Shown piece after piece: positions 1 to 64,000 of a DNA stretch of 64,000 nucleotides. The stretch spans positions 62,001 to 126,000 of the forward strand of contig CANHQJ010000011.1 in the NCBI GenBank assembly GCA_947462875.1. Reading direction: 5' to 3'. Source of the DNA: Verrucomicrobiia bacterium (GTDB taxonomy: Bacteria; Verrucomicrobiota; Verrucomicrobiia; Verrucomicrobiales; Akkermansiaceae). The notes beneath the pieces were generated by a model. That model did not search any database and was not told the origin of the DNA. It saw nothing but the letters and a program-made list of their open reading frames with translations. The translations under genes were made by a program, and so were the position numbers. How positions within the stretch are numbered: the first letter of the stretch is position 1; each line of letters begins with the position of its first letter.

Positions 1-137
1 TCCTTGGCACCGCGCGACTTGTTGCGCAGCGACGCAACCGCGTGCTTCATGGTGAGGAAAAATCCTTTGAGGAGCGCACCAAAATAGATTTTCTCTCCGA
101 CAGAGAGCTTGGGGCGTGTGAGTTTGACGATTGCCAT
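1..137 (-). CDS. nuoI: NADH-quinone oxidoreductase subunit I, N-terminal part (runs off the window)
   Basis: First 45 codons of the ferredoxin-like subunit of respiratory complex I, which carries electrons through two [4Fe-4S] clusters toward the quinone site. The visible protein starts MAIVKLTRPKLSVGE and continues into a KGFFLTMKHAV segment, which fits the amphipathic helix found before the first ferredoxin motif in NuoI. The cluster-binding cysteines lie beyond base 1. It follows nuoH by 18 bp on the same strand, giving the usual G-H-I order. The identification rests on the short N-terminus plus synteny. Confidence 0.8.
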   Translation of the reverse strand, partial: MAIVKLTRPKLSVGEKIYFGALLKGFFLTMKHAVASLRNKSRGAK

Positions 138-155
138 AAAAAGAGTGGTTAGGTA

Positions 156-1415
156 TTAGGCGAGAGCTTTCACTTTCGGTTCGGAAACTTTGGCGACGTA
201 GATGATCGCGGCGGTGGTGATAACCAGCAGCACGCCGCCGATGCCCAGGATCAGCGGAGTGAATTTTCCGGAACCCGAGGCGATCACGAGTGCGGCGAGG
301 AAGACGTTGATCAGCGCGGCTTCAAAAAAGATCACCCAGCCGAGCTTCATCAGTTGGTCGTAGCGGAAACGAGGCACGGTCCAGCGGACGAGGATGAAGA
401 ACAGGATGAAAGCGATCACTTTCGCGAGGAAGACACCGAGGTGGACCAGTCCGCCGATTTTGAATCCGCCAATCGCGAAGCCGGCGATCGCGGCATCGGC
501 CCCGAAGCCCACCGACCAACCACCGAAAAACAAGGTCACGATCAAGGCCGAGCCGACCACCATCGCGGCGTATTCGCCCATGAAGAACATCGCGAATTTC
601 ATCGAGGAATATTCCGTATGGTAACCGCCGACGAGCTCCGTTTCGCATTCGGGAAGGTCGAAGGGCATGCGGTTTGTTTCGGCGAAGATCGAGATCGTGA
701 AAATCAGGAAAGAAATGAATGCCGGAATCCAGAACAGCAACTTGCTCGTGAGCGAGAGCGCGCCTTCGCCATGACCCCAGAGCGGCAGCAGTAACCAGCC
801 GTGCTCGGCTTGGTATTGCACGATTTTCGAGAGATTCAACTCACCGAAATACAGCAGCACGGGAATGATCGAGAGGCCTAACGCGATTTCGTAGGAAATC
901 ATTTGAGCGGTGGAACGCACACCGCCGATGAACGGGAACTTCGAGTTCGACGACCAACCTGCCAGCGTAATGCCATACACGGAAAGCGATGCCACGGCGA
1001 AGATGAACAACGGCCCGACATTGATGTCGGCGATCACCAATTTCACAGGATCCATGCCCGGCAACTGGATGTCGCTGCCGAAAGGAATCACGCAGAGTGT
1101 GATCAGCGCGGGAGCCACGGTGAGCGCGGGAGCCATCCAGTAAAAGGCTTTTCTGACATGAGCAGGGGTGAAGTCTTCCTTCAGGAAAAGCTTGATGCCG
1201 TCAGCCACCGGCTGCACCAATCCGAAAAACGAGAAGTCCTTTTTCCCGCCGAAAAGAGTGAGCGGAATGCCCACGCGGTTCGGACCGACACGGTCCTGAA
1301 TGATCGCGGAAAAGCGTCGCTCGAAGTAAACAGAAACAGGCACCAAAGGCAGCACGACCACGAAGGTGAGCGTTATTATTTTGATGAGGATGGTGAGGAT
1401 GAGTGCAAAGTCCAT
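156..1415 (-). CDS. nuoH: NADH-quinone oxidoreductase subunit H
   Basis: Membrane subunit of complex I that forms much of the quinone-binding chamber and contacts NuoB, NuoD and NuoI at the cytoplasmic interface. The 419-residue product has about nine hydrophobic segments and family signatures: ERRFSAIIQDRVGPNRVG near residue 32, GLVQPVADGIKLFLKED near 65, and the acidic loop AETNRMPFDLPECETELVGG near 245-265. It is longer than the typical ~330 residues because of extra loops and one or two extra C-terminal hydrophobic segments. The start at 1415 gives the expected N-terminal helix; the upstream leader is CA-rich without a Shine-Dalgarno match. It lies 25 bp after nuoG in the same operon. Confidence 0.95.
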   Translation of the reverse strand: MDFALILTILIKIITLTFVVVLPLVPVSVYFERRFSAIIQDRVGPNRVGIPLTLFGGKKDFSFFGLVQPVADGIKLFLKEDFTPAHVRKAFYWMAPALTVAPALITLCVIPFGSDIQLPGMDPVKLVIADINVGPLFIFAVASLSVYGITLAGWSSNSKFPFIGGVRSTAQMISYEIALGLSIIPVLLYFGELNLSKIVQYQAEHGWLLLPLWGHGEGALSLTSKLLFWIPAFISFLIFTISIFAETNRMPFDLPECETELVGGYHTEYSSMKFAMFFMGEYAAMVVGSALIVTLFFGGWSVGFGADAAIAGFAIGGFKIGGLVHLGVFLAKVIAFILFFILVRWTVPRFRYDQLMKLGWVIFFEAALINVFLAALVIASGSGKFTPLILGIGGVLLVITTAAIIYVAKVSEPKVKALA

Positions 1416-1440
1416 GGTGAGGTAGGTGAAAATTTACGAA

Positions 1441-3201
1441 TCAACCGTTAATCACGCCCGCCGCCTTGCGAGCACGCTCATTTTCCAGTAGCGGAATCAC
1501 GTGGTTGGTCTCGGTGATCACGACGCCTTGGTCGGTGATGCGGGAGAGGGTGAGGTTTTCGAACTCGCTGACGCTTTCGCTGAGTTTTTTGAAAACGTTT
1601 TCAATGTTCGGCATCTGCTGGGGATCGCTGCTCACCTTATTCAGAAGATCGCGGAGGATTTCCCAGTCGTCGTGCGCTTGGCCCGGGGCGATGCAGGCGG
1701 CGTTGAGGCGTTGCAGGCGACCGCTGAGGTTGACCATGGAGCCGCGCTTTTCGGCGAATGCCGCGCCCGGTAGCACGATCGCAGCGGCATTGGCGGTGGG
1801 ATTTGCCAAAATGTGGCTGTGCACATGGAAGTCGAGTTTCGCGAGATCATCGGCGGTGAATCCGGCATCGCTGATGAGGTCTTCGCCGAGAGAAATGAGC
1901 GCCTTGATGTTGCCGTTGCGGATGCCGTCGCGGATGGCATTCAGCGAGCCTGCGGGATCGGCGCTTTGCCAGATGAGTTGTGCGCCGGTGGTGTTCGGAT
2001 TGCGGTCGGCGGCGACGAGCAGATGGTCGGCCTCGCCTGTGCGCGGCACGATGCTGAGCCAGGTATCGCCAAGCTGATCGGCGAGTTGTTTCGTCAGGAA
2101 AAGCTCTTCGTTGGTCATGCGGCCGGAGCCGATGATGGCGATTTGCGAAGCGGAAAAATGCTTCAGGCCCGCGGCGATCGATTGATTCGCCTGCGCCCAG
2201 GAAATCGGTTGATACTGGCCGTTCGCATCGCGTTGCAATGGCTCGGTGAGGCGAGCCTCGCTATCGATGTAGTGGAAATTCAGGCGATGCGAATCCGGCA
2301 TCCAGCAGGAATTGACGGCATCGTTTTGGCGCGGGGTGATGCGATGAATTTGATTGCCGCGCGTCCAGATCGTGATGTTCGTGCCGGTGCCGCAATTGAC
2401 GTCGATGCTCTTGGTTTCCTTAAGGAACCAGACGCGCATTTGGAAACGGAAATCGTTCGAAGTCAGCGCACCCACCGGGCAAATGTCGGCGGTATTGAGC
2501 GAGTAATTCGAATCCAGTATGCGACCCGGATGGACCGTGAGAGTGGTATGAGTGCCGCGCTGTGTGAAGCCCAGCACCGGATCGCCAGCGACCTCGTCCA
2601 TGAAGCGGATGCAGCGGCTGCACATGATGCAGCGTTCGTCATCGAGACGGATGCGCGGGCCGATATCGACATTTTTCGGTTTCTTCACCTTCAGATCGAC
2701 AAAACGCGAGGTGCCTTTGCCGAAGCCCACGGAAAACTCCTGCAAACGGCATTCGCCGGCCTGGTCGCAGATGGGGCAATCGAGCGGGTGATTGATGAGT
2801 AGGAACTCCATCACGCCTTCGCGGCATTTTTCCACGAGCTCGCCCTTGGTGCGGATGCCCATGTTTTCGCTGACGGTATTCGCACAAGCGATGACCGGAC
2901 GCGGCATCCAGCCGATGTTCTCGTAGCCCTTTTCATCGCGCTGTGGTTCTTGTCCCGGAGCAGGGCGGGGGGGCATGCCCATTTGCACAAGGCACATGCG
3001 GCAATTGCCGGGCACGGAAAGTTTCGGGTGGTAACAATAATGGGGCACTTCCACCTGAACCGACCGGCAGGCCTCGATCATGCGGGTTCCGCGCGGGAAC
3101 TGGTGCCAGACGCCGTCGATTTGCACGTTGACCATGCCTTTTTCGGCAGCGAGGTCTTTGGGAAGCTTGATTTCCGCAGGGGCCGTAGTGGTGTCGCTCA
3201 T
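1441..3201 (-). CDS. nuoG: NADH-quinone oxidoreductase subunit G (short form)
   Basis: Peripheral-arm subunit of complex I carrying iron-sulfur clusters that pass electrons from NuoF/NuoE. At 586 residues it is clearly shorter than the ~900-residue enterobacterial protein. Visible cluster motifs in order: a [2Fe-2S] plant-type ferredoxin site (HYCYHPKLSVPGNCRMC, about residues 54-70), the His-ligated N5 site (HPLDCPICDQAGEC, about 138-151), and the N4 site (ERCIMCSRCIRF near 190 with a later DICPVGAL). The four-cysteine N7 motif is absent, leaving one cysteine in VNCGTGTNI. The C-terminal molybdopterin-oxidoreductase-like region is abbreviated. First gene of the minus-strand nuoG-H-I run; the upstream gene is unrelated and divergent, so a promoter should lie at 3202-3365. 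Confidence 0.93.
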   Translation of the reverse strand: MSDTTTAPAEIKLPKDLAAEKGMVNVQIDGVWHQFPRGTRMIEACRSVQVEVPHYCYHPKLSVPGNCRMCLVQMGMPPRPAPGQEPQRDEKGYENIGWMPRPVIACANTVSENMGIRTKGELVEKCREGVMEFLLINHPLDCPICDQAGECRLQEFSVGFGKGTSRFVDLKVKKPKNVDIGPRIRLDDERCIMCSRCIRFMDEVAGDPVLGFTQRGTHTTLTVHPGRILDSNYSLNTADICPVGALTSNDFRFQMRVWFLKETKSIDVNCGTGTNITIWTRGNQIHRITPRQNDAVNSCWMPDSHRLNFHYIDSEARLTEPLQRDANGQYQPISWAQANQSIAAGLKHFSASQIAIIGSGRMTNEELFLTKQLADQLGDTWLSIVPRTGEADHLLVAADRNPNTTGAQLIWQSADPAGSLNAIRDGIRNGNIKALISLGEDLISDAGFTADDLAKLDFHVHSHILANPTANAAAIVLPGAAFAEKRGSMVNLSGRLQRLNAACIAPGQAHDDWEILRDLLNKVSSDPQQMPNIENVFKKLSESVSEFENLTLSRITDQGVVITETNHVIPLLENERARKAAGVING

Positions 3202-3245
3202 GGCAAAATGGGATGGGCCTCGAGAAAATTTCCCCAGGCGCGCGG

Positions 3246-3274
3246 ACTATGGCGTCTAACCCTGCAGCGTGCAA
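3246..3274 (-). promoter_or_regulatory. Candidate -35/-10 promoter of the nuoG operon
   Basis: Read on the minus strand, TTGCAC (3269-3274) and CATAGT (3246-3251) are separated by 17 bp and resemble housekeeping promoter hexamers (4-5 of 6 matches each). The predicted start near 3239 leaves a leader of about 38 nt before nuoG. The Crp-type palindrome lies 8 bp upstream of the -35 box, a plausible activator position. Pattern match only. Confidence 0.35.
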
Positions 3275-3281
3275 GCCAACT

Positions 3282-3299
3282 TTGTGAAAAATTTCACAA
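3282..3299. promoter_or_regulatory. Perfect Crp/Fnr-type palindrome between nuoG and the TPR-sulfotransferase gene
   Basis: An 18-bp perfect inverted repeat, TTGTGAAA-AA-TTTCACAA, which contains the exact TGTGA-N6-TCACA arrangement of Crp-family operators. It sits 81-98 bp upstream of the nuoG start and 67 bp upstream of the divergent gene at 3366. The palindrome is seen directly; binding by a Crp/Fnr-type regulator is inferred from the consensus. Confidence 0.6.
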
Positions 3300-3365
3300 G
3301 CTCGGCACGAAGCGCCTGCGCTGAGCAATTTCAGTTGCTACCGAGGGGGATTCACGCCTAGTCTC

Positions 3366-4874
3366 GTGCGGATGCAATTGAGTCAAAAACAGGTGGATGC
3401 ATGGAGAAAAGCGCGCGATTTCGCGAAGCAGGGCAAGCGGCAGGATGCGGCCCAGGCTTTTCACAAGGTCTTGATGATGCTACCGGATCACCCGCATTTG
3501 CTCTATGAGGCGGGGCGTGCGGCCATCGCCGTCAGCGATATTCCGGCGGCGTCCAAGCGATTGCAAAAGGCCGCCCGCCTCGCCGGGCAGGATGCCAGAT
3601 TGCTCTGCGGTCTCGGACGCGCCCTGATGCACATTCGCCAAGCGGATGAGGCCCGCGCCTGCTTCGAGCGCGCGATCCAGGCCGATGATTCCGGCATCGA
3701 GGCGATTCAAGAGCTGGTCACGAGCTATGAAAGAATCGGTCAGAAAGAAAAAGCACGCCAGTGCCTTGATCCGTATTTGCAAAAATCCCCGAACGATCCC
3801 GTTGCGCGCTATCTGAATGCATTTCTGCTCCAGCGATCCGGCCAAGAGGAGGATGCCGAAAAAATCCTCCAGGAACTGGTCGGCGGTCCGCTGTTTCAGA
3901 CAAGGGTTTATCTTTCCTGCTTCTATCTCCTGGCGGACATTCTCGATAAATCGGAGCGCTACGATGAAGCGATGACGCAATTGAAACGCGTCAAGGAACT
4001 GGTGTTGCGCAATCCGGATTTCGAGACCGCGCTGAATCACTACGATGCCGGCGTTGCGCAGCGCAAGCTCTTGCTCGATCAATTCACGCCCGAGCTGATT
4101 CGGGACTGGCAGGCGCGCGATCCCTTTCATCCCGATGACCGCAAAGTGGCTTTTCTCGGCGGTCATCCGCGCAGTGGTACCACGCTGTTGGAGAGGGTGC
4201 TCGATTCCCACCCCGAGCTCACGGCCTTTGATGAACCGGAGGCGTTTTATCGCACAATCGAGCCGTTCCTGCGCCGCTTCGGCCCCGATCATCCGGATCT
4301 CACCAAAGTCACTGCGGACTATCGAAAACAACTGCTGCTGGAAACCGGCGGTCAGTGCGCGAGCCGTGTGTGGCTGGATAAAAACCCCTCGCTCACGGCA
4401 TGTCTGCATTCGTGGTTGCGAACCTTTCCCGGCATCAAGGTGGTCATCGCCTTGCGTCATCCCATGGACGTGATGCTGAGTTGCTTTTTCCTCGATTCCA
4501 CGATGAATGCCCTTAGCTCGAATTTTCTCAGTCTGGAGCGCATCAGCAAGCACTACCGGGACATGATGGACGTGTGGCTGCGGTTGCGCGATCTGGGTGA
4601 GTTTTCCTGGATGGAGTCGCGCTACGAGGATACGGTCAGCCATCTGGCGGACGAAGGCAAGCGCGTGACGGAGTTTCTCGGACTGGACTGGCAGGCGGAG
4701 CAGGCGAGCTTTTATCAAAGAAAACAGCAAACGGAAGTGGTGGCCCCCACCTATCACGATGTCACCAAGCCCGTGCATCAGCGGTCCATGCAACGGTGGC
4801 TGCGCTATGAAAAACATCTCAGTCCGCATCTGGAACCGCTCGCTCCCTACATGGAGCGCCTCGGCTACGCGTGA
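3366..4874 (+). CDS. TPR-repeat sulfotransferase family protein
   Basis: 502-residue fusion of an N-terminal tetratricopeptide region (about residues 8-240, repeated helix pairs such as KQGKRQDAAQAFHKVL) with a C-terminal PAPS-dependent sulfotransferase-type domain (about 258-495). The 5'-phosphosulfate loop is visible as GGHPRSGTTLLERVLDSHPE (about 265-284), and the 3'-phosphate loop as VIALRHPMDVMLSCF (about 360-374). Such proteins are predicted to transfer sulfate to an unidentified acceptor, with the TPRs probably binding a partner. The start is GTG at 3366; an ATG at 3372 is an alternative. It converges on the phosphatase gene, the stop codons being 4 bp apart. The substrate cannot be read from the sequence. 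Confidence 0.85.
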   Translation: MRMQLSQKQVDAWRKARDFAKQGKRQDAAQAFHKVLMMLPDHPHLLYEAGRAAIAVSDIPAASKRLQKAARLAGQDARLLCGLGRALMHIRQADEARACFERAIQADDSGIEAIQELVTSYERIGQKEKARQCLDPYLQKSPNDPVARYLNAFLLQRSGQEEDAEKILQELVGGPLFQTRVYLSCFYLLADILDKSERYDEAMTQLKRVKELVLRNPDFETALNHYDAGVAQRKLLLDQFTPELIRDWQARDPFHPDDRKVAFLGGHPRSGTTLLERVLDSHPELTAFDEPEAFYRTIEPFLRRFGPDHPDLTKVTADYRKQLLLETGGQCASRVWLDKNPSLTACLHSWLRTFPGIKVVIALRHPMDVMLSCFFLDSTMNALSSNFLSLERISKHYRDMMDVWLRLRDLGEFSWMESRYEDTVSHLADEGKRVTEFLGLDWQAEQASFYQRKQQTEVVAPTYHDVTKPVHQRSMQRWLRYEKHLSPHLEPLAPYMERLGYA

Positions 4875-4878
4875 TGCT

Positions 4879-5715
4879 CTAACAGAATTCGATCAGCAAG
4901 GCGGTGGTGTTGTCGCGTCCGGAGTCGGCGACCGCTTGTTTCACGAGGTTGATCGTATTCAGGGATCCGTCTTCCCCATTCGCGCGGCATAGCTCTTCGA
5001 TCCTGTTATTCCACAATCCATCCACCACGCCGTCCGAACAGATCAGCAGTCGATCACCCGCCTCCCATCCGATCCGTCCGATCTGAGGCTCGATGTTTTG
5101 CTGTCCGCCGCCGAGCGCCTGATTCAGTGCGTGCCGTTGCGGATGCGTGCGCGCCTCGCGCTCGTTGAGTTTTCCCTGGCGCTGCATCCAGCCGACATAC
5201 GAATGATCGTGGGAGACCTGAACCATCGGCCCTTCTTTCGGCAGAAAATAAATGCGACTGTCACCGATGTGGCCAAAATAAATCCACTCCGGCATGATCC
5301 AGCAAAGACTCAAGGTTGCCCCCATGCCTCTGCATTCCTCATAGTGCCGCCCCATCTGCGTCATCGTCTGATGAATGCGGTCAAACAATTCCCGCATCAC
5401 ATCGGTCAGCCCCGCCTCCATGCGCTGTGCGCTGAGCGAGAAGCTTTTCGGTAGCAACTTGGTGATCTGCTCCACGGCGATCTTGCTCGCAAACTCGCCC
5501 GATTTCGCCCCGCCCATGCCGTCACTGACAGCAAAAACAAAATCACCCATCTCAAGGCTGCCTTCGCCCACCTTGCCCAGGTAGTGCAGTTCGCGGGCAT
5601 CGAATGTCAGCGCGAGAAACGTGTCCTCGTTGTTCTTGCGAAAACGCCCCACATCGGAGAGGCCGGACCAACGCAGCGCGGCGGAGCAGGGGGCTTGATT
5701 GGTGATTTCATCCAT
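4879..5715 (-). CDS. PP2C-family serine/threonine protein phosphatase
   Basis: 278-residue cytoplasmic metal-dependent phosphatase of the PrpC/Stp type that would reverse Ser/Thr phosphorylation. The conserved motifs appear in order: SDVGRFRKNNEDTF (metal-binding Asp region, residue ~20), VSDGMGGAKSGEFA (about 64-77), GATLSLCW, FGHIGDSRIYFL (about 147), LLICSDGVVDGL (about 225) and GRDNTTALLIEF at the C-terminus. All metal-binding aspartates can be placed. No kinase gene is adjacent, so the substrates are unknown. No signal peptide is seen. Confidence 0.92.
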   Translation of the reverse strand: MDEITNQAPCSAALRWSGLSDVGRFRKNNEDTFLALTFDARELHYLGKVGEGSLEMGDFVFAVSDGMGGAKSGEFASKIAVEQITKLLPKSFSLSAQRMEAGLTDVMRELFDRIHQTMTQMGRHYEECRGMGATLSLCWIMPEWIYFGHIGDSRIYFLPKEGPMVQVSHDHSYVGWMQRQGKLNEREARTHPQRHALNQALGGGQQNIEPQIGRIGWEAGDRLLICSDGVVDGLWNNRIEELCRANGEDGSLNTINLVKQAVADSGRDNTTALLIEFC

Positions 5716-5788
5716 AAGACGGCGGCGGAGTCATAGGGATTTTTCTGTTCCGGCGCAAATTGAAAAAAATTCATACTTGGTGAAAAAG

Positions 5789-5806
5789 TTGGCGCGGATT
5801 TTGCTT
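5789..5806 (+). promoter_or_regulatory. Sigma-54 (-24/-12) promoter of the GSII gene
   Basis: TTGGCGCG (5789-5796), four bases, then TTGCTT (5801-5806). This keeps the invariant GG and GC of sigma-54 promoters at exactly the required distance and differs from TGGCACG-N4-TTGC by one base. Transcription would begin near 5815, giving a leader of about 93 nt before the glutamine synthetase start. Nitrogen control through an NtrC-type enhancer protein is the usual logic; no convincing NtrC dyad was seen in the intergenic region. Confidence 0.7.
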
Positions 5807-5825
5807 ATGTGGGGACTGTGATGTT

Positions 5826-5874
5826 GATATTGTTGCAAATTTCACTCGCAAGTTTGTAAGAAGCAGACAATATC
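5826..5874 (+). promoter_or_regulatory. Long hairpin in the glutamine synthetase mRNA leader
   Basis: The outer arms GATATTGT (5826-5833) and ACAATATC (5867-5874) are perfectly complementary. Inside them TGCAAATTT (5834-5842) pairs with AAGTTTGTA (5850-5858) with two G-U pairs around a 7-nt loop, leaving an asymmetric bulge of 8 nt (5859-5866). It lies about 10 nt after the predicted transcription start. It has no U-tract, so it is not a simple terminator. It could be an mRNA-stability element, a protein-binding site or a DNA operator. It was not recognised as a known glutamine riboswitch. Confidence 0.5.
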
Positions 5875-5908
5875 CGCGCGACTCCAATCCTACATAACAA
5901 CAACAACC

Positions 5909-6925
5909 ATGACCAAATTCAAATTGGAATACATCTGGCTGGACGGTTACACTCCCGTTCCTAATCTTCGCAGCAAAACACAAATCAAGGCGTTCGAGCA
6001 GTTTCCTACGCTCGATCAGCTTCCCAACTGGGGATTCGATGGCAGCTCCACGCAGCAAGCGGAAGGCCGCAGCTCGGATTGCGTGCTCAAGCCGGTGGCG
6101 ATCTACCCTGACTCCACCCGCCTCAATGGCGCGCTGGTGATGTGCGAGGTCATGATGCCCGATGGCGTGACTCCTCACCCCACCAACACACGTGCCACCA
6201 TCCTCGATGATCCCGGCACTTGGTTCGGTTTCGAACAGGAATATTTCCTCTATCAAAACGGCCGTCCGCTCGGATTCCCGAAAGACGGCTATCCCGCTCC
6301 CCAGGGCCCTTACTATTGCGGCGTAGGCTACAAAAACGTCGGCGACATCGCTCGTCAGATCGTCGAGGAGCACCTCGATCTCTGCCTCGAAGCCGGCATC
6401 AACCACGAAGGCATCAATGCCGAGGTGGCCAAAGGCCAGTGGGAGTTCCAAATCTTCGGCAAAGGTTCCAAAAAAGCCGCTGATGAAATCTGGGTGGCTC
6501 GCTACATCCTCAACCGCGTTTGCGAAAGCTACGGCGTGGATGTGGAATACCACTGCAAACCTCTCGGCGCGACCGACTGGAACGGCTCCGGCATGCACTG
6601 CAACTTCTCCACCGAATACATGCGTGAAACGGGTGGCAAAGAGTACTTCGAAAAACTCATGGCCGCCTTCGAGAAAAATCGCAATGAGCACATCGCCGTT
6701 TACGGTCCGGACAACCACATGCGTCTGACCGGTCTGCACGAAACCCAATCGATCGACATGTTCAGCTACGGTGTGGCTGACCGCGGTGCCTCGATCCGCA
6801 TTCCTCACAGCTTCGTGAACAACGGCTACAAAGGTTATCTGGAAGACCGTCGTCCGAACAGCCAAGGCGATCCATACGCCATCGCCGGCCGCGTTCTCAA
6901 AACGATCTCGGAAGTCGCGATCTGA
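5909..6925 (+). CDS. glnII: Type II (eukaryote-like) glutamine synthetase
   Basis: Cytoplasmic enzyme making glutamine from glutamate, ammonia and ATP, the main ammonium-assimilation step. The length of 338 residues matches GSII rather than bacterial GSI (~470). Signatures: beta-grasp segment with GFDGSST (residues 42-48), glutamate/metal motif FGFEQEYFL (106-114), NAEVAKGQWEFQ, NGSGMHCNFS, and the C-terminal DRRPNSQGDPYAI. The adenylylation loop of GSI is absent, as expected. It stands alone, with a sigma-54 promoter and a leader hairpin upstream and a strong terminator after the stop. The start at 5909 follows a CA-rich, Shine-Dalgarno-less leader (ACAACAACAACC). Confidence 0.95.
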   Translation: MTKFKLEYIWLDGYTPVPNLRSKTQIKAFEQFPTLDQLPNWGFDGSSTQQAEGRSSDCVLKPVAIYPDSTRLNGALVMCEVMMPDGVTPHPTNTRATILDDPGTWFGFEQEYFLYQNGRPLGFPKDGYPAPQGPYYCGVGYKNVGDIARQIVEEHLDLCLEAGINHEGINAEVAKGQWEFQIFGKGSKKAADEIWVARYILNRVCESYGVDVEYHCKPLGATDWNGSGMHCNFSTEYMRETGGKEYFEKLMAAFEKNRNEHIAVYGPDNHMRLTGLHETQSIDMFSYGVADRGASIRIPHSFVNNGYKGYLEDRRPNSQGDPYAIAGRVLKTISEVAI

Positions 6926-6948
6926 TCGCACTCTCCTTTTTTCCTCAA

Positions 6949-6980
6949 CGACCGCTCCTCACGGGGCGGTCGTTTTTTTT
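6949..6980 (+). terminator. Rho-independent terminator after glutamine synthetase
   Basis: CGACCGCTCC (6949-6958) pairs with GGGGCGGTCG (6963-6972) with one G-T pair around a TCAC loop, followed by eight T residues (6973-6980). It begins 23 bp after the glutamine synthetase stop codon. Confidence 0.9.
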
Positions 6981-7025
6981 CACCATTCACTTGTCAAATG
7001 CCACATTCGGGGGTAAGTAACGCGC

Positions 7026-7451
7026 ATGTCTCTCCTATCCGAAGAATCTCCCGTCATGGTCAAAACCCGTGAACTCTGCGCCACCATCGCAGGCGATGCC
7101 ACATTCCTCAAACTCACCGAGCGTGTCGAGGCCTTCCTCGATGACGATGCCGCCCGCTTGCAGTATCAAAGCGTCAATGAGCGCGGCGAAGAACTGCACC
7201 ACAAGCAAAGTTCCGGCATCGAGCTTTCTTCGCGCGAAATCCGTGAATTTGAAGAAGCCCGTGACGCGCTGCTCGCCAACAACGTGGCCCGCAATTTCCT
7301 CGAAGCCCAGCGCGAGCTCGAAACACTGCAGCGTTCCATCGGCAAATACGTCGGCATGACCCTGGAACTCGGCCGCGTGCCCACAGCCGATGACTTCGCC
7401 CAAGCCCAAAGCGGCGGCGGTTGCTGCGGCGGCGGTAGCTGCGGTTGCTAA
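7026..7451 (+). CDS. YlbF/YmcA-family protein with a cysteine-rich C-terminal tail
   Basis: 141-residue, mostly helical cytoplasmic protein. The body (about residues 8-115) fits the YlbF/YmcA (Com_YlbF) family, whose Bacillus members form a complex with YaaT that affects RNA processing and has been reported to carry iron-sulfur clusters. The C-terminus is Gly/Cys-rich, ending SGGGCCGGGSCGC with four cysteines, which suggests metal or cluster binding. The start ATG at 7026 lies 45 bp after the preceding terminator. The dCMP deaminase gene follows 15 bp downstream, so they may be co-transcribed. The family call is good; the function in this organism is unknown. Confidence 0.8.
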   Translation: MSLLSEESPVMVKTRELCATIAGDATFLKLTERVEAFLDDDAARLQYQSVNERGEELHHKQSSGIELSSREIREFEEARDALLANNVARNFLEAQRELETLQRSIGKYVGMTLELGRVPTADDFAQAQSGGGCCGGGSCGC

Positions 7452-7466
7452 TCCTGTTAGTCGCGC

Positions 7467-7901
7467 ATGTCTTCGGAGCGTCTATCGATTCCTCAATACG
7501 CCATGGCGCTGGCCCATGTGGCCAGTCTGCGCTCCGAGGACCCCTTTCGCAAAGTCGGCGCGGCGGCGCTCGATCACGACAATCGGGTGATCGCCACCGC
7601 CTACAACGGCCTGGCACCCGGATTCGATGCGCCTGCGGGATTTTGGGAGGATCGCGAAAAACGGCAAAAGTTCATGCTCCATGCCGAGGTGAACCTGTGC
7701 AGTCTGTTCAAACGCGGTGAGGCGAAAATCGTCGCCACCACCACCATGCCCTGCACCGCCTGCATGCAAACCTTGTGCGCTTACGGCGTGAAAGAAGTCT
7801 ATTACCGCGATGTCTATCACGCGTCCGACGCCCCGGAAATCGCCGAAACCTACGGCGTAAAACTCGTACAAATCCCCGAGTTTCCCCACTATCCCGCCTA
7901 G
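7467..7901 (+). CDS. dCMP/cytidine deaminase family protein
   Basis: 144-residue zinc-dependent deaminase, most similar in layout to deoxycytidylate deaminases (ComEB type), which convert dCMP to dUMP for thymidylate synthesis. The zinc and proton-shuttle motif HAEVN is at residues 72-76 and the cysteine ligand motif PCTACM at 95-100. The N-terminal segment DPFRKVGAA and the YNG turn also fit the family. It follows the YlbF-family gene by 15 bp. Action on dCMP rather than another cytosine-type substrate is inferred. Confidence 0.85.
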   Translation: MSSERLSIPQYAMALAHVASLRSEDPFRKVGAAALDHDNRVIATAYNGLAPGFDAPAGFWEDREKRQKFMLHAEVNLCSLFKRGEAKIVATTTMPCTACMQTLCAYGVKEVYYRDVYHASDAPEIAETYGVKLVQIPEFPHYPA

Positions 7902-8387
7902 GCAGGGGCTGCTCTTTCCGCTCCAACGGTGCAAAACTCGTCAACCCAGCGGCAACGCCTTGGGGAAACGCCCCCAAAAATTGAAGCACTGAAAGTACTC
8001 GACTCGTTACGCTCCCGAAGAAATGTCCGACAAAAGGATACGGAGCGCGGATCTTTCTAAGTCCTTCGTAGTCCCGCTCAGCGCGACGAAGTAGGAAGTC
8101 CGCATCAAACATTCAGGACTCAGATGTCACCACCAAACACCACGCCCAATCCTGCGTATATCAAACCGAGAACCGCGCGCCACAAGATCCCCTCAAAAAA
8201 ATCTGCTATGGAATCGCGTGAGGCAAAGCCTTTTTACGCGACACACGATTCTCAAAAAATCCTTGAAATACCAAGCGATTTTGTGTTGAATGCTACCGTT
8301 GACTTCAACGAATATACGATCTCATTGTCATACTAACAAATACTGTCCGGCTTATGGATACTTCATCTGTAATTCCGCATCTTCATC
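7902..8387. other. 486-bp stretch without a supported gene
   Basis: No ORF here has family resemblance or convincing codon use. A 70-codon ORF at 8124-8336 was judged spurious. The stretch holds a TTGGGG/CCCCAA hairpin without a U-tract (7960-7977), the REP-like palindrome at 8062-8097, and progressively lower GC toward 8388. It marks the left edge of an accessory patch. Confidence 0.5.
8062..8097. repeat. REP-like imperfect palindrome
   Basis: CTTCGT (8064-8069) pairs with ACGAAG (8086-8091); alternatively GTCCCGC (8071-8077) pairs with GCGCGAC (8081-8087) with one mismatch around a TCA loop, flanked by CTTC and GAAG. The two foldings compete. The layout resembles intergenic REP-type palindromes. 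Only one copy is visible in this window. Confidence 0.35.
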
Positions 8388-9011
8388 ATGAAAAGAATCT
8401 TAATGCCTGTGCTACCCGCAATTAAATGGTTCCCTTTAATCGCACTTGCGATTCTGTTTACTTGCTCGCATCAAAGTTATGCACAAAGCACAATCAGGCC
8501 TGACACAAAGACTGTTCAAATCGCAGTTCATGGGGTGTCCGCCGACGATCGCGCAACGATTACTGGGCTATACACTGTCTCATCAGGCGAGATTAATTTG
8601 CCAAAACTAGGTAAAGTTAAAATTTCCGATTGGGGCTATGCCACACTCTCTCTTGCCATCCAAAAAGCGTATCGTGATTCCGGTGGCTTGCCCAATATTG
8701 AAGTTGATGCGTGGTTTTTCGATGGATGCTGTAGCGGCGCATCACAATGCATCGATATCAGCGGCGATCTTTGGGTGGGGCGGCTATCAATCCCAATTCG
8801 CTTTGGCAAGATGAAGTTGTCCGAAGCCTTAGAGGACATGCGCCCAAAAGAATCCGCTAATCTAGCTGAGATTGAGATCTTGCGTGATGGGAAGCATTTG
8901 ATTGTCGATGCCACAACGAAAGAGGGCTTAGGCACCGAATTGAAAAACCATGATGTAATTACAGTCCCATCCAAGGTTCAACCGTCACTTCCACCCAACA
9001 ATCAGAAATAG
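8388..9011 (+). CDS. Secreted polysaccharide-export-like protein (partial Wza/SLBB resemblance)
   Basis: 207 residues with an N-terminal hydrophobic export signal (about residues 13-33, ending SYAQ). The region around residues 40-85, VQIAVHGVSADDRATITGLY then GEINLPKLGKVKI, resembles the Poly_export domain of outer-membrane polysaccharide export proteins, where a base-state polymer secretion complex is assembled. The C-terminal part ends in a GTELKNHDVITVPSK motif like an SLBB domain end. GC is visibly lower than in neighbours, and no other capsule or exopolysaccharide genes surround it. That suggests an acquired or isolated gene. Family assignment is tentative. Confidence 0.55.
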   Translation: MKRILMPVLPAIKWFPLIALAILFTCSHQSYAQSTIRPDTKTVQIAVHGVSADDRATITGLYTVSSGEINLPKLGKVKISDWGYATLSLAIQKAYRDSGGLPNIEVDAWFFDGCCSGASQCIDISGDLWVGRLSIPIRFGKMKLSEALEDMRPKESANLAEIEILRDGKHLIVDATTKEGLGTELKNHDVITVPSKVQPSLPPNNQK

Positions 9012-9101
9012 CACTTACTTAGCGTCAAACTTAGGATGTCTGCTGAGCCATACCAAGAACAAAGAAGTTGCCGAACAAGATGAGACACAATAACCCCTAT
9101 C

Positions 9102-9187
9102 AGCCGCCCTGTTTAAATGATCTTCCTCAATTCCAACCTCAACCCCAAGATCGACGTGCGCCCTCGCTGCTAGGCTTGCGTGATCTT
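9102..9187 (+). repeat. Copy A of an intergenic repeat with an 18-codon ORF
   Basis: Begins AGCCGCCCTGTTT and contains an ORF at 9117-9173 encoding an 18-residue peptide with core NLNPKIDVRPRC. It aligns with the minus-strand copies at 62535-62623 and 63333-63421. It lies 90 bp downstream of the same-strand gene ending at 9011, in the otherwise empty 9012-9295 gap. The last 15 bases align only loosely with the other copies. Confidence 0.6.
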
Positions 9188-9295
9188 TGACATTCTCCCA
9201 GAAAAATGAGGTGTCCCGTCAGGCGGCGCAACTTTTGGCACATATACCAACGAAGTTTCCTTATGAGCAGCCAAAGTCTAGCCCGCATCCCTGCC

Positions 9296-10765
9296 TTATC
9301 CTTTCGTGAACAATCGCTGGAAGAAGTTTTTCTTCGGTGGCGGGGCGTTTTCGGTTTGTGAGGCGGGATCGGCTTTCAGCTCGGGAATGACCGTCGGCAT
9401 TTTCTGGTTCCAGCCTCCGCCCATCGCTTTGATGAGTGTCACCGAGGCAATGAGATGCTGTCCGCGCAGTTGATGCAACAGACGCTGGGAACGGATCGCA
9501 TTGCGTTCGCTATCCAACAATTCCACATACAGGCCAACGCCGCTGTCATAGCGGGTCTTGGCAAGTTGTAATGATTTTTCCGCCTGATCTAGGGCTTCTC
9601 GCTGAAAGGTCAGCTGTTCCTGATAGCGACCTACGGCACTGAGCGAATTGTCCACTTCCGCGAATGCCGTCAGCACGGCTTGGCGATACTGTGCCAGGGC
9701 GATGTCGGCCGCCGCGCGCTGGGCTTCCATGTTCGCCTTATCCCGACCACCGGAAAAGATCGGAATGCTGAGGACGGGACCGATGACCCACTTTTCACTA
9801 CCGAGTGCGAACAGGTTGCTAAGGTCACCGCTGACAACACCGGTGTTTGCGGTGAGGCGCAGACTGGGATAGCCTGCCAGTTTTGCCACTTTGAGCCGGC
9901 TGAGGCTTGCGGCGAGAGCGCGCTCGGTGGCGGCGATGTCGGGTCGGCGTTCTAACAGATCCGAGGGGACCGACTTCGGCACCACAGGCACGGGAGGGAT
10001 CTTGTTGGCTTCCGCCGCAATGGTGAAGCTCTGCGCCTTGCGACCGGTGAGCAGGGCAATCGCATTTTTCAAGGGATCGCGCTGCGCTTGCAGGCTGGAC
10101 AACTCCACCCGCTGGCTGGCGAGCTCGGCGGCGGCACGGGTGACATCGAAGTCGGTCGCGGTGCCCGCTTTTTGTTTGGTCAACGCGATCTGATGGGACT
10201 CGCTCAACAAGGTCACGGCCCGTTGCATCGAGGCGATTTCCGCATCGATGGCCCGCAGCCGGAAATAATTCTGCGCCACTTCCGCCTGCACGGAGAGCAG
10301 CACATTTTGCATCAGCGCCGCGGTGCTTGCGGCGTCTTGCACAGCGGACTGATGACTCAGGCGCACGCGCCCCCAGAGGTCCACTTCGTAGCTCAAGTCC
10401 AGCGGCACGTCGTAGTTCCAGCCGCTGAAAATGCGGCCATTGGGATCGAAGGGCACGACCGTATTTCCGCTGAACGATTGATGTGTCGCCGCCGCGCCCA
10501 AATCCACGGTGGGGAAAAACTCACTGCGGGCGATGCGCGCGGTGGCGCGGGCTTGATCAAAGCGGAATACCGCCATGCGGATGTTTTGATTCGCCGCGCT
10601 GGCCTCGCGGATCAGCGAGTCGAGCTTGGCATCGCCATAGACCGACCACCAATCGCCGCGCGGCACGTGATCGCGCGGCTGCACCTGGCGCAGTGTGATT
10701 TCCTCGGCAAGAAGAGATGAACCTAACAAAAATAGGCTAAGGAACGAGATCAGAGGAACTTTCAT
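9296..10765 (-). CDS. RND efflux outer-membrane factor (TolC/NodT family)
   Basis: 489-residue outer-membrane channel that docks to the periplasmic adaptor and inner-membrane pump to expel drugs or metabolites. It has a signal peptide (MKVPLISFLSLFLLGSSLLAE), GDWWSVYGDAKLDSLI near residue 37, and two OEP-type repeats rich in long amphipathic helices with Ala/Gln heptads (NQNIRMAVFRFDQARA; a later counterpart QYRQAVLTAFAEVDNSLSAV). No lipobox cysteine follows the signal, unlike many NodT members. Its start overlaps the end of the pump gene by 29 bp, so translation is probably coupled. Last gene of the efflux operon. Confidence 0.92.
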   Translation of the reverse strand: MKVPLISFLSLFLLGSSLLAEEITLRQVQPRDHVPRGDWWSVYGDAKLDSLIREASAANQNIRMAVFRFDQARATARIARSEFFPTVDLGAAATHQSFSGNTVVPFDPNGRIFSGWNYDVPLDLSYEVDLWGRVRLSHQSAVQDAASTAALMQNVLLSVQAEVAQNYFRLRAIDAEIASMQRAVTLLSESHQIALTKQKAGTATDFDVTRAAAELASQRVELSSLQAQRDPLKNAIALLTGRKAQSFTIAAEANKIPPVPVVPKSVPSDLLERRPDIAATERALAASLSRLKVAKLAGYPSLRLTANTGVVSGDLSNLFALGSEKWVIGPVLSIPIFSGGRDKANMEAQRAAADIALAQYRQAVLTAFAEVDNSLSAVGRYQEQLTFQREALDQAEKSLQLAKTRYDSGVGLYVELLDSERNAIRSQRLLHQLRGQHLIASVTLIKAMGGGWNQKMPTVIPELKADPASQTENAPPPKKNFFQRLFTKG

Positions 10766-13700
10766 GAGGGTGAGTGGTTGATTTTTTGCCGAGACGGCTG
10801 AGGAGAACGAAGAACAAAGGCGTGAGAAAGAGTCCGAAAATTGTCACGCCGATCATGCCGGAAAACACGGCCGTGCCCATGGCGCGTCGCATTTCCGCGC
10901 CCGCACCGGTGCTGACGACCAGAGGATAACATCCAGCGATGAATGCGATGGAAGTCATCAGGATGGGGCGCAAGCGCAGGCGGCAGGCTTCCAGAGCGGC
11001 TTCCAGCGGCGACATGCCCTCGAGCTGTTTTTCCCGCGCGAACTCGACGATGAGAATCGCGTTTTTGCAGGCCAACCCGATCAGCACGATGAAGCCGATC
11101 TGCGTGAAAATATTGTTATCGCTATGACTGAGGATCACGCCCGCAAGGGAGAACAGCAGACACAGCGGCACGATCAGAATGATGGCAAGCGGCAGGCGCA
11201 GGCTCTCGTATTGCGCGGCTAGCACGAGGAAGACCAGCAGCAGGCAGAGGGGATAGACATACACGGCTGAGTTGCCGGCGAGGATGCGTTGATAGACGAG
11301 ATCCGTCCACTCCGGCTCGAAGCCGGGGGGGAGCGATTCTTTCGCAATCCGCTCCATAGCGGCCTCGGCTTCGCCGGAGCTGATGCCCGGAGCCGCAGCG
11401 CTATTGAAGTCGGAGGCGAGGTAGCCATTGTAGTGGGTGACGCGATCCGGACCGGAGCTGACGGCGACTTTCACCATCGATGCTACGGGCACCATCTCTC
11501 CATTGAGGTTGCGTGTTTTGAGCTTGCCGATGTCCTCCGGTTCATCGCGGAAGGAGGAATCCGCCTGAGCGACCACCTGCCAGGTGCGGCCGAAACGGTT
11601 GAAGTCATTCACATACACCGAGCCGAGATTGATCTGCAAGGTCTCGAACAAATTCTGCAAAGGCACACCAGCGGCCTTGGCCTTCTCGCGATCGACATCG
11701 GCATCGAGCTGCGGCACGTTGACGGTGTAGCCCGAGTAGGTTTGCCCGAAGCGCTGGGCCTGCATGACCTTCCCTAACAACTGCTGCGTTTGCTGATAGA
11801 GAGCATCGTAGCCCGCATCACTGCGGTCGAGTATCATCAGCTTGAAGCCCCCCGTGGTGCCGATGCCGTTGACCGGAGGAGGGGAGAGGCTGAGCACCAG
11901 CGCTTCCTTGATCTGCGAAAACTGACCGTTGAGAGCACCGGCGATGGCCTCTGCGGACAGTTCCGGCGTGGTGCGTTCTTCGAACGGCTTCAGCCCCACG
12001 AAGACAATGCCGGAATTCGGGCTGATGGAAAATCCCTGAATCGACAGACCGGGGAAAGCGATGCTGTTATCGACACCCGGATGCCGCAGCGCGATGTCGC
12101 TGAGCTCGCGGATGACTTTTTCCGTGCGGTCCAGTGACGCGCCATCGGGCAATTGCGCGAAGGCGATGAGGTATTGTTTGTCCTGCGCCGGAACAAAACC
12201 GGTAGGTGTCGTTTCAAAGGCGCGATAGGTCAGCCAGATCAGGCCGCCATAGATCAACAAAGCGACCACGGCAAAACGGATGATGCGTCGCACGATGCCC
12301 ACATAGAGCTGCGATGACCAGAAAAAGAAGCGGTTGAACGGTCGGAACAACCAGCCGAGGATGAGGTTGAGAAAGCGGGTGAAGTAGTCTTTTTTGCTGC
12401 CATGACTCTGCAACAACAGCGCTGAGAGTGCGGGGCTGAGTGTGAGGGAATTGAAGGCGGAAATCATCGTCGAGATGGCAATCGTCACCGCGAATTGTTT
12501 GTAAAACTGTCCGCTGATGCCGCTGATGAAGGCGGTGGGTATGAACACCGCGCAGAGCACCAGCGTCGTGGCGATGATGGGGCCGGTCACCTCCTTCATC
12601 GCGATGCGCGTCGCCTCGATCGGCGGATGTCCGAGCGCGATATTGCGCTCCACGTTTTCCACCACCACGATGGCGTCATCCACCACGATGCCGATCGCCA
12701 GCACCAGGCCGAAGAGTGATAGGTTGTTCAGCGAAAATCCCAACAGATGCATCACCGCAAAAGTGCCGATCAGAGAAACGGGAACGGCCACCAGCGGAAT
12801 GATGGAGGCGCGCCAGGTTTGCAGGAAAAGCACCACCACGATCACCACTAACAAAACGGCTTCTAACAGCGTGTGGATCACCGCATCGATGGACTTGTTG
12901 ACGAAACGCGTGGGGTCATAGGCGATGGTGTAGTCGAGACCCTGAGGGAATTTCTTTTTCAATTCCTCCATCTTTTCGCGCACGCTATCGGAGAGCGCCA
13001 GGGCATTGGAGCCGGGAGACTGGAACACCGGAATGCCCACCGCTTCTTTGTTGTTGATCAGCGAGCGCAGGCTGTAGTCTCCCGCACCCAGCTCGATGCG
13101 CGCCACGTCTCTGAGTTTGGTCTTTTCGCCATACGCGCCGTTTTTGACGATGATGTTTTCGAACTCTTCCTCCGACACCAAGCGCCCCTTGGCATTGACC
13201 GTAAGCTCCAGCGCGACCTCGCGATCCATCGGTTGCTGGCCTACGGCACCTGCGGCGACCTGCACGTTCTGCTCGCGAATCGCCTGCACCACATCCGATG
13301 CCGTCAGCCCGCGTGCGGCGGATTTTTCCGGATCGATCCAGATGCGCATCGCGTAGTCACCACCACCGAACAGCTCCACCTGACCCACGCCCGGCAAGCG
13401 GGCGAGCTCGTCCTTCACATTGAGAATGGCGTAGTTGCGCAGGTAAAGCGAATCATAGCGATCGTTCGGCGAAAGCAAGTGCACCACCATCGTCAGGTTC
13501 GGCGAGCTCTTGATGGTCGTGACGCCGATGCGCCGCACTTCCTCGGGCAGCTTCGGCAATGACTGCGAAACGCGGTTCTGCACCTGCACCTGCGCGTTGT
13601 CGATATCCGTGCCGAGCTTGAACGTGATGGTAAGCGTCATCACGCCATTCGCCGTGCTTTGCGAACTCATGTAGAGCATGTTTTCCGTGCCGTTGATCGC

Positions 13701-13907
13701 TTGCTCCAGGGGCGAGGCGACCGTTTCCGCGATCGTCTTCGGGTTGGCACCGGGGTAGTTCGCCGTGACGATGACAGTAGGCGGAACGACTTCCGGGTAT
13801 TCGGAAATCGGCAACTGAAACAGAGAAATGCTTCCGAGCACCACGATGATGACCGAGAGCACGCCCGCAAAAATCGGGCGATTGATGAAAAATCCGGCAA
13901 TGTTCAT
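10737..13907 (-). CDS. RND multidrug efflux permease (HAE1/AcrB type)
   Basis: 1056-residue inner-membrane proton/substrate antiporter, the usual HAE1 length. The N-terminus MNIAGFFINRPIFAGVLS leads into TM1; the first large periplasmic loop follows; TM4 carries GIVVDDAIVVVENVER near residue 405 with the two proton-relay aspartates; the second half repeats the topology, with QIGFIVLIGLACKNAILIVE near 940. The length and TM4 Asp pair separate it from heavy-metal CusA-type pumps. It starts with an ATGA overlap to the adaptor gene. Substrates cannot be predicted, although AcrB-like pumps usually export hydrophobic drugs. Confidence 0.95.
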   Translation of the reverse strand: MNIAGFFINRPIFAGVLSVIIVVLGSISLFQLPISEYPEVVPPTVIVTANYPGANPKTIAETVASPLEQAINGTENMLYMSSQSTANGVMTLTITFKLGTDIDNAQVQVQNRVSQSLPKLPEEVRRIGVTTIKSSPNLTMVVHLLSPNDRYDSLYLRNYAILNVKDELARLPGVGQVELFGGGDYAMRIWIDPEKSAARGLTASDVVQAIREQNVQVAAGAVGQQPMDREVALELTVNAKGRLVSEEEFENIIVKNGAYGEKTKLRDVARIELGAGDYSLRSLINNKEAVGIPVFQSPGSNALALSDSVREKMEELKKKFPQGLDYTIAYDPTRFVNKSIDAVIHTLLEAVLLVVIVVVLFLQTWRASIIPLVAVPVSLIGTFAVMHLLGFSLNNLSLFGLVLAIGIVVDDAIVVVENVERNIALGHPPIEATRIAMKEVTGPIIATTLVLCAVFIPTAFISGISGQFYKQFAVTIAISTMISAFNSLTLSPALSALLLQSHGSKKDYFTRFLNLILGWLFRPFNRFFFWSSQLYVGIVRRIIRFAVVALLIYGGLIWLTYRAFETTPTGFVPAQDKQYLIAFAQLPDGASLDRTEKVIRELSDIALRHPGVDNSIAFPGLSIQGFSISPNSGIVFVGLKPFEERTTPELSAEAIAGALNGQFSQIKEALVLSLSPPPVNGIGTTGGFKLMILDRSDAGYDALYQQTQQLLGKVMQAQRFGQTYSGYTVNVPQLDADVDREKAKAAGVPLQNLFETLQINLGSVYVNDFNRFGRTWQVVAQADSSFRDEPEDIGKLKTRNLNGEMVPVASMVKVAVSSGPDRVTHYNGYLASDFNSAAAPGISSGEAEAAMERIAKESLPPGFEPEWTDLVYQRILAGNSAVYVYPLCLLLVFLVLAAQYESLRLPLAIILIVPLCLLFSLAGVILSHSDNNIFTQIGFIVLIGLACKNAILIVEFAREKQLEGMSPLEAALEACRLRLRPILMTSIAFIAGCYPLVVSTGAGAEMRRAMGTAVFSGMIGVTIFGLFLTPLFFVLLSRLGKKSTTHPHESSSDLVP

Positions 13908-15028
13908 GGCTTGGTCGTTTTTTCGAATTCAGGAGCCACGGGCATGCCCGGCATGAAGATTTTGGCCAGACCATTGACGACGATGACGTCGCCTTCCTGC
14001 AGGCCGCTGCGGATGATGCGGCGCAGGCCCATGCCCGGTCCTAGCGTCACGGGGCGGTATTGCGCGCAGGATTTGTCATCGATCACATAGACGAATTTCT
14101 GCCCCTGATCGGTTTTGATCGCCGTTTCCGGAATGACGATGGTGGGCTTTTCCACGCTGAGTGGCAGGCGGATGCGCGCGAACATGCCGGGCATGAGTTT
14201 GCCATCGGGATTGGGTATGATGGCGCGCAGCACGATGCTTCCGGTGGATGCCATGACGCGGTTGTCTAACGATTCGAACCAACCCTGATGCGGAAATTCC
14301 TTTTCATCGGCCAACTGGAGCTGCACGGGGATGCGGCCCTTGTCGTCGAGTTTGACCTGTTTTTTGGCAATCAACTGCTGCACGCGCAGGAGCGTGTTTT
14401 CATCGAGATCGGCATAGGCGTGAATCGGATCCACACTGACGATCGTGGTCAATACGGTGGAAGGCGTGACGGGATTGCCCGTTGTGACCATGGCACGGGA
14501 GATTTTTCCGGCGATGGGAGAAAGCACTTTCGTGCGTTCAAAATCCAACTGCGCCAACTGATGATCGGCCTGCGCTGCGGCGAACGAAGCCTGGGCTTGT
14601 TGGTAGTTCGAGAGTCGGGCATCGGCCTCCTCCTGCGTCATCGCGCGTGCCATCAGCAATTCCGGCACCCGCTGCGCTTCAGTCTTCGCACTGGCGAGAG
14701 CGGCTTCGGCGCGCTGCAGCAGGGCGGCGGTTTGCGCTTGTTTCGCCTTGTAGGGCAGGGGGTCGATCTGAAACAGCAGTTGATCCTTCGTGACCATTTC
14801 CCCAGAGGAGAAATGTACGGCATCGATGTATCCGCTCACGCGCGGACTCAGCGAAACGCTGTCGATGGCCTCGACCCGCGCGCTGAATTCCTCCCACTCG
14901 ATGATGGGTTCCGGAGTGATTTTTAGCACGCCCACGGGTGAGGGCGGCATCTGTGGCGGCGGGCCCAGCTCCGCGCGTTTGCAGCAAGTTAAGGCCAGCG
15001 CGCAGGCCATGGTAATCGGAAATTTCAT
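13904..15028 (-). CDS. RND efflux periplasmic adaptor (membrane-fusion protein)
   Basis: 374-residue adaptor linking the inner-membrane pump to the outer-membrane channel. It has an N-terminal export signal with a cysteine pair (ALTCCKRAE) that may be lipid-modified, a lipoyl-like half motif SPRVSGYIDAVHFSSGEMV near residue 61, a helical hairpin rich in Ala/Gln (about 95-160), the second lipoyl half (VLSPIAGKISRAMVTTGNPV) and C-terminal beta-barrel segments. It lies 34 bp after the TetR gene and overlaps the permease start by 4 bp, so one operon is likely. Confidence 0.93.
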   Translation of the reverse strand: MKFPITMACALALTCCKRAELGPPPQMPPSPVGVLKITPEPIIEWEEFSARVEAIDSVSLSPRVSGYIDAVHFSSGEMVTKDQLLFQIDPLPYKAKQAQTAALLQRAEAALASAKTEAQRVPELLMARAMTQEEADARLSNYQQAQASFAAAQADHQLAQLDFERTKVLSPIAGKISRAMVTTGNPVTPSTVLTTIVSVDPIHAYADLDENTLLRVQQLIAKKQVKLDDKGRIPVQLQLADEKEFPHQGWFESLDNRVMASTGSIVLRAIIPNPDGKLMPGMFARIRLPLSVEKPTIVIPETAIKTDQGQKFVYVIDDKSCAQYRPVTLGPGMGLRRIIRSGLQEGDVIVVNGLAKIFMPGMPVAPEFEKTTKP

Positions 15029-15062
15029 AGTTGACTAGTTGGTAGGGTATGAATAAAAAAAA

Positions 15063-15671
15063 TTACGCTCTCTGGCGCACGAGGATGTCGAGCATGGCCA
15101 TGAAACCTTGTTCGATTTCCGCGATGTAGGCCAAGTCGTTGTGGATGCGCGCCTGCGTCAGCATGCCCTCCGCGTAGGCGAGCAACCGCCGCGCGATCGG
15201 CTCCACGGGCGTGATGGCGATCAGTTGTTGATGCTGGGCATCGAGCAGCGCCGACTCGTAGTAGCGCAGATGCTTGTCGAGAATTTCTTTGATTTTGAGT
15301 ACCAATTTCTCTTCGCGTGTGCCCACTTCCGCGCCGAGTGAAAAAAGCGGACAGCCGAGCACACGACCAAATTTTTGTGTGATTTCCTGCTGGTGCTGGT
15401 AGCCCCAGCGCGCTTCGTTGCGGATGCGTTCCAGTGGCGGGACGGTGGCCGAATAAATGCGGTCCAGCGTTTCAAAAACCTCGTGTGAGGCTTCATCGAT
15501 GACGGCCAGGGCGAGATCGGTCTTGGAAGCAAAGTAGTGGTAAAAACTACCCTTTTTCACTTCAGCACGCTCACAGATATGATCGACACTGGTGCTACCA
15601 TAGGAGCCAAGCCAGATCAGCTCGCTCATCGCCTCAATCAAGCGCTCGCGCGCATCACTCGTCCTGCCCAT
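15063..15671 (-). CDS. TetR-family transcriptional regulator of the efflux operon
   Basis: 202-residue one-component repressor type. The N-terminal helix-turn-helix is typical (GSYGSTSVDHICERAEVKKG, then SFYHYFASKTDLALAVIDEA; about residues 22-62). The divergent C-terminal half, with a C-x-L-F pattern (GCPLFSLG), presumably binds an effector. It is the first gene of the efflux operon, so it probably controls its own transcription together with the pump. An imperfect TnGAC-N5-GTCnA dyad overlaps its predicted promoter. Confidence 0.9.
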   Translation of the reverse strand: MGRTSDARERLIEAMSELIWLGSYGSTSVDHICERAEVKKGSFYHYFASKTDLALAVIDEASHEVFETLDRIYSATVPPLERIRNEARWGYQHQQEITQKFGRVLGCPLFSLGAEVGTREEKLVLKIKEILDKHLRYYESALLDAQHQQLIAITPVEPIARRLLAYAEGMLTQARIHNDLAYIAEIEQGFMAMLDILVRQRA

Positions 15672-15677
15672 GCACGT

Positions 15678-15705
15678 AATCTACAAATCCTAGACGATTG
15701 GTCAA
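15678..15705 (-). promoter_or_regulatory. Candidate tetR promoter overlapped by an imperfect operator dyad
   Basis: On the minus strand TTGACC (15700-15705) and TAGATT (15678-15683) are 16 bp apart. The dyad TAGAC-GATTG-GTCAA (15691-15705) covers the -35 box and part of the spacer, where a repressor would block RNA polymerase. A related AGTTGAC word occurs at 15028-15034, beside the adaptor start. The predicted start falls at or within a base or two of the ATG, so the mRNA would be nearly leaderless. Pattern match only. Confidence 0.4.
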
Positions 15706-18237
15706 CTATTTTGTTGAGATTTCATGAGGCAGGGGATTGACCATGGCCGTCACCGCCAGGTCGTCGCGCAGGAAGGCACGTGCCATCGTTCGCACGTCTT
15801 CGCTGGTGAGGGCACGGATGCGTTCGTGGACGATGCGCTGGTGCGTGGCGGGGAGGCCGAAGAGCAGATCGATCGCGGCATGGCGGGCGATGGCGCCGGG
15901 GCTTTGCTGCTGCATGACCAGGCTGGTCAGCACGGTGGCGCGCACGTTTTCAAAGACCGCGTCGGGAATGCCCTGTTCGGCGATGATGCGGATCTGGCTC
16001 TGTAATTCGCGATGGGCGAGATCGAGTTGCTCTGGTGCCGTGGAGAGGTAGAAGGTGATCATGCCCGCATGATGGCCGAGAAACTCATAGGCGCCCACCT
16101 GATAGGCGAGGCCCAGCTCCTCGCGGATGCGGGTGAAGATCGGTCCGGCCATGTCCGAGGCATATTCAAGCAGCATCATCGCGGCGAAGCGCTGCTCATG
16201 AGTCACGGCGAGTCCCGGATAGCCGATGGCGAGAACGGCTTGTTTTTTATCGCGCTGCAAGATTTCCGTGAGACCGCTGGCCAGTGTGGGAATGCTCGGC
16301 TCGAAGCCGCTGCCGGCAGGCATGGGAGCGAGATGTTTTTCTAACAAATCGATGACGGTCGCGGGATCGAAGTCACCGGCGATCGCTACTTTGCCATTTT
16401 CCGTGCAGAAGAATTTCCGGTGATAGGCGATCACATCCTCGCGCGGCACGGCCTGCACCGTCTCCACCGTGCCATGTGGCGGCAAGCCATAACTCTCCTT
16501 GCCGAAGAGCAGCTGGCGCAGCGAGAGCAGACATGAGGTGAGGGGATCTTCCAACGATTCGCGCAGCGAGCTGATTTGCGAGACCTTGTTGCGATGGAGC
16601 GACGCCTCCGGAAAGGTAGGGCGCAGCAGCACATCGGCCCAGATTTCCAGCAGGGAAGCCAGATCCTCTGATAGACAACTGGCGCTCACACTGATGGTGT
16701 TATTGCCCGCAGAAGCGTTCAAGGAGGCTCCCATGAGATCCAGCGCGGCAGCGATGTCCCAGGCACTGCGGGTTTCCGTGCCCTCCGTTAGGGTGGCGGC
16801 CAGTAGTGTCGTGAGGCCATTGTTTTGCGCATGTTCTGAAGATAGCCCGCCGCGAAATGCCGTCTGGATGCTGATCAGGGGCAGGCGCGCATCGGGAAAC
16901 AACGCGACTTCCAGGCCGTTGCTGAGTCGCAGGGTATGCGATTCTCTCGTCGCTTTTTTGGCTGCCGCCGCTGTATTGGAGGTAGGGGTATCGAGCGGAT
17001 TGAGTCGGGTGATGGTGAGATTGCGATCCGTGAGAGTGGCGAGACAGCGGCGGATGTCCTCCTCGGTGACCTGCTCCACCCGTTGCAAAAAGTCGCTGGT
17101 GAAATGCAGATTGCGCGCCTCATGCCAATTCGAGGCGAGATCCGAAGCCCTGCCGGAGGCGGTGGTGAGGCCGCGGAACTGCGATACCATGCACTGCCGC
17201 TTGGCACGTGCCAGCGCGGGTGCGAGATCGTGATTTGTATAGAGAGCGACTTGCTCCAGCACGGCCGCGATCACCGCCTCGCGCTTCTCCGGATCGCACT
17301 CCGCCGAGACGCCGAGCAAGCCCTCGCTGATGTGACTGCTCCAGGTATAGGCGCCGATTTCCTCCACCAGTTCCTGCTTTTCGCGCAGCTCCGTGTATAA
17401 ATGCGATGACTGTCCCGAGCCCAGCATCATCGAAAGCATTTCATAGACCGGCAGATCAGGGTGGCCCATGTGGGGAATTTTCCATGCCAGCATGACCTTC
17501 GAGTTCGGGATGGCAAAGGTGCGCTCGCCCTCGCGGCGACTGCACTGCGGAGCATCAGCGGGAATGTGCGGCTCATGCGGCATGCCCGGCATCAGATCAG
17601 CGGTCAGATCTTTGATGAACTCGATGGTTTGCTGCTCTTCAAAATCACCGGAAATGACAAGAAAACAGCGATTGCTCGTGTAGCGCTTGCGGTGATAGGT
17701 CACGAGGTCATCATGGGTGATGGCATCGAAGGCGCTGCGGTGGCCGATGACCGGCAAGCGCCGCGGGTCCTCGCGAAACGCCGTCTCCAACAACAACCGC
17801 ATGGCGGCCTGATGCGGGTCATCCAGTCCCATGTCGATCTCGCGGCGGATGACATCTTTTTCTAACAAAAATTCCGTTTCGGGCAGCAGCGGGCGAAAGA
17901 CCATGTCCGTCAGCACCTGCAAAAACACCTCCCGTCCCGAGGAAGGGCCATCGATGTAATACACCGTGCGATCGAAGCTGGTATAGGCATTCCAGTGGCC
18001 GCCGGCGGCCTGCACCACAGCGGCGAGACGATCACCGCTGTACTGTTTCGTGCCCTTGAAAACCATGTGCTCGAGAAAATGCGACAGTCCCGAACCGAGC
18101 AGGGTGTCTTCGTGTAGCGAGCCGGTGGCGACAAACAATTTCGTGCTGATGACCGGATGATCGTGATGAGGATCTAGAATCAGGGTTAGGCCATTTTCCA
18201 GAGTAATGGTGCGGGCAGAGGTGCGAGGAAAATTCAT
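15706..18237 (-). CDS. M16-family zinc metalloprotease with two M16 domains
   Basis: 843-residue pitrilysin/insulinase-type peptidase. The first M16 domain has the inverted zinc motif HFLEH at residues 53-57 and the distal helix LLEKDVIRREIDM near 126-138 that supplies the third ligand. The second half (about 435-843) repeats the fold but lacks HxxEH (RGGLSSEHAQNNG at the corresponding place), so it is the non-catalytic partner. The pair resembles processing-peptidase alpha/beta subunits fused in one chain. No signal peptide is evident. A separate single-domain M16 gene is at 50722. Confidence 0.92.
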   Translation of the reverse strand: MNFPRTSARTITLENGLTLILDPHHDHPVISTKLFVATGSLHEDTLLGSGLSHFLEHMVFKGTKQYSGDRLAAVVQAAGGHWNAYTSFDRTVYYIDGPSSGREVFLQVLTDMVFRPLLPETEFLLEKDVIRREIDMGLDDPHQAAMRLLLETAFREDPRRLPVIGHRSAFDAITHDDLVTYHRKRYTSNRCFLVISGDFEEQQTIEFIKDLTADLMPGMPHEPHIPADAPQCSRREGERTFAIPNSKVMLAWKIPHMGHPDLPVYEMLSMMLGSGQSSHLYTELREKQELVEEIGAYTWSSHISEGLLGVSAECDPEKREAVIAAVLEQVALYTNHDLAPALARAKRQCMVSQFRGLTTASGRASDLASNWHEARNLHFTSDFLQRVEQVTEEDIRRCLATLTDRNLTITRLNPLDTPTSNTAAAAKKATRESHTLRLSNGLEVALFPDARLPLISIQTAFRGGLSSEHAQNNGLTTLLAATLTEGTETRSAWDIAAALDLMGASLNASAGNNTISVSASCLSEDLASLLEIWADVLLRPTFPEASLHRNKVSQISSLRESLEDPLTSCLLSLRQLLFGKESYGLPPHGTVETVQAVPREDVIAYHRKFFCTENGKVAIAGDFDPATVIDLLEKHLAPMPAGSGFEPSIPTLASGLTEILQRDKKQAVLAIGYPGLAVTHEQRFAAMMLLEYASDMAGPIFTRIREELGLAYQVGAYEFLGHHAGMITFYLSTAPEQLDLAHRELQSQIRIIAEQGIPDAVFENVRATVLTSLVMQQQSPGAIARHAAIDLLFGLPATHQRIVHERIRALTSEDVRTMARAFLRDDLAVTAMVNPLPHEISTK

Positions 18238-18288
18238 AGGGTGAAATTATGCTTGGCGTAAGCGCTTGATGCGATAATCTGAGTTCAC

Positions 18289-18738
18289 ATGCAACGTTCG
18301 ATTTTCTTGGGACTGGTGGCCGCAGGCCTGATCATGGTGTCGGCAGTAGGTGGTTACTGGTGGGTGAAGCAGAATCGCCCCGATCAACAGTGGGTGCCGA
18401 TGCCGCTCAACCCCAGCTCCAGTGTGGAAGATCGCACGAGACTGCAAGAAGATGTTCTGGGCCATCTCAAAAAAGATGACTCACTGCGCAGCTTGGTCAA
18501 GGCTCTCTCGTTACAGCAGCGCTGGAACCTTTCGACCGAGCAGCAAGCCATGGATCAACTCAAGAGCATTCTGTTCGTGAGGGTGGGGGAATTTCGTCAC
18601 CCCATGACCCAAGAAACCCTGCCCACGGTCGACATCGGCGTGAACGGCAAGCGCAAGGAAAGAGCTCTTTTGGGAGAAATCGCCACCGAAATGGGGAAAG
18701 AAACCCGCAAGCATCTGGGAATCGAGGAGAAGCGCTGA
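18289..18738 (+). CDS. Hypothetical single-pass membrane protein
   Basis: 149 residues with one N-terminal hydrophobic segment (about 5-27, IFLGLVAAGLIMVSAVGGYW) and a charged soluble remainder, probably periplasmic. The segment NLSTEQQAMDQLKSILF and the Lys/Glu-rich end are predicted helical. No family recognised. It is divergent from the M16 gene and convergent with the repeat-protein gene, from which it is separated by a terminator. Confidence 0.6.
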   Translation: MQRSIFLGLVAAGLIMVSAVGGYWWVKQNRPDQQWVPMPLNPSSSVEDRTRLQEDVLGHLKKDDSLRSLVKALSLQQRWNLSTEQQAMDQLKSILFVRVGEFRHPMTQETLPTVDIGVNGKRKERALLGEIATEMGKETRKHLGIEEKR

Positions 18739-18749
18739 GTTGAGGGCAC

Positions 18750-18781
18750 AAAAAAAGCCGCCAGAATGAACTGGCAGCTTT
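18750..18781 (-). terminator. Rho-independent terminator after the CKKCKK repeat gene
   Basis: Read on the minus strand: AAAGCTGCCAG, a 6-nt loop, CTGGCGGCTTT and a run of T. The arms pair with one G-T wobble. It begins about 20 bp past the repeat-protein stop. The complementary strand also has an A/T flank, so it may act weakly on the opposing gene. Confidence 0.8.
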
Positions 18782-18802
18782 GGATCGAGAGTAGCGAGGA
18801 AA

Positions 18803-19291
18803 TTAGGCGAGTGTGCCTTCTTCTTTTTCAGCTTCGCCGTCTTTTTTGCACTTTTTGCAGTCACCGGCGAGGGTGCCTTCTTCTTTTTCAGCTTCGCCGT
18901 CTTTTTTGCACTTTTTGCAATCGCCAGCGAGGGTGCCTTCTTCTTTTTCAGCTTCGCCGTCTTTTTTGCACTTTTTGCAGTCACCAGCGAGGGTGCCTTC
19001 TTCTTTTTCAGCTTCGCCGTCTTTTTTGCACTTTTTGCAGTCACCAGCAAGGGTGCCTTCTTCTTTCTTCTCTTCACCGTCTTTTTTGCACTTTTTGCAA
19101 TCGGCTACGGTGCCTTCTTTTTTCGCTTCGTCTTTCTTCTCTTCGTCGTGCTTCTTATCGCACTTGCCGCAATGAGCTACGGTCTCTTCTTTGGCTTCTT
19201 CGCCTTCTTTTTTGCACTTCTTGCAGTCACCCGCAAATGCGAAGCCTGCGAATGCGAAAAGTCCGAGTGTGGTCCATACTAGTTTTTTCAT
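18803..19291 (-). CDS. Secreted lysine/glutamate-rich protein with tandem CKKCKK repeats
   Basis: 162 residues. A classical signal peptide (MKKLVWTTLGLFAFAGFAFA) precedes a highly charged mature part. It begins GDCKKCKKEGEE, has one AHCGKCDKKH variant, then about five copies of a 20-residue unit GDCKKCKKDGEAEKEEGTLA. Each unit has one C-x2-C pair, and none is followed by His, so these are not heme-c sites. No known domain. Periplasmic or secreted metal binding is the most natural inference. The start was moved from an upstream in-frame ATG to 19291, where the signal peptide begins. The CA-rich leader has no Shine-Dalgarno match. A terminator follows. Confidence 0.8.
   Translation of the reverse strand: MKKLVWTTLGLFAFAGFAFAGDCKKCKKEGEEAKEETVAHCGKCDKKHDEEKKDEAKKEGTVADCKKCKKDGEEKKEEGTLAGDCKKCKKDGEAEKEEGTLAGDCKKCKKDGEAEKEEGTLAGDCKKCKKDGEAEKEEGTLAGDCKKCKKDGEAEKEEGTLA
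18811..19110. repeat. 60-bp tandem repeat inside the CKKCKK gene
   Basis: About five units of exactly 60 bp in head-to-tail array, each coding 20 residues. The units nearest the 3' end of the gene are almost identical; those nearest its 5' end are more diverged. This gradient suggests recent unit duplication at one end. Copy number is expected to vary between strains. Confidence 0.95.
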
Positions 19292-19458
19292 ATCTGTTTG
19301 TGATGTAGTTGTTGTTGTGTTGCCCAAGGGGTGGTTGAAACTTACCCTCAAATACTAAATGGTGCAAACGGTAATTTTTGTTTGTGTTTTTTTCTTTTTT
19401 CTCGTCGTCGCTTGACCCGGTCCCCCGAAACGCTAGTTTTTACCCTGTGTGGAGTGAA

Positions 19459-20001
19459 ATGGGAACCTGGCTTGCGGAGTTTTGGTCGGCGCTGCCGTGG
19501 CACGAAAGCGGCGTGGCCGTCGCGTGGCTGGTGACCTGTTGCCTCATCATTGTCGGACTGGCGGGCTGCCTGATTCCGATCTTGCCAGGACAGGTCATTT
19601 TGCTGCTGGCGGCAGTGATTCATCGATTGATGCTCGGCGAGAGCTCGGGGATCCGCTGGTGGTCTTTTGTTGTATTGCTGCTATTGCTGATTGCTTCGCA
19701 GGCGTTCGAATTTTTCAGCGGGGCGGCGGGCACGAAGTGGTTCGGTGGCAGCAAATGGGGGGCCTGGGGCGCGTTGATCGGTGGGATTGTGGGTATGTTC
19801 TTTTTCCCGTTCGGGCTCATACTGGGGCCGCTGATCGGGGCGCTGCTGTTCGAAAAATGCTTCGCCAAAAAGGAAAATGCCCCGGCATTGGTGTCGGGTG
19901 TGGGCAGCGTTTTGGGCACGGTGGCGGGCATGATTGTCAAATTCGCGGTGGGCTTGGTGATGGCGGGGTGGATCCTCATCGATGCCCTGGAGTGGATTTA
20001 A
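19459..20001 (+). CDS. DUF456-family integral membrane protein
   Basis: 180 residues, strongly hydrophobic, with about five membrane segments and Gly-rich turns typical of DUF456 (GLAGCLIPILPGQVILLLAA; GLILGPLIGALLFEK; GSVLGTVAGMIVKFAVGLVM). Function is not established for the family. The ATG at 19459 follows a GGAG; an in-frame ATG at 19378 would add an unlikely Ser/Phe-rich leader. Its TAA overlaps the TAA of the convergent Memo-CapA gene (TTAA shared by both). Confidence 0.8.
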   Translation: MGTWLAEFWSALPWHESGVAVAWLVTCCLIIVGLAGCLIPILPGQVILLLAAVIHRLMLGESSGIRWWSFVVLLLLLIASQAFEFFSGAAGTKWFGGSKWGAWGALIGGIVGMFFFPFGLILGPLIGALLFEKCFAKKENAPALVSGVGSVLGTVAGMIVKFAVGLVMAGWILIDALEWI

Positions 20002-21623
20002 CGCGTGTGGAAGAGATTTCCGATGCGGTGGATGCGGGCGCTGTAGGTGCCTTGAGGGAAGAAGCGCAGTTCGAGCAAGGTGCCATCGGTGTTGCTTTGA
20101 TCGAAAAGGAGGTTTCCGGTGGAATACCAGCGCAGGGAGTTGGGTTTATGCTCCCATTTCTGTGAGGAAACGTGCGGGTGGCAGCCGCTGATGAGGCTGG
20201 CACCGGCTTGCTCCGCCCAGTCGGCGACCTGGATGCTGCGTGCATCGGCTTTGGATGATCCTTCGGTGCCGGCATGGAACCAGGCGAGGAGGGGGGGTGC
20301 TGAGGCGGGACTGCGCCAGTCGAGGATGTGTTTTTCCTGGATCAAACGCACGCTGTGCAGTGGTTGATTGGAGAGATCGGTGGCACAGGCGAAACGGAAG
20401 GGGCCGAGTTCTTGCGGCGGTCCGGCATCGAGCGGTATGATGCCGTGGGCGCGCAGGTGCGCGATGGTGAACTGCTTTTGTTTTTCGCCGAAGTCCGCGC
20501 TGTGGTTGTTGGCGAGGATGACGGCAGGGACGTTCCAGCTTTTGAGGGCGGGAATGACGATGCGCGCGTCCATGCCGAGCATGAGCGGGTGGGCGTGGGC
20601 GGGGGGATGACCGGAAAACAGCACGCCTTCCAGGTTGACGATGAGCGGCCGACCTGCGGTGGTTTGCTGGATTTTCGCGGCGATTTTCTCGCGGAATTCT
20701 TTCGACTTCATCTTCGCGGCGATCGACCTGCCGAAAAATACATCGCCGCCGAAAAACCAGGCTTCGCCGGGAAGGGTGGCGGAGGAGAGCGGTTCGGCGC
20801 ACCAGAGCTGGGTGATGTAGGAGGTGGTGCGTGGTTCGCGCGGCGAGGCGCCGCACTCACAGACGTTGCGGTTATCGATGACCACGGGTGATGTCACGCC
20901 GAAGCGCTTTTGCTGCAAGTGGGCCTGCACCCATTGGCAGCATTTGGAGTCGAGGTGTGCGGGCTGTTTCAGCGTGGCCATCAAGTCCTTGTCGCCCGTG
21001 GCGAGCACGTGGAGGGTTTGTTGATCGTGGCGCTTGGCTTCTTGCCATGTGAGGTAGTGGGAAAAGTCGGTCGATTGAATCAGCAAGGTTTTTTCATCGA
21101 TGATGGGCTCGATGGCCTCGGCCATGCGTTGCCACTCGGCGCGATCCGAGCGAGCGTTCAGGGCGATGGCGACGATGGGAGTTTGCGGGAAATAGCGTTT
21201 GACCAAGGGCAAGACCGTGAGAATGCCGTGCTCTTTTGAAAACAAAGCGGAGTCGCTGACATCGGGATGTATGAGGAGTCGCGCGACGGCGGTCGCGTCG
21301 GTAGCGACCTCGCCACTGGCCGTGAGAAAAGGTCGCGCCGTGGTGCTGCACAGCGTGGTGCCGCGAGAGTGGTGATCGGGGCTGATGAGGACGATGCGAG
21401 TGTATTCATGAGCGGCGGCGAGTCGGAACGCCGTGGCGATCATTTCCGCTGCAGGTGCGTGATGCGGCACGGTCAGCCCGGTGATGCGCTGGGGCAGGGG
21501 TGCGTGGGCGCGGTCGGCCTTTTCTGCGGCTTCGCGAAAGAGGCGATCGGATTCAAAATAGATCGGCCATGGGGCGGCCCGTGCCCAGAGTGCGCAGCAG
21601 AAGAATAGCGAGAGAACGCGCAT
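19998..21623 (-). CDS. Memo (AmmeMemoRadiSam protein B)-CapA fusion protein, exported
   Basis: 541 residues with a signal peptide (about 1-16). The N-terminal half (about 45-275) is a Memo-family domain: VPHHAPAAEM, ISPDHHSRGTTL and QSTDFSHYLTW supply the metal-site-type histidines of this dioxygenase-like fold. The C-terminal half (about 300-535) is a CapA/PgsA-type metallophosphatase-like domain: FFGGDVFFGRSI, LIVNLEGVLF, LANNHSADFG and GCHPHVSSQ. It starts directly after the DUF3160 stop codon, with a strong GGAGGAGG Shine-Dalgarno inside that gene, so translation is coupled. The joint function is unknown; an envelope role is inferred from both export signals. Confidence 0.85.
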   Translation of the reverse strand: MRVLSLFFCCALWARAAPWPIYFESDRLFREAAEKADRAHAPLPQRITGLTVPHHAPAAEMIATAFRLAAAHEYTRIVLISPDHHSRGTTLCSTTARPFLTASGEVATDATAVARLLIHPDVSDSALFSKEHGILTVLPLVKRYFPQTPIVAIALNARSDRAEWQRMAEAIEPIIDEKTLLIQSTDFSHYLTWQEAKRHDQQTLHVLATGDKDLMATLKQPAHLDSKCCQWVQAHLQQKRFGVTSPVVIDNRNVCECGASPREPRTTSYITQLWCAEPLSSATLPGEAWFFGGDVFFGRSIAAKMKSKEFREKIAAKIQQTTAGRPLIVNLEGVLFSGHPPAHAHPLMLGMDARIVIPALKSWNVPAVILANNHSADFGEKQKQFTIAHLRAHGIIPLDAGPPQELGPFRFACATDLSNQPLHSVRLIQEKHILDWRSPASAPPLLAWFHAGTEGSSKADARSIQVADWAEQAGASLISGCHPHVSSQKWEHKPNSLRWYSTGNLLFDQSNTDGTLLELRFFPQGTYSARIHRIGNLFHTR

Positions 21624-23948
21624 TTATTCCTCCTCCTTCAGCCGCACCGGAGTCGTCACGGGAGGATGCCAGGCGGGTTTGGTCAGTTGTTTTGGTTGGC
21701 TGGTGTAGAAGTCTTTTTGCCACTCTTCATCGTTCATGCGGCCTTGGTCGAGGCCGCGGGTGAATTCGGTGTGATTGAAGGCCACGCCTGCGGTGAGGCG
21801 CGTGCCGTGGGTTCCCCCGACGATGGCGAGCATGATGTAGGGCCTGCCGAGTGCTTCCATGAGAATTTTTCCGCCAGCGACATCGGTGGCGATATCGGTC
21901 ACCAAGGCATTTTTTCCCTCGCCGGGTTTGGGGATGTCTTGCTCCAAAATGGGGGAGGCCATGTAGTTGAAACTCAAGGTGCGCAGTTTTTCCCACTCTG
22001 CGGTGGTGACGGCGGCCTGGGTGGCGAGTTTTTCGGCGAGCTTGCGGAGGAATTTCATCTCACTGGCAAATTGATTGTAGCGCGAAAATTCCTCGGCGGC
22101 ATCGGGGATGAGTTTGTGCTTGGCAAAACCCGCTGCCGCGAAAGCGCTCATGCGCTCCATTTCACGCCAGAACGCGAGGTCCGGTTGCACGAATCCTTTG
22201 GGCGCGGGAGGGAGTTTGCCCTCGGTGTCGCCGCCTTCGCCACCCTCGGCGTAGAGTTGTTTGGCGTAGAGCACGGTGTCGTGTTTGAGCTGCGTGTAGG
22301 AGCCTAACATGCTGGTGAAATTTTTCGCCGCAAAGGCCTCGCTCTGCATGTAGAAGGGGTAGTTCGCATCGCGTGCGCCGACGAGTTGACCGATGACGTG
22401 CAGTTGTTTGCTGCCGAGGGAAGCGAACCACTCGGCATCGGTGATGGCGGAAATTTCCGCGCGAATCCTGGGCAGGCGGTTTTGGAATTCGGCGCTGTAA
22501 GCGGTGGCTTTGTCGCCATATTGTTTCAGGTGCTCCAGACTGCGTGCCGTGGCAAAGGCATCGCCGAAAGCAGCGGGAATGTAGGCGGCGGTGGGCAATG
22601 AAGGCATGGCATCCGGTGCGCCGAGCACCCACTGCTGCATGACGTGCGTGTCCCAGGTGAAGCGCTGGCCGAAGAGGCGGAACTCGGGATTTTCCGGCAC
22701 CGCGGCGGTTTGTTGGGTGGCGTTCACGCGTGAGTTGATGCGAGGTGGCGGGAGTTTGGCGAGGTTCTCGCGCAGGGTGGAGCGGAACTCAGCGGAGAAG
22801 ATTTTGTCTTTGCCGAGAGCGGCTTGTTTGGTCGAAAGCTGAATCCATGCGCACAACTGCTGGTAGGTAATGTCATCGCTTTCCCCGGCAAAAAATCCGG
22901 TGATTTCCATGACTTGCTGCCACTGGGAAACGGGGGTGGCTCCTTTGGCGTCGGGCGTGGCCATGGCCTGGGCGAGGATCAGCGCGTCGCGCAGGCCCTC
23001 ATCGGATTCGAGCGGGTAGCCATTGCGCCCGAGCTGCATCATCGCGCGGAAGTATCCACCGAGGACGTTGTTTTTGGTGTAGTGCGAGCGCGTTTTGTAT
23101 TGCGTGTAATCCTGCGGTTTCTCGGGATGCAAGGTCGCGAATAGGGGCGAGGGAAGCATGCCTTCGTGAGCGAGGATGAGTGTGAGTTCTTTTTCGATGG
23201 CATCGACCAAGTCATCAGGCAGGCTAACGCGCGCCAGTTGCAGGCGAGCACGCACGTCGTTTTCATAGCCGGTGGAGGCGGTGAGTGTTGATTTGTCGGG
23301 ATCGTAGCGATCGGCATCAGGGTTGTGACCTTTGCCGAGAAGGATCCATGCGAGAGAAATGCGGGCTTCTGCGTGAGCGACGGCGGCGGCATGATCGGGG
23401 CTGACGGTTTTCCGCATGTTTTGCAAATTCAGCCGCATTCCGCTGAGGAAGGTTTCGAGGAGTTGGTGCAGGCGGCGTTGTTCGCAAAACTCCAGCGAGC
23501 GTTGAAACGAGCGATGCCAGGCGTGCAGCACGAGATCGGGCGTGACGAGTTTGGTTTCATCGGGCGAGCGCTCTTCGATGGAATTCCATGCGAGCTGGGA
23601 AAACGCGTTGAGCATTTCATCGCTGGTGAAGGACCATTCTTTATCATATTCCTCCACGGGAGGCTCTTCGCCGAGCTTGGTGGCTTCCACGGGGATGAGC
23701 AGAAATCGATTTTTTTCCAACCAGGTGCGTTGTTCGGCGGTGAGGGCGATGCCGAGTTTTTCGAAGATCGCGGGAGCATTGGCGCAGTCCTTCAGCTCGG
23801 GCGCTTTGGCTTCCATTGGCTTGAGCGGTCCCTTGACGGCCGGAATGGCGGCGGGCACAACGGCGAAGGGTTGCAGCTTGGCTTCGGGCAATGGTTGCGC
23901 GGCAAGCGGAAATGTCAATGCCGCCAGCAAAATAGGGAGTATTCTCAT
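21624..23948 (-). CDS. DUF3160 family secreted protein
   Basis: 774 residues with a signal peptide (MRILPILLAALTFPLAAQ). The body is helical, with the family features GIALTAEQRTWLEKNRFLL near 55-75, FTSDEMLNAFSQLAWNSIEE and VTPDLVLHAWHRSFQRSLEF near 125-150, and the C-terminal AIVGGTHGTRLTAGVAFNHT. DUF3160 has no assigned biochemical activity. The start at 23948 was preferred over an in-frame upstream start because the signal peptide begins there. The gene abuts the Memo-CapA gene, and the two are probably one transcript. Confidence 0.8.
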   Translation of the reverse strand: MRILPILLAALTFPLAAQPLPEAKLQPFAVVPAAIPAVKGPLKPMEAKAPELKDCANAPAIFEKLGIALTAEQRTWLEKNRFLLIPVEATKLGEEPPVEEYDKEWSFTSDEMLNAFSQLAWNSIEERSPDETKLVTPDLVLHAWHRSFQRSLEFCEQRRLHQLLETFLSGMRLNLQNMRKTVSPDHAAAVAHAEARISLAWILLGKGHNPDADRYDPDKSTLTASTGYENDVRARLQLARVSLPDDLVDAIEKELTLILAHEGMLPSPLFATLHPEKPQDYTQYKTRSHYTKNNVLGGYFRAMMQLGRNGYPLESDEGLRDALILAQAMATPDAKGATPVSQWQQVMEITGFFAGESDDITYQQLCAWIQLSTKQAALGKDKIFSAEFRSTLRENLAKLPPPRINSRVNATQQTAAVPENPEFRLFGQRFTWDTHVMQQWVLGAPDAMPSLPTAAYIPAAFGDAFATARSLEHLKQYGDKATAYSAEFQNRLPRIRAEISAITDAEWFASLGSKQLHVIGQLVGARDANYPFYMQSEAFAAKNFTSMLGSYTQLKHDTVLYAKQLYAEGGEGGDTEGKLPPAPKGFVQPDLAFWREMERMSAFAAAGFAKHKLIPDAAEEFSRYNQFASEMKFLRKLAEKLATQAAVTTAEWEKLRTLSFNYMASPILEQDIPKPGEGKNALVTDIATDVAGGKILMEALGRPYIMLAIVGGTHGTRLTAGVAFNHTEFTRGLDQGRMNDEEWQKDFYTSQPKQLTKPAWHPPVTTPVRLKEEE

Positions 23949-24037
23949 AGTGCAAAAGGCTATCAGTCGCCGTGGTGGCGTCAAGAACTCTTGAGTTAAG
24001 ACTTGCCCTGATTCGCGGGCTTGGCTACCTACGGCGC

Positions 24038-24532
24038 ATGGAGAAAGCGATGGGATTCAAGGAATGGCAGGTGGTCTGTGACGCGCTGGCTGATGGACGC
24101 CAGACCGTGATTTTGCGCAAGGGCGGCATCCATGAGGGGCGCGCGGGGTTTTCGTTTGCGCATGAGAAATTTTTCCTTTTTTCCACACGCTTCCACGCCA
24201 CGACCGAGCAAGTGCGTGTGCCGGTGCCTGTCGAGGTCCTGCCAGAGTGGCAAAAGGGGGATTTGATCACGATCACGCATCGCTGCGAGGTCGAATGGGC
24301 GCGCACGCTGACGGACTGGGAGGAGGTGCAATCCTTTGCAGACCAGCACATTTACACCGAAAAAACCGTGCGTGATCGCTTTGACTGGGAGGGAAAGGGG
24401 ATGGCTTGTGGCAGCATCCACGTGGCAAAAGTGAAAGTGTTTGCTCTGGAAAAACCGTGGGTATTTCCCTATGAAGCCCGTTATGGCGGATGCCGTAGCT
24501 GGGTGGAACTGGACGCGCCGCCGATGGCTTAG
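24038..24532 (+). CDS. DUF1802 family protein
   Basis: 164-residue soluble protein matching DUF1802 in length and layout: FKEWQVVCDALADGRQTVIL, LRKGGIHEGRAGFSFAHEKF, FLFSTRFHATTEQV, and a C-terminal ALEKPWVFPYEARYGGCRSW. Members are of unknown function. An ATG at 24050 is an alternative start. Same orientation as the following GNAT gene, with a 45-bp gap. Confidence 0.75.
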   Translation: MEKAMGFKEWQVVCDALADGRQTVILRKGGIHEGRAGFSFAHEKFFLFSTRFHATTEQVRVPVPVEVLPEWQKGDLITITHRCEVEWARTLTDWEEVQSFADQHIYTEKTVRDRFDWEGKGMACGSIHVAKVKVFALEKPWVFPYEARYGGCRSWVELDAPPMA

Positions 24533-24577
24533 TTCATCTGAGGGAAGCGAATAATCGCGTGACTTTTGGAATGAATT

Positions 24578-25084
24578 ATGCATAGTAAAGGCATGGAGCA
24601 GGCGCAGGAAAAACGGAAAAGTCCGCGGGAACTCAACTTGCGTGTGGAGCCCGCATCCATCGAGGATTTGCCGGAACTGGTCGCGCTGACCATGGACTTG
24701 TTCGCGCATTCCGGTGACCTTCGCGCGGATTCCCAGGTGCAAGAGCATGGGTTGCGCCTGATTCTCGAGCAACCGGCGCGCGGTCGGATTTTCGTGCTGC
24801 GGTCCGACGATGCCATTTTCGGCATGGTGAATCTCCTGTTCACGATCTCCACTGCGATGGGAGGCTTTGTCATCCTGATGGAGGATGTGATCGTTCACCC
24901 GGTGCATCGTGGTCACGGCTACGGCACCATGTTGATCGAGTATGTGCTTGATTTCGCCAAGAAAAAGGATTTCAAGCGCATCACTCTGCTGACAGACAAG
25001 ATCAGTGCCGATTCCCAGCATTTCTTCAAAAAAATGGGATTTGAGTATTCGAGCATGATCCCCATGCGCCGCATCATCCACTGA
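24578..25084 (+). CDS. GNAT-family N-acetyltransferase
   Basis: 168 residues. After a charged N-terminal 20 residues comes a GNAT fold: RVEPASIEDLPELVALTMDL, beta strands GMVNLLFTIS and GFVILMEDVIVHP, then the acetyl-CoA pyrophosphate loop HRGHGYGTMLIEYVL (about 109-123) and the C-terminal FFKKMGFEYSSM. Substrate unknown. A second ATG at 24593 is possible. It is followed after 4 bp by a small membrane-protein gene, so they probably share a transcript. Confidence 0.88.
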   Translation: MHSKGMEQAQEKRKSPRELNLRVEPASIEDLPELVALTMDLFAHSGDLRADSQVQEHGLRLILEQPARGRIFVLRSDDAIFGMVNLLFTISTAMGGFVILMEDVIVHPVHRGHGYGTMLIEYVLDFAKKKDFKRITLLTDKISADSQHFFKKMGFEYSSMIPMRRIIH

Positions 25085-25088
25085 ATTC

Positions 25089-25331
25089 ATGGAAACCACG
25101 CTCGAGTCGGATGCCTTCGCCATTGCCATGTTGGTGGTGATTTTCAGCGCCCTCGGGGTGGTGGCATTGTTGCTGCTGACCATGCGCTGGCGGGCCGCGC
25201 GGCGTGACAAACACGTCGATCAACTCCTTGACGAACTGGAGCAGGATCAGAAGCGGGAAGTGGCTCATGGAGTGGAGTCCGCTCCCAAGGCCGCATGGGA
25301 AAAAGAGGCGGACTGGTGGAAAAAGGGATAA
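25089..25331 (+). CDS. Small single-pass membrane protein
   Basis: 80 residues: one transmembrane helix (about 10-32, AFAIAMLVVIFSALGVVALL) followed by an Arg-rich stretch and an acidic/Lys tail ending EKEADWWKKG. No family recognised. Support for being real: it lies 4 bp after the GNAT gene, has normal codon use and a plausible membrane topology. Confidence 0.6.
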   Translation: METTLESDAFAIAMLVVIFSALGVVALLLLTMRWRAARRDKHVDQLLDELEQDQKREVAHGVESAPKAAWEKEADWWKKG

Positions 25332-25433
25332 AGGTCACTCGATTCCATCACTCCTCTGACGGCAACAGAATCATGAAATTTCCCTTTTGATTTTGACCTG
25401 ATCGTTCAAATCGAACAGTCTTGCGGCGTAATT

Positions 25434-26081
25434 ATGAAGTGTCCCCGCTGCGTGCAAAAAATCCACCGAGGGGCGGAATCTTGCCCGCGTTGTGGCTTTT
25501 CCCTGGCACATGCGGACGCGCAGTTTGGCACGGTGAAACGGGAAATGCCGGCCTTGGCGGATCGCGCGGGCTTGATGCGATTGGCAGAACGCAGGCGGGT
25601 GCAAAGCGCCATGGATCGGTTTTCCGCGCGCTTTCCCGAATTGTTTTTTGCTGTCTATACAGGCGTTTTCCAGCAAAGTGAAAGCCTGCGTATTTTCGGA
25701 TTTTGGCTGCTGAATCGGGCTGTTTTTGAGGATCTTGATGAGGTGAAAAACGATGCGGGAATCGCACTCGTCATCGATGTGGAGCGCAAGTCGGCCAGCA
25801 TCAGTTTCGGCTACCAACTGGACGCCTATCTCGATGAGGAGGATACCTATCAATGTCTCTGCAAGGCACATCCGCACTGGCTGGAGGGCAAGTATGATCT
25901 GGGAATCGTAGCCCTCGTGCGGATGTTGGAAAAAATTCTTCAGCGCAAGTGCTTGCAGGCGCAGCGCGACCCGCGGAAGTTTGCCCGGAAAGTGATGCCG
26001 CCGCAGTGGGAGTCGCTGGTGAAGCGGATCAAGCAGGGCAATCAGGATGAACCACAAGGCGAGGAGGAGGATAATCCGTGA
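25434..26081 (+). CDS. Zinc-ribbon protein with TPM-like domain
   Basis: 215 residues. The N-terminus is a double CxxC zinc ribbon (CPRCVQKIHRGAESCPRCGF, residues 3-22). The body (about 60-180) resembles TPM/Psb32-type domains: FSARFPELFFAVYTGVF, NDAGIALVIDVERKSASISF, and helices after EDTYQCLC. TPM domains are linked to photosystem II repair or phosphatase-like activity in plants and to membrane proteins of unknown role in bacteria. The end overlaps the next gene's GTG start by 4 bp, so the two are translationally coupled. Confidence 0.6.
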   Translation: MKCPRCVQKIHRGAESCPRCGFSLAHADAQFGTVKREMPALADRAGLMRLAERRRVQSAMDRFSARFPELFFAVYTGVFQQSESLRIFGFWLLNRAVFEDLDEVKNDAGIALVIDVERKSASISFGYQLDAYLDEEDTYQCLCKAHPHWLEGKYDLGIVALVRMLEKILQRKCLQAQRDPRKFARKVMPPQWESLVKRIKQGNQDEPQGEEEDNP

Positions 26082-27094
26082 AATCTCGACCATTCATCGT
26101 TTTTTTCCTTTGCATCGTCTTTTTTGCGCAATCGCAAGAAGATGAGAATCCGCCATTGCCCCGTTGGTCGGATGCGGATGCCGAACGTTTGTTACAGGGC
26201 GAAAACCTGATTTCCGATGCCTTGTTTCGCCCGATTTCCGAAGAGGAACTGGCGGCGCCGGTAATGGATGGCTTATCCTTGCCCGAGTATATGGCGGAGT
26301 TGCTCGACGTCGGGGATCCCTCCGAGATTGCCGAAGAAGACCTAGTGAAGTATTTCGATCAGAAGCCGAAATCCTTCCTCACCGACCCGCAAAAACTTCT
26401 GAGCCGGCAGGAATACCGCGATCGTTTGAGTTTCCTCAAGTATCATGCCAGCGACTCGAAAGTCGGTTTTTACGTGTATGTGTTTGATACCAAACAAATC
26501 ATCCCGCCGAACATCCGTGCGGAGGATGTTTTCCAGCGTTGTTTTGCCGATTCCGGCCCCACGGTCCTGTTGTTTTATTTCATGGGGGCGCCGGAGCGTT
26601 CCATCATCCATTTGAGTCCTGATCTCATGACCGCCGTGGGCCGTGCGGAGAGCGCCCGCGCGCGTCAAAGCGCCGTGAACCAGGCCAGTGTGAAAAGCCA
26701 GGCGGTGGACCAGCTCGATGGCTTTTGCGTGCAAATGTCGATCCGCATTTATTGGATGGAAAAAGCGCTGGAGGCAGGTGTGATCGCGCCTCCTGAAGCC
26801 GAACCTCAAGCCAAGCCTGAGCCCGCTCACAAAAAATACACCGAGATGATGCGGCACTGGTGGAGTGAGTGGAACGTGCCGTTTTGCATCTCGGTCGCCG
26901 TTTTGCTGGTGGGTGGGTTGTTCAGCCACTGGCGACGCAGCAGGCGCAAGTACCGCCTGCCCGTATTTCCTGTCGCCGTGCGTTTGGGCGGGACTCAGGC
27001 GGCGGGAGTCGGCGCGGTGATTTCCTTCGCCCACGCGAACCGCCCGGCGGCCGCACAGCGCGAACAATTGCCGGAGGATCTGGGGATTTTGTGA
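26078..27094 (+). CDS. Exported membrane-anchored protein, partner of the TPM-like protein
   Basis: 338 residues starting at GTG 26078 (GTGA overlap), preceded by a strong GAGGAGGAGG Shine-Dalgarno. A signal peptide (FIVFFLCIVFFAQSQ) is followed by an acidic soluble region with a VGFYVYVFDTKQII strand, a long helix near 200-230, a transmembrane helix around 268-287 (VPFCISVAVLLVGGLF), then a basic cytoplasmic tail. No recognised family, though the middle part may itself be a degenerate TPM-like fold. Function unknown. Confidence 0.6.
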   Translation: MKSRPFIVFFLCIVFFAQSQEDENPPLPRWSDADAERLLQGENLISDALFRPISEEELAAPVMDGLSLPEYMAELLDVGDPSEIAEEDLVKYFDQKPKSFLTDPQKLLSRQEYRDRLSFLKYHASDSKVGFYVYVFDTKQIIPPNIRAEDVFQRCFADSGPTVLLFYFMGAPERSIIHLSPDLMTAVGRAESARARQSAVNQASVKSQAVDQLDGFCVQMSIRIYWMEKALEAGVIAPPEAEPQAKPEPAHKKYTEMMRHWWSEWNVPFCISVAVLLVGGLFSHWRRSRRKYRLPVFPVAVRLGGTQAAGVGAVISFAHANRPAAAQREQLPEDLGIL

Positions 27095-27146
27095 GTTTCT
27101 GTCATTTCGCAAATCCTGATGTTTGATCGCCGGATTTTGCTTTGCT

Positions 27147-27174
27147 TTGACCTTTGGGAAAATTGCGATATGTA
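27147..27174 (+). promoter_or_regulatory. Candidate promoter of the aldo/keto reductase gene
   Basis: TTGACC (27147-27152), 16 bp, then TATGTA (27169-27174). The predicted start near 27181 leaves a 20-nt CA-rich leader before the ATG at 27202. Hexamers match the housekeeping consensus at 5/6 and 4/6 positions. No supporting operator seen. Confidence 0.4.
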
Positions 27175-27201
27175 GGTTCTCGCAACCAACGAATTACGAC
27201 A

Positions 27202-28317
27202 ATGGAATTGACACAAGAAGCTTATGGAACCTGGAGTGGCGGACGATTCATGCATTATGGAGAAATGCTAACGGAGGAGCGTTTCATCGATTCGCTGCGA
27301 CTCGCGTACGATTCCGGATTCCGCACTTTTGTGACGGCGGATGTGTATGGCAATGGCCGCGCCGATGATTTGTTGGGCAAGGCGCTCGAGGGCATCGATC
27401 GCTCCACGTATTGTTTGGTCGGCATGATCGGACACGATTTTTATGAGGGCCAGCGCAAGGGGAACTCCGGTTATCCTCGTTTCACCGACCCCGAACTGCG
27501 CGGCGCGGATCAGTACGAAAGCTATCTGCGCATGGCTTGTGAAAAATCTCTCGAACGCTGCCGCAGCTCGCATTTCGATCTGGTGATGCTGCACAACCCC
27601 GACGAAATCGGCTACACAAACGAATCCGTCTGGAATGGCATGCGCGCGCTGAAGGACCAGGGCTTGAGCAAGATGCTCGGCACGGCACCGGGACCGGCGA
27701 ACGGATTCACGCTCGACACCATTCACAACATCGAGACATACAAAGACTTGATCGATTGGACCATGGTCATTCTGAATCCTCTGGAGCCCTGGCCCGTCGG
27801 TCTGGCGCTGAATGCCTATGAGCAACATGGCGTCAAAGTGCTGACGCGCGTGGTGGACTACGGTGGCGTGTTCACCGAGGAATTCAGTGCGGACCATGAA
27901 TTCAAACCGGGGGATCACCGCACCTATCGTCCGGCGGGTTGGGTGAAACATGGCATCGAAAAAATGGAGCAAATGCGCCCCATCGCACAGAAATACGGCC
28001 TGAGCATGCTGCAATTCGCCGCCATTTGGAATCTGTCGCAGCCCGCGGTCGCTTCCGTGGTTCCCACGTTTTTGCAGGAAACCGGCGACGACAAGCGGCC
28101 GATCGAAGACAAGATCCGCGAGTTCGTGCCATTGCCTGATGTGCGGCTCACGGTGGAGGAAATCGATGAGGTGCGCCGTATCGGTGACAACACCGGCTGC
28201 ATGATGCTCAAGGGGGCCAGCAAGCGTCACACCGCCAGCGAACGCGCCGATGAATGGCCGATGCGCGAGGAGTTGCTGGAAATCGGCGCCCGCTATGGCA
28301 TCGGACAAGACTGGTGA
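27202..28317 (+). CDS. Aldo/keto reductase family protein with atypical active site
   Basis: 371 residues with the (beta/alpha)8 layout of aldo/keto reductases: FVTADVYGNGRADDLLGKAL carries the Asp and Tyr of the catalytic tetrad (about 42-61), and FDLVMLHNPDE the His region. Other anchors are TAPGPANGFTLD, VVDYGGVFTEEF and GWVKHGIEKMEQMRPIAQKY. At the place where the tetrad Lys is expected, the sequence reads CLVGMIGHDFYEG with no Lys. This pattern recalls a distinct subgroup of the family. The upstream in-frame start at 27154 was rejected because conserved sequence begins at 27202. A bidirectional terminator follows. Confidence 0.8.
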   Translation: MELTQEAYGTWSGGRFMHYGEMLTEERFIDSLRLAYDSGFRTFVTADVYGNGRADDLLGKALEGIDRSTYCLVGMIGHDFYEGQRKGNSGYPRFTDPELRGADQYESYLRMACEKSLERCRSSHFDLVMLHNPDEIGYTNESVWNGMRALKDQGLSKMLGTAPGPANGFTLDTIHNIETYKDLIDWTMVILNPLEPWPVGLALNAYEQHGVKVLTRVVDYGGVFTEEFSADHEFKPGDHRTYRPAGWVKHGIEKMEQMRPIAQKYGLSMLQFAAIWNLSQPAVASVVPTFLQETGDDKRPIEDKIREFVPLPDVRLTVEEIDEVRRIGDNTGCMMLKGASKRHTASERADEWPMREELLEIGARYGIGQDW

Positions 28318-28335
28318 GTGGGAAAAGCTGAAAAG

Positions 28336-28373
28336 AAAAAAGCGCCGGGATCCTTCGATCCTGGCGCTTTTTG
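28336..28373. terminator. Bidirectional rho-independent terminator
   Basis: AAAAAGCGCCGGGATC and GATCCTGGCGCTTTTT pair around a CTTC tetraloop with one G-T wobble. A-rich and T-rich flanks are present on both sides. It sits between the convergent aldo/keto reductase and ppnP genes and can serve both. Confidence 0.9.
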
Positions 28374-28395
28374 ATTTGGCTTGTCCTTGTGGGAA

Positions 28396-28722
28396 TTACG
28401 GCAGGAAGGAGCAGATGTATTCGCAGATTCCTTCGGCGACGGCGATGTTGAAGCCGCTATTGGCGGGGACATCGAATGCGGTGCCTTCTCCGTAGTGAAT
28501 GGAATCGGTGGTGCCATCAAGGGTGACATCGCAGGATCCGGCGATGATTTCCATGCGCTCGGCCGCGGCAGTGCCGAAATGGTATTCACCGGGGTAGATC
28601 AATCCAATCGTTTTTTTCGATCCGTCAGCAAAGTGAATGCTGTGGGAGACGACTTTGCCATCGAAATAGACATTCGCTTTGGCATCGACAGTAACATTGG
28701 GGAATTTGGCAGGTTGGCTCAT
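28396..28722 (-). CDS. ppnP: Pyrimidine/purine nucleoside phosphorylase (DUF1255, cupin fold)
   Basis: 108-residue single cupin domain enzyme that phosphorolyses several nucleosides to base plus ribose-1-phosphate. Family anchors: NVTVDAKANVYFDGKVVSHS near the N-terminus, IGLIYPGEYHFGTAAAERME, and the C-terminal cupin strand GTAFDVPANSGFNIAVAEG. Length matches the family (~95-110). The start at 28722 was chosen because homologous sequence begins there; longer upstream frames exist. The leader AGAAATCTAACACC has no Shine-Dalgarno. Confidence 0.9.
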   Translation of the reverse strand: MSQPAKFPNVTVDAKANVYFDGKVVSHSIHFADGSKKTIGLIYPGEYHFGTAAAERMEIIAGSCDVTLDGTTDSIHYGEGTAFDVPANSGFNIAVAEGICEYICSFLP

Positions 28723-28726
28723 GGTG

Positions 28727-30322
28727 TTAGATTTCTGTAGCATCGGATTCGATTTCGTCAATAGCCTCGCTGTTAGCGGGGCGTGACTGGCGGTACTGGG
28801 CTTTCAGGCGCAGGCGATGGCTGATGGTGCGATCGAAGCCGTGAAGGCGCTTGCGCAAGAGGGGTGGCAGATCGGCCACGCGTTTTTCGATGATGCGCAG
28901 CAGCGGCTTGCGGCGCTTCTTGTTCTTGCGCTTGCGTGGTTTGCTTTCCTTTTCCTGCGCGTCTTTGGGCGCGGCAGGTTTTTTGGTCGCTGGTGCGGTG
29001 GGTTCCGCTTTGCGGCGCTGAGGCAGGATGAGGGAGTCATCGGCAAAAAGCAGCAAGTGACCTTGCGACAGAAGCCAGAAGAGATCCGCCAACCAGTCGG
29101 CGGAGGGATCGGTCTCACCTTCCGGCAGCACGGCCTTCCAAAGTTTGCCCAGTTTGGTTTCCGGATTCGCACGCATCCAGGTGACGATCAGATTCATGCG
29201 ATCGGCGAAGGTGGTGTCGTCGGGAATCGGGTGCGGACGCGAAGGGCCGGCGAAGAGTTTCCCTTGTTTTTTGAAGACGGGAAGGTGTTCCTTTTCCAGC
29301 AGTGTGCAGACCGTGGGGATGATGATCGCCGGGTGACTGGCGGCGTGGCGCGCGGCATTTTTGAAATTCACGAGCAATGCGGGTGAGAAAAATTGCACCG
29401 GCGTGTTCGCGGGCACTTCCACCTTGTGCGTGGCCACATACATTTCCGGAAAGCGGTTGTTCAGGAAGTGGTGCTCCACCGCCGCGCGATCTTCCAACCA
29501 CACGGTTTCCTCCTGTCCCACGGGCTTCCAGCGCAGTTTGGTTTTCATGCCATGAAGCCATGCCTGCACGGCCTCCTCGCTGCGCTCGGTGATGATTTTG
29601 GCCGCGTAGCGATCGAAGGGCATGTTCGGAAACAACTCGCGATGCACCTGGCGGATGGTCGATTGGTAGGCGTGATAGTTGGGTGGTCCCAGCACTTTGC
29701 CGCTGAGCCCGCACTTCGCGACGACCTGGAAATTGCCCGCCGGTCCATCGATCTCCACTTCCTCCTCCTCATACAAATCCGTGCGCCATTCGGCTTTCCA
29801 GAAATGCTGCACAGCCTCTTCTTTCGTCAGCCAGAGCGAGTGATCGCGATGGCCGTAGTAGAGTGGCGGCTTGGATTCATCCACCGTAAAAATACCATGA
29901 TATCTCTCGCGCTGGCTCAGCAGGGTCTTGGCGATGTCAAACAAGGAATACACCCGTGCCACGTGCATCACCTCTTTGGCGATCAGGTGGAGCGCGTCGG
30001 CATTCGGCTCGATCAATACTTTCACGCCGGGAGCCGGTGCGATGACGACTTCCTGTTCGGGAGCGGAGAAGCGGCGATGGGGCGCGGAACCACGGGGCGG
30101 GCCCCGACGATCATCGCGCGGAGAACGGTCATCACGGCGGGGAGCGAACCCGCGATCCCGTCGATCATCGCCACGGAAGGATGGCTTGACCTCGCGTGCG
30201 ACAGCTTCTTCCGAAACTTTGGCGGGACGGGAAACGGGACGTGGAACGGCATCGCGTGCCCAAGAGGGGCCGAGATCCAGTGCCGAGAGAAGACGTTGTG
30301 TAGGTTTGAGAGGTTCGCTCAC
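28727..30322 (-). CDS. Hypothetical basic protein with RD/RG-rich segment, possible nucleic-acid binding
   Basis: 531 residues from GTG 30322. Near residues 45-95 an Arg/Asp-rich low-complexity segment (FRGDDRRDRGFAPRRDD and onward) resembles disordered tails of RNA-binding proteins. The central part is folded, with GPPNYHAYQSTIRQVHREL, EAVQAWLHGMKTKLRWKP and VWLEDRAAVEHHFL. The C-terminal ~90 residues are Lys/Arg-rich (SKPRKRKNKKRRKPLLRI). No family recognised. RNA binding is an inference from composition only. It lies 86 bp downstream of the VWA gene and 4 bp upstream of ppnP on the same strand. Confidence 0.65.
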   Translation of the reverse strand: MSEPLKPTQRLLSALDLGPSWARDAVPRPVSRPAKVSEEAVAREVKPSFRGDDRRDRGFAPRRDDRSPRDDRRGPPRGSAPHRRFSAPEQEVVIAPAPGVKVLIEPNADALHLIAKEVMHVARVYSLFDIAKTLLSQRERYHGIFTVDESKPPLYYGHRDHSLWLTKEEAVQHFWKAEWRTDLYEEEEVEIDGPAGNFQVVAKCGLSGKVLGPPNYHAYQSTIRQVHRELFPNMPFDRYAAKIITERSEEAVQAWLHGMKTKLRWKPVGQEETVWLEDRAAVEHHFLNNRFPEMYVATHKVEVPANTPVQFFSPALLVNFKNAARHAASHPAIIIPTVCTLLEKEHLPVFKKQGKLFAGPSRPHPIPDDTTFADRMNLIVTWMRANPETKLGKLWKAVLPEGETDPSADWLADLFWLLSQGHLLLFADDSLILPQRRKAEPTAPATKKPAAPKDAQEKESKPRKRKNKKRRKPLLRIIEKRVADLPPLLRKRLHGFDRTISHRLRLKAQYRQSRPANSEAIDEIESDATEI

Positions 30323-30408
30323 GGCGCGAAGCGTATCAAAGAATCGGCAAATGACAAACTCATCGTTGCATTTTTTTATCGATCGCGAATCGGGATTTTT
30401 TGGGGCAA

Positions 30409-33108
30409 TTACTTGCGGTCCTTGGCTTTTTGGAAACGCGAACGACGTGCCGTTTCCTCGATGGTTTCCTGGGGAGCCACCAGCTTCTCTTCTTTGGCGA
30501 CGATGAGAGGTTCCGGCTCTTCGGGAGACGGCTTGCTCTTTTTGACTTTGACGACCTTTTGCTTCGGACGTGCCACACGTCCGGCGAAGGCGGGAAGTTT
30601 CCATCCCGTGCGCGTGATCAGGGCATCCACAAGCAAAATCACCAACAACGAGATGATCAGCGGCAGGCGCAGGGAGGTGTCCTGGATGAATGGCGGACGC
30701 ACCCATGCGGTTTTCAAATCTAACAATTCGCGTCCACCCGTCTGCTTCGAGGAGGCGCGCAGCTCGCGTATGCTTTCGGGCTCGAAAGCCCACTCGATGG
30801 ACGAACCGAGAGTGATGGGGCCGAAGGGGATCGCGTAGCTGCCAACCTGGATCGCGCCGCGCACTACCGCGCCTTCTTCGAGATCCCGGCTCACGGAGAA
30901 CTGTCCGGGGGAAATGCGACGCCAGGGCAGATCGTAGGTTTGTGCCGTTTCCCTGGACTCTAACAAACGGATCCTGGGGGGATTGGCATTGAATTTTTCC
31001 GACCAGAGTTCGGGATCATAGAGCAAATCGAGAGTCAGACGCGATCCCTCCGCACGGTGTTTCAGGCCGATCCCCGGCGGCAAATCCAGCCCCATCAGCC
31101 AGCGCGTGGTGGTTTGGAGAAAGTTCGCATACTCCGGCCACTGACGGGTGGCATCCGATTTTTTTCCGCCTAACGGAAAGGAAATGGCAGCCGTGCGACC
31201 GAGACCGCGCCGTGCTGTCGCCACCAGCGGTGCCAGGTATTCATCGGAGGAAACCAGTGAGACGGTGGAGTCCTCGCGAGCGTAGGATAGGTTGTAACCA
31301 TCCACGGCACCCAGCCATTGCAGCGGTTGGGGAGAGACTTCCGACCAACGTCCGGTTTGTTTGGTTTTGGTGGGATCCTCGATGAAGGCGGAGCGCGCGA
31401 TGGTGACGGTCTCCTGAGCGAAAATTTTCGGAATGTCCATCGGCTTGTCGCTGTAAAACATGCGCCCCTTGCCGAGTTTGGCGATATCCTCGCAGAGCTT
31501 GGCGTCCGAATCGGCGGGAGTTCCCATGCCGATGACCGAGATGGTGGCGCCCTGATCGGTCATTTCCTTGATCAGCTTCTTGTAATCTCCCGGTTCTTCC
31601 GTATCGGCGGTATCGGTGAAGAGAATCAAGTGCCGCGTCCCGGCATTGGTTTTTTTCAGCGCGTCCCAGCCCGCCTTGAGTCCCTCGTAAACGTAGATGC
31701 CACCGCCCGAGGATTGCACTTTGCGAACGCGCTTCGCGAGTTCCGCCTGTTTGTTCTGGATGCGTGTCATCGGCACGAACGTCTCGGGCGCGGAATCCAC
31801 CGCGATCACCGCGACCTGGTCCATGTTGCCTAACAACTCAATCGCGTTCACCGCGCCCTGGTTCGCCAGATCGATTTTTGTTTTTCCCGGTCCGACGGAA
31901 ACCGACATCGATCCCGAGCGATCCATCACGATCGCCAGGGCGACAGCGAGCTTGCGGTGCTCCGACTTCAGTTCCATGGAAACCGGGAGCAACGGATCGA
32001 TGGCCGACTCGAAATATCCGCCCGAGCCGAAAGACCGGTCGCCGCCCGCCATGAGCAAGCCGCCACCTTGTTCGTGAACGTAAAAGGGCAACGCTTCCAG
32101 AAAAGCGGTGGGGATTTCGTGCGCGGGGACGTTGTTCAGGATCACGCATCGGGTGCCCGCCAGTTTTCCGGCGGACAATTGGGCGGGTTCGCTGATGACG
32201 TCCACGGTGAAATTGAGCGATGTGAGAATCTTCGCCGCAGGATCATCCTGGTAGCGAGTGACCAGCAAAACCCGCGGACCACCGGTGATTTCGATCCATC
32301 GTGAAAGTTTATTGTTGCCCGAGTGCTGGTCCTGTGTCGGCGTGATTTGAGCCGAGTATTCAAAGGAACCGGCGCGCGGAATGCGATCGGTGAATTCGAT
32401 TTTGCCGACGCCATTCGTCAGCGTTACCTTGGTCTCGGTGAGAACTTGCTGATTGCGCATCAGGGTCAGGGGCACATCGCCGTCCTTTGATCCGCGCACG
32501 GTCACGGCGAGCAAGAAGGGCTCACCGGACTGCACGCGGTCGGGAAAATCGAGACGTGCGACGCGGTAATCATTGTCCAGATTTTCGCGGATCAAGCGGA
32601 AGTCGAGCGGAATGCCACGCGCTTGCAACTGTGCCGTGGCTTCATAGAGCGGCTCGGTGGAATAGCCATCGGTAAAGAGCAGCACACGCGCGGGTTTGTC
32701 CTCCTTCGCCATCGCGGCGATGGTTTGCAGGGCCAAATTGGTGCGCGTGAGTTTGCGCGAGCCGGTGAAAACAGAACCGTCAGATCCGAGCGGCGCGATC
32801 TCCGCGGCGTAATTCATCAGGTGCAATTCATCACGGCTCGATGGCTTGGATTTCTCCAACAAGCGCTGCCATTCGGGTAGACCCTGATCGACCAGATCTT
32901 CCGTCGATTCCGAGCGGTCCAGCAACACATACAGATCAAGCGCGTCCTGTTGCTTGCGGATCGATGGATCCGAGAGGAGTAGAGCGCAGAGGAAGACGAT
33001 GAGCAGGCGCAGCGGCTGAAACAGAGAGAGGTTTTTCCAGAACCAGCCGGCGATGAGCAGGGCAGGGATGAGTAAAAACCACTCGGGCGCTTGAAATTGC
33101 ACGGGCAT
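30409..33108 (-). CDS. Membrane protein with two von Willebrand factor A domains
   Basis: 899 residues. Two N-terminal membrane helices (about 9-50), then a VWA domain with the partial MIDAS motif LDRSESTED (about 63), a middle beta-rich region, and a second VWA domain with a full MIDAS DRSGSMSVS (about 396-404) and DTADTEEPGD later. A glutamine-amidotransferase-like region lies between them (GGPRVLLVTRYQDDPAAK; GGGLLMAGGDRSFGSGGYFE). A C-terminal membrane helix (SLRLPLIISLLVILLVDAL) precedes a Lys-rich cytoplasmic tail. The architecture resembles BatA/BatB-like and large planctomycete/verrucomicrobial VWA proteins, probably an envelope scaffold. No MoxR ATPase is adjacent. Confidence 0.85.
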   Translation of the reverse strand: MPVQFQAPEWFLLIPALLIAGWFWKNLSLFQPLRLLIVFLCALLLSDPSIRKQQDALDLYVLLDRSESTEDLVDQGLPEWQRLLEKSKPSSRDELHLMNYAAEIAPLGSDGSVFTGSRKLTRTNLALQTIAAMAKEDKPARVLLFTDGYSTEPLYEATAQLQARGIPLDFRLIRENLDNDYRVARLDFPDRVQSGEPFLLAVTVRGSKDGDVPLTLMRNQQVLTETKVTLTNGVGKIEFTDRIPRAGSFEYSAQITPTQDQHSGNNKLSRWIEITGGPRVLLVTRYQDDPAAKILTSLNFTVDVISEPAQLSAGKLAGTRCVILNNVPAHEIPTAFLEALPFYVHEQGGGLLMAGGDRSFGSGGYFESAIDPLLPVSMELKSEHRKLAVALAIVMDRSGSMSVSVGPGKTKIDLANQGAVNAIELLGNMDQVAVIAVDSAPETFVPMTRIQNKQAELAKRVRKVQSSGGGIYVYEGLKAGWDALKKTNAGTRHLILFTDTADTEEPGDYKKLIKEMTDQGATISVIGMGTPADSDAKLCEDIAKLGKGRMFYSDKPMDIPKIFAQETVTIARSAFIEDPTKTKQTGRWSEVSPQPLQWLGAVDGYNLSYAREDSTVSLVSSDEYLAPLVATARRGLGRTAAISFPLGGKKSDATRQWPEYANFLQTTTRWLMGLDLPPGIGLKHRAEGSRLTLDLLYDPELWSEKFNANPPRIRLLESRETAQTYDLPWRRISPGQFSVSRDLEEGAVVRGAIQVGSYAIPFGPITLGSSIEWAFEPESIRELRASSKQTGGRELLDLKTAWVRPPFIQDTSLRLPLIISLLVILLVDALITRTGWKLPAFAGRVARPKQKVVKVKKSKPSPEEPEPLIVAKEEKLVAPQETIEETARRSRFQKAKDRK

Positions 33109-33181
33109 GACTAGGATGACTTCAGCCTAGCGGGAAACGCCGTGACTGCAATGCATTTGTGACTGAAATGCGTAAACAGGG

Positions 33182-33901
33182 CTACGCTCCGAAATGCTTG
33201 TTCGCCGCGTCCCAATTCACGATATTCCACCAAGCGGCGGCATAGTCGGCGCGGCGGTTCTGATAGTGAAGATAGTAGGCGTGCTCCCACACATCGAGTC
33301 CCAGAATCGGTTTGCCGAGATCCGCATCCGCCACCAGCCCCTTCATCAAGGGATTGTCCTGGTTCGGCGTGGAGGTGATTTTCAGCTTTCCGTCTTTCAC
33401 AATCAACCAGGCCCAACCCGAGCCGAAGCGCTTCATGGCGGCATCGGTAAATGCGGTCTTCATCTGCTCCAGTGAGCCGAACGAGTCATTGATCGCTTTC
33501 AGGAGTGCGTCCGAAGGTTTTCCGCTCTCCGCTGCGGGAGCCATGATGTTCCAAAAAAACGAGTGATTCCAGTGACCGCCGCCGTTGTTGCGCAGGGTGG
33601 TTTGCACGGCAGTGTCCTTGATGTCCGCCATTGATGTCATCAGTTCCTCCAGCGTTTTCGTGGCGACTGCCGGGTTCGCGGAGAGCGCTTCGTTCATTTT
33701 GGCGATATAAGCCGCGTGGTGTTTTCCATGATGCAGATTCATCGTGGCGGCATCGATGTGCGGTTCCAGCGCGGCAGGATCATAACCCAGAGTGGGCAGA
33801 GTGTAGGAAGTTGCGGCGGCGTGCAAACGAGGCATTCCTGCGACCGCAGCGGAGGCCACACCCCATTTGAGCATTGAGCGACGTGAAACTGTATTGGACA
33901 T
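33182..33901 (-). CDS. Tat-exported Fe/Mn superoxide dismutase
   Basis: 239 residues. The N-terminus has a twin-arginine signal (VSRRSMLKWGVASAAVAG), so the folded metalloenzyme is probably exported. Metal ligands can be placed: HHGKHHAAY, GGHWNHSFFWN, and DVWEHAYYLHYQNRR near the C-terminus. The stretches GSGWAWLIVKDG and NQDNPL fit the Mn/Fe superoxide dismutase family; metal choice cannot be decided with certainty. The start at 33901 was preferred over 33907. Divergent from the gene at 33995. Confidence 0.93.
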   Translation of the reverse strand: MSNTVSRRSMLKWGVASAAVAGMPRLHAAATSYTLPTLGYDPAALEPHIDAATMNLHHGKHHAAYIAKMNEALSANPAVATKTLEELMTSMADIKDTAVQTTLRNNGGGHWNHSFFWNIMAPAAESGKPSDALLKAINDSFGSLEQMKTAFTDAAMKRFGSGWAWLIVKDGKLKITSTPNQDNPLMKGLVADADLGKPILGLDVWEHAYYLHYQNRRADYAAAWWNIVNWDAANKHFGA

Positions 33902-33994
33902 GACCAAACCCTATTGCGGTAACGGATGTGCGCAAGTGATTTTCTGTGAAATTTTATGCTTGCCAATGATAAGGAAATCTTAATAATTAAAACC

Positions 33995-34483
33995 ATGTTT
34001 GTAAGTCTGCGTCCTATGCCGATTCCGGAATGCCGACCCATTTATCCTGCTCAGGCTCAGCACATATCGCGAAAAATGATCTTGCCGGCGATTCCGACGG
34101 ATCTGGAGCCCCCACGCCAACATACGCATGATCCGGAGCGGTTTTCCGTTCCCCAATTGCAATCGGCTACGCGCTCGAATACCCCGCAAGCCCTGGAGGC
34201 GAAAATCGTGAGACTTGGCAATCAGAGAAAAGTGCCGGAGCTGGTCACGAGTCCGCCAACTCCGGTCTCACGCCCCCCACAGGCGGAAAAAATCACGCCC
34301 ACGGGCTATCGTCCTCTGCATATGCTATACCAAGCCTCCACCCATTCCGTCATCGATGGTCACGGTTTTCAGAAAAAACGAGGCTTTTCGTTTTATTTCT
34401 CATGGCATGATATTCTCTTATTCTGCTTGGTGGGATTGGTCGCCGCTGTCATAACCGGCTCTCTATTACTGATATCTCTATGA
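33995..34483 (+). CDS. Hypothetical tail-anchored protein
   Basis: 162 residues. The first ~120 are Pro-rich and probably disordered (PPRQHTHDPERFSVPQLQ; SPPTPVSRPPQAEKITP). A single C-terminal membrane helix (DILLFCLVGLVAAVITGSLL) ends the protein, a tail-anchored topology. No family recognised. The stop overlaps the purU start (ATGA), so the two are likely co-transcribed and coupled. The region is slightly AT-richer at its 5' end. Alternative start ATG at 34016. Confidence 0.55.
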   Translation: MFVSLRPMPIPECRPIYPAQAQHISRKMILPAIPTDLEPPRQHTHDPERFSVPQLQSATRSNTPQALEAKIVRLGNQRKVPELVTSPPTPVSRPPQAEKITPTGYRPLHMLYQASTHSVIDGHGFQKKRGFSFYFSWHDILLFCLVGLVAAVITGSLLLISL

Positions 34484-35349
34484 CGATGAACCAAGCCAAG
34501 GGACTGATTTTGAAGCTGAATTGTCCGGACCAACAGGGGATTGTGGCGAAGATCGCCAGTTATGTGGCCGGGCACTCCGGCAATTTGATGGAGTTCGCGC
34601 AATTTTCCGATTCCCTGGGAGGGAAATTTTTCGCGCGTTTGGAGATCGATACCGCCGCGCTTGATGTGGAGATCCAGGATTTTATCGAGGGATTCGGCAC
34701 ACTGGGCCGCAGTTTGCGCGCGGACTGGCATTTCCGGGTGTTGCCGTATCGGATGCGCACTGCGGTAATGGTCACCAAAACCGATCACTGCCTCAATGAA
34801 ATTTTATGGCGTGCCCAAATGGGGGAGTTGCCCGTGGAAATCACTTCCATCATCGGCAATCGCACCAACTGCAGGGAGTTGGCGAAACGCTACGGGATCG
34901 CTTTTCACCACATCGAAATGGATGGAGAAAAACGGGAAAACGGCTTCCGCGACATTCATGCGATTTTGCAGCAGGAAAATGTGGAACTGGCGGTGCTGGC
35001 GCGCTTCATGCAAATCCTGCCGGACTGGTTTTGTGCCGAATACCAGGGGAAGCTGATCAACATTCACCACAGCTTTTTGCCGGCTTTCATCGGAGCGAAT
35101 CCCTATCGGCAGGCCTATGAGCGCGGTGTGAAATTGATCGGCGCCACTTGTCATTACGTCACGACCGATCTGGATGCCGGACCTATCATTGAGCAGGAAG
35201 TCGAACGCGTGCAGCACTTTCACAGTCCGACCGATCTGGCCCGTCTCGGACGCAATTGCGAACGCAACGCGCTGGCGCGGGGAATCCGATTCCATGTGCA
35301 CGATCGCACGATCATCGACGGCAATCGTGCGATTGTGTTTCCCGACTGA
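34480..35349 (+). CDS. purU: Formyltetrahydrofolate deformylase
   Basis: 289-residue cytoplasmic enzyme releasing formate from 10-formyltetrahydrofolate to balance one-carbon pools. An N-terminal ACT-type regulatory domain (LILKLNCPDQQGIVAKIASY, residues ~8-90) precedes the formyl-transferase domain. That domain has SIIGNRTNCRELAKRYGI, the catalytic region INIHHSFLPAF (His near 200) and TTDLDAGPIIEQ (Asp near 230). The order and length match PurU and differ from purine transformylase PurN, which lacks the ACT domain. Start overlaps the preceding stop (ATGA). Confidence 0.94.
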   Translation: MTMNQAKGLILKLNCPDQQGIVAKIASYVAGHSGNLMEFAQFSDSLGGKFFARLEIDTAALDVEIQDFIEGFGTLGRSLRADWHFRVLPYRMRTAVMVTKTDHCLNEILWRAQMGELPVEITSIIGNRTNCRELAKRYGIAFHHIEMDGEKRENGFRDIHAILQQENVELAVLARFMQILPDWFCAEYQGKLINIHHSFLPAFIGANPYRQAYERGVKLIGATCHYVTTDLDAGPIIEQEVERVQHFHSPTDLARLGRNCERNALARGIRFHVHDRTIIDGNRAIVFPD

Positions 35350-35353
35350 GCGG

Positions 35354-36130
35354 TCAAGGTGCGGTCTTGGGCACGGTGGGAGGGAACAACGGCATCGGCG
35401 CGTTGAGATTCAAATTCTCCGGCGGGGTGATGCTCAGCACCCGACTTTCGCCGATCTTGTATTCGCTGTAGGCGATGGGCGCGACGGTGAGATTCACAAT
35501 CGGCTCATCCGTGGTGCCAAGATGGGAGACATGAATCATGGCGACACAGTCAGGGATTTTCTGGATGCGCAGCAAGTCACCGGGCTTGAACCACGTGAAA
35601 GCGGCTTTGTTGTCGCACGGGAATATGTATTCAATGATCACGGGGTAGGGGCCCACGGGGTGCTCTTTGTCCGGCTGCACGAGTGATTGCGCGCGGATGA
35701 CAAAGCCGGGCGACACGATGTCGGCATTGCCCAGCGGGCGGATTTGCAAAATGCGATAGGAGCCCTCGATGTAGATAGGCTTTACCGCTTCCTTGTATCC
35801 CTGCAAGTAGGATCGCAACAAACGCGTGTTCAATTTCTTGCGCTTGGAATCGCGATCGGGCATCGTGTACAGGGCGTATTGCCGATAGATTTGCTCGGGG
35901 CGAAGCGATTCGCCTTCCGGCGCTTTCAGGACGGTGAAGGGCTGCGGCATGGGTGCCTGGCCGATTTTTTTCAGCAGCGCATAATTTTTTGGCAACTCGG
36001 GATTTTCGAATATGTATTTGGTGAGAATCCACGATAACGAGCAGAAACAAAGCGCGAGGGCATGCGCCAGGAGCCACCAGAAGTAGGGTGGCCGTTTGCG
36101 GGCGATGGATGCAATTTTGGAGCGCGCCAT
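35354..36130 (-). CDS. Hypothetical membrane-anchored protein
   Basis: 258 residues: a basic N-terminus (MARSKIASIARKRPPYFW), one transmembrane helix (about 18-38), then a soluble, probably periplasmic part with beta-rich character (EGSYRILQIRPLGNADIV; VIIEYIFPCDNKAAFTWFKP) and a Pro-rich end. No family recognised. It lies 3 bp after the IscA-type gene on the same strand, so they are probably co-transcribed. It converges with purU, 4 bp apart. Confidence 0.6.
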   Translation of the reverse strand: MARSKIASIARKRPPYFWWLLAHALALCFCSLSWILTKYIFENPELPKNYALLKKIGQAPMPQPFTVLKAPEGESLRPEQIYRQYALYTMPDRDSKRKKLNTRLLRSYLQGYKEAVKPIYIEGSYRILQIRPLGNADIVSPGFVIRAQSLVQPDKEHPVGPYPVIIEYIFPCDNKAAFTWFKPGDLLRIQKIPDCVAMIHVSHLGTTDEPIVNLTVAPIAYSEYKIGESRVLSITPPENLNLNAPMPLFPPTVPKTAP

Positions 36131-36133
36131 GAC

Positions 36134-36505
36134 TTAGGATTCGCAAGGCTGGCCTTCGGGCAGGCTGGGGGAGATATCGCTTGTCGGCTCAAACGAAGTG
36201 CCGCAGCCGCAGGAACGCGCGGCATTGGGGTTGGAGATTTTGAATCCGGCATCCGAGAGCGAGTCCGAGTAATCGATTTCACTGCCGCGCAGAAAATCCA
36301 CGCTGTCAGCCGCTACATACAAGCGAGCTCCCGAGGGATGCTCCACGATGGTGTCTCCGCTCGCCGCCTCGCCCATGCGCATGGCATACTGCAAGCCGGC
36401 GCATCCGCCGCGCTCGATGGCCAAACGCAGGCCGGCAGTGGTGGATGATTGTTGCTGCTGGATGCGAACCAATTCCGCTGCGGCACCTGATGTCAAAGTA
36501 ATCAT
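36134..36505 (-). CDS. HesB/IscA-family iron-sulfur cluster carrier
   Basis: 123-residue A-type carrier that accepts Fe-S clusters and passes them to apo-targets. The three conserved cysteines are present: GGCAGLQY (Cys35) and SCGCGTSF (Cys99, Cys101). The N-terminus LTSGAAAELVRI and FKISNPNA match the family. About 18 residues follow the last cysteine and are not conserved. Whether it acts like ErpA, IscA or SufA cannot be decided. Complex I genes in this window need such carriers, but no direct link is shown. Confidence 0.9.
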   Translation of the reverse strand: MITLTSGAAAELVRIQQQQSSTTAGLRLAIERGGCAGLQYAMRMGEAASGDTIVEHPSGARLYVAADSVDFLRGSEIDYSDSLSDAGFKISNPNAARSCGCGTSFEPTSDISPSLPEGQPCES

Positions 36506-36613
36506 AATCGCTGGCGCAAGATAACGTCATGCCCCGTGAGATGCGAATCATTTTGCGAGCTTTTTTTGCGCATTCCGCATTGCATCCCGCGCAGTGCTCC
36601 GCTAGAAGCGGCC

Positions 36614-37471
36614 ATGCCTCGTCTTGCCCTGCTCCAGTCCGCGACGTTTCCCAGCAAACAGGAATCGCTGGCGCATCATATGGAATTGATCCGTAGCGCC
36701 GCCGCCTCAGGGGCGCAGATTGTCGTGACGCAAGAGCTGTTCCTGACACCGTATTTCTGCACCGTGGAGGATACCGGGCTGTTCGACCTGGCCGATCGCT
36801 TGCCCGGTCCGATCACCGAGGAACTCGGTGCCGTAGCGCGGGAATGCGGCATCGTGTTGATCGCCTCCCTGTTCGAGCATCGCGGTCCGGGGCTCTATCA
36901 CAATACGGCGGCGATCTTTGATGCCGATGGGACCTTGCTGGGCTTGTATCGCAAAAACCACATCCCGCAGGATCCGGGGTTCGAAGAGAAATTTTACTTC
37001 ACTCCGGGAGACAGCGGCTATCCTGTGTGGGACACCCGTTTTGGAAAAATCGGCGTGCTGATTTGCTGGGATCAATGGTATCCGGAAGCGGCGCGTTTGA
37101 TGGCGCTGGCTGGTGCGCAGGTTCTGATTTACCCGACCGCGATCGGCTGGCTGCCCAGCGAAAAGGAAGAGCTTGGCGCGGCGCAGCATTGCGCGTGGGA
37201 AACGGTACAGCGCGGTCACGCGGTGGCCAATGGTTGTTTTGTCGCGGCGGTCAATCGCAGCGGTTCGCATCGCGGCACCGAGTTCTGGGGACAATCGTTC
37301 GTGGCCAATCCCTATGGGGAAATCGTGGCCAAAGCATCCATCGAACACGAGGAAACGCTCCTGTATGATCTCGATTTCAGCGCCGTGGAAAATTTCCGTC
37401 GCATCTGGCCGTTTTTCCGCGACCGGCGCATCGACACCTACCAAGACATCACCCAACGCTGGCGTCACTGA
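36614..37471 (+). CDS. aguB: N-carbamoylputrescine amidase (nitrilase family)
   Basis: 285-residue cytoplasmic hydrolase that converts N-carbamoylputrescine to putrescine, CO2 and ammonia. The Glu-Lys-Cys triad is visible: VVTQELFLTP (Glu41), LYRKNHIPQD (Lys114) and GVLICWDQWYPEAAR (Cys151). The GFEEKFYFTPGDSGYPVWDT stretch and C-terminal DRRIDTYQDI are typical of AguB rather than other nitrilases. The start at 36614 matches the family N-terminus. Agmatine deiminase, the usual partner, is not in the window. Confidence 0.88.
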   Translation: MPRLALLQSATFPSKQESLAHHMELIRSAAASGAQIVVTQELFLTPYFCTVEDTGLFDLADRLPGPITEELGAVARECGIVLIASLFEHRGPGLYHNTAAIFDADGTLLGLYRKNHIPQDPGFEEKFYFTPGDSGYPVWDTRFGKIGVLICWDQWYPEAARLMALAGAQVLIYPTAIGWLPSEKEELGAAQHCAWETVQRGHAVANGCFVAAVNRSGSHRGTEFWGQSFVANPYGEIVAKASIEHEETLLYDLDFSAVENFRRIWPFFRDRRIDTYQDITQRWRH

Positions 37472-38448
37472 GGCGATGGGGACTCCAGCGATCCGCGGAT
37501 AAAACGTGAGCTGAATTCCACATCAGACTCGACCCAGCCCTGGGCGATGATCTTTTTGATCTCGTACTGGAGCGGATCCATGCCCGCATCACGGGAGATT
37601 TCCACAATCATCACGGCGGGATTTTTCGTGCGCAGCATCTCCGTGACCGCAAGAATGGCGGGGGACTGGGGCTTGAGGTAGCCATAGATGCGCTCGGGAT
37701 GATCCGGGGAAGTCAGGGCGAGGCAGCCCCATTCCTGCTCGTTGCGGAAAAGTCCGTTGTAGTAGGAATCCGGGGTTGCGAGAACGCGCACGAGTGCCTT
37801 GCAGCTGCCTTTGCCAATGATTTGATCCCATGGACGGGTATTGTGGCCCAGGAACGATTCCACATCCACCTTCCAGTTTCCTTGCTCATCGTGGGTGAGG
37901 AAGGCAATGCGGTACTTGCCGGTTTTGTAGGTCACCATCACCATTTCGAGAGAAAGACCATTGGCTTCCTCCGCACCCGCCCAATCGATACGTTCGACTT
38001 CGCCGGATTGCTTGCGAATTTCGATAAACTCGGCATAGGCTTGTTCCGCATCGAGCCTCTTCAGCCGCACGATTCCCGCAAGCTCGCTGGGCGAGCCGGC
38101 CTTCAAAAAGGCCGTTACCAGCCTGATGCATTCGGATGCGGACGGGTGGGGGACATCAAAGGTATCTTCGGTCAGATTGGTGACGGCCGCCGTTTCTGGT
38201 TTGCGATTGATCTGTTGATACAGGATCCAGGTCACCCCCGCGACCAATACGACCGCAATGAGAAGGAAGGCATACTTCAAATATTCCCGAAACATGACAC
38301 CTTTCTCTTGCCTCGAACGTTGCTTTCGCTCGCGGGAATAGGTGCGGTGGATGCGCGACACCTTGCCCACTCCCAGCACGGGGGTATTGGTGCGCTGCTC
38401 AGGGGTTGGCATATTGGACACACCCCTGTGAACATTTTTCTGCTTCAT
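37465..38448 (-). CDS. Hypothetical single-pass membrane protein, paralogue of the protein at 51968-53248
   Basis: 327 residues: basic N-terminus, one membrane helix (about 56-77, YAFLLIAVVLVAGVTWILY), then a soluble domain. Its C-terminal part aligns by eye with the 51968-53248 product: GNWKVDVESFLG versus YRVDWESWVG, DSYYNGLFRNEQEWGCLAL versus SYYNYDFPNSSELEWQSYRL, and ERIYGYLKPQSP versus EVVHGYIERSSP. The N-terminal zinc-ribbon of the paralogue is missing here. Function unknown. An ATG at 38412 is an alternative start. The stop region overlaps the convergent aguB end. Confidence 0.65.
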   Translation of the reverse strand: MKQKNVHRGVSNMPTPEQRTNTPVLGVGKVSRIHRTYSRERKQRSRQEKGVMFREYLKYAFLLIAVVLVAGVTWILYQQINRKPETAAVTNLTEDTFDVPHPSASECIRLVTAFLKAGSPSELAGIVRLKRLDAEQAYAEFIEIRKQSGEVERIDWAGAEEANGLSLEMVMVTYKTGKYRIAFLTHDEQGNWKVDVESFLGHNTRPWDQIIGKGSCKALVRVLATPDSYYNGLFRNEQEWGCLALTSPDHPERIYGYLKPQSPAILAVTEMLRTKNPAVMIVEISRDAGMDPLQYEIKKIIAQGWVESDVEFSSRFIRGSLESPSPQ

Positions 38449-38459
38449 GGGTCGTTGAA

Positions 38460-38963
38460 TTAGCGTGGAACCAAGGTGATCCGCTTGGGATCATAGCTGT
38501 CGTTCGGACGGAACAGCCAACCGGGCTGACGGTTGACCAGTTGATAATCCTGAAGCAGAAACTCCGGCAAAAATTGGTTGCTGTTCACATCATAGACCTT
38601 GCGACCGGTGTAGCGGCCCCAGATGCGATACTCGTAATTGTGGTCGAATCCATAGCACTTGCCAGGAGGGCCGTTTTCGGCAAGACGGTCGGGATTCAGC
38701 TTTTGTGACTCACGGAAAACAACGAGTTGAGAGTGATGCGACGCTTGCCCCGGCTTGCGCAGGTATCCCCAGAATCTCGTTTTATGAACGTAGTAGCGGC
38801 GGCCGTAAAAAAAATTGCCCTTGGGTTCGGCCGAGATTTGAGCCGCGCGTTCTTCTGAGGTGGGGCCGCCCATGTTACCCATTCCCGCACTGCCACCACA
38901 ATGGCATAACAGTAACGGCATGGTGGCTAGCAACAGGCAAGAAAGTGAGCGTAATCGAATCAT
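38460..38963 (-). CDS. Hypothetical small lipoprotein or secreted protein
   Basis: 167 residues with a signal sequence ending in a cysteine cluster (LATMPLLLCHCGGSAG), so probably lipid-modified. The mature part is basic and Tyr-rich (NFFYGRRYYVHKTRFWGYLR; LFRPNDSYDPKRITLVPR) without a known domain. It lies 11 bp upstream of the membrane-protein gene ending at 37465, in the same direction, so both may be one transcript. The start at 38963 places the signal peptide at the N-terminus. Confidence 0.6.
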   Translation of the reverse strand: MIRLRSLSCLLLATMPLLLCHCGGSAGMGNMGGPTSEERAAQISAEPKGNFFYGRRYYVHKTRFWGYLRKPGQASHHSQLVVFRESQKLNPDRLAENGPPGKCYGFDHNYEYRIWGRYTGRKVYDVNSNQFLPEFLLQDYQLVNRQPGWLFRPNDSYDPKRITLVPR

Positions 38964-39084
38964 AGAACGAGTAACTGGTCGGAAGCTAGAAAAGTGCTTT
39001 ATTGTTAGCAAGCAGTATTGTGTGACGGGGCGGATTTATTTTTCGTTTGAATAAAATCTCCCTCTTTTCCATCACATGCTTGTT

Positions 39085-39651
39085 ATGAAATGGAAACAAA
39101 TCCTCCTCTCGTTGTTAAGCGCCGCCTTCATGCCAGCTGCCGCTGAAGTGCATACCTTCCAGGGCTCCACCCGCTGGAACACCACTTTTTTCCGCACCAA
39201 TACCAACACGGCTGCGGGCACCACGAGCTACACGACCTATTATCTCATGGAGTCCTTCTCTGGCTACATCACAGACCAGGTGAAAGTGGATGCGTGGTCG
39301 GCCAGAAATCCCGCGACGGGCAGGGTGGAGAAATACTACTACATCGATCGCAACTTCGCGATCGAGTACGGGTATTTTGGCCGATTCGGCACGGATGTGG
39401 GGGGAGGCATGCAGTTTGATGGAATCGAGGCCATTTCTCCCTTTCGCGGTACGTATTCGTCGGGAGCCCTACGCGCCTTCACTTTGTATCCGTCTTCCGA
39501 TTATTACCGTTTGTCGGACGGTCTCGACGTGACGCAAATCACCGGTTCCGCCCGATTGAATACGTCCTTCAGTGGCAATGTCTCTCTCGGCACAGCCCTG
39601 AACGCGGTGCTTTCGTCACTGGAGGCCAAAGGTTATTTTGAAGCTCTGTAA
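39085..39651 (+). CDS. Hypothetical secreted protein
   Basis: 188 residues with a signal peptide (MKWKQILLSLLSAAFMPAAA). The mature part is rich in Thr, Tyr and Gly and predicted all-beta (STRWNTTFFRTNTNTAAGTT; YYYIDRNFAIEYGYFGRFG). No family recognised; the pattern resembles PEP-CTERM-type secreted proteins, but no C-terminal anchor is present. An upstream ATG at 39076 is possible. The next gene starts 2 bp after its stop, so translation is probably coupled. Confidence 0.6.
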   Translation: MKWKQILLSLLSAAFMPAAAEVHTFQGSTRWNTTFFRTNTNTAAGTTSYTTYYLMESFSGYITDQVKVDAWSARNPATGRVEKYYYIDRNFAIEYGYFGRFGTDVGGGMQFDGIEAISPFRGTYSSGALRAFTLYPSSDYYRLSDGLDVTQITGSARLNTSFSGNVSLGTALNAVLSSLEAKGYFEAL

Positions 39652-39653
39652 CC

Positions 39654-40301
39654 ATGCAACGCGGACTGACTCTGTCACTGGCGGCGGTGGCCCTTTTCGG
39701 CGCGGGGTGGTGGTCGGCCCATGTGCGACGCGCCGACTCGCCCGGGAGGAAGGCCGCCGATGGGGAAATCACCGTGGCCGCCAGATCTGCCATTTCGAGT
39801 GAGCCGTCCGCCCGTCCTTCCCGTGTTGAGGTAAAAAAGGTTTCGTCACAAGGCACTTCAGAAGTGTGGCAATTGGTCCGCAACAGTGAGGCACCCGCGC
39901 GAACGCCTGAATTGCTGCGGTCTTTGGAACAGTGGACCGGCACGGAGCTTCAGCCGGAGCAGGTGGCGGTCTTCGACAAAATCATGGAGCAGGGGGATTA
40001 TGAGGAGTGTGCGTATGTGTTGTCGCTATTCGAACAACGCGAAGAACGGGCGAGTGTGGCATTTTTGCTCAAACAGCTCGATCACCCCGAACAGGATATC
40101 CGCGAACGCGCGCTGATGGCTTGTGAAGCGGTGGCGGGCAGCGCATTACCTTCGGTAGAGGCGGCCAAGAATTGGGCAAAAGATTGGCAGCCTGACCCGG
40201 CCGTAGCGGAACTGTTTCGGCGATCCCAGTCAGCCGACGAGCGGGCCGGAAACGAATCAATCGGCCCGAGAAAGCGGGTTTCAGGGAAAAAAGAACAATG
40301 A
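39654..40301 (+). CDS. Hypothetical membrane-anchored helical protein
   Basis: 215 residues: N-terminal hydrophobic anchor (LTLSLAAVALFGAGWWSA), a disordered linker, then a helical region (about 70-185) with a HEAT-like pattern (RASVAFLLKQLDHPEQDIRE; RALMACEAVAGSALPSVEAA), and a basic tail. No named family. It sits directly behind the secreted protein gene and probably shares its mRNA. The function is unknown. Confidence 0.55.
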   Translation: MQRGLTLSLAAVALFGAGWWSAHVRRADSPGRKAADGEITVAARSAISSEPSARPSRVEVKKVSSQGTSEVWQLVRNSEAPARTPELLRSLEQWTGTELQPEQVAVFDKIMEQGDYEECAYVLSLFEQREERASVAFLLKQLDHPEQDIRERALMACEAVAGSALPSVEAAKNWAKDWQPDPAVAELFRRSQSADERAGNESIGPRKRVSGKKEQ

Positions 40302-40329
40302 GCCAGCGATGGCAAATTGAGCTACCGGA

Positions 40330-40491
40330 TCAGTAAGTGGGCGCGCCGACCTCGTCACCGCCACCTTGTTTGCCTTGAGCGGCTTTTTCCAAGCCTTCGC
40401 CCGCCTGACGCAAGTCACGCGCGAAGCCGATGGTCGTATTGCAGGAACTCAAAAGGAAAACCAGCATCAATGAGGAAAGGATCAATTTCAT
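40330..40491 (-). CDS. Entericidin-like small lipoprotein
   Basis: 53 residues read directly from the minus strand: signal MKLILSSLMLVFLLSSC with a clear lipobox (LSSC, Cys17), then NTTIGFARDLRQAGEGLEKA and a Gly-rich end GGGDEVGAPTY. The N-T-x-x-G-x-x-D-x-x-x-x-G pattern is that of the entericidin A/B family of small envelope lipoproteins induced by stress. No second entericidin gene is adjacent. Proposed from sequence pattern; the ORF is intact and has a good lipobox. Confidence 0.75.
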   Translation of the reverse strand: MKLILSSLMLVFLLSSCNTTIGFARDLRQAGEGLEKAAQGKQGGGDEVGAPTY

Positions 40492-40537
40492 AATGTGGAC
40501 ACGCGTAATGTAAGCGAATGTTGATGTTCGTCAATGG

Positions 40538-41821
40538 TTAATTTTGCTTATATTCGCGCCGCATTTCGGTAATTTGATCGCGGACGGCAAAAATGGATTC
40601 GCGTATGGCAAGCAGTGCCTGCTCCTGCTCGGGGTCCTTGCATTTGCTGATCAACTCGTGGCAGGTGGAAATGGCATCGTTTTGCCAGTGCAGACAACGT
40701 TTCAGCAGCGCCAAAATGTATCCCGGCTCTTGCTCGAACGATTCACCGCTAAAATTGAGCGCGCCCGCCAGCTTCGCGGCGATTTGCATCAACTGCGCGC
40801 ACAGCCGGGATTCCGGCCCGTTGGATTCGATGCGGTCACCGAAAAGGTCGATCGCTGCCGTGGCCACATCGTGCGCTTTGAGTTGCAGGGGATGCACGAC
40901 GTAATCGCCGAATTCTTCCTCCAGAAAATCCTCCCAAGAATCCATTTCCGCCCAATCCTCGTCGGTCTCGTCGGCATCTTCTTCGTCGAGATTCTCCGCC
41001 GCATCCACATCGAATTCGAGATCCTCCTCTTCTTGTTCTTCGCCCAGCATACGGTCCCAGCCCATCGCATAGGAAAGTTTTTGCTGCGAGGCGGGATCAT
41101 CCGCGTATTTTTCGACCAACTCTTGAAATGCCTCGGTCAGGCGGTCCGATTCGCGAAAACGCTTTTCCCAGGCAAATTCGTCCGCATTTTCTTCCGTCCA
41201 TAGGTCCAAATTGGCGCCGCGCTGCAAAAAAACATGGATAAATCCGCGCATGGCCTCCAGGTTCGCGCACTTTTGCCGTTCTTCCTCTTCGCCCGATTGC
41301 TCCCAGTGACGCTCCGAAAGTTGCAGATCGAAAAGGGGAGTTTCCACCAAAACTCGGCCGTTCACCACATCGAACCATTCCAGTGACAGGTGATTTTGCC
41401 AGGTGAAACCTTCCTCGTCGAGATCCGTGTGATAGACTTTTCCCTTGCGTGAAGCGGTCATGTCGCCAACGACACCGGACTGAGGACTGGCCAGACCGGG
41501 AGCTTCGAGAGAGTAATCAGGGTGGGGGTTGTGAAACGTCAATACGGCACCCGCCAGATCGCGCCAGCAGTCGCCGACGAGATCGAGCTCCAAGGGATGC
41601 TCCTGGTGAATCAACCACAACCGTCCCACCGTGCGCCCCGGCGACGTGTTGTCGATTTCACCATGCACAATTGCATTTTCAATCCTCCATGCCATGGATG
41701 AATTCACTCTCGCAGGAGCAGGAGGCGAGTCAATACGAATCTTGCGCCAGGGAGATGTCGGGGAGGGCTTCAGTGGATCAAAAACCGCCAAATCACGAAA
41801 GGAAACCTCCCGAATCGGCAA
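40538..41821 (-). CDS. Hypothetical protein with a highly acidic middle region
   Basis: 427 residues, no signal peptide. The N-terminal part (about 1-180) is beta-rich with many Trp (LTFHNPHPDYSLEAPGL; GFTWQNHLSLEWFDVVNG). A strongly acidic stretch follows (GEEQEEEDLEFDVDAAENLD and onward, about 270-320). The last ~110 residues are helical with conserved-looking cysteines (LLKRCLHWQNDAISTCHELI). No family recognised. An ATG at 41695 is an alternative start. Same strand as, but 58 bp downstream of, the SNF2 gene. Confidence 0.6.
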   Translation of the reverse strand: MPIREVSFRDLAVFDPLKPSPTSPWRKIRIDSPPAPARVNSSMAWRIENAIVHGEIDNTSPGRTVGRLWLIHQEHPLELDLVGDCWRDLAGAVLTFHNPHPDYSLEAPGLASPQSGVVGDMTASRKGKVYHTDLDEEGFTWQNHLSLEWFDVVNGRVLVETPLFDLQLSERHWEQSGEEEERQKCANLEAMRGFIHVFLQRGANLDLWTEENADEFAWEKRFRESDRLTEAFQELVEKYADDPASQQKLSYAMGWDRMLGEEQEEEDLEFDVDAAENLDEEDADETDEDWAEMDSWEDFLEEEFGDYVVHPLQLKAHDVATAAIDLFGDRIESNGPESRLCAQLMQIAAKLAGALNFSGESFEQEPGYILALLKRCLHWQNDAISTCHELISKCKDPEQEQALLAIRESIFAVRDQITEMRREYKQN

Positions 41822-41879
41822 TCCTATTATTAACCCCGCATTACATATATTGTAACAAGTAACGACAAAATGATTCGGC

Positions 41880-44800
41880 TTATGTCAAATCGAGCAAATC
41901 GTGGATTTCCTTAATCGATGGCATGCCGCCCAGGTTTCCTTTGGTCGTGGGTGTGCCAAACAACTGCGCGGCCAATTGTGATTTGCTGGCTTGCAGGTTC
42001 TTGACGCGTTCTTCCACGGTGCCACGCGTCAGCAATTTGTAGATGTTCACGGTTTGTGTCTGGCCAATCCGGTGCGCGCGATCACTGGCTTGTTGTTCCG
42101 CGGCCGGATTCCACCACGGATCGAAATGCACCACGGTCGAGGCCTTGGTCAAGTTCAGCCCGTAGCCGCCGGCCTTCAGGCTGATGAGAAAAATCGCCGG
42201 ACCATCGTCGCTCTGGAATCGATCCACCAGATCCTGTCGATTCCGCGTCGCTCCATCGAGTCGCAAGGTCTCGAATCTGCGCTGCTGGCATTCCGCCTCA
42301 ATGGCGTGGAGTTGCTTGGCGAATTGGCTGAAAACCAGCATTTTCCGCCCTGAATCGCGCGTACCTTGGATTAATTCAAACAATCGTTCCATTTTGCGCG
42401 AGCGCTGGCCGAGTGTCCAGGATTGAGCAAGTTCCGGTGCCACCAAGGCGGCGTCACAGCAAATTTGCCGCAATCGCAGCAGGAGTGTCAGCAAGGTCAG
42501 GTGTGCGGCGGAATCATTGGCGGCAGTGAGTTTTTCGATGGTTTTGAGGCCTGATTCCCACACCGAGTGATACAGCTCGGCCTGCTCTGGCGACAAGTCG
42601 CACCAATCATCGGTCTCCACCTTTTCCGGCAGGTCATTGACCACTTCTTCCTTGGTGCGACGCAGTAAAAACGGCATCACACGCAGGCGCAGCGACTGTG
42701 TCGCCGCGGGATCTGCCGCGCCTGCCCGCTCGTAGGTTTCCTGAAATTGACGCCTCTCGCCCAGATAGCCGGGTTGAAGAAACTGAAAAATCGACCACAA
42801 ATCCTGCATGCTGTTTTCCAGGGGTGTGCCGGTGAGTGCCAGTTTCGCCCGAGCTTTCATCCGGAAGCAGCACCGCGCCGCCTCTGTATCGGGATTGCGG
42901 ATAGCGCTGGCCTCATCGAGAACCATGAGTGAATACTCCCTCTTCATGAAGCGAGCCCGGTCATTCATCAATACGCCGTAACTTGTTACAATCACATGAT
43001 GGCCCTCTTGGTCGTGTAGAGCATCCCGACCGCTACCATGCAAAACGATTGCTTGAAGAGATGGCGCGAACCGTCGGATTTCGGCATCCCAGTTGTAGAG
43101 TAGCGAGGTCGGAACGACAATCAGGGCCGGAGCCTCGGGTGTGGCGATCAAGGTCAGCAGCGCGATGGTTTGAAGGGTTTTCCCTAGGCCCATTTCGTCC
43201 GCTAGCAAGGCGAATCCGTGCGACTGGAGGCGGTCATGCAACCACCCTGCTCCCCAGGCCTGGTAATCGCGCAGTTGCGCTCGCAAGGCTGGAAAATGTA
43301 ATGATTTTTCTCCTAATAAACCATTTTCAATCAATGACTTATCGATATACTCACGCAAATACTCAATCGTTAAACCATGGGATTTTTTCGCGAGAAACTC
43401 GCCTTTTCTCTGCTCCAAATGCAGATCCGTAGCCGTCCGCTGGAAGACCTCCCATGAGTCACGCGGCAACAATAGCGATGTTCCATCATTTGTTTGAATC
43501 AAACGTTTGCCGGATTGGAGGAGTTGTCGGATTTTGGCAGGATCGAAGGCTTTGCCGCCGCTGGCGGAGAATTGCATCGATACAGACAACTCTTGCGAGT
43601 TCTCCTGCCGGACCTCCAGGTGCGGTTCGATTGTTACCACACGCTCCAATATGGCAGCTAGTTGCGGCGATTCGGCGTAGGATTGACAAAAGGAACGGAG
43701 TTGCCCTCTGCCCTCGCTCACATAACGCAGGATTTCCTCTTCGGTAGTGAGCGCCCAGATCGACTTATCCGCATCCCAGACCCAACCTTGCTGGTTCAAT
43801 AAGCTCTCGCATGGCTTTTCATCGTGGTCTTTGCTATAAAAACAAACGTTTGCTCGCTCGTGCAAATACCCGCCAGAAGCTCTCCATGGTCGGCGCAGGA
43901 CTTGGTCGCCGACTTGATAACTCTTCTCCACGCGCAGCCGAAGTTGTCTCAAGGAGCCCTCGATCTCGATGTGCCATAGCGGGTCGAGGGTTTGTGATTT
44001 CCACGCAAAAATGGCATCTTCTGCGTCCTTGGAATCTGGGATTGCTTGAAGATCTAAGTTATTAAAATATTGATAAGCAGTAATTACGCTATATTTTTCC
44101 GAAAATAACGTAAAAAGGAATTTTCGCAAAAACTCATCATTTGTTTGAAACAACTGTTTATTTTTGTGCCACCACGACGAGTTCTTTCCACCCAAAAATC
44201 TCCCCGCTTCTTCGTCCAGCGCGAAGCGCCACTCGTCACCTGAGCGCTGACTTCGTACCAAGAGACGGGGCAGATCTGCATTACAAACAATCGTTTGTTT
44301 CTCGCAGAGGATCTCACTATGTCCGATCAGACATTCCAGAAATTCTTCCATGGTGCCGGGACCGAGTGTGAGCATCCAGGGCAGCGGCTTTTTGTCGATC
44401 CCCTGACGCTTGGCCCACTGCGCCAGTGCCTCATCCGTTTCCTCGGCATCACGCTCGGAGGCCTCGATGCGCACCGTGCATCGGTGTTTTGCCCATTCTT
44501 CCTCCCAACGTGGAAAAAAGCGCACGGCGAGAGCAGTCGCGGGGGCTTGCGGCGCGGAAATCGATGGGGGTGCCATGGGAGCGGTTTTGTGAGCGGCTCC
44601 CCCACCCTCCGCCGCAGCGCGTGCAGCGAGAATGACGGCCACGGCGTGCTCGCACATGGCCCCGCTGCGACGGTTTTCCGGGCAACTGCAAAAGGTCTCC
44701 GCCAAACTGGCGCTCAGTCGTCGGACCTTGACGCGGCGCGGTTTGCTGCCGTGTAGCGAGCCGCTGCATTCCTCGCCTTCAAAACGAGCGTTTTGCACCT

Positions 44801-44888
44801 GTCCGCAGGCCTGAAGGGCGCGGCCCTCTTTCACTGCTTTCCACCCCGCTGCCTGCTGCAACCAGGCATCTGACCAATCGTGCTGCAT
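41880..44888 (-). CDS. SWIM zinc-finger SNF2-family helicase
   Basis: 1002-residue DNA-dependent ATPase of the bacterial SNF2 (RapA/HepA-like) group. N-terminal SWIM finger CSCPENRRSGAMCEH (Cys67, Cys69, Cys79, His81), a long middle region with lower GC and less conservation (about 180-530), then the helicase core: Walker A LADEMGLGKTLQTIALL, motif II LDEASAIRN (DEAS rather than DEAH/DEAQ), motif III ALTGTPLEN, motif V LKAGGYGLNLTKA and motif VI DRAHRIGQTQTV. The start at 44888 was chosen over an upstream in-frame ATG that overlaps the divergent parA promoter region. Role in transcription recycling or repair is inferred from family. Confidence 0.9.
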   Translation of the reverse strand: MQHDWSDAWLQQAAGWKAVKEGRALQACGQVQNARFEGEECSGSLHGSKPRRVKVRRLSASLAETFCSCPENRRSGAMCEHAVAVILAARAAAEGGGAAHKTAPMAPPSISAPQAPATALAVRFFPRWEEEWAKHRCTVRIEASERDAEETDEALAQWAKRQGIDKKPLPWMLTLGPGTMEEFLECLIGHSEILCEKQTIVCNADLPRLLVRSQRSGDEWRFALDEEAGRFLGGKNSSWWHKNKQLFQTNDEFLRKFLFTLFSEKYSVITAYQYFNNLDLQAIPDSKDAEDAIFAWKSQTLDPLWHIEIEGSLRQLRLRVEKSYQVGDQVLRRPWRASGGYLHERANVCFYSKDHDEKPCESLLNQQGWVWDADKSIWALTTEEEILRYVSEGRGQLRSFCQSYAESPQLAAILERVVTIEPHLEVRQENSQELSVSMQFSASGGKAFDPAKIRQLLQSGKRLIQTNDGTSLLLPRDSWEVFQRTATDLHLEQRKGEFLAKKSHGLTIEYLREYIDKSLIENGLLGEKSLHFPALRAQLRDYQAWGAGWLHDRLQSHGFALLADEMGLGKTLQTIALLTLIATPEAPALIVVPTSLLYNWDAEIRRFAPSLQAIVLHGSGRDALHDQEGHHVIVTSYGVLMNDRARFMKREYSLMVLDEASAIRNPDTEAARCCFRMKARAKLALTGTPLENSMQDLWSIFQFLQPGYLGERRQFQETYERAGAADPAATQSLRLRVMPFLLRRTKEEVVNDLPEKVETDDWCDLSPEQAELYHSVWESGLKTIEKLTAANDSAAHLTLLTLLLRLRQICCDAALVAPELAQSWTLGQRSRKMERLFELIQGTRDSGRKMLVFSQFAKQLHAIEAECQQRRFETLRLDGATRNRQDLVDRFQSDDGPAIFLISLKAGGYGLNLTKASTVVHFDPWWNPAAEQQASDRAHRIGQTQTVNIYKLLTRGTVEERVKNLQASKSQLAAQLFGTPTTKGNLGGMPSIKEIHDLLDLT

Positions 44889-44954
44889 GTTTTTTTTCTC
44901 TGCGCACGGTTTTGATTGCCAAGCGTGACGATTGCAAGGAAAGTCTGCGCGAGC

Positions 44955-45743
44955 ATGAAAGTCATCGCCATCGGCAATCAAAAGGGAGGCGTCGGTAAAA
45001 CCACCACCGCCATCAATCTTTCGGCAGCTCTCACGCGCCTGGGACAGCGCGTTTTATTGATCGACCTCGATCCCCAGGCGAATACGACCAGCGGTATCGG
45101 CGTGGAGGCGGATGGCAACGATACCTTGTATCCCGTGCTGCTGGGCCATGCGGACATTCGGGAAAAAATCCAGTCTTCGCGTTTGGAGCGTCTCTCCATC
45201 ATTCCCTCGGCGATGGACCTGGCCGGTGTGGAAATTGAGTTGGCGCGATCCGAAGACCACCTCACACGCCTGCGCGGCCTCTTGCAGGGATTGAAGCCGA
45301 ATGATTTGTTCGAGTATTGCATTCTCGATACACCGCCCTCGCTGGGCGTTCTCATGACATCGGCTCTGGCGGCGGCGGATGAGGTGATCATCCCCTTGCA
45401 GTGCGAGTGGTTCGGCCTCGAAGGTCTGGCGAAAATCGTGCACGTTCTGGAGCAAATCCGCGAATCCGGTGCCAGCCCGGACCTGAAATTGGAGGGCATC
45501 GTGATGACGATGTTCGATTCCCGCACGAATCTCGCACGCCAGGTCGTTGAAGAAGTCAGTCAGTATTTTCCCGATCAAATGTACAAGACATACATTCCGC
45601 GCTCGATCAAGCTGGGAGAAGCTCCTAGTCACGGAAAAACCATTTTCGAGCACGACGGAAACGGCATCGCCGCGCAAGCTTATCTGGCTCTTGGCAGGGA
45701 ATTTCTCACCCGTCATCAGGCGCCCATCACCGCACCGGTCTGA
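44955..45743 (+). CDS. parA: ParA/Soj-family ATPase
   Basis: 262-residue cytoplasmic Walker-type ATPase for chromosome or plasmid partitioning. The deviant Walker A is QKGGVGKTTT (residues 9-18, signature lysine present), with Walker A' LLIDLDPQANTT and Walker B region YCILDTPPSLGVL. The C-terminus (TYIPRSIKLGEAPSHGKTI) is typical of chromosomal ParA/Soj. No ParB gene follows, and no TGTTTCACGTGAAACA-like parS site was seen, so the partner must lie elsewhere. Start at ATG 44955, 66 bp from the divergent SNF2 start. Confidence 0.9.
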   Translation: MKVIAIGNQKGGVGKTTTAINLSAALTRLGQRVLLIDLDPQANTTSGIGVEADGNDTLYPVLLGHADIREKIQSSRLERLSIIPSAMDLAGVEIELARSEDHLTRLRGLLQGLKPNDLFEYCILDTPPSLGVLMTSALAAADEVIIPLQCEWFGLEGLAKIVHVLEQIRESGASPDLKLEGIVMTMFDSRTNLARQVVEEVSQYFPDQMYKTYIPRSIKLGEAPSHGKTIFEHDGNGIAAQAYLALGREFLTRHQAPITAPV

Positions 45744-45771
45744 CAGCAGCCACCTGCGCAAACTCCGTATC

Positions 45772-47022
45772 TCAGGAGCCTATGGCAGCCAGTGCCCGCT
45801 GTTTTGTCAGACGTGATCTCTCGGCGAGCAGGGCGAGGCGGTGCCCCGCCAGTCCGTCCAGTCCGGGGCTGAGGGTGCCATGGGGACCGAACAGTTTGTC
45901 GAGCGAGTCGACAATGCCGAAATCGCCCCCGCCATGGCCGGCGTATCCCGCTTCGACCGGATGCTCCACGGGCACTTCCGCGGTCAAGCCGGTGGCGTGA
46001 TCGCGTACCGAAAGCTCAAACGCGTGTGAATCTTTCCATGCCTGCCCCCCTTTGAGAGCGCCTTTGGTGCCGTAAATTTCAATCGATCGCCCCGAATCAA
46101 ATGCCGTCATGGTGAAATTGATCGTCACGCCATTGAGCATTTCACCGGCGATCACCTGATGGTCCACCACGTTGTTATCGCAGTGATACACACAGCGTCC
46201 CCACGGGGAAGTTTGGATGAAATGGGTCACCTTCTCATCGCTCGCCGTTTCCGCGCCATCGAGCACCATTCGCAGCCAACTGCGTTTGTCCGTGAGGTAG
46301 CGGTGCGCGTCATACATGCAGTCTTTCGCGTGCGGGCAGCCATCGCTGCAGCGCTGCGGAGCGCCTGCGGGGGCATTCTCTTTGCGGAAAAAATCCAAGC
46401 GGCCGAAACTGGAAACCTGCCTGATCTCGGAGCCCGCGAACCAACACAGCAGATCGGCATCGTGGCTGCATTTGGCCAAAATCATCGGCGTGGAGTGCTC
46501 GCTCTTCGCCCAGTGACCGCGGACAAACGAATGCGCCTGGTGGTACGGTTCCACGCCTTCGCTGGCATGTATGGAGATGATGCGACCGAGTTTTCCAGAG
46601 TCGATCACCGCCTTCACGCTGCGATAAAACGGCGTGTAGCGCAGCACAAAACACAGTCCGATTTTCACTCCTGCCGCGCGCGCTTTTTGATCGAGATCCT
46701 CGCACTCTTCCAGGGTTTGTGCCGCCGGTTTTTCCAGCAAAATGTCATAACCCAGCGCGATCGCCCGCAAGGCATGCGCGTGATGGTCGCGGTCCTGGGT
46801 GGCGATGATTACAAGGTCGGCGAGTTTTCCCGCCGCAAAAAACTCCTCTTCATCAAGAAAAATCGGCGCGGAGCGCTCGGGATGGAGCGCGGCCACCTCC
46901 TGCGCGCGGCATTCGACCAGATCGCAGGCGGCGACGATCTTATAGCGATCCGGCAATGAGGCTGCGAAACGTGAATAGGTGCGCCCGCGGGCACCGCAGC
47001 CGAGAGTGGCGATTGTTAGCAT
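45772..47022 (-). CDS. Gfo/Idh/MocA-family oxidoreductase
   Basis: 416-residue NAD(P)-dependent sugar or inositol dehydrogenase type. N-terminal Rossmann fold (IATLGCGARGRTYSRFA), the conserved ILLEKPAAQTLEEC with the catalytic-type EKP (about 95-98), and the C-terminal alpha/beta domain with SIEIYGTKGALKGG. A cysteine-containing insert near 225-245 (CSDGCPHAKDCMYDAHRYLT) is seen in a subgroup of this family. Substrate unknown. Convergent with parA, 28 bp apart. It stands alone without sugar-transport genes nearby. Confidence 0.88.
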   Translation of the reverse strand: MLTIATLGCGARGRTYSRFAASLPDRYKIVAACDLVECRAQEVAALHPERSAPIFLDEEEFFAAGKLADLVIIATQDRDHHAHALRAIALGYDILLEKPAAQTLEECEDLDQKARAAGVKIGLCFVLRYTPFYRSVKAVIDSGKLGRIISIHASEGVEPYHQAHSFVRGHWAKSEHSTPMILAKCSHDADLLCWFAGSEIRQVSSFGRLDFFRKENAPAGAPQRCSDGCPHAKDCMYDAHRYLTDKRSWLRMVLDGAETASDEKVTHFIQTSPWGRCVYHCDNNVVDHQVIAGEMLNGVTINFTMTAFDSGRSIEIYGTKGALKGGQAWKDSHAFELSVRDHATGLTAEVPVEHPVEAGYAGHGGGDFGIVDSLDKLFGPHGTLSPGLDGLAGHRLALLAERSRLTKQRALAAIGS

Positions 47023-47277
47023 AATGGGTGGGAAGTGATGGTGAAAATGTTGTCAACCACAAATGGATGACGAAAAAAAACAAATTTTGTCCAATAAATC
47101 AATACAAATTGTGATGATTCTGAAAAGCGGTTGCGCATGCGCCATGATGCCGGCTTGACGGCGATGCGTATTTTGGCAACAGTCTGATGTTCCATAGTCT
47201 CAGAGCGTTTGGCGCATCTTCCGCTGTGATGCGCTCATTGAAAAAAACAATCGAAAAGGCGGAAAATCGTCTGAATC

Positions 47278-48213
47278 ATGAGCGAGACCATCGACTTCAC
47301 GCCACTTACTGCCGCCGATCGCGAACCCATCGCGCGGCTGTTGCATCGCGCCCTCGTGCATTGGTATGAAAGCCGTCTCGGTCAGGGAGAGCGCTTTGGC
47401 GATAGCCATGATCCGTTCACGCTCTTTCCGGATGTGTATGAGGCTCTCGATCCGGGCGAATGCGTCACCGCGCGGACCGCGAGCGGAGAGATCATCGGCG
47501 TGTGTTTCTCGCATGAGCGTGAAACGCATGTGGCCATCGGCATCGTCGCCACCGCGCCCGATGCGGGTGGTCGTGGCATCGCGAAAAACATGGTGTCATT
47601 GGTGCTGGTGAAGGCAAGACGTCTTGGCAAGCCTGCGCGACTCGTCTCGAGCCTGCTGAATCTCGACTCATTCTCGCTCTACACGCGTCTCGGGTTTGTG
47701 CCGGGAGCCCTATTTCAGGATATGCTCATCACCGTTCCCGGGAACGGCCTGCTCGCCGCCGCGCCCACGGGCATAGAACAGGTGCGCGAGGCCGTGTGGG
47801 CCGATGTGCCACGTCTCGCCGATTTCGAGCAGGCCCTGCAAGGCATCCGCCGCGAAAAGGATTTCACATGTTTCATTCGCAACGAGATCGGTGCATGGCG
47901 CGTGCTCGTCTCCGAGGCTGCCGATGGCTCCGTGAACGGTTTCCTCGCCATGAGCATTCATCCTTCCTGCACCATGATCGGCCCCGGAGTGGCGGCGGAT
48001 GAAAAAACGGCACTGCGGTTGCTGTGGAAAGCCCTCGATGGCCTGCGCGACAAGACGCTCGTTTTTCTCGTTCCCTGCGCCGCCACCACAGTCGTGCGCA
48101 GCGCCTACGCTTGGGGCGCGCGGAATGTCGAACTCCACGTCGCGCAATCCACCGCGCCCGTTACAGGCGCAAAAGGAATCGTTTTTCCCACCTTCCTGCC
48201 AGAGTCGTCGTGA
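47278..48213 (+). CDS. GNAT acetyltransferase with two GNAT-like domains
   Basis: 311 residues. The first half is a complete GNAT domain (TPLTAADREPIARLLHRALV; acetyl-CoA loop PDAGGRGIAKNMVSLVLVKA near 93-112; SFSLYTRLGFVPG). The second half (about 160-305) has a weaker second GNAT-like pattern (AVWADVPRLADFEQALQGI; VNGFLAMSIHPSC) without a clear acetyl-CoA loop. Tandem GNAT proteins often use only one half for catalysis. The 255-bp region upstream (47023-47277) is AT-rich around 47050-47120 and probably holds promoters for both flanking genes. Confidence 0.8.
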   Translation: MSETIDFTPLTAADREPIARLLHRALVHWYESRLGQGERFGDSHDPFTLFPDVYEALDPGECVTARTASGEIIGVCFSHERETHVAIGIVATAPDAGGRGIAKNMVSLVLVKARRLGKPARLVSSLLNLDSFSLYTRLGFVPGALFQDMLITVPGNGLLAAAPTGIEQVREAVWADVPRLADFEQALQGIRREKDFTCFIRNEIGAWRVLVSEAADGSVNGFLAMSIHPSCTMIGPGVAADEKTALRLLWKALDGLRDKTLVFLVPCAATTVVRSAYAWGARNVELHVAQSTAPVTGAKGIVFPTFLPESS

Positions 48214-48227
48214 TAGTCTCCACGGCC

Positions 48228-48602
48228 TTATTCGATCCGGGTCACTTTTTTGTTGGTCAGATTGAGGACGAAGACTCTCGATTTTTCGTCTGACAGGATG
48301 AGCAAGTTGTGAATTTTATCCAGTGAGAGGGTCTTGATAAACACATCCTGGACATCCTTCTCCAGTCCTTCGTCGTATTTTGTCGTATAGACCTGGACTT
48401 GCCACAAAAGCGCATTGGTTCGAGGGTCGCGTGCCTGAACCTCTCCTCCATTTTGCTTGCGTTCCCCCTCCGGAAAGTGAGGCGCGGAGAACACGGCCTG
48501 TTCCGTTTTCACAGGAGGGACCTCCTCAGGCGCGGCCCGCTTGGCCATGACGGTGGTGGAAAAGAGTGCGATGAGCACGACTGCGTGTATGATTGTTTTC
48601 AT
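48228..48602 (-). CDS. Hypothetical small periplasmic protein
   Basis: 124 residues with a signal peptide (MKTIIHAVVLIALFSTTVMA). The mature part is charged and ends in a beta hairpin-like stretch (HNLLILSDEKSRVFVLNLTN) that recalls a single blade of a beta-propeller. No family recognised. Convergent with the double GNAT gene, 14 bp apart; no terminator seen between them. Confidence 0.55.
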   Translation of the reverse strand: MKTIIHAVVLIALFSTTVMAKRAAPEEVPPVKTEQAVFSAPHFPEGERKQNGGEVQARDPRTNALLWQVQVYTTKYDEGLEKDVQDVFIKTLSLDKIHNLLILSDEKSRVFVLNLTNKKVTRIE

Positions 48603-48713
48603 GGTAGGGAAGAGACACGAGGCAACAGGGTTCCTTAGATTTTTTTCCGCCTTGGCCGATCATGCCGCCCTCTTGCTGCTGGCGTCCGCTCTCCGTTCAG
48701 GGCTCCGGCATTT

Positions 48714-49367
48714 TCAAAGTGTATGAATCAAAAAGTCCACCCGCGCGGGGCCTCCGCGTCCGCCGGGGACTTCGCGGCGTTCGATTTTGGCGCCTACCAA
48801 TTGCTCCATCATGCGGCACTCCATCAGAATCGCCGCAGGGTAGGCCTCGAAGACGGCCCATAGCGGATGATGGAATTCCTCGATGCGAAAGCCCTGCTTC
48901 ACATCATACGAGCAACGCGCGAAACAGCCTTCCTTTTCCCGCAGGCTGGCCAGTAAAGTCGCTTTCTCCACCAGTGACTTCGCGCGCTGGATGCGAGACT
49001 GCCATTTTTCCTGTTGCTCGGCGAAGTGCTGGAACAAGAGTTTTTCCGGCGCGTTGTTGCCGAAAAGCTGCTTGATGTGTTCCAGCAAACTCAGCGAAAG
49101 CGCGACGCCGGCTTGCGGAAAAAGGGCGTTTGCCTTGGGCGCGAGACGGTAGGAGATTTCCGGTCGTCCGACCTCGCTGCGCGGGATGCGGGTGCGTTCG
49201 AGATAGCCGAGTTCCAGCAGCGCCTCGCACTGCTGCTTCACGCCCATGTAACTCATGTCCATCAAACGGGCAAGATCGGGAATCGCCATGCCGCCATGGA
49301 TTTTCAATTCCTCCACAATGGTCACCCACTGCGGTCGCACCAATTCACGGAAGCCAGGTAAGAACAT
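48714..49367 (-). CDS. SufR-like winged-helix transcriptional regulator
   Basis: 217 residues. The N-terminal winged helix (MAIPDLARLMDMSYMGVKQQ, then CEALLELGYLERTRIPRSEV, about 25-65) is followed by GRPEISYRLAPKANALFP, characteristic of SufR/DeoR-type regulators. The C-terminal domain has the SufR-like layout (GFRIEEFHHPLWAVFEAYPA; MECRMMEQLVGAKIERR), but of the cysteines that hold the cluster in SufR only the MEC-type one is clearly retained. Iron-sulfur sensing is therefore uncertain. Start at ATG 49367; a TTG at 49403 is possible. It follows the DUF3592 gene on the same strand. Confidence 0.75.
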   Translation of the reverse strand: MFLPGFRELVRPQWVTIVEELKIHGGMAIPDLARLMDMSYMGVKQQCEALLELGYLERTRIPRSEVGRPEISYRLAPKANALFPQAGVALSLSLLEHIKQLFGNNAPEKLLFQHFAEQQEKWQSRIQRAKSLVEKATLLASLREKEGCFARCSYDVKQGFRIEEFHHPLWAVFEAYPAAILMECRMMEQLVGAKIERREVPGGRGGPARVDFLIHTL

Positions 49368-49403
49368 CGCTGTGATAGTGAGGGAAATTTTCTCCCAGCG
49401 CAA

Positions 49404-49898
49404 TCAGGAAGCCGATGATTTTTTCCAGGCGCCGATCATCATGCCCAGGCCACCGAGAAAAAACAGCCCCGGAAACCAAAGCGAGTAGCCGGCGGCGCGG
49501 GAGTCGAGCTTGAGTAATGCGATTTCCGGTTGCTTCGGGTTTACCCAACAGGTCTGCGTGCTGCCCACGGGGTATTGTTGCACCAGTTCCTCGACGGCGG
49601 ACGCCTCACTGCGCGGCATGCTCCCGCGCAGGCTCCAGCGATCGCTTTCGAAATCGCGGCCCGCGAACCCATAGCGATAGAGCACGGCAAAGCGGTAATC
49701 GGGCGCCACGTTTTCCGCGATGCGCCGCTCGGCGACTTCCGAACGAAGAATCAGGCAAGGAACCTGTGGCCACTGGGTCATTTCCCGCGCCCGCAAATAA
49801 CTGCGCCCCATCAGCCACAAAAACAACGCGGCGATCAGGCATAGCGCCAGTCCTACCGCCGTCAGATACCAAGCTCCCGCGCGCTGTGATCGTTCCAT
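49404..49898 (-). CDS. DUF3592 family membrane protein
   Basis: 164 residues with two membrane helices (about 9-30 and 138-158) flanking a periplasmic-facing beta domain typical of DUF3592: TQWPQVPCLILRSEVAERRI near 42, YRYGFAGRDFESDRWSL and YPVGSTQTCWVNPKQPEIAL. Function of the family is unknown. It is upstream of the SufR-like gene on the same strand, possibly co-transcribed. Confidence 0.75.
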   Translation of the reverse strand: MERSQRAGAWYLTAVGLALCLIAALFLWLMGRSYLRAREMTQWPQVPCLILRSEVAERRIAENVAPDYRFAVLYRYGFAGRDFESDRWSLRGSMPRSEASAVEELVQQYPVGSTQTCWVNPKQPEIALLKLDSRAAGYSLWFPGLFFLGGLGMMIGAWKKSSAS

Positions 49899-50031
49899 GT
49901 GCCGTTTTCCCTACCGCATGATTGCTGATTTGCAAAGGAAATCCCGTGTCGCGATGCGCCGGGCCGATGCGAAAAATCCGGCATAGTCGTTTTGTGCTTT
50001 ATCTTGGAGTTGATCCCGATTGAATGCGGGC

Positions 50032-50706
50032 ATGCCAACCGCTGCCATCATTGTAGCCGCCGGATCCTCCCAGCGCATGGGATTTGACAAACTCGCCGCG
50101 CCCTTGTTAGGCACGCCGGTGCTGGCTCACAGCGTGCGGGCGTTTTGTGAGGCACCCTCGGTGGATCAGATCTTTGTCGTTTGTTCGGAGGCGCGCTTTT
50201 CCGAATTGCTGCCCGGCCCATTCGCCAAGCCCGTATTCCGCGTGGATGGTGGCGAAACACGGCAGGAATCCGTTTACTACGGCCTGAAAGCTCTTGCCGA
50301 GGACATCACGGTGGTGGCGGTGCACGATGGTGCTCGCCCGATGATTCGCGTGGAGGAAATCGAGCAATGCATCGAGCACGCCCGCAAGTACGGAGCCGCC
50401 GCGCTCGGGCGCAAGGTGACCGAGACATTGAAACGAGCGGATGCCGAGGGCTTCGCGCGCAGCAGCGTCGATCGCGCCTTGCTCTGGTTCATGGAAACGC
50501 CGCAATGCTTCCGCGTCAATGTGCTCAAACGCGCCTACCAGCACGTGCGCGAGAGGAAACTGCAAGTCACCGATGAAGTTTCAGCCGTGGAAGCGATCGG
50601 CATTTCCACCTATCTGGTGGAATCAAAGCATCCGAACGTCAAAATCACCGTGCCCGCGGATCTCAAGCTGGCTGCCTATTTGATGGACGCCCGGACACAG
50701 GACTGA
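50032..50706 (+). CDS. ispD: 2-C-methyl-D-erythritol 4-phosphate cytidylyltransferase
   Basis: 224-residue cytoplasmic enzyme of the non-mevalonate isoprenoid pathway, coupling CTP to MEP. The nucleotide-binding start TAAIIVAAGSSQRMGFDKL, the VDGGETRQESVYYGLKAL region, VVAVHDGARPMI and the C-terminal TDEVSAVEAIG plus NVKITVPADLKLA are diagnostic. Length matches the family. The ATG at 50032 was preferred over 50020. The M16 protease follows 15 bp downstream in the same direction. Confidence 0.94.
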   Translation: MPTAAIIVAAGSSQRMGFDKLAAPLLGTPVLAHSVRAFCEAPSVDQIFVVCSEARFSELLPGPFAKPVFRVDGGETRQESVYYGLKALAEDITVVAVHDGARPMIRVEEIEQCIEHARKYGAAALGRKVTETLKRADAEGFARSSVDRALLWFMETPQCFRVNVLKRAYQHVRERKLQVTDEVSAVEAIGISTYLVESKHPNVKITVPADLKLAAYLMDARTQD

Positions 50707-50721
50707 TAGAATTTCACAACG

Positions 50722-51954
50722 ATGCACTGTCCCTACCACTGGCAAACTCTCCCGAACGGCATGCGGCTGGCTACGGCGAGTCTGCCTCATGCCGAGTGCG
50801 CCACGCTGGCCATTTACATCCCTGCCGGTTCACGCCATGATCCGCGCGGCTTGGCGGGTCTGGCGCATTTCATGGAGCACATGGCATTCAAGGGCACCGC
50901 CAAACGCTCGGCGCGCGAGCTCTCCATGGATCTCGAGCGCTCCGGCTCCCAGGCCAATGCCTGCACGGCGGAAGATCACACGGTCTATGATGCCCGCGGC
51001 GATGCCGCCGCACTGCCGCTGCTGGCGGACATCCTCAGCGATATGGTCTGGCATTCCTCCCTGCCGCCGCGCGAGATCGCGCTGGAGCGCGATGTGATTC
51101 ATGAGGAAATCACGATGTATGAGGAAACGCCCGGCGATCACATCGGCGATCTGATTTCCCAAGCGCTGTGGTCGCCCGATCCCTTGGGCGAGCCGATCAC
51201 CGGCACCCATCAAACTCTCGATGCCATCACGCGCAACCATCTGTTCGAGTTCTCGCAAAAGCATCATTTCCGCTCGGACATCGTGATCGCGGCGGCTGGT
51301 CCCTACTCGCCTGCGGAGTTTGCGACAATCATTCAACCGTATCTGCCACCGGACACCATCGCGCCACCCAAGGCGATGGCGCCGTTCGTGGTGAAAAATC
51401 CTTCGACCCCGGTGGTGCAGCACCGCGATACCGAACAGCTCCAGCTCGCCATCGCCTACCATACGCCCGGTCGGCACGATAGCGGACGGCACGCCCTGCG
51501 GCTTCTCTCCATTCTGTTAGGCGAATCCACCAGTTCGCGTTTGTTCCAGAAGCTGCGCGAAGAGCGTGGGCTTTGTTATCATGTCTCCTCCGACATCGCC
51601 TTGTTTGAGGACACGGGCTCGCTGGAAATTTCCCTGGGACTGGATCCGGAATCCCGCGAGGAAGCGTTGCAAACGATCCATCGCGAAATCAAACAGCTGA
51701 TACGCGAGGGCCCCAGTCACGAGGAACTGGAGCGGGCGAAAAAAATCGCCATCACCGCGAACAAGATCGCCCTGGAATCCACCTCCGCACAAATGGCATG
51801 GGTAGCGGAATCGTTGTTGTTCGAGGGCGAAATCATCACACCTGCCGATTCGCGCGCACGGCTCATACCTGTCACGACGGAAGATGTGCGGCAGATGGCG
51901 GAAAAGATATTCTCCCCGCGCAATCAGGCGATCGCCGAGATTCGCGCTTTGTGA
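50722..51954 (+). CDS. M16-family zinc metalloprotease, single-unit type
   Basis: 410-residue pitrilysin-like peptidase. The inverted zinc motif HFMEH (about residues 49-53) sits in GLAHFMEHMAFKGT, with the distal ligand helix IALERDVIHEEITMYEE near 120-136. The C-terminal inactive half domain has the R/Y-type pattern (LREERGLCYHVSSDIALFED). The length fits the YmxG/PqqF-like processing-peptidase group. Closely linked to ispD. It differs from the 843-residue fused M16 protein at 15706. Confidence 0.93.
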   Translation: MHCPYHWQTLPNGMRLATASLPHAECATLAIYIPAGSRHDPRGLAGLAHFMEHMAFKGTAKRSARELSMDLERSGSQANACTAEDHTVYDARGDAAALPLLADILSDMVWHSSLPPREIALERDVIHEEITMYEETPGDHIGDLISQALWSPDPLGEPITGTHQTLDAITRNHLFEFSQKHHFRSDIVIAAAGPYSPAEFATIIQPYLPPDTIAPPKAMAPFVVKNPSTPVVQHRDTEQLQLAIAYHTPGRHDSGRHALRLLSILLGESTSSRLFQKLREERGLCYHVSSDIALFEDTGSLEISLGLDPESREEALQTIHREIKQLIREGPSHEELERAKKIAITANKIALESTSAQMAWVAESLLFEGEIITPADSRARLIPVTTEDVRQMAEKIFSPRNQAIAEIRAL

Positions 51955-51967
51955 GCGCGGCGCGGTT

Positions 51968-53248
51968 TCACTCCTCCGGCATGTCCGTTACCCAGCTATC
52001 CGCGACCACCGCATCGATCAATACCTGCGAGGGGTGGCTGGTCTCATCGCGATAGCGGATCCGCAGAGTCATCGGGCGGGAAGTCTGGTCGGATGCCAAA
52101 CGCACCGCGTCATTGACAGGCGAAGAGCGCTCGATGTAGCCGTGTACAACTTCATCGCTATGCGCGAAGGTGAGCCGGTAGGACTGCCATTCCAGCTCGC
52201 TGCTGTTAGGGAAATCGTAATTGTAATACGACACCATTTCCACGATCACACGCACTTCCGTTAGCTGGGTGGGTCTCTTTCTTTTGAGGGTCGCGATATC
52301 CATTTCACACCAACCGACCCAGCTTTCCCAGTCGACGCGGTAAGAGGTGCCGACCTGGATCAGGGTAAGGGTGCGCGTGGACTGATTCTGCAAGCGGACT
52401 TCGCATTGCATGACCCGATGACCGGCACTGAAACGCGAAGTGGACTTTTCGATGCTGTGGTAGTCCTGCATCTTGACAGGTTTGGATCGGTAGTAGTGGC
52501 GGACTTTTTCCTCAAGCCCTGCGACAGGGCGCAGTAACGGCATCAGGGTCTCGATGCTGTCGGTGGCGAAAAACTTCTCCATAACGGCATATCCCTGATT
52601 GAGTTGGGTCAAGTGCAGCATCGCCTGCGCATCGGATTTCGGTTTGCCAGAAGGAGGCAAGACCACGGGCGCGCTAACGATGGATGGCACTGTTGTGGAG
52701 GCTTGCTCTGGTTTCTCTTTCAGCAGCGCCACCATTACGGCAATGACGATCGATGCTCCCAAAGCCGCCGTTCCCCACCACCAGTAGATCGGTATGCGGC
52801 GGGAAAATCGCACCTTGCGTCCCCTCTCCTGCTGCCAGTCATTCTCCGCATCCTTGCTGCGGTCGCGGTGTTTTTTCCTGCGCCGCAACTGCCCACCCGG
52901 GACCTGTGCCGGAATCGAAGGGCGAGACTCATGCATGCTTGTCTCCGGCGGTACGGATGAATCCATCGCGCCGAGAGCCTCTGTCGCATCAGATTCGTCG
53001 ATAGGCGCGTATTCCTGCTGCGCTTCCGTAGTCTCGGCAGTGTCCGGTTGCTGCACCAGACCCGGAAGGGACTCGCCGGCGCGCGGGATTCGGAGCATGC
53101 GATCACAACAGGGGCACACCACTCCCTTGCCAGAGTAATCGGCGGGAATGCGGAAAATGCCACGACAATCCTGACAGACAAACGCATTCCAGCGGCGCTT
53201 GTCCGTTTGCTCTGATGCCGTCTGTGGCTCTGCGGGTGATGATGCCAT
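51968..53248 (-). CDS. Hypothetical zinc-ribbon membrane protein, paralogue of the 37465-38448 product
   Basis: 426 residues. N-terminal zinc ribbon (CQDCRGIFRIPADYSGKGVV, then CPCCDRMLRI), an acidic linker, a basic stretch, one membrane helix (about 160-180, YWWWGTAALGASIVIAVMVA), then a soluble domain (about 205-425). The soluble domain aligns by eye with the 37465-38448 protein at YRVDWESWVG, SYYNYDFPNSSELEW and GYIERSSP. Function unknown. It lies 7 bp upstream of nothing else on its strand and converges with the M16 gene, 13 bp apart. The PBP gene upstream ends 7 bp before its start, so the two may be co-transcribed. Confidence 0.65.
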   Translation of the reverse strand: MASSPAEPQTASEQTDKRRWNAFVCQDCRGIFRIPADYSGKGVVCPCCDRMLRIPRAGESLPGLVQQPDTAETTEAQQEYAPIDESDATEALGAMDSSVPPETSMHESRPSIPAQVPGGQLRRRKKHRDRSKDAENDWQQERGRKVRFSRRIPIYWWWGTAALGASIVIAVMVALLKEKPEQASTTVPSIVSAPVVLPPSGKPKSDAQAMLHLTQLNQGYAVMEKFFATDSIETLMPLLRPVAGLEEKVRHYYRSKPVKMQDYHSIEKSTSRFSAGHRVMQCEVRLQNQSTRTLTLIQVGTSYRVDWESWVGWCEMDIATLKRKRPTQLTEVRVIVEMVSYYNYDFPNSSELEWQSYRLTFAHSDEVVHGYIERSSPVNDAVRLASDQTSRPMTLRIRYRDETSHPSQVLIDAVVADSWVTDMPEE

Positions 53249-53255
53249 TCGCCAA

Positions 53256-55700
53256 TTATTCGATTTCAATTTCCAATTTCCCGGGAGGATTCAACGGCAG
53301 TTGCGCGGCCTCATCGCCCAGATCGAGGGCATCAAGACCGTTCTGGATGCTGCGGAAAAAAGCCCCTTCCTCCGCTTCGTCTTCCTCGGCGGTGCCCCCT
53401 TTCGGGATCTCCGCTTGATACGGATCAGTGCCGATGAGGAGCGGTTCTTTCGCCCGAACGGGAATGGCATCCAGCGCCGCGATGTCGTTGCCCGTGTCTC
53501 TGTGCGATCCGGCAAGTCCCGGAATGCCGGCGGCGTGGGCCGGGCATGTGGGGATGGATTCCGTGCCCGCGCGGAAAAATTCCTTCGTGCGCGCGTCCTT
53601 GAGCTTGGGCAAGCCGGTCTGCGGGTCGTTGCTGGTTTCGTAGCAATACTGGCTGGCGCGCTGGCCGCTCACACGGCAAATGTCGATCTCCACAATGCTG
53701 GCAGGTCGTCGGATTTCTCCCTGCAGGTAGGATTTCGGCAGTGCGTTCATCGCCGCTTTCCAAATCGGCAGTGCGATTTCCTTGCCAAACGCCCCTTCAT
53801 ACATCGCGGGTGAGCTGCCTTGCAAAAATCCGCACCACACTCCACATGCCACGCGGCTGCTATACCCCAAACTCCAGCAACCGGCGAAATCATGAGTCGT
53901 TCCCGTTTTGACAGCTCCCTGGAATGCGGGGTCCATGCCCGCCATGGCATTGCGCAAATTTCCGTCCTTGAGCGCGCCGCGCAGCATGTCGTGCACCTGA
54001 TACGCGCTAGCAGGATCCACCGCAGTGGTTCGTTTCGGCTCACGCGGCACCCGCTCCATCACCACGTGACCGCTGCTGTCTTCAATTTTATCCACATATA
54101 CCGCTTGCGCAGGACCCGTCTCGCCGCCACGCGCGAAACTGGCGATCGCGGAGACCGCCTGGGGCAGTGAGGCCGATTCCCAGCCCACCAGCATGCGCGG
54201 GAGTTTTTCGCTATCAGGGATCACGAAACCAAATCGCTTGATCCCTTCCGCCACGCGATCCAGTCCGACCTGCGAGCCAAAACGCACCATCGCCGCCACC
54301 TTTGACTGCTCCAGGGCGCGTCGCACGGGAATCAACCCTTGGTAGCGGGGATTCGGGATTTCCGCGCCCCACTCGCCGAGAATGCCCTCTCGTCCGCCCA
54401 CCATGATCATGCGGTTGTCCATCGGCTCATCCTCGACCATCGCCGCCGGAGTCAGCCCATTCGAAAATCCCGCTGCCACGATGAACGGAAAGAGCGCCGT
54501 GCCTAACGGTTTTTTCCCTTCCTCAATGAAATTGTATTGCGAGTGCGCGTAGTCGCGCCCGCCGACATAGGCCAGCACTTCTCCCGTTTCGTGATCCATC
54601 ATCAACACGGCTCCTTGCACGTAGGCCGGGGGCAGTGGCGATTTTTTGAAGTCCGCATATTTCGCATGAGGATAATTCGGCTGCGCTTCCACCGCTTTCA
54701 ATGACGCCAACACGGCTGCTTGTGCGGCGTCCTGGGCCTCCTTGATGATGGTGGTGCGAATGACGAAGCCTCCCTTGGCAAACGCATCCTCGCCGATCAG
54801 ATTGCGCGCCTCCGCCGCAATCAGTTCATAGACGTGACTCGTGCCGCGCTGCAGCGGGCGAGGATTGAGCACGACGGGCGAGCTGAGATACGTAGCCAGA
54901 TCCTTGCTGCTGATCATGCCTTCCTCACGCATGCGCCACAACACGTGATCGCGACCTCGTTTGTTCGCCGCCAGATCATTCAGCGGGCTGAGTTCGAAAG
55001 GATTGCGCAGGATCGTGACGATCGACGCGCATTCGGGAATCGTCAGTTCCGACGGCTCCTTGCCGTAGTAGCCCAGCGAGGCCGAGCGCAGGCCGTAGTA
55101 GCCGCTGCCGAGGAATGTGCGATTCACAAAAAAGCTGAGAATTTCCTGCTTGCTGTAGCGCTTCTCGATGCGCTGGGCCAGGAACATCTCGACGAACTTG
55201 CGCTGGAATCCCGACTCACCGCGTTTCTTCGCCTCCGCTTTCAGACTGTAGGCGTCACGTGCCAACTGCTGTGTGATCGTGCTCGCTCCCTGGGTGATTT
55301 TCCCCTCATTGGAAATGGTCTTCAAGCCCGCCCGCGCCACGCCGATGTAGTCCACGCCATCGTGCGTATCGAAACGACTGTCCTCTCCGGCTTTGAGCGC
55401 ATTGATGAAATTCTGCGGGATGTCCTGATAGGCCATCATGCTGCGGTTTTCCACGAAAATGCGCCCGATCTCTCTCCCCTCGCGATCCAGAATGATGCTG
55501 GGCACCTCGATGTCGTTGATGCGCTCCAGATCATAGGTCAAGGCGCGCTCGCGGTAGGGCTGGCTATAGTGCTCGAAGGACTTCCAGCCGACGATGCCCG
55601 TCACTGCGAAGAAAAGGAAAAATCCGATCCAAAAGCCTTTTCGCTTGTAGAATCGCTTTTTCCGACGCTTGTTTCTCCAACTGCTGTAGCCTTCCGCCAT
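53256..55700 (-). CDS. Class A PBP-like peptidoglycan glycosyltransferase with degenerate transpeptidase motifs
   Basis: 814 residues. A basic N-terminus and one membrane anchor (about 22-40) precede a GT51 glycosyltransferase domain with intact motifs: GEDSRFDTHDGVD (Glu106) and QGASTITQQLARD (137-149). The transpeptidase-like domain follows (about 350-640), but the usual GSAFKP motif is GTALFP (400-405), losing both Ser and Lys. The SxN position reads QSKVAA (Asn lost), while VKTGTTHDF (KTG, 598-600) is intact. A C-terminal ~170-residue extension is acidic at its end. It can probably polymerise glycan; crosslinking activity is doubtful. Start chosen at 55700, sharing a CATG with the divergent gene. 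Confidence 0.88.
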   Translation of the reverse strand: MAEGYSSWRNKRRKKRFYKRKGFWIGFFLFFAVTGIVGWKSFEHYSQPYRERALTYDLERINDIEVPSIILDREGREIGRIFVENRSMMAYQDIPQNFINALKAGEDSRFDTHDGVDYIGVARAGLKTISNEGKITQGASTITQQLARDAYSLKAEAKKRGESGFQRKFVEMFLAQRIEKRYSKQEILSFFVNRTFLGSGYYGLRSASLGYYGKEPSELTIPECASIVTILRNPFELSPLNDLAANKRGRDHVLWRMREEGMISSKDLATYLSSPVVLNPRPLQRGTSHVYELIAAEARNLIGEDAFAKGGFVIRTTIIKEAQDAAQAAVLASLKAVEAQPNYPHAKYADFKKSPLPPAYVQGAVLMMDHETGEVLAYVGGRDYAHSQYNFIEEGKKPLGTALFPFIVAAGFSNGLTPAAMVEDEPMDNRMIMVGGREGILGEWGAEIPNPRYQGLIPVRRALEQSKVAAMVRFGSQVGLDRVAEGIKRFGFVIPDSEKLPRMLVGWESASLPQAVSAIASFARGGETGPAQAVYVDKIEDSSGHVVMERVPREPKRTTAVDPASAYQVHDMLRGALKDGNLRNAMAGMDPAFQGAVKTGTTHDFAGCWSLGYSSRVACGVWCGFLQGSSPAMYEGAFGKEIALPIWKAAMNALPKSYLQGEIRRPASIVEIDICRVSGQRASQYCYETSNDPQTGLPKLKDARTKEFFRAGTESIPTCPAHAAGIPGLAGSHRDTGNDIAALDAIPVRAKEPLLIGTDPYQAEIPKGGTAEEDEAEEGAFFRSIQNGLDALDLGDEAAQLPLNPPGKLEIEIE

Positions 55701-55731
55701 GTGTCGCACGGATTCTAACCTCAAACCTTCC

Positions 55732-56841
55732 ATGAAAGCAACCACTGCCTTGCGGAAAATCATCCACGAGCGCGGTCCGCTGGATTTCGCGGAATACATG
55801 AATCTCTGCCTCTATCATCCGGAATACGGCTACTATGCCCGGGAACCGCGCCAGGTCGGTCGGGAAGGAGATTTTTTCACCAGCGTCAGTTGCGGGCCCT
55901 TGTTCGGCATCCTGATTGCGGAAAAAATCGCCGGTTGGTGGCGCGACTCGGCGATTTCCGGTTGCTGGCGCATCGTCGAACCCGGGCCAAACAATGCCGC
56001 CCTCGCCATCGACATCCTCACTCACCTGCGCAGCCATCATGCCGATGCCTTCCTCGGCATGGAATACGTCACCATCGACCCCCTTCCCCTTCCCCGCCAG
56101 TTCCAAGAAAAAACACTGGCCGGGTTCGCGGAAAAGGTGCGCTGCTTGGCAGATCCTTCTTCGCTCGCCCCTTGCCCTACTTTTGTCATTGCTAACGAGG
56201 TGCTCGATGCCTTTTCCTGCCACCTGATCGAACGCGGCCCTGACGGCTGGAAGGAAGTTTGGTTGGAATCCACGGGTGAGGAAAATCTCCTGCGCGAAGT
56301 GCAGAGAGACTGCGCCTTGACTCTGCCACCGCTTCTTTCCGGTGAGGAATATACCGCTGGGTATCGCACGGAAATCCGCGAAGCACCGCAAGAATTCATC
56401 GAAAGCCTCCGCCGTTGCATGACGCGCGGCCGCTTGCTGTTTTTCGATTATGGTTTCGCCCGGCCGGAATACTATGACCCGCAGCGCAACCGCGGCACAC
56501 TGCGGGTCTATCGGAACCATCGCGCATCGGAAGATGCTCTGGAACATCCCGGACTCTGCGATCTAACAGCTCACGTTGATTTCACCGCCGTGATGGAAAG
56601 CGCGGACCTTGCCGGAATGAAAGCGGTGTCCTTCGAGCCCCAGGAATTTTTTCTCTCGCGCCTGATGAGGAATCTGTTGCAACAAGGGAAATGGGATGAT
56701 TCCTGGCAACGGAATTTGCAAACGCTCGTCCATCCCGCTCATCTGGGCGGGAAATTCCACGCGCTCGAGCTGTCCTACGCCGAACATCAGTCGCACGACG
56801 AGCATGCCATGCGGCGTCTGGCGCTCCATTCCGGGGGCTGA
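55732..56841 (+). CDS. MidA/NDUFAF7-family SAM-dependent methyltransferase
   Basis: 369 residues. The family signature is clear: KIIHERGPLDFAEYMNLCLY then HPEYGYYAREPRQVGREGDF near the N-terminus, VIANEVLDAFSCHLIE in the middle and LFFDYGFARPEYYDPQRN later. NDUFAF7, the eukaryotic member, methylates an arginine of the complex I NDUFS2 subunit. The AdoMet glycine loop, usually GPGxGxL, reads EPGPNNAALAIDIL here, so cofactor binding may be altered. Start 55732 fits the family; an ATG at 55699 overlaps the divergent PBP start. Confidence 0.85.
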   Translation: MKATTALRKIIHERGPLDFAEYMNLCLYHPEYGYYAREPRQVGREGDFFTSVSCGPLFGILIAEKIAGWWRDSAISGCWRIVEPGPNNAALAIDILTHLRSHHADAFLGMEYVTIDPLPLPRQFQEKTLAGFAEKVRCLADPSSLAPCPTFVIANEVLDAFSCHLIERGPDGWKEVWLESTGEENLLREVQRDCALTLPPLLSGEEYTAGYRTEIREAPQEFIESLRRCMTRGRLLFFDYGFARPEYYDPQRNRGTLRVYRNHRASEDALEHPGLCDLTAHVDFTAVMESADLAGMKAVSFEPQEFFLSRLMRNLLQQGKWDDSWQRNLQTLVHPAHLGGKFHALELSYAEHQSHDEHAMRRLALHSGG

Positions 56842-56945
56842 TGCCTTTACGGAATCTTTACAATAAAATCCTTTTTCCACATCAAAGGTTCACAAAGCCC
56901 CGCTAGGTTTTTTGACGGACACCGCAACAAGGTCCGCCAAAAAAC

Positions 56946-57497
56946 ATGAAACATACCATCCGATTGCTGACATTCTTGGCCACCACGGCCACCTTGATCG
57001 CGCAAAGCCCCGAGCCACAGGACAAACCACCAGGCGATCATCCGAAGCCCCCACCGCCCCCGCTCTGGGTCGCGCTCGATGCCGATAAAGATGGCGAAAT
57101 CTCCGCTGAGGAAATCGAAAATGCCGCTGATGCGCTCGCCAAGGCCGATACCAACGGCGATGGCAAAATCAGCAAGGAAGAAGCATTTGTGAAGCCTCCC
57201 AAGCCGCCCGAAGGCCAGGATGAACCCAAAGGCAAACGCCCGCCGCCACCGGTCATCGGCGTGCTGGACGAAGATCGCGACGGCAGACTTTCTGCGAAAG
57301 AAATCCGCAATGCCGACAAGTCGCTTCTCAATCTTGATCACAATGGTGACAAGGAGCTGGACGAACAGGAAATGTTCGGCCCACCACCCGATGGTCAAAA
57401 CCAAGGCGGCCCGCAGGGCGGTCAAGGTGGCAATCGTCCCCAGCGTCCCATGCCTCCTCCGGGCCCACCACGCGGTGGCGGCGGACCTCGTCGTTGA
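56946..57497 (+). CDS. Secreted EF-hand calcium-binding protein
   Basis: 183 residues with a signal peptide (about 1-19). Four EF-hand loops are recognisable: LDADKDGEISAEE, ADTNGDGKISKEE, LDEDRDGRLSAKE and LDHNGDKELDEQE; the first three have good Ca-ligand spacing, the fourth is imperfect. They are separated by a Pro/Lys linker, and the C-terminal ~45 residues are Gly/Pro/Gln-rich (NQGGPQGGQGGNRPQRPMPP). Periplasmic or extracellular. Such EF-hand plus low-complexity proteins are common in this phylum. A terminator follows the stop. Confidence 0.85.
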   Translation: MKHTIRLLTFLATTATLIAQSPEPQDKPPGDHPKPPPPPLWVALDADKDGEISAEEIENAADALAKADTNGDGKISKEEAFVKPPKPPEGQDEPKGKRPPPPVIGVLDEDRDGRLSAKEIRNADKSLLNLDHNGDKELDEQEMFGPPPDGQNQGGPQGGQGGNRPQRPMPPPGPPRGGGGPRR

Positions 57498-57532
57498 TCC
57501 CCCGATCACATCCTTTTTTCCCATGAAACAAA

Positions 57533-57562
57533 AAAATAGCGACCCGCGAGGGTCGCTATTTT
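57533..57562. terminator. Bidirectional rho-independent terminator
   Basis: AAAATAGCGACCC (57533-57545) and GGGTCGCTATTTT (57550-57562) are perfectly complementary around a GCGA tetraloop, with A-rich and T-rich flanks. It separates the convergent EF-hand and ssb genes and can end both transcripts. Confidence 0.92.
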
Positions 57563-57588
57563 CTTTCCGGGATAAAACCGGGATTCCG

Positions 57589-58062
57589 TTAGAACGGGAT
57601 ATCGTCCTCTTCCTGGAAACCGGTCTCATCCATCGAGGGTCCACCGACGGGAGCGCTGGGTGAAGGACGCGATTGCTGCGCGCCGTTCGCGCCGGGAGTG
57701 GCATTGAAGCCGCCGCCGCTGCCGCCCTTGCCATCTGGCATGAACTGCAGATTTTCCGCCACCACTTTGAGCTTGCTGCGCTTTTGGCCCGAGGCTTTGT
57801 CTTCCCAGGTGTCCATTTGCAGACGACCTTCGATGAACACACCGCGGCCCTTGGTCAGGTACTGCTGCGCGATTTCCGCTTGGCGTCCCCACAGGGTGAT
57901 GTCCACGAACGTCGTTTCTTCCTGACGTTGGTTCTGTTCATTGTTCCAAACCCGATTGATCGCCACGGCGACATCTGCCACTGCGGTGCCCTTCGGCGTG
58001 TAGCGCAATTCAGGGTCGCGGGTGAGATTGCCCAACAACAAGACTTTGTTTAAGTTTGCCAT
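57589..58062 (-). CDS. ssb: Single-stranded DNA-binding protein
   Basis: 157 residues. The OB-fold (about 1-110) has the family pattern NKVLLLGNLTRDPELRYTPK, VDITLWGRQAEIAQQYLTKG, VFIEGRLQMDTWEDKASGQK. A Gly/Pro/Ser-rich linker precedes the acidic tip EEDDIPF, the docking peptide for replication and repair partners. Start at ATG 58062 after a CA-rich leader (ATCTCACCATT). Downstream of rpsF on the same strand, a classical rpsF-ssb arrangement; rpsR is not between or after them here. Confidence 0.96.
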   Translation of the reverse strand: MANLNKVLLLGNLTRDPELRYTPKGTAVADVAVAINRVWNNEQNQRQEETTFVDITLWGRQAEIAQQYLTKGRGVFIEGRLQMDTWEDKASGQKRSKLKVVAENLQFMPDGKGGSGGGFNATPGANGAQQSRPSPSAPVGGPSMDETGFQEEDDIPF

Positions 58063-58122
58063 AATGGTGAGATGATACAAATGACGAACGGAACCGCAAG
58101 CAAAAACTGTTCAGAAGAACAA

Positions 58123-58410
58123 TTATGCTTTGCGCTGGAAATACTGCAGGTGCACTTGGTTGTTCAGGCGCAGGCGACCTTTGATTTTTTCCAAGGCGCT
58201 TGGCTCGGCGGAAAACGCATAGTTGATGTAGTGGCCGGATTCCATGTGATTGGAATTGTAAGCGAATTTGCGGCGACCGAGATCCTGCACCTCGCCGATG
58301 GTTGCACCTTCCGCTTCCATTTCTTTCGAGACGACGCTTACGAGTTCTTCCACGCCGCCATCCGTTCCCTTGGTATTGAGAACAACGATTCCTTCATATT
58401 TCCTGCTCAT
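58123..58410 (-). CDS. rpsF: 30S ribosomal protein S6 (bS6)
   Basis: 95 residues with the S6 ferredoxin-like layout: KYEGIVVLNTKGTDGGVEEL at the N-terminus, GRRKFAYNSNHMESGHYINY in the middle, and IKGRLRLNNQVHLQYFQRKA at the end. It binds S18 in the 30S platform. The start at 58410 gives MSRKYEG; a longer in-frame ORF extends into pth and was rejected. It overlaps the end of pth by 17 bp and precedes ssb. Confidence 0.94.
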   Translation of the reverse strand: MSRKYEGIVVLNTKGTDGGVEELVSVVSKEMEAEGATIGEVQDLGRRKFAYNSNHMESGHYINYAFSAEPSALEKIKGRLRLNNQVHLQYFQRKA

Positions 58411-58999
58411 GTGACTGATTGAGTGTTTGTTTGCCGATTGTGTTATAGAGATTTGCCGCGGCGGCAACGCCTCGGGAGAGGCAATCTTGTACAGCATTTG
58501 CCGCCATGGCAAGCATGTTTTGCAAAGTTTCTTGCTCGGTCTCGCGAAACTTCCCCAGAACGTGCCCGGTCATCTCGCCTTTTTCCGCGGCCCCGATGCC
58601 GAGTTTGATGCGCGGAAAGACATCGGTGCCCAAATGTTCGATCATCGAGCGGATGCCATTGTGCCCGCCGTGGCTGCCTTTTTCCCGCAACCGGATGCGC
58701 CCCAGATCCAGTGCCACATCATCATATACGACCAATACCTGCTCGGGTTGCCATTTGTGAAAACGCAGGATTTTGCCCACGCTGCGGCCGCTCAGGTTCA
58801 TGAAAGTCAGCGGCTTCATCAGCAATACACCGCTCTCCGGCAACTTGGCGATCGCGCATTCCCAGCGTGCCTGCGTCTCGAATTTGGTGCCCGCTTTCTG
58901 TGCGAGACGATCGAGAACCATGAATCCGACGTTGTGTCGCGTCGCCTCATACTCACGTCCCGGATTCCCGAGACCTACGACCAATCGGATCTCGCTCAC
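58394..58999 (-). CDS. pth: Peptidyl-tRNA hydrolase
   Basis: 201-residue cytoplasmic enzyme that frees tRNA from abortive peptidyl-tRNA. Diagnostic motifs: VVGLGNPGREYEATRHNVGF with the catalytic His (about 22), LMKPLTFMNLSG, VVYDDVALDLGRIRLREKGS with the catalytic Asp, and GHNGIRSMIEHLGT. Its start overlaps the pssA stop by 4 bp and its end overlaps rpsF, so the housekeeping genes form one compact unit. Confidence 0.96.
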   Translation of the reverse strand: MSEIRLVVGLGNPGREYEATRHNVGFMVLDRLAQKAGTKFETQARWECAIAKLPESGVLLMKPLTFMNLSGRSVGKILRFHKWQPEQVLVVYDDVALDLGRIRLREKGSHGGHNGIRSMIEHLGTDVFPRIKLGIGAAEKGEMTGHVLGKFRETEQETLQNMLAMAANAVQDCLSRGVAAAANLYNTIGKQTLNQSHEQEI

Positions 59000-59847
59000 G
59001 GGGATGGATCGTTTTCAGGTTCCTCATCGTCATCCCACTCGATGTCTTTTTGCAATCGTTTCGAAATCAGCGGGCGCACCAGACCATAAATCAGATAGAG
59101 ACTGAAAATGACCACGGGGCCTTCGTAGCGGAAACGAACCAGCAGGACGATCATCAGGGCAATGGCCAGCACTGTCCAGATCGATCCTTTGGTGCGGAAA
59201 TCGACTTTCTTGAAACTCGGATATTTCACCTTGCTCATCATCAGGAGAGAAATGCCAAACATCGCCGCGGCAAGCAGGTATTTCCATGCGCCGAGGTCTT
59301 TGTCGTTTTCCTCGAAGTTGATGATCAGAATCGTGAGCGAGGCGATGAACCCCGCGGCCATCGGAATCGGTATGCCGGTGAAGTCGCCATTGTCACCAGG
59401 CTTTTTCGGCATGACGGCGAGGCAGTTGAAACGCGCCAAGCGCATCGCTCCGCAGAGCAGATAGAGCAGCGCGATCCCCCAGCCCACGTTGTTCGGCAGC
59501 GGAAACAGCACGGCTTTGGCCATCAGCATCGCCGGCGCCATGCCGAAGGAAACGATGTCCGCCAGGGAATCAAACTCGCGTCCGAAGGGGGAATCTTGCC
59601 CGGTCATGCGCGCCATGCGGCCATCCAGCAGGTCGAAAATGCACGAGCCGAAGATCAGCAGGATCGCGGTCTCATAGTACTTTTTTGCTTCGATGAAGTT
59701 ATACGTGCCGCTTTTCGAGGCCTCCATCACGCCGTAAAAGACCGACAACACCGCGAGGAATCCGCAGCAGAGATTGCCCGCCGTCATTAGATTCGGCAGC
59801 AGCGGGATTTTCAATTCATCGTCGTTGTTCATCGGCGCGGTCAGCAT
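58996..59847 (-). CDS. pssA: CDP-diacylglycerol-serine O-phosphatidyltransferase
   Basis: 283-residue membrane enzyme for phosphatidylserine, the precursor of phosphatidylethanolamine. About eight hydrophobic segments. The CDP-alcohol phosphotransferase signature is complete: LLDGRMARMTGQDSPFGREF then DSLADIVSFG (D-G-x2-A-R-x8-G-x3-D-x3-D). N-terminal LPNLMTAGNLCCGFLAVL is typical of PssA. The C-terminus is acidic (EWDDDEEPENDPSP). An ATG at 59832 is an alternative start. Heads the pssA-pth-rpsF-ssb run and is divergent from the rhodanese-like gene. Confidence 0.92.
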   Translation of the reverse strand: MLTAPMNNDDELKIPLLPNLMTAGNLCCGFLAVLSVFYGVMEASKSGTYNFIEAKKYYETAILLIFGSCIFDLLDGRMARMTGQDSPFGREFDSLADIVSFGMAPAMLMAKAVLFPLPNNVGWGIALLYLLCGAMRLARFNCLAVMPKKPGDNGDFTGIPIPMAAGFIASLTILIINFEENDKDLGAWKYLLAAAMFGISLLMMSKVKYPSFKKVDFRTKGSIWTVLAIALMIVLLVRFRYEGPVVIFSLYLIYGLVRPLISKRLQKDIEWDDDEEPENDPSP

Positions 59848-59914
59848 GGCATACTATTTTGCAGAGAAACAGTGGAAATTTTGCATTTCCCCTCTATGGT
59901 GCCGCGACTCACAC

Positions 59915-60457
59915 ATGACAATCACGCCAGAAACCAGCATGGGAACCATCATGGACGGCCTGCCCGGCGCGCGCAGGGCCTTGTTCGCCCGCTATCACCT
60001 GGGCGGTTGCCAGTCCTGCGGGTTTTCGCCGAATGAGACGGTGGCCTCGCTCTGCGCGCGCAATGGCGGCATCGATCCGCAGGAAATGATCGCCCATCTG
60101 CTCGCCGCACACGAGCACGACCTCGCTTTTCTTCTCTCACCCGCGGAAGTGAAACAACGCCTCGAGCAAGCGCCGGAAACGGTGTTGCTCGATTGCCGCA
60201 CGCGCGAGGAGCACGAGGCCGTCGCCATCCCGGGAAGCCAGTTCCTCACGCAGGAACTGCAACAACAACTCTTCGCCGCCGATCCGCTGCAAGACATCAT
60301 TCTCTACGACCACCTCGGCAAGAATGTGCTGGATACCTGCGCGTGGTTCGTCGGCCACGGCATGAAAAACACCCGCGCGCTCCAGGGCGGCATCGATGCC
60401 TGGTCGCGCGAAATCGATCCCTCTCTCCCCCGTTACCAACTCGAAATTGAATCATGA
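59915..60457 (+). CDS. DUF1858-like plus rhodanese-like protein lacking the catalytic cysteine
   Basis: 180 residues. The N-terminal ~65 residues fit the DUF1858-type helical domain with a CxxC (LGGCQSCGFSPNETVASLCA, Cys32/Cys35). The C-terminal part is a rhodanese fold (VLLDCRTREEHEAVAIPGSQ; ALQGGIDAWSREID). At the active-site loop, where rhodaneses carry CRxGxRS, it reads IILYDHLGKNVLD with Asp132 at the cysteine position. It is therefore unlikely to be a sulfurtransferase. The start overlaps nothing; its stop overlaps the nitroreductase start by 4 bp. Confidence 0.78.
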   Translation: MTITPETSMGTIMDGLPGARRALFARYHLGGCQSCGFSPNETVASLCARNGGIDPQEMIAHLLAAHEHDLAFLLSPAEVKQRLEQAPETVLLDCRTREEHEAVAIPGSQFLTQELQQQLFAADPLQDIILYDHLGKNVLDTCAWFVGHGMKNTRALQGGIDAWSREIDPSLPRYQLEIES

Positions 60458-61101
60458 ATCACCTCACTCCCACCGACCTCACCGCCGCGCTGCAATGGCG
60501 CTATGCCACCAAGGGCTTCGACTCTAACAAAAAAATCGACAGCGCCACGTTCGATGCCTTGTTGGAATCGCTTCGCCTCAGCCCTTCCTCCTTCGGCCTG
60601 CAACCCTGGAAATTCATCGTGGTCGAAAACACCGCGCTTCGCGAGCAATTGCGCGCGCAGTCGTGGAATCAGCCACAGGTCACCGATGCCTCGCACCTGG
60701 TCGTTCTTGCCGTAAAAGAGGAGATCGGCGCCAGCGATATCAGCGATTGGATCAACTGCCTCGCCATCACGCAACAGACTCCCATCGATCAGCTCGCGCC
60801 GCTGCAAGGCATGATCCAGGGATTCACCGGCGGCATGAGCGCGGATGACATGTTGCAATGGAACACCCGCCAGCTTTACATCGCGCTCGGCACCCTGATG
60901 ACCTCGGCCGCCGTGATGGGAATCGATAGCTGCCCGCTGGAAGGCATTTCTCCCGCCGCCTACGATCAGATTCTTCAGCTCGAAGGCAGCGGCTTCCGCA
61001 CCAAGGTCGCCTGCGCGCTCGGTTACCGCAGCGATATGGACAAGTACGCCACCGCTCCGAAAGCCCGCTTTGCCGCGGATCGTGTGGTGACACGACTGTG
61101 A
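60454..61101 (+). CDS. Nitroreductase-family NAD(P)H oxidoreductase (NfsB-like)
   Basis: 215-residue FMN flavoprotein of the oxygen-insensitive nitroreductase/dihydropteridine reductase type. It has ALQWRYATKGFDSNKKIDS at the N-terminus, LRLSPSSFGLQPWKFIVVEN for FMN contacts, and the C-terminal MGIDSCPLEGI and ALGYRSDMDKYA typical of NfsB. Coupled to the rhodanese-like gene by an ATGA overlap, and to the broken downstream gene by GTGA. The physiological substrate is unknown. Confidence 0.88.
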   Translation: MNHLTPTDLTAALQWRYATKGFDSNKKIDSATFDALLESLRLSPSSFGLQPWKFIVVENTALREQLRAQSWNQPQVTDASHLVVLAVKEEIGASDISDWINCLAITQQTPIDQLAPLQGMIQGFTGGMSADDMLQWNTRQLYIALGTLMTSAAVMGIDSCPLEGISPAAYDQILQLEGSGFRTKVACALGYRSDMDKYATAPKARFAADRVVTRL

Positions 61102-62013
61102 TTCATCGCACCACCCCTGCACCTCGTCCTCCTTTCATTAAACGCCACTCATCTTTCCCGTTCCGCGTGCTTTTTTGTATCGCGTTCGTCTGTCTCGCGC
61201 TGTCGCCGCTGGCAAGCGCCGTGGAAATCCGGCCGCCGAGCAAGGAAATCGCCGCCGAATAGGCGTTGGATCTGGCGCTTTATCGGAAAACGACCGAGGT
61301 GCAGGGCATTCTGATCGCCACATTCGCGCGCGTTTCCGATTACAGCCATCGCGAGTCCGCGTCGCTCTTCGATCATGTCATGCGCGGCATTCATCCCCTG
61401 GTCGCGCATCGCCCGCGCGATCCCCGCCTGCTGCGATGAGCTGGGTCACTGGGTAGGCACGGAAAAGGCACTGCAAGCCCTGCATGAAAAAGCCCTGGCT
61501 CTCGGCTTGCCGGCGACAGCCTGCCGTCGCATCGAGGCCCAAGCACGCAGTTCCGCGCAAGACTACGCCGCCGCCGCGACCTTGTGGCGTCAGGTGCTCA
61601 GCGATCCCGACGCCACCGCCGAGGATGCGCTTTCCGCTATCTTCTGCCTGATCGAAAGCAAACAACCCGCCCCCGCCTTCCGCATCGCGCTCGAAGGCTT
61701 GCAGCGTTTCGCCGCGACGGAATCCTACCAAAACGACAGCGCCTGGTATTTTCTCAATGCCTCCCTGCCCCAGGAAGCGCTGGCGATTCTCACGCACCCC
61801 TTCACGCTCCACTCGGAAAAAGAACAGCAACGCCAGCTCTGGTATCACATCGCCGCTGCCGAAATGGCAGGCGAAAGCGCGCAGGCCGATGCGCTGTTCC
61901 AGCCCCTGCGCAAGCAAAACCCGGATGTTTCCTTCGATGAGCAAATCCGCTCCTTTTCCTTGCCGGATTCTGTCAAAGACGCCCTGCTGAAGGTGGCAAA
62001 ACGGCATCCGTAG
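61098..62013 (+). pseudogene. Disrupted gene for a secreted helical-repeat protein
   Basis: From GTG 61098 (overlapping the nitroreductase stop) the frame gives an export-signal-like N-terminus (FRVLFCIAFVCLALSPLASA) and then meets TAG at 61260-61262. Reading past it continues sensibly (ALDLALYRKTTEVQGILIAT) until another stop at 61437-61439. From about 61430 the +1 frame takes over and runs intact to 62013 as a TPR-like helical protein (CDELGHWVGTEKALQALHEK; AFRIALEGLQRFAATESYQ). One in-frame stop and one frameshift therefore break a single ancestral gene of about 305 codons. The intact 3' part could alternatively be a separate gene. No named family. Confidence 0.7.
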
Positions 62014-62054
62014 GAGCAATAAATCACAGCCGCGGAAAAGGAATCGTCGGCAGC

Positions 62055-62519
62055 CTACTTCGCGGAACGCTCTTTCCGCAAGAGCGGGGCAATCCGGCTC
62101 CAGGTGATGTACGGGATTCCCGCTCCCAGAACCACCGGCGGCAACAAGAACAGCCCCGTGACTGCCAGAAATGTCAGGTAGTCGGCGAAACTCACCGAAC
62201 CCACAAAATGGCGCTCGATCCCGATCACTGCCATGGCTCCGCATGCAAAAGCCAGGTAAACGATTCCAAAAACAACCCTCCACCCGCGCGCGATGCGCCC
62301 CCAGCATGGCGAACTGAGCGACAAGGCGGAAAAAACCACCCCCAGAAGCAAACCGATGCCGATATAGCCCATCGCCGCCGTCCAATCGCGCAGAGGCCCC
62401 ATGTCCACACGATCGACAGCTGCGAACTGCCCCCGGATCTTCGGCAGCAAAGCCATGGCCGCTACCGCACTGATGCCGATGAGGATGAGATTCCAGAAGA
62501 TGACCGCGATGCGTTTCAT
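62055..62519 (-). CDS. Hypothetical four-helix membrane protein
   Basis: 154 residues with four hydrophobic helices (about 5-27, 52-75, 85-103 and 118-142). Short charged ends (MKRIAVIFWN; WSRIAPLLRKERSAK). No family recognised. The start at 62519 overlaps the stop of the small ORF of repeat copy C by ATGA, a sign of possible translational coupling. A longer in-frame start at 62549 would lie within the repeat. Confidence 0.6.
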   Translation of the reverse strand: MKRIAVIFWNLILIGISAVAAMALLPKIRGQFAAVDRVDMGPLRDWTAAMGYIGIGLLLGVVFSALSLSSPCWGRIARGWRVVFGIVYLAFACGAMAVIGIERHFVGSVSFADYLTFLAVTGLFLLPPVVLGAGIPYITWSRIAPLLRKERSAK

Positions 62520-62608
62520 GAGTTTTTGCGTAAGGATGAGCGCGTGCATCGCTGCGAGCTGGGGCGTGCGTCGATCACGGGGTTGGTTTTGAAATTAAGG
62601 AAAAACAT
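62516..62608 (-). CDS. Possible 30-codon leader ORF in repeat copy C
   Basis: An ORF of 30 codons starting MFFLNFKTNPVIDARPSS and ending RSSLRKNS. Its TGA overlaps the ATG of the membrane-protein gene at 62519. The NPVIDAR core matches the 18-codon ORF of copy B. In copy C a CAG replaces the TAG that ends copy B, so the ORF continues 12 codons further to the gene start. Translation is not proven, and differences between copies are not concentrated in third codon positions. Confidence 0.3.
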   Translation of the reverse strand: MFFLNFKTNPVIDARPSSQRCTRSSLRKNS

Positions 62609-62623
62609 GGAATTAGGGTGGCT
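62535..62623 (-). repeat. Copy C of the intergenic repeat
   Basis: 89 bp, aligned without net length difference to copy B at 63333-63421. Conserved blocks on the minus strand are AGCCACCCT, AACCCCGTGATCGACGC and TGCACGCGCTCATC. It starts 32 bp after the stop of the gene at 62655 and ends about 16 bp before the next gene's ATG. Confidence 0.75.
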
Positions 62624-62654
62624 TCTAGTAGTTGGATGATGCATCTTGTCCGCG

Positions 62655-63308
62655 TCACGCGATATGTAAGCTTTCTCGAAATAGTCTGAACTCGCTTTGC
62701 GAGGTGTCGCCGCTGTAGGGAGAGTCGTATAAGTGAATCGTATAAATCGACCCTTGATGATGCACCAGAAAGACCTCGTCGTCGACGAGAACCGACTGAA
62801 TCTCCTGATGCTCAAACACAAACTTCGATTTTGTGCGAACCATCACACAATCAGAGCGCCTAATGTAGTGAGGTTTTTCAATACATTCGTAGTCCCTGAG
62901 AAGACATGTAAATCCCATCAACGCCATAGTTGAAAACTCTAGCAAGTCCTCATACTCTTCCATGCAACTGTCATCACTCTTGAAGAAGGTCACGGACGGG
63001 GAGAATCTTTTGATGGAATCTCCCTCAATGGGATACTTGCTCAGAGTTGCCAGCAGTCCTTGTGACATCTCCTGCATCACTTCTCTGTCGTCTGAATAGG
63101 GCGGCGCTAGTCTCTGTCCACCAAGAAGTTCATCAAAGTCCTTCCGAAAGGCCTCCAGATACCATCCCCTGGGAATCTCAAAGGCAAACCCTAGTTTCTT
63201 GTCCGCGTAGAATCTCGGAGATTGAAATCTCTCGGAGGACGAAATGCCATGGGTTCCGGCTATCGCTGCGGTGACGAACTTGATAAAATCTCGACGGCCT
63301 AACTTCAT
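62655..63308 (-). CDS. Hypothetical Tat-signal protein
   Basis: 217 residues. The N-terminus carries a twin-arginine motif (KLGRRDFIKFVTAAIAGTHG), so export in folded form is likely. The mature domain is alpha/beta (KKLGFAFEIPRGWYLEAFRK; VSVTFFKSD-like strands; SVLVDDEVFLVHHQGSIYTI), similar in pattern to PsbP/DUF1795-type lipid-binding folds, but this is tentative. GC is lower than average. It is flanked on both sides by copies of the intergenic repeat. Confidence 0.6.
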   Translation of the reverse strand: MKLGRRDFIKFVTAAIAGTHGISSSERFQSPRFYADKKLGFAFEIPRGWYLEAFRKDFDELLGGQRLAPPYSDDREVMQEMSQGLLATLSKYPIEGDSIKRFSPSVTFFKSDDSCMEEYEDLLEFSTMALMGFTCLLRDYECIEKPHYIRRSDCVMVRTKSKFVFEHQEIQSVLVDDEVFLVHHQGSIYTIHLYDSPYSGDTSQSEFRLFRESLHIA

Positions 63309-63332
63309 CTCGTAATTTCTTTAGCGAAAACG

Positions 63333-63421
63333 ATGAGCGCATGCACCACTACCAGCGGCGGCGAGCGTCGATCACGGGGTTAGGGTTGTAGTCACGATAA
63401 AGCATCGAAACAGGGCGGCTT
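63333..63421 (-). repeat. Copy B of the intergenic repeat with an 18-codon ORF
   Basis: 89 bp on the minus strand, beginning AGCCGCCCTGTTTCG and ending TGCATGCGCTCATC. It contains an ORF at 63350-63406 for an 18-residue peptide with core NPNPVIDARRRW. That ORF is in the same frame as the upstream gene ending at 63433, beyond its TGA stop. The next gene starts 24 bp after the element. Confidence 0.75.
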
Positions 63422-63432
63422 GTTCTGCTTCT

Positions 63433-64000
63433 TCATTTCTGTGGCGGCTTTGATGATTGCGAATCGTGCTTCTTCAACTGCTTCTCAATGTTGTCAAACT
63501 CATACTTGGTTCTCCCCTGTGCCTCCCACCAAATCGCAGCCTTTCCAATCGCCTCGAAACGCTCCTCAGTCGTGCCAGTGCGCTTGTATCCAAAGTCGAT
63601 ACCAACCTGCTTCTGGAGCAATTCGCAAGAAGTGTCAGCATAGGAGAACGCTTGTGAACCGTTCTCAACCGAGCGGCTGCCGGTGTTCTCGGTCTGGCTG
63701 AGGGCGAGTGCGAGAATTGGTATCGCATACGGATTGGTGTCGGCCACTCCGCTGTTCACGACGCATGCCCATACCGCTCCAGCACCGGGTCCCTTCCTGT
63801 TCCTAATCTCTTCTACTGAGATCGCTTGGAGCAGTTCCCACTCCCGTCGGGTGCCGTGCTTGCACAGGTAAAATGCAATGTGGGAATCGTGGATCAGCCC
63901 GGGGCGTCCGAGCCACGACTTCCATTCTCGGTAAAAAATGTCCACCGGCGACGTGTCGCCGAGTTCCGCCAGTGCATCCGCAGCGTATGCGCCGAGATGG
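63433..64000 (-). CDS. Hypothetical protein, C-terminal part (start outside the window)
   Basis: At least 188 residues. The reading frame stays open to base 64000, so the true start lies outside; an internal GTG at 63945 is not the start. The visible N-terminal part (HLGAYAADALAELGDTSPVD) looks like a HEAT-type repeat, followed by FYREWKSWLGRPGLIHDSHI. The middle has IPILALALSQTEN, and the C-terminus is charged (FDNIEKQLKKHDSQSSKPPQK). No family recognised. Confidence 0.55.
   Translation of the reverse strand, partial: HLGAYAADALAELGDTSPVDIFYREWKSWLGRPGLIHDSHIAFYLCKHGTRREWELLQAISVEEIRNRKGPGAGAVWACVVNSGVADTNPYAIPILALALSQTENTGSRSVENGSQAFSYADTSCELLQKQVGIDFGYKRTGTTEERFEAIGKAAIWWEAQGRTKYEFDNIEKQLKKHDSQSSKPPQK

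Follow-up and report, generated by a model that had tools for sequence, protein, structure and literature searches.

Penicillin-binding proteins (PBPs) perform acyl transfer via the serine of their SxxK motif. Among the described systems, the PBP1A-type class A PBPs (TIGR02074; structures 3udf and 4oon) provide both the best NCBIfam match and the best structural neighbours of an 814-residue PBP encoded in a 64,000-nucleotide stretch of DNA (hereafter the window) from a Verrucomicrobiia bacterium of the family Akkermansiaceae (contig CANHQJ010000011.1, positions 62,001 to 126,000). The domain order, the GT51 glycosyltransferase motifs, the PBP fold and the KTGT motif are common to both. However, the 814-residue protein lacks the Ser and Lys of SxxK and the Asn of SxN, contains a clade-specific DNR...GILGEWG segment, and reaches 372.4 bits with the PBP_1a_fam model, below the curated cut-off of 508.75. 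Monofunctional glycosyltransferases (Mgt/MtgA, TIGR02070) are expected to resemble it in polymerising glycan without cross-linking, but the PBP of the window retains a full-length transpeptidase fold and stays at 74.5 bits with the Mgt model, where the cut-off is 182.65.

Laboratory mutants that combine an intact glycosyltransferase with an inactivated transpeptidase have been described for E. coli PBP1A (S473) and PBP1B (S510), pneumococcal PBP2a and C. difficile PBP1 (S487A). Polymerisation of lipid II persists when the transpeptidase serine of E. coli PBP1A or PBP1B is mutated, and pneumococcal class B PBPs cross-link the strands produced by a transpeptidase-dead class A PBP (PMC4632607). 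In C. difficile, septa are still made with transpeptidase-deficient PBP1, while growth needs its transpeptidase activity, and PBP3 promotes septum synthesis without its own catalysis (PMC12539705). Unlike in these mutants, the loss in the present protein is natural and fixed throughout a family, three residues are gone, and the domain has long co-evolved. Finally, a short type of class A PBP (L001 type, 550-650 aa) also combines an intact GT51 domain with a degenerate transpeptidase, with several GTPs in the same genomes, but it forms a separate clade nearer to the intact PBP1A-like paralogue and has lost most of the SxN region.

Searches of an open-access library revealed no account of a clade of the kind presented here, although a description elsewhere is possible. 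If the reading developed below is true, nature would have produced, across a whole family, the equivalent of the laboratory mutants, with the two activities of an enzyme known from textbooks as bifunctional permanently uncoupled. To label this protein or its relatives 'penicillin-binding protein 1A' would then be misleading.

Domains and active-site motifs

The 814-residue protein has the architecture of a class A PBP, with an N-terminal anchor, a GT51 domain and a transpeptidase-fold domain in one chain (Table 1), and both Pfam matches exceed their cut-offs (PF00912, 163 bits; PF00905, 59 bits). The initial annotation had read degenerate SxxK and SxN motifs, a retained KTGT and the catalytic Glu106 in a frame free of problems, and its coordinates, residues and reading frame all proved correct.

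Table 1. Features of the PBP gene, in positions of the window
Feature	Position	Strand	Basis
Class A PBP open reading frame, 814 aa, transpeptidase-dead active site	53256..55700	(-)	Open reading frame; Pfam; orthologues in 15/16 family genera
N-terminal transmembrane helix, residues 21-55	55536..55640	(-)	AlphaFold model helix and hydrophobic sequence
GT51 glycosyltransferase domain, residues 75-257	54930..55478	(-)	PF00912 match; catalytic residues invariant in 65 members
Codon of catalytic Glu106	55383..55385	(-)	Invariant 65/65
Transpeptidase-fold domain, residues 363-604 by Pfam	53889..54614	(-)	PF00905; similar in fold to PBP1a and PBP3 structures
Degenerate SxxK, GTALFP, G400-T401-A402-L403-F404-P405	54486..54503	(-)	Alignment and orthologues
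MDNR...GILGEWG (residues 427-445), signature of the clade, between SxxK and SxN	54366..54422	(-)	Near-invariant in clade
Degenerate SxN, S466-K467-V468	54297..54305	(-)	Motif scan and orthologues
KTGT kept, K598-T599-G600-T601	53898..53909	(-)	Motif scan and orthologues

In phmmer alignments the segment GTALFPF is placed opposite GSSFKPF of P. aeruginosa PBP1a (4oon) and GSTIKPF of A. baumannii PBP1a (3udf). From the set of residues that marks a bifunctional class A PBP, the protein has KTG and is without the Ser and Lys of SxxK and without SxN. Neither S-x-x-K nor S-x-N occurs anywhere in the 814 residues, so that a different Ser-x-x-Lys, which the initial annotation had named as the finding that would overturn its reading, cannot be placed in the active site. 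The glycosyltransferase half is intact, with E106, D107, Q145, K168, E171, K184 and N193 invariant among 65 members of the clade.

Conservation and history of the loss

All 145 genomes of the family that were searched give a match to the 814-residue PBP; the best match per genome is mostly a full-length orthologue, and in some genomes, such as G015, only a paralogue or a fragment. Orthologues could be read in 15 of the 16 genera, and named carriers include Luteolibacter marinus, L. pohnpeiensis, Haloferula rosea and H. luteola besides many Akkermansiaceae drafts. An alignment of homologues had been proposed in the initial annotation as a check of whether the loss is conserved, and this is the case in each of 140 non-redundant orthologues (identical or contained sequences removed, nothing more). 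The nucleophile position is Thr throughout, the SxxK Lys has given way to Phe, Leu, Tyr, His or Ile, and Ile, Val or Leu stands where SxN should have its Asn. The Ser of SxN is kept in 137/140 and the Lys of KTG in 138/140, Ser466-Lys467 is nearly invariant, and motif 3 has become KGG in 64/140. The Arg of DNR and two Gly of GILGEWG are each present in 140/140. In contrast, none of 14 intact PBP1A-like paralogues has lost the Ser, the Lys, the Asn or KTGT, and the DNR...GILGEWG segment is absent from intact paralogues.

A sequencing error or a decaying pseudogene is practically out of the question, since the frame is open, a single reading in all 140 orthologues excludes both error and chance, dN/dS is low (see below), and a divergent MidA-like methyltransferase gene adjoins the PBP gene in 78 of 80 named loci, a neighbourhood that also supports orthology.

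Two further observations concern the family. G015, a family member with a 96% complete genome, encodes a single GT51 protein, which is the intact PBP1A-like one, and an orthologue of the transpeptidase-dead PBP is absent from this genome, an apparent loss. In addition, further diverged paralogues of the transpeptidase-dead family (L230-L235, in G240, G147, G229, G185 and G011) show SxxK regions that are degenerate in other ways (GTTIAPF, GMAFSPL, GTAFLPL), and some of them share a genome with the main orthologue.

Beyond the family, the order was searched with a transpeptidase-domain profile (A1), and each of the 142 genomes covered gave a match, in a few cases a weak one. When 240 genomes sampled from the phylum were searched, scores of about 300 bits outside the order were reached only in three genomes (G260, G358 and G398), which represent two other families of the same class; the remaining, lower-scoring matches are in keeping with ordinary PBPs. 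In a maximum-likelihood tree the clade proteins form one group (SH-aLRT 99; 98.9 without the catalytic columns), apart from the PBP1A-like and PBP1C-like proteins. Among the 31 clade members outside the window's family, the SxN Asn is found in 23, the SxxK Lys in 7 and the Ser in 4. Genus g28 (L243-L245) has a complete SAFK/SKN/KTGT set, so loss does not define the entire clade, and L246, L247 and L223 read TAFK/SKN/KTGT. The states of living relatives thus comprise SAFK/SKN, TAFK/SKN, TAFT/GKN and TAFF/SKI, and with such intermediates at hand the route of loss is directly testable.

By parsimony, at least three changes are needed at the Ser, five at the Lys and eight at the Asn, counts that give no direction between Ser and Thr. 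Thr may have arisen once on the stem, followed by a reversion in g28, or Ser may have been lost repeatedly with g28 retaining the ancestral state; g28 sits on a long branch and is compatible with either history. The family's common ancestor was probably already transpeptidase-dead, a state attained in steps inside a clade that spans the order. Beyond what the initial annotation stated, the loss turns out to be of long standing, to extend across the clade and to have proceeded in steps, and is not a peculiarity of one genome. Found throughout an order that includes relatives of Akkermansia, the protein probably builds chains that other enzymes must cross-link.

These patterns also bear on whether the transpeptidase might still be catalytic with altered chemistry, using Thr401 as the nucleophile and Lys598 of KTG (or Lys467) as the base. 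The constant Thr and the nearly constant KTG Lys and SxN Ser would fit such an enzyme, and the TAFK/SKN/KTGT proteins could represent a Thr-based intermediate. However, the SxxK Lys and the SxN Asn have been replaced in every family member, motif 3 is down to KGG in a large share of them, and intact paralogues likewise have a Lys or Arg at the central position of SxN (SRN), so Lys467 is not a new base. A catalytic domain of this kind is quite improbable.

Fold, constraint and proposed role

The AlphaFold model of the protein has a mean pLDDT of 84.6, with values above 90 across most of the transpeptidase region. Structural comparison by VIA-align 2 retrieved A. baumannii PBP1a (3ue1_B; Z 43.4, rmsd 7.0 over 492 residues) and P. 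aeruginosa PBP1a (4oon; Z 41.8, rmsd 2.9 over 382 residues), and Foldseek also matches the model to PBP structures. The transpeptidase domain is therefore predicted to fold normally. Within the genus of the window's genome, the transpeptidase region has a dN/dS of 0.03-0.06, as estimated from three pairs with computable dS, two of which are near saturation. The glycosyltransferase domain is the best conserved part of the protein: across ten genera, the identities of the glycosyltransferase and transpeptidase domains are 62% and 50% in the transpeptidase-dead family, compared to 60% and 60% in the intact PBP1A-like paralogue, which suggests that the constraint on the dead domain is relaxed but far from lost. 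The corresponding values in the second transpeptidase-dead paralogue are 67% and 40%. A fold kept under purifying selection is what the 'scaffold or regulator' role put forward in the initial annotation predicts.

The 814-residue PBP is thus likely to be a membrane-anchored enzyme that only polymerises glycan, in which the transpeptidase fold is kept in a non-catalytic capacity and cross-linking is left to other enzymes. The GT51 domain, with its intact motifs, would polymerise lipid II. Given that the nucleophilic Ser and its Lys are missing, as is the Asn of SxN, the known mechanism would predict that both peptide cross-linking and acylation by beta-lactams are abolished, hence glycan polymerisation by these PBPs should be indifferent to beta-lactams. 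The strands would then be cross-linked by other enzymes, and the dead domain would serve as a structural or regulatory part. The acyl-transfer mechanism, together with the results on PBPs of E. coli, pneumococcus and C. difficile, makes a glycan-only role the likeliest. On the other side, the invariant Thr together with the near-invariant Ser466-Lys467 and KTG Lys could hint at a residual function of the site. The main text of a transposon study in V. spinosum does not feature class A PBPs.

As a special case of the glycan-only reading, the dead transpeptidase might act as a sensor, which by non-reactive binding of stem peptides (donor or acceptor) or of a class B PBP would switch the glycosyltransferase. 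The near-invariant DNR...GILGEWG segment between motifs 1 and 2 and the constraint on the domain are in line with a sensor, and C. difficile PBP3 (PMC12539705) sets a precedent for septum synthesis that does not depend on a protein's own catalysis. However, the signature is also found in the intact-site proteins L243-L245 and is therefore not specific to dead sites. It is conceivable, if rather doubtful, that such a module controls a beta-lactam-blind polymerase, and that in G004 and G017 (see below) the two functions have been fully split between proteins.

Other wall enzymes and neighbouring genes

The window's genome (97.7% complete) encodes four GT51 proteins. Besides the 814-residue PBP these are an intact PBP1A-like protein (SVFK/SRN/KTGT), an intact PBP1C-like protein (SLYK/SRN/KTGT) and a 573-residue protein with GTAFEPF and a shortened transpeptidase domain, so the survey for an intact class A PBP that the initial annotation had suggested yields two with intact motifs. 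Two SEDS proteins and three class B PBPs with intact motifs are also present. Furthermore, the genome has 11 matches to the YkuD (L,D-transpeptidase) domain, many for 4 Mb, and 3-3 cross-linking may accordingly be substantial.

In G004 and G017, two drafts of genus g5 (1.5-1.6 Mb, each 90% complete), the transpeptidase-dead protein is the only GT51 protein found, next to three class B PBPs with intact motifs and two SEDS proteins. Since the two drafts agree, an assembly gap is unlikely, though possible. In both, the transpeptidase domain of this protein is too diverged for detection by Pfam.

The additional GT51 proteins and the two SEDS proteins of the window's genome would leave room for a non-enzymatic scaffold, in which neither domain is catalytic and other synthases are organised. 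That reading is very unlikely in view of the GT51 catalytic residues, which are invariant in 65 members, of the superior conservation of the glycosyltransferase domain, and of G004 and G017, where no other GT51 protein was found.

The second transpeptidase-dead class A PBP family consists of L001 (G000:C1, near 246309-247289) and its relatives L262-L280, which read GTAFEPF or have other non-SxxK sequences, and in many genomes its gene adjoins that of the intact PBP1A-like protein. With respect to SEDS proteins, the genomes of group g3 (G028, G038, G047 and others) have one (FtsW/RodA) each, compared to two in most other genera tested, and the closed g3 genome G118 has none and a single class B PBP match, which may reflect an assembly gap. 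A replacement of the missing SEDS by the transpeptidase-dead protein in g3, as suggested by G118, does not hold, since a SEDS protein is present in the other g3 genomes tested.

Directly downstream of the PBP gene, a further minus-strand gene (51968-53248) probably starts with an ATG at 53248, 8 bases past the PBP stop. Its product has no match in Pfam and combines a transmembrane stretch and an outer part with an N-terminus that resembles a zinc ribbon (RRWNxFxCxxC...CPxC). Similar genes come after the PBP gene in 21 of 80 loci, and the arrangement suggests an operon partner of the PBP.
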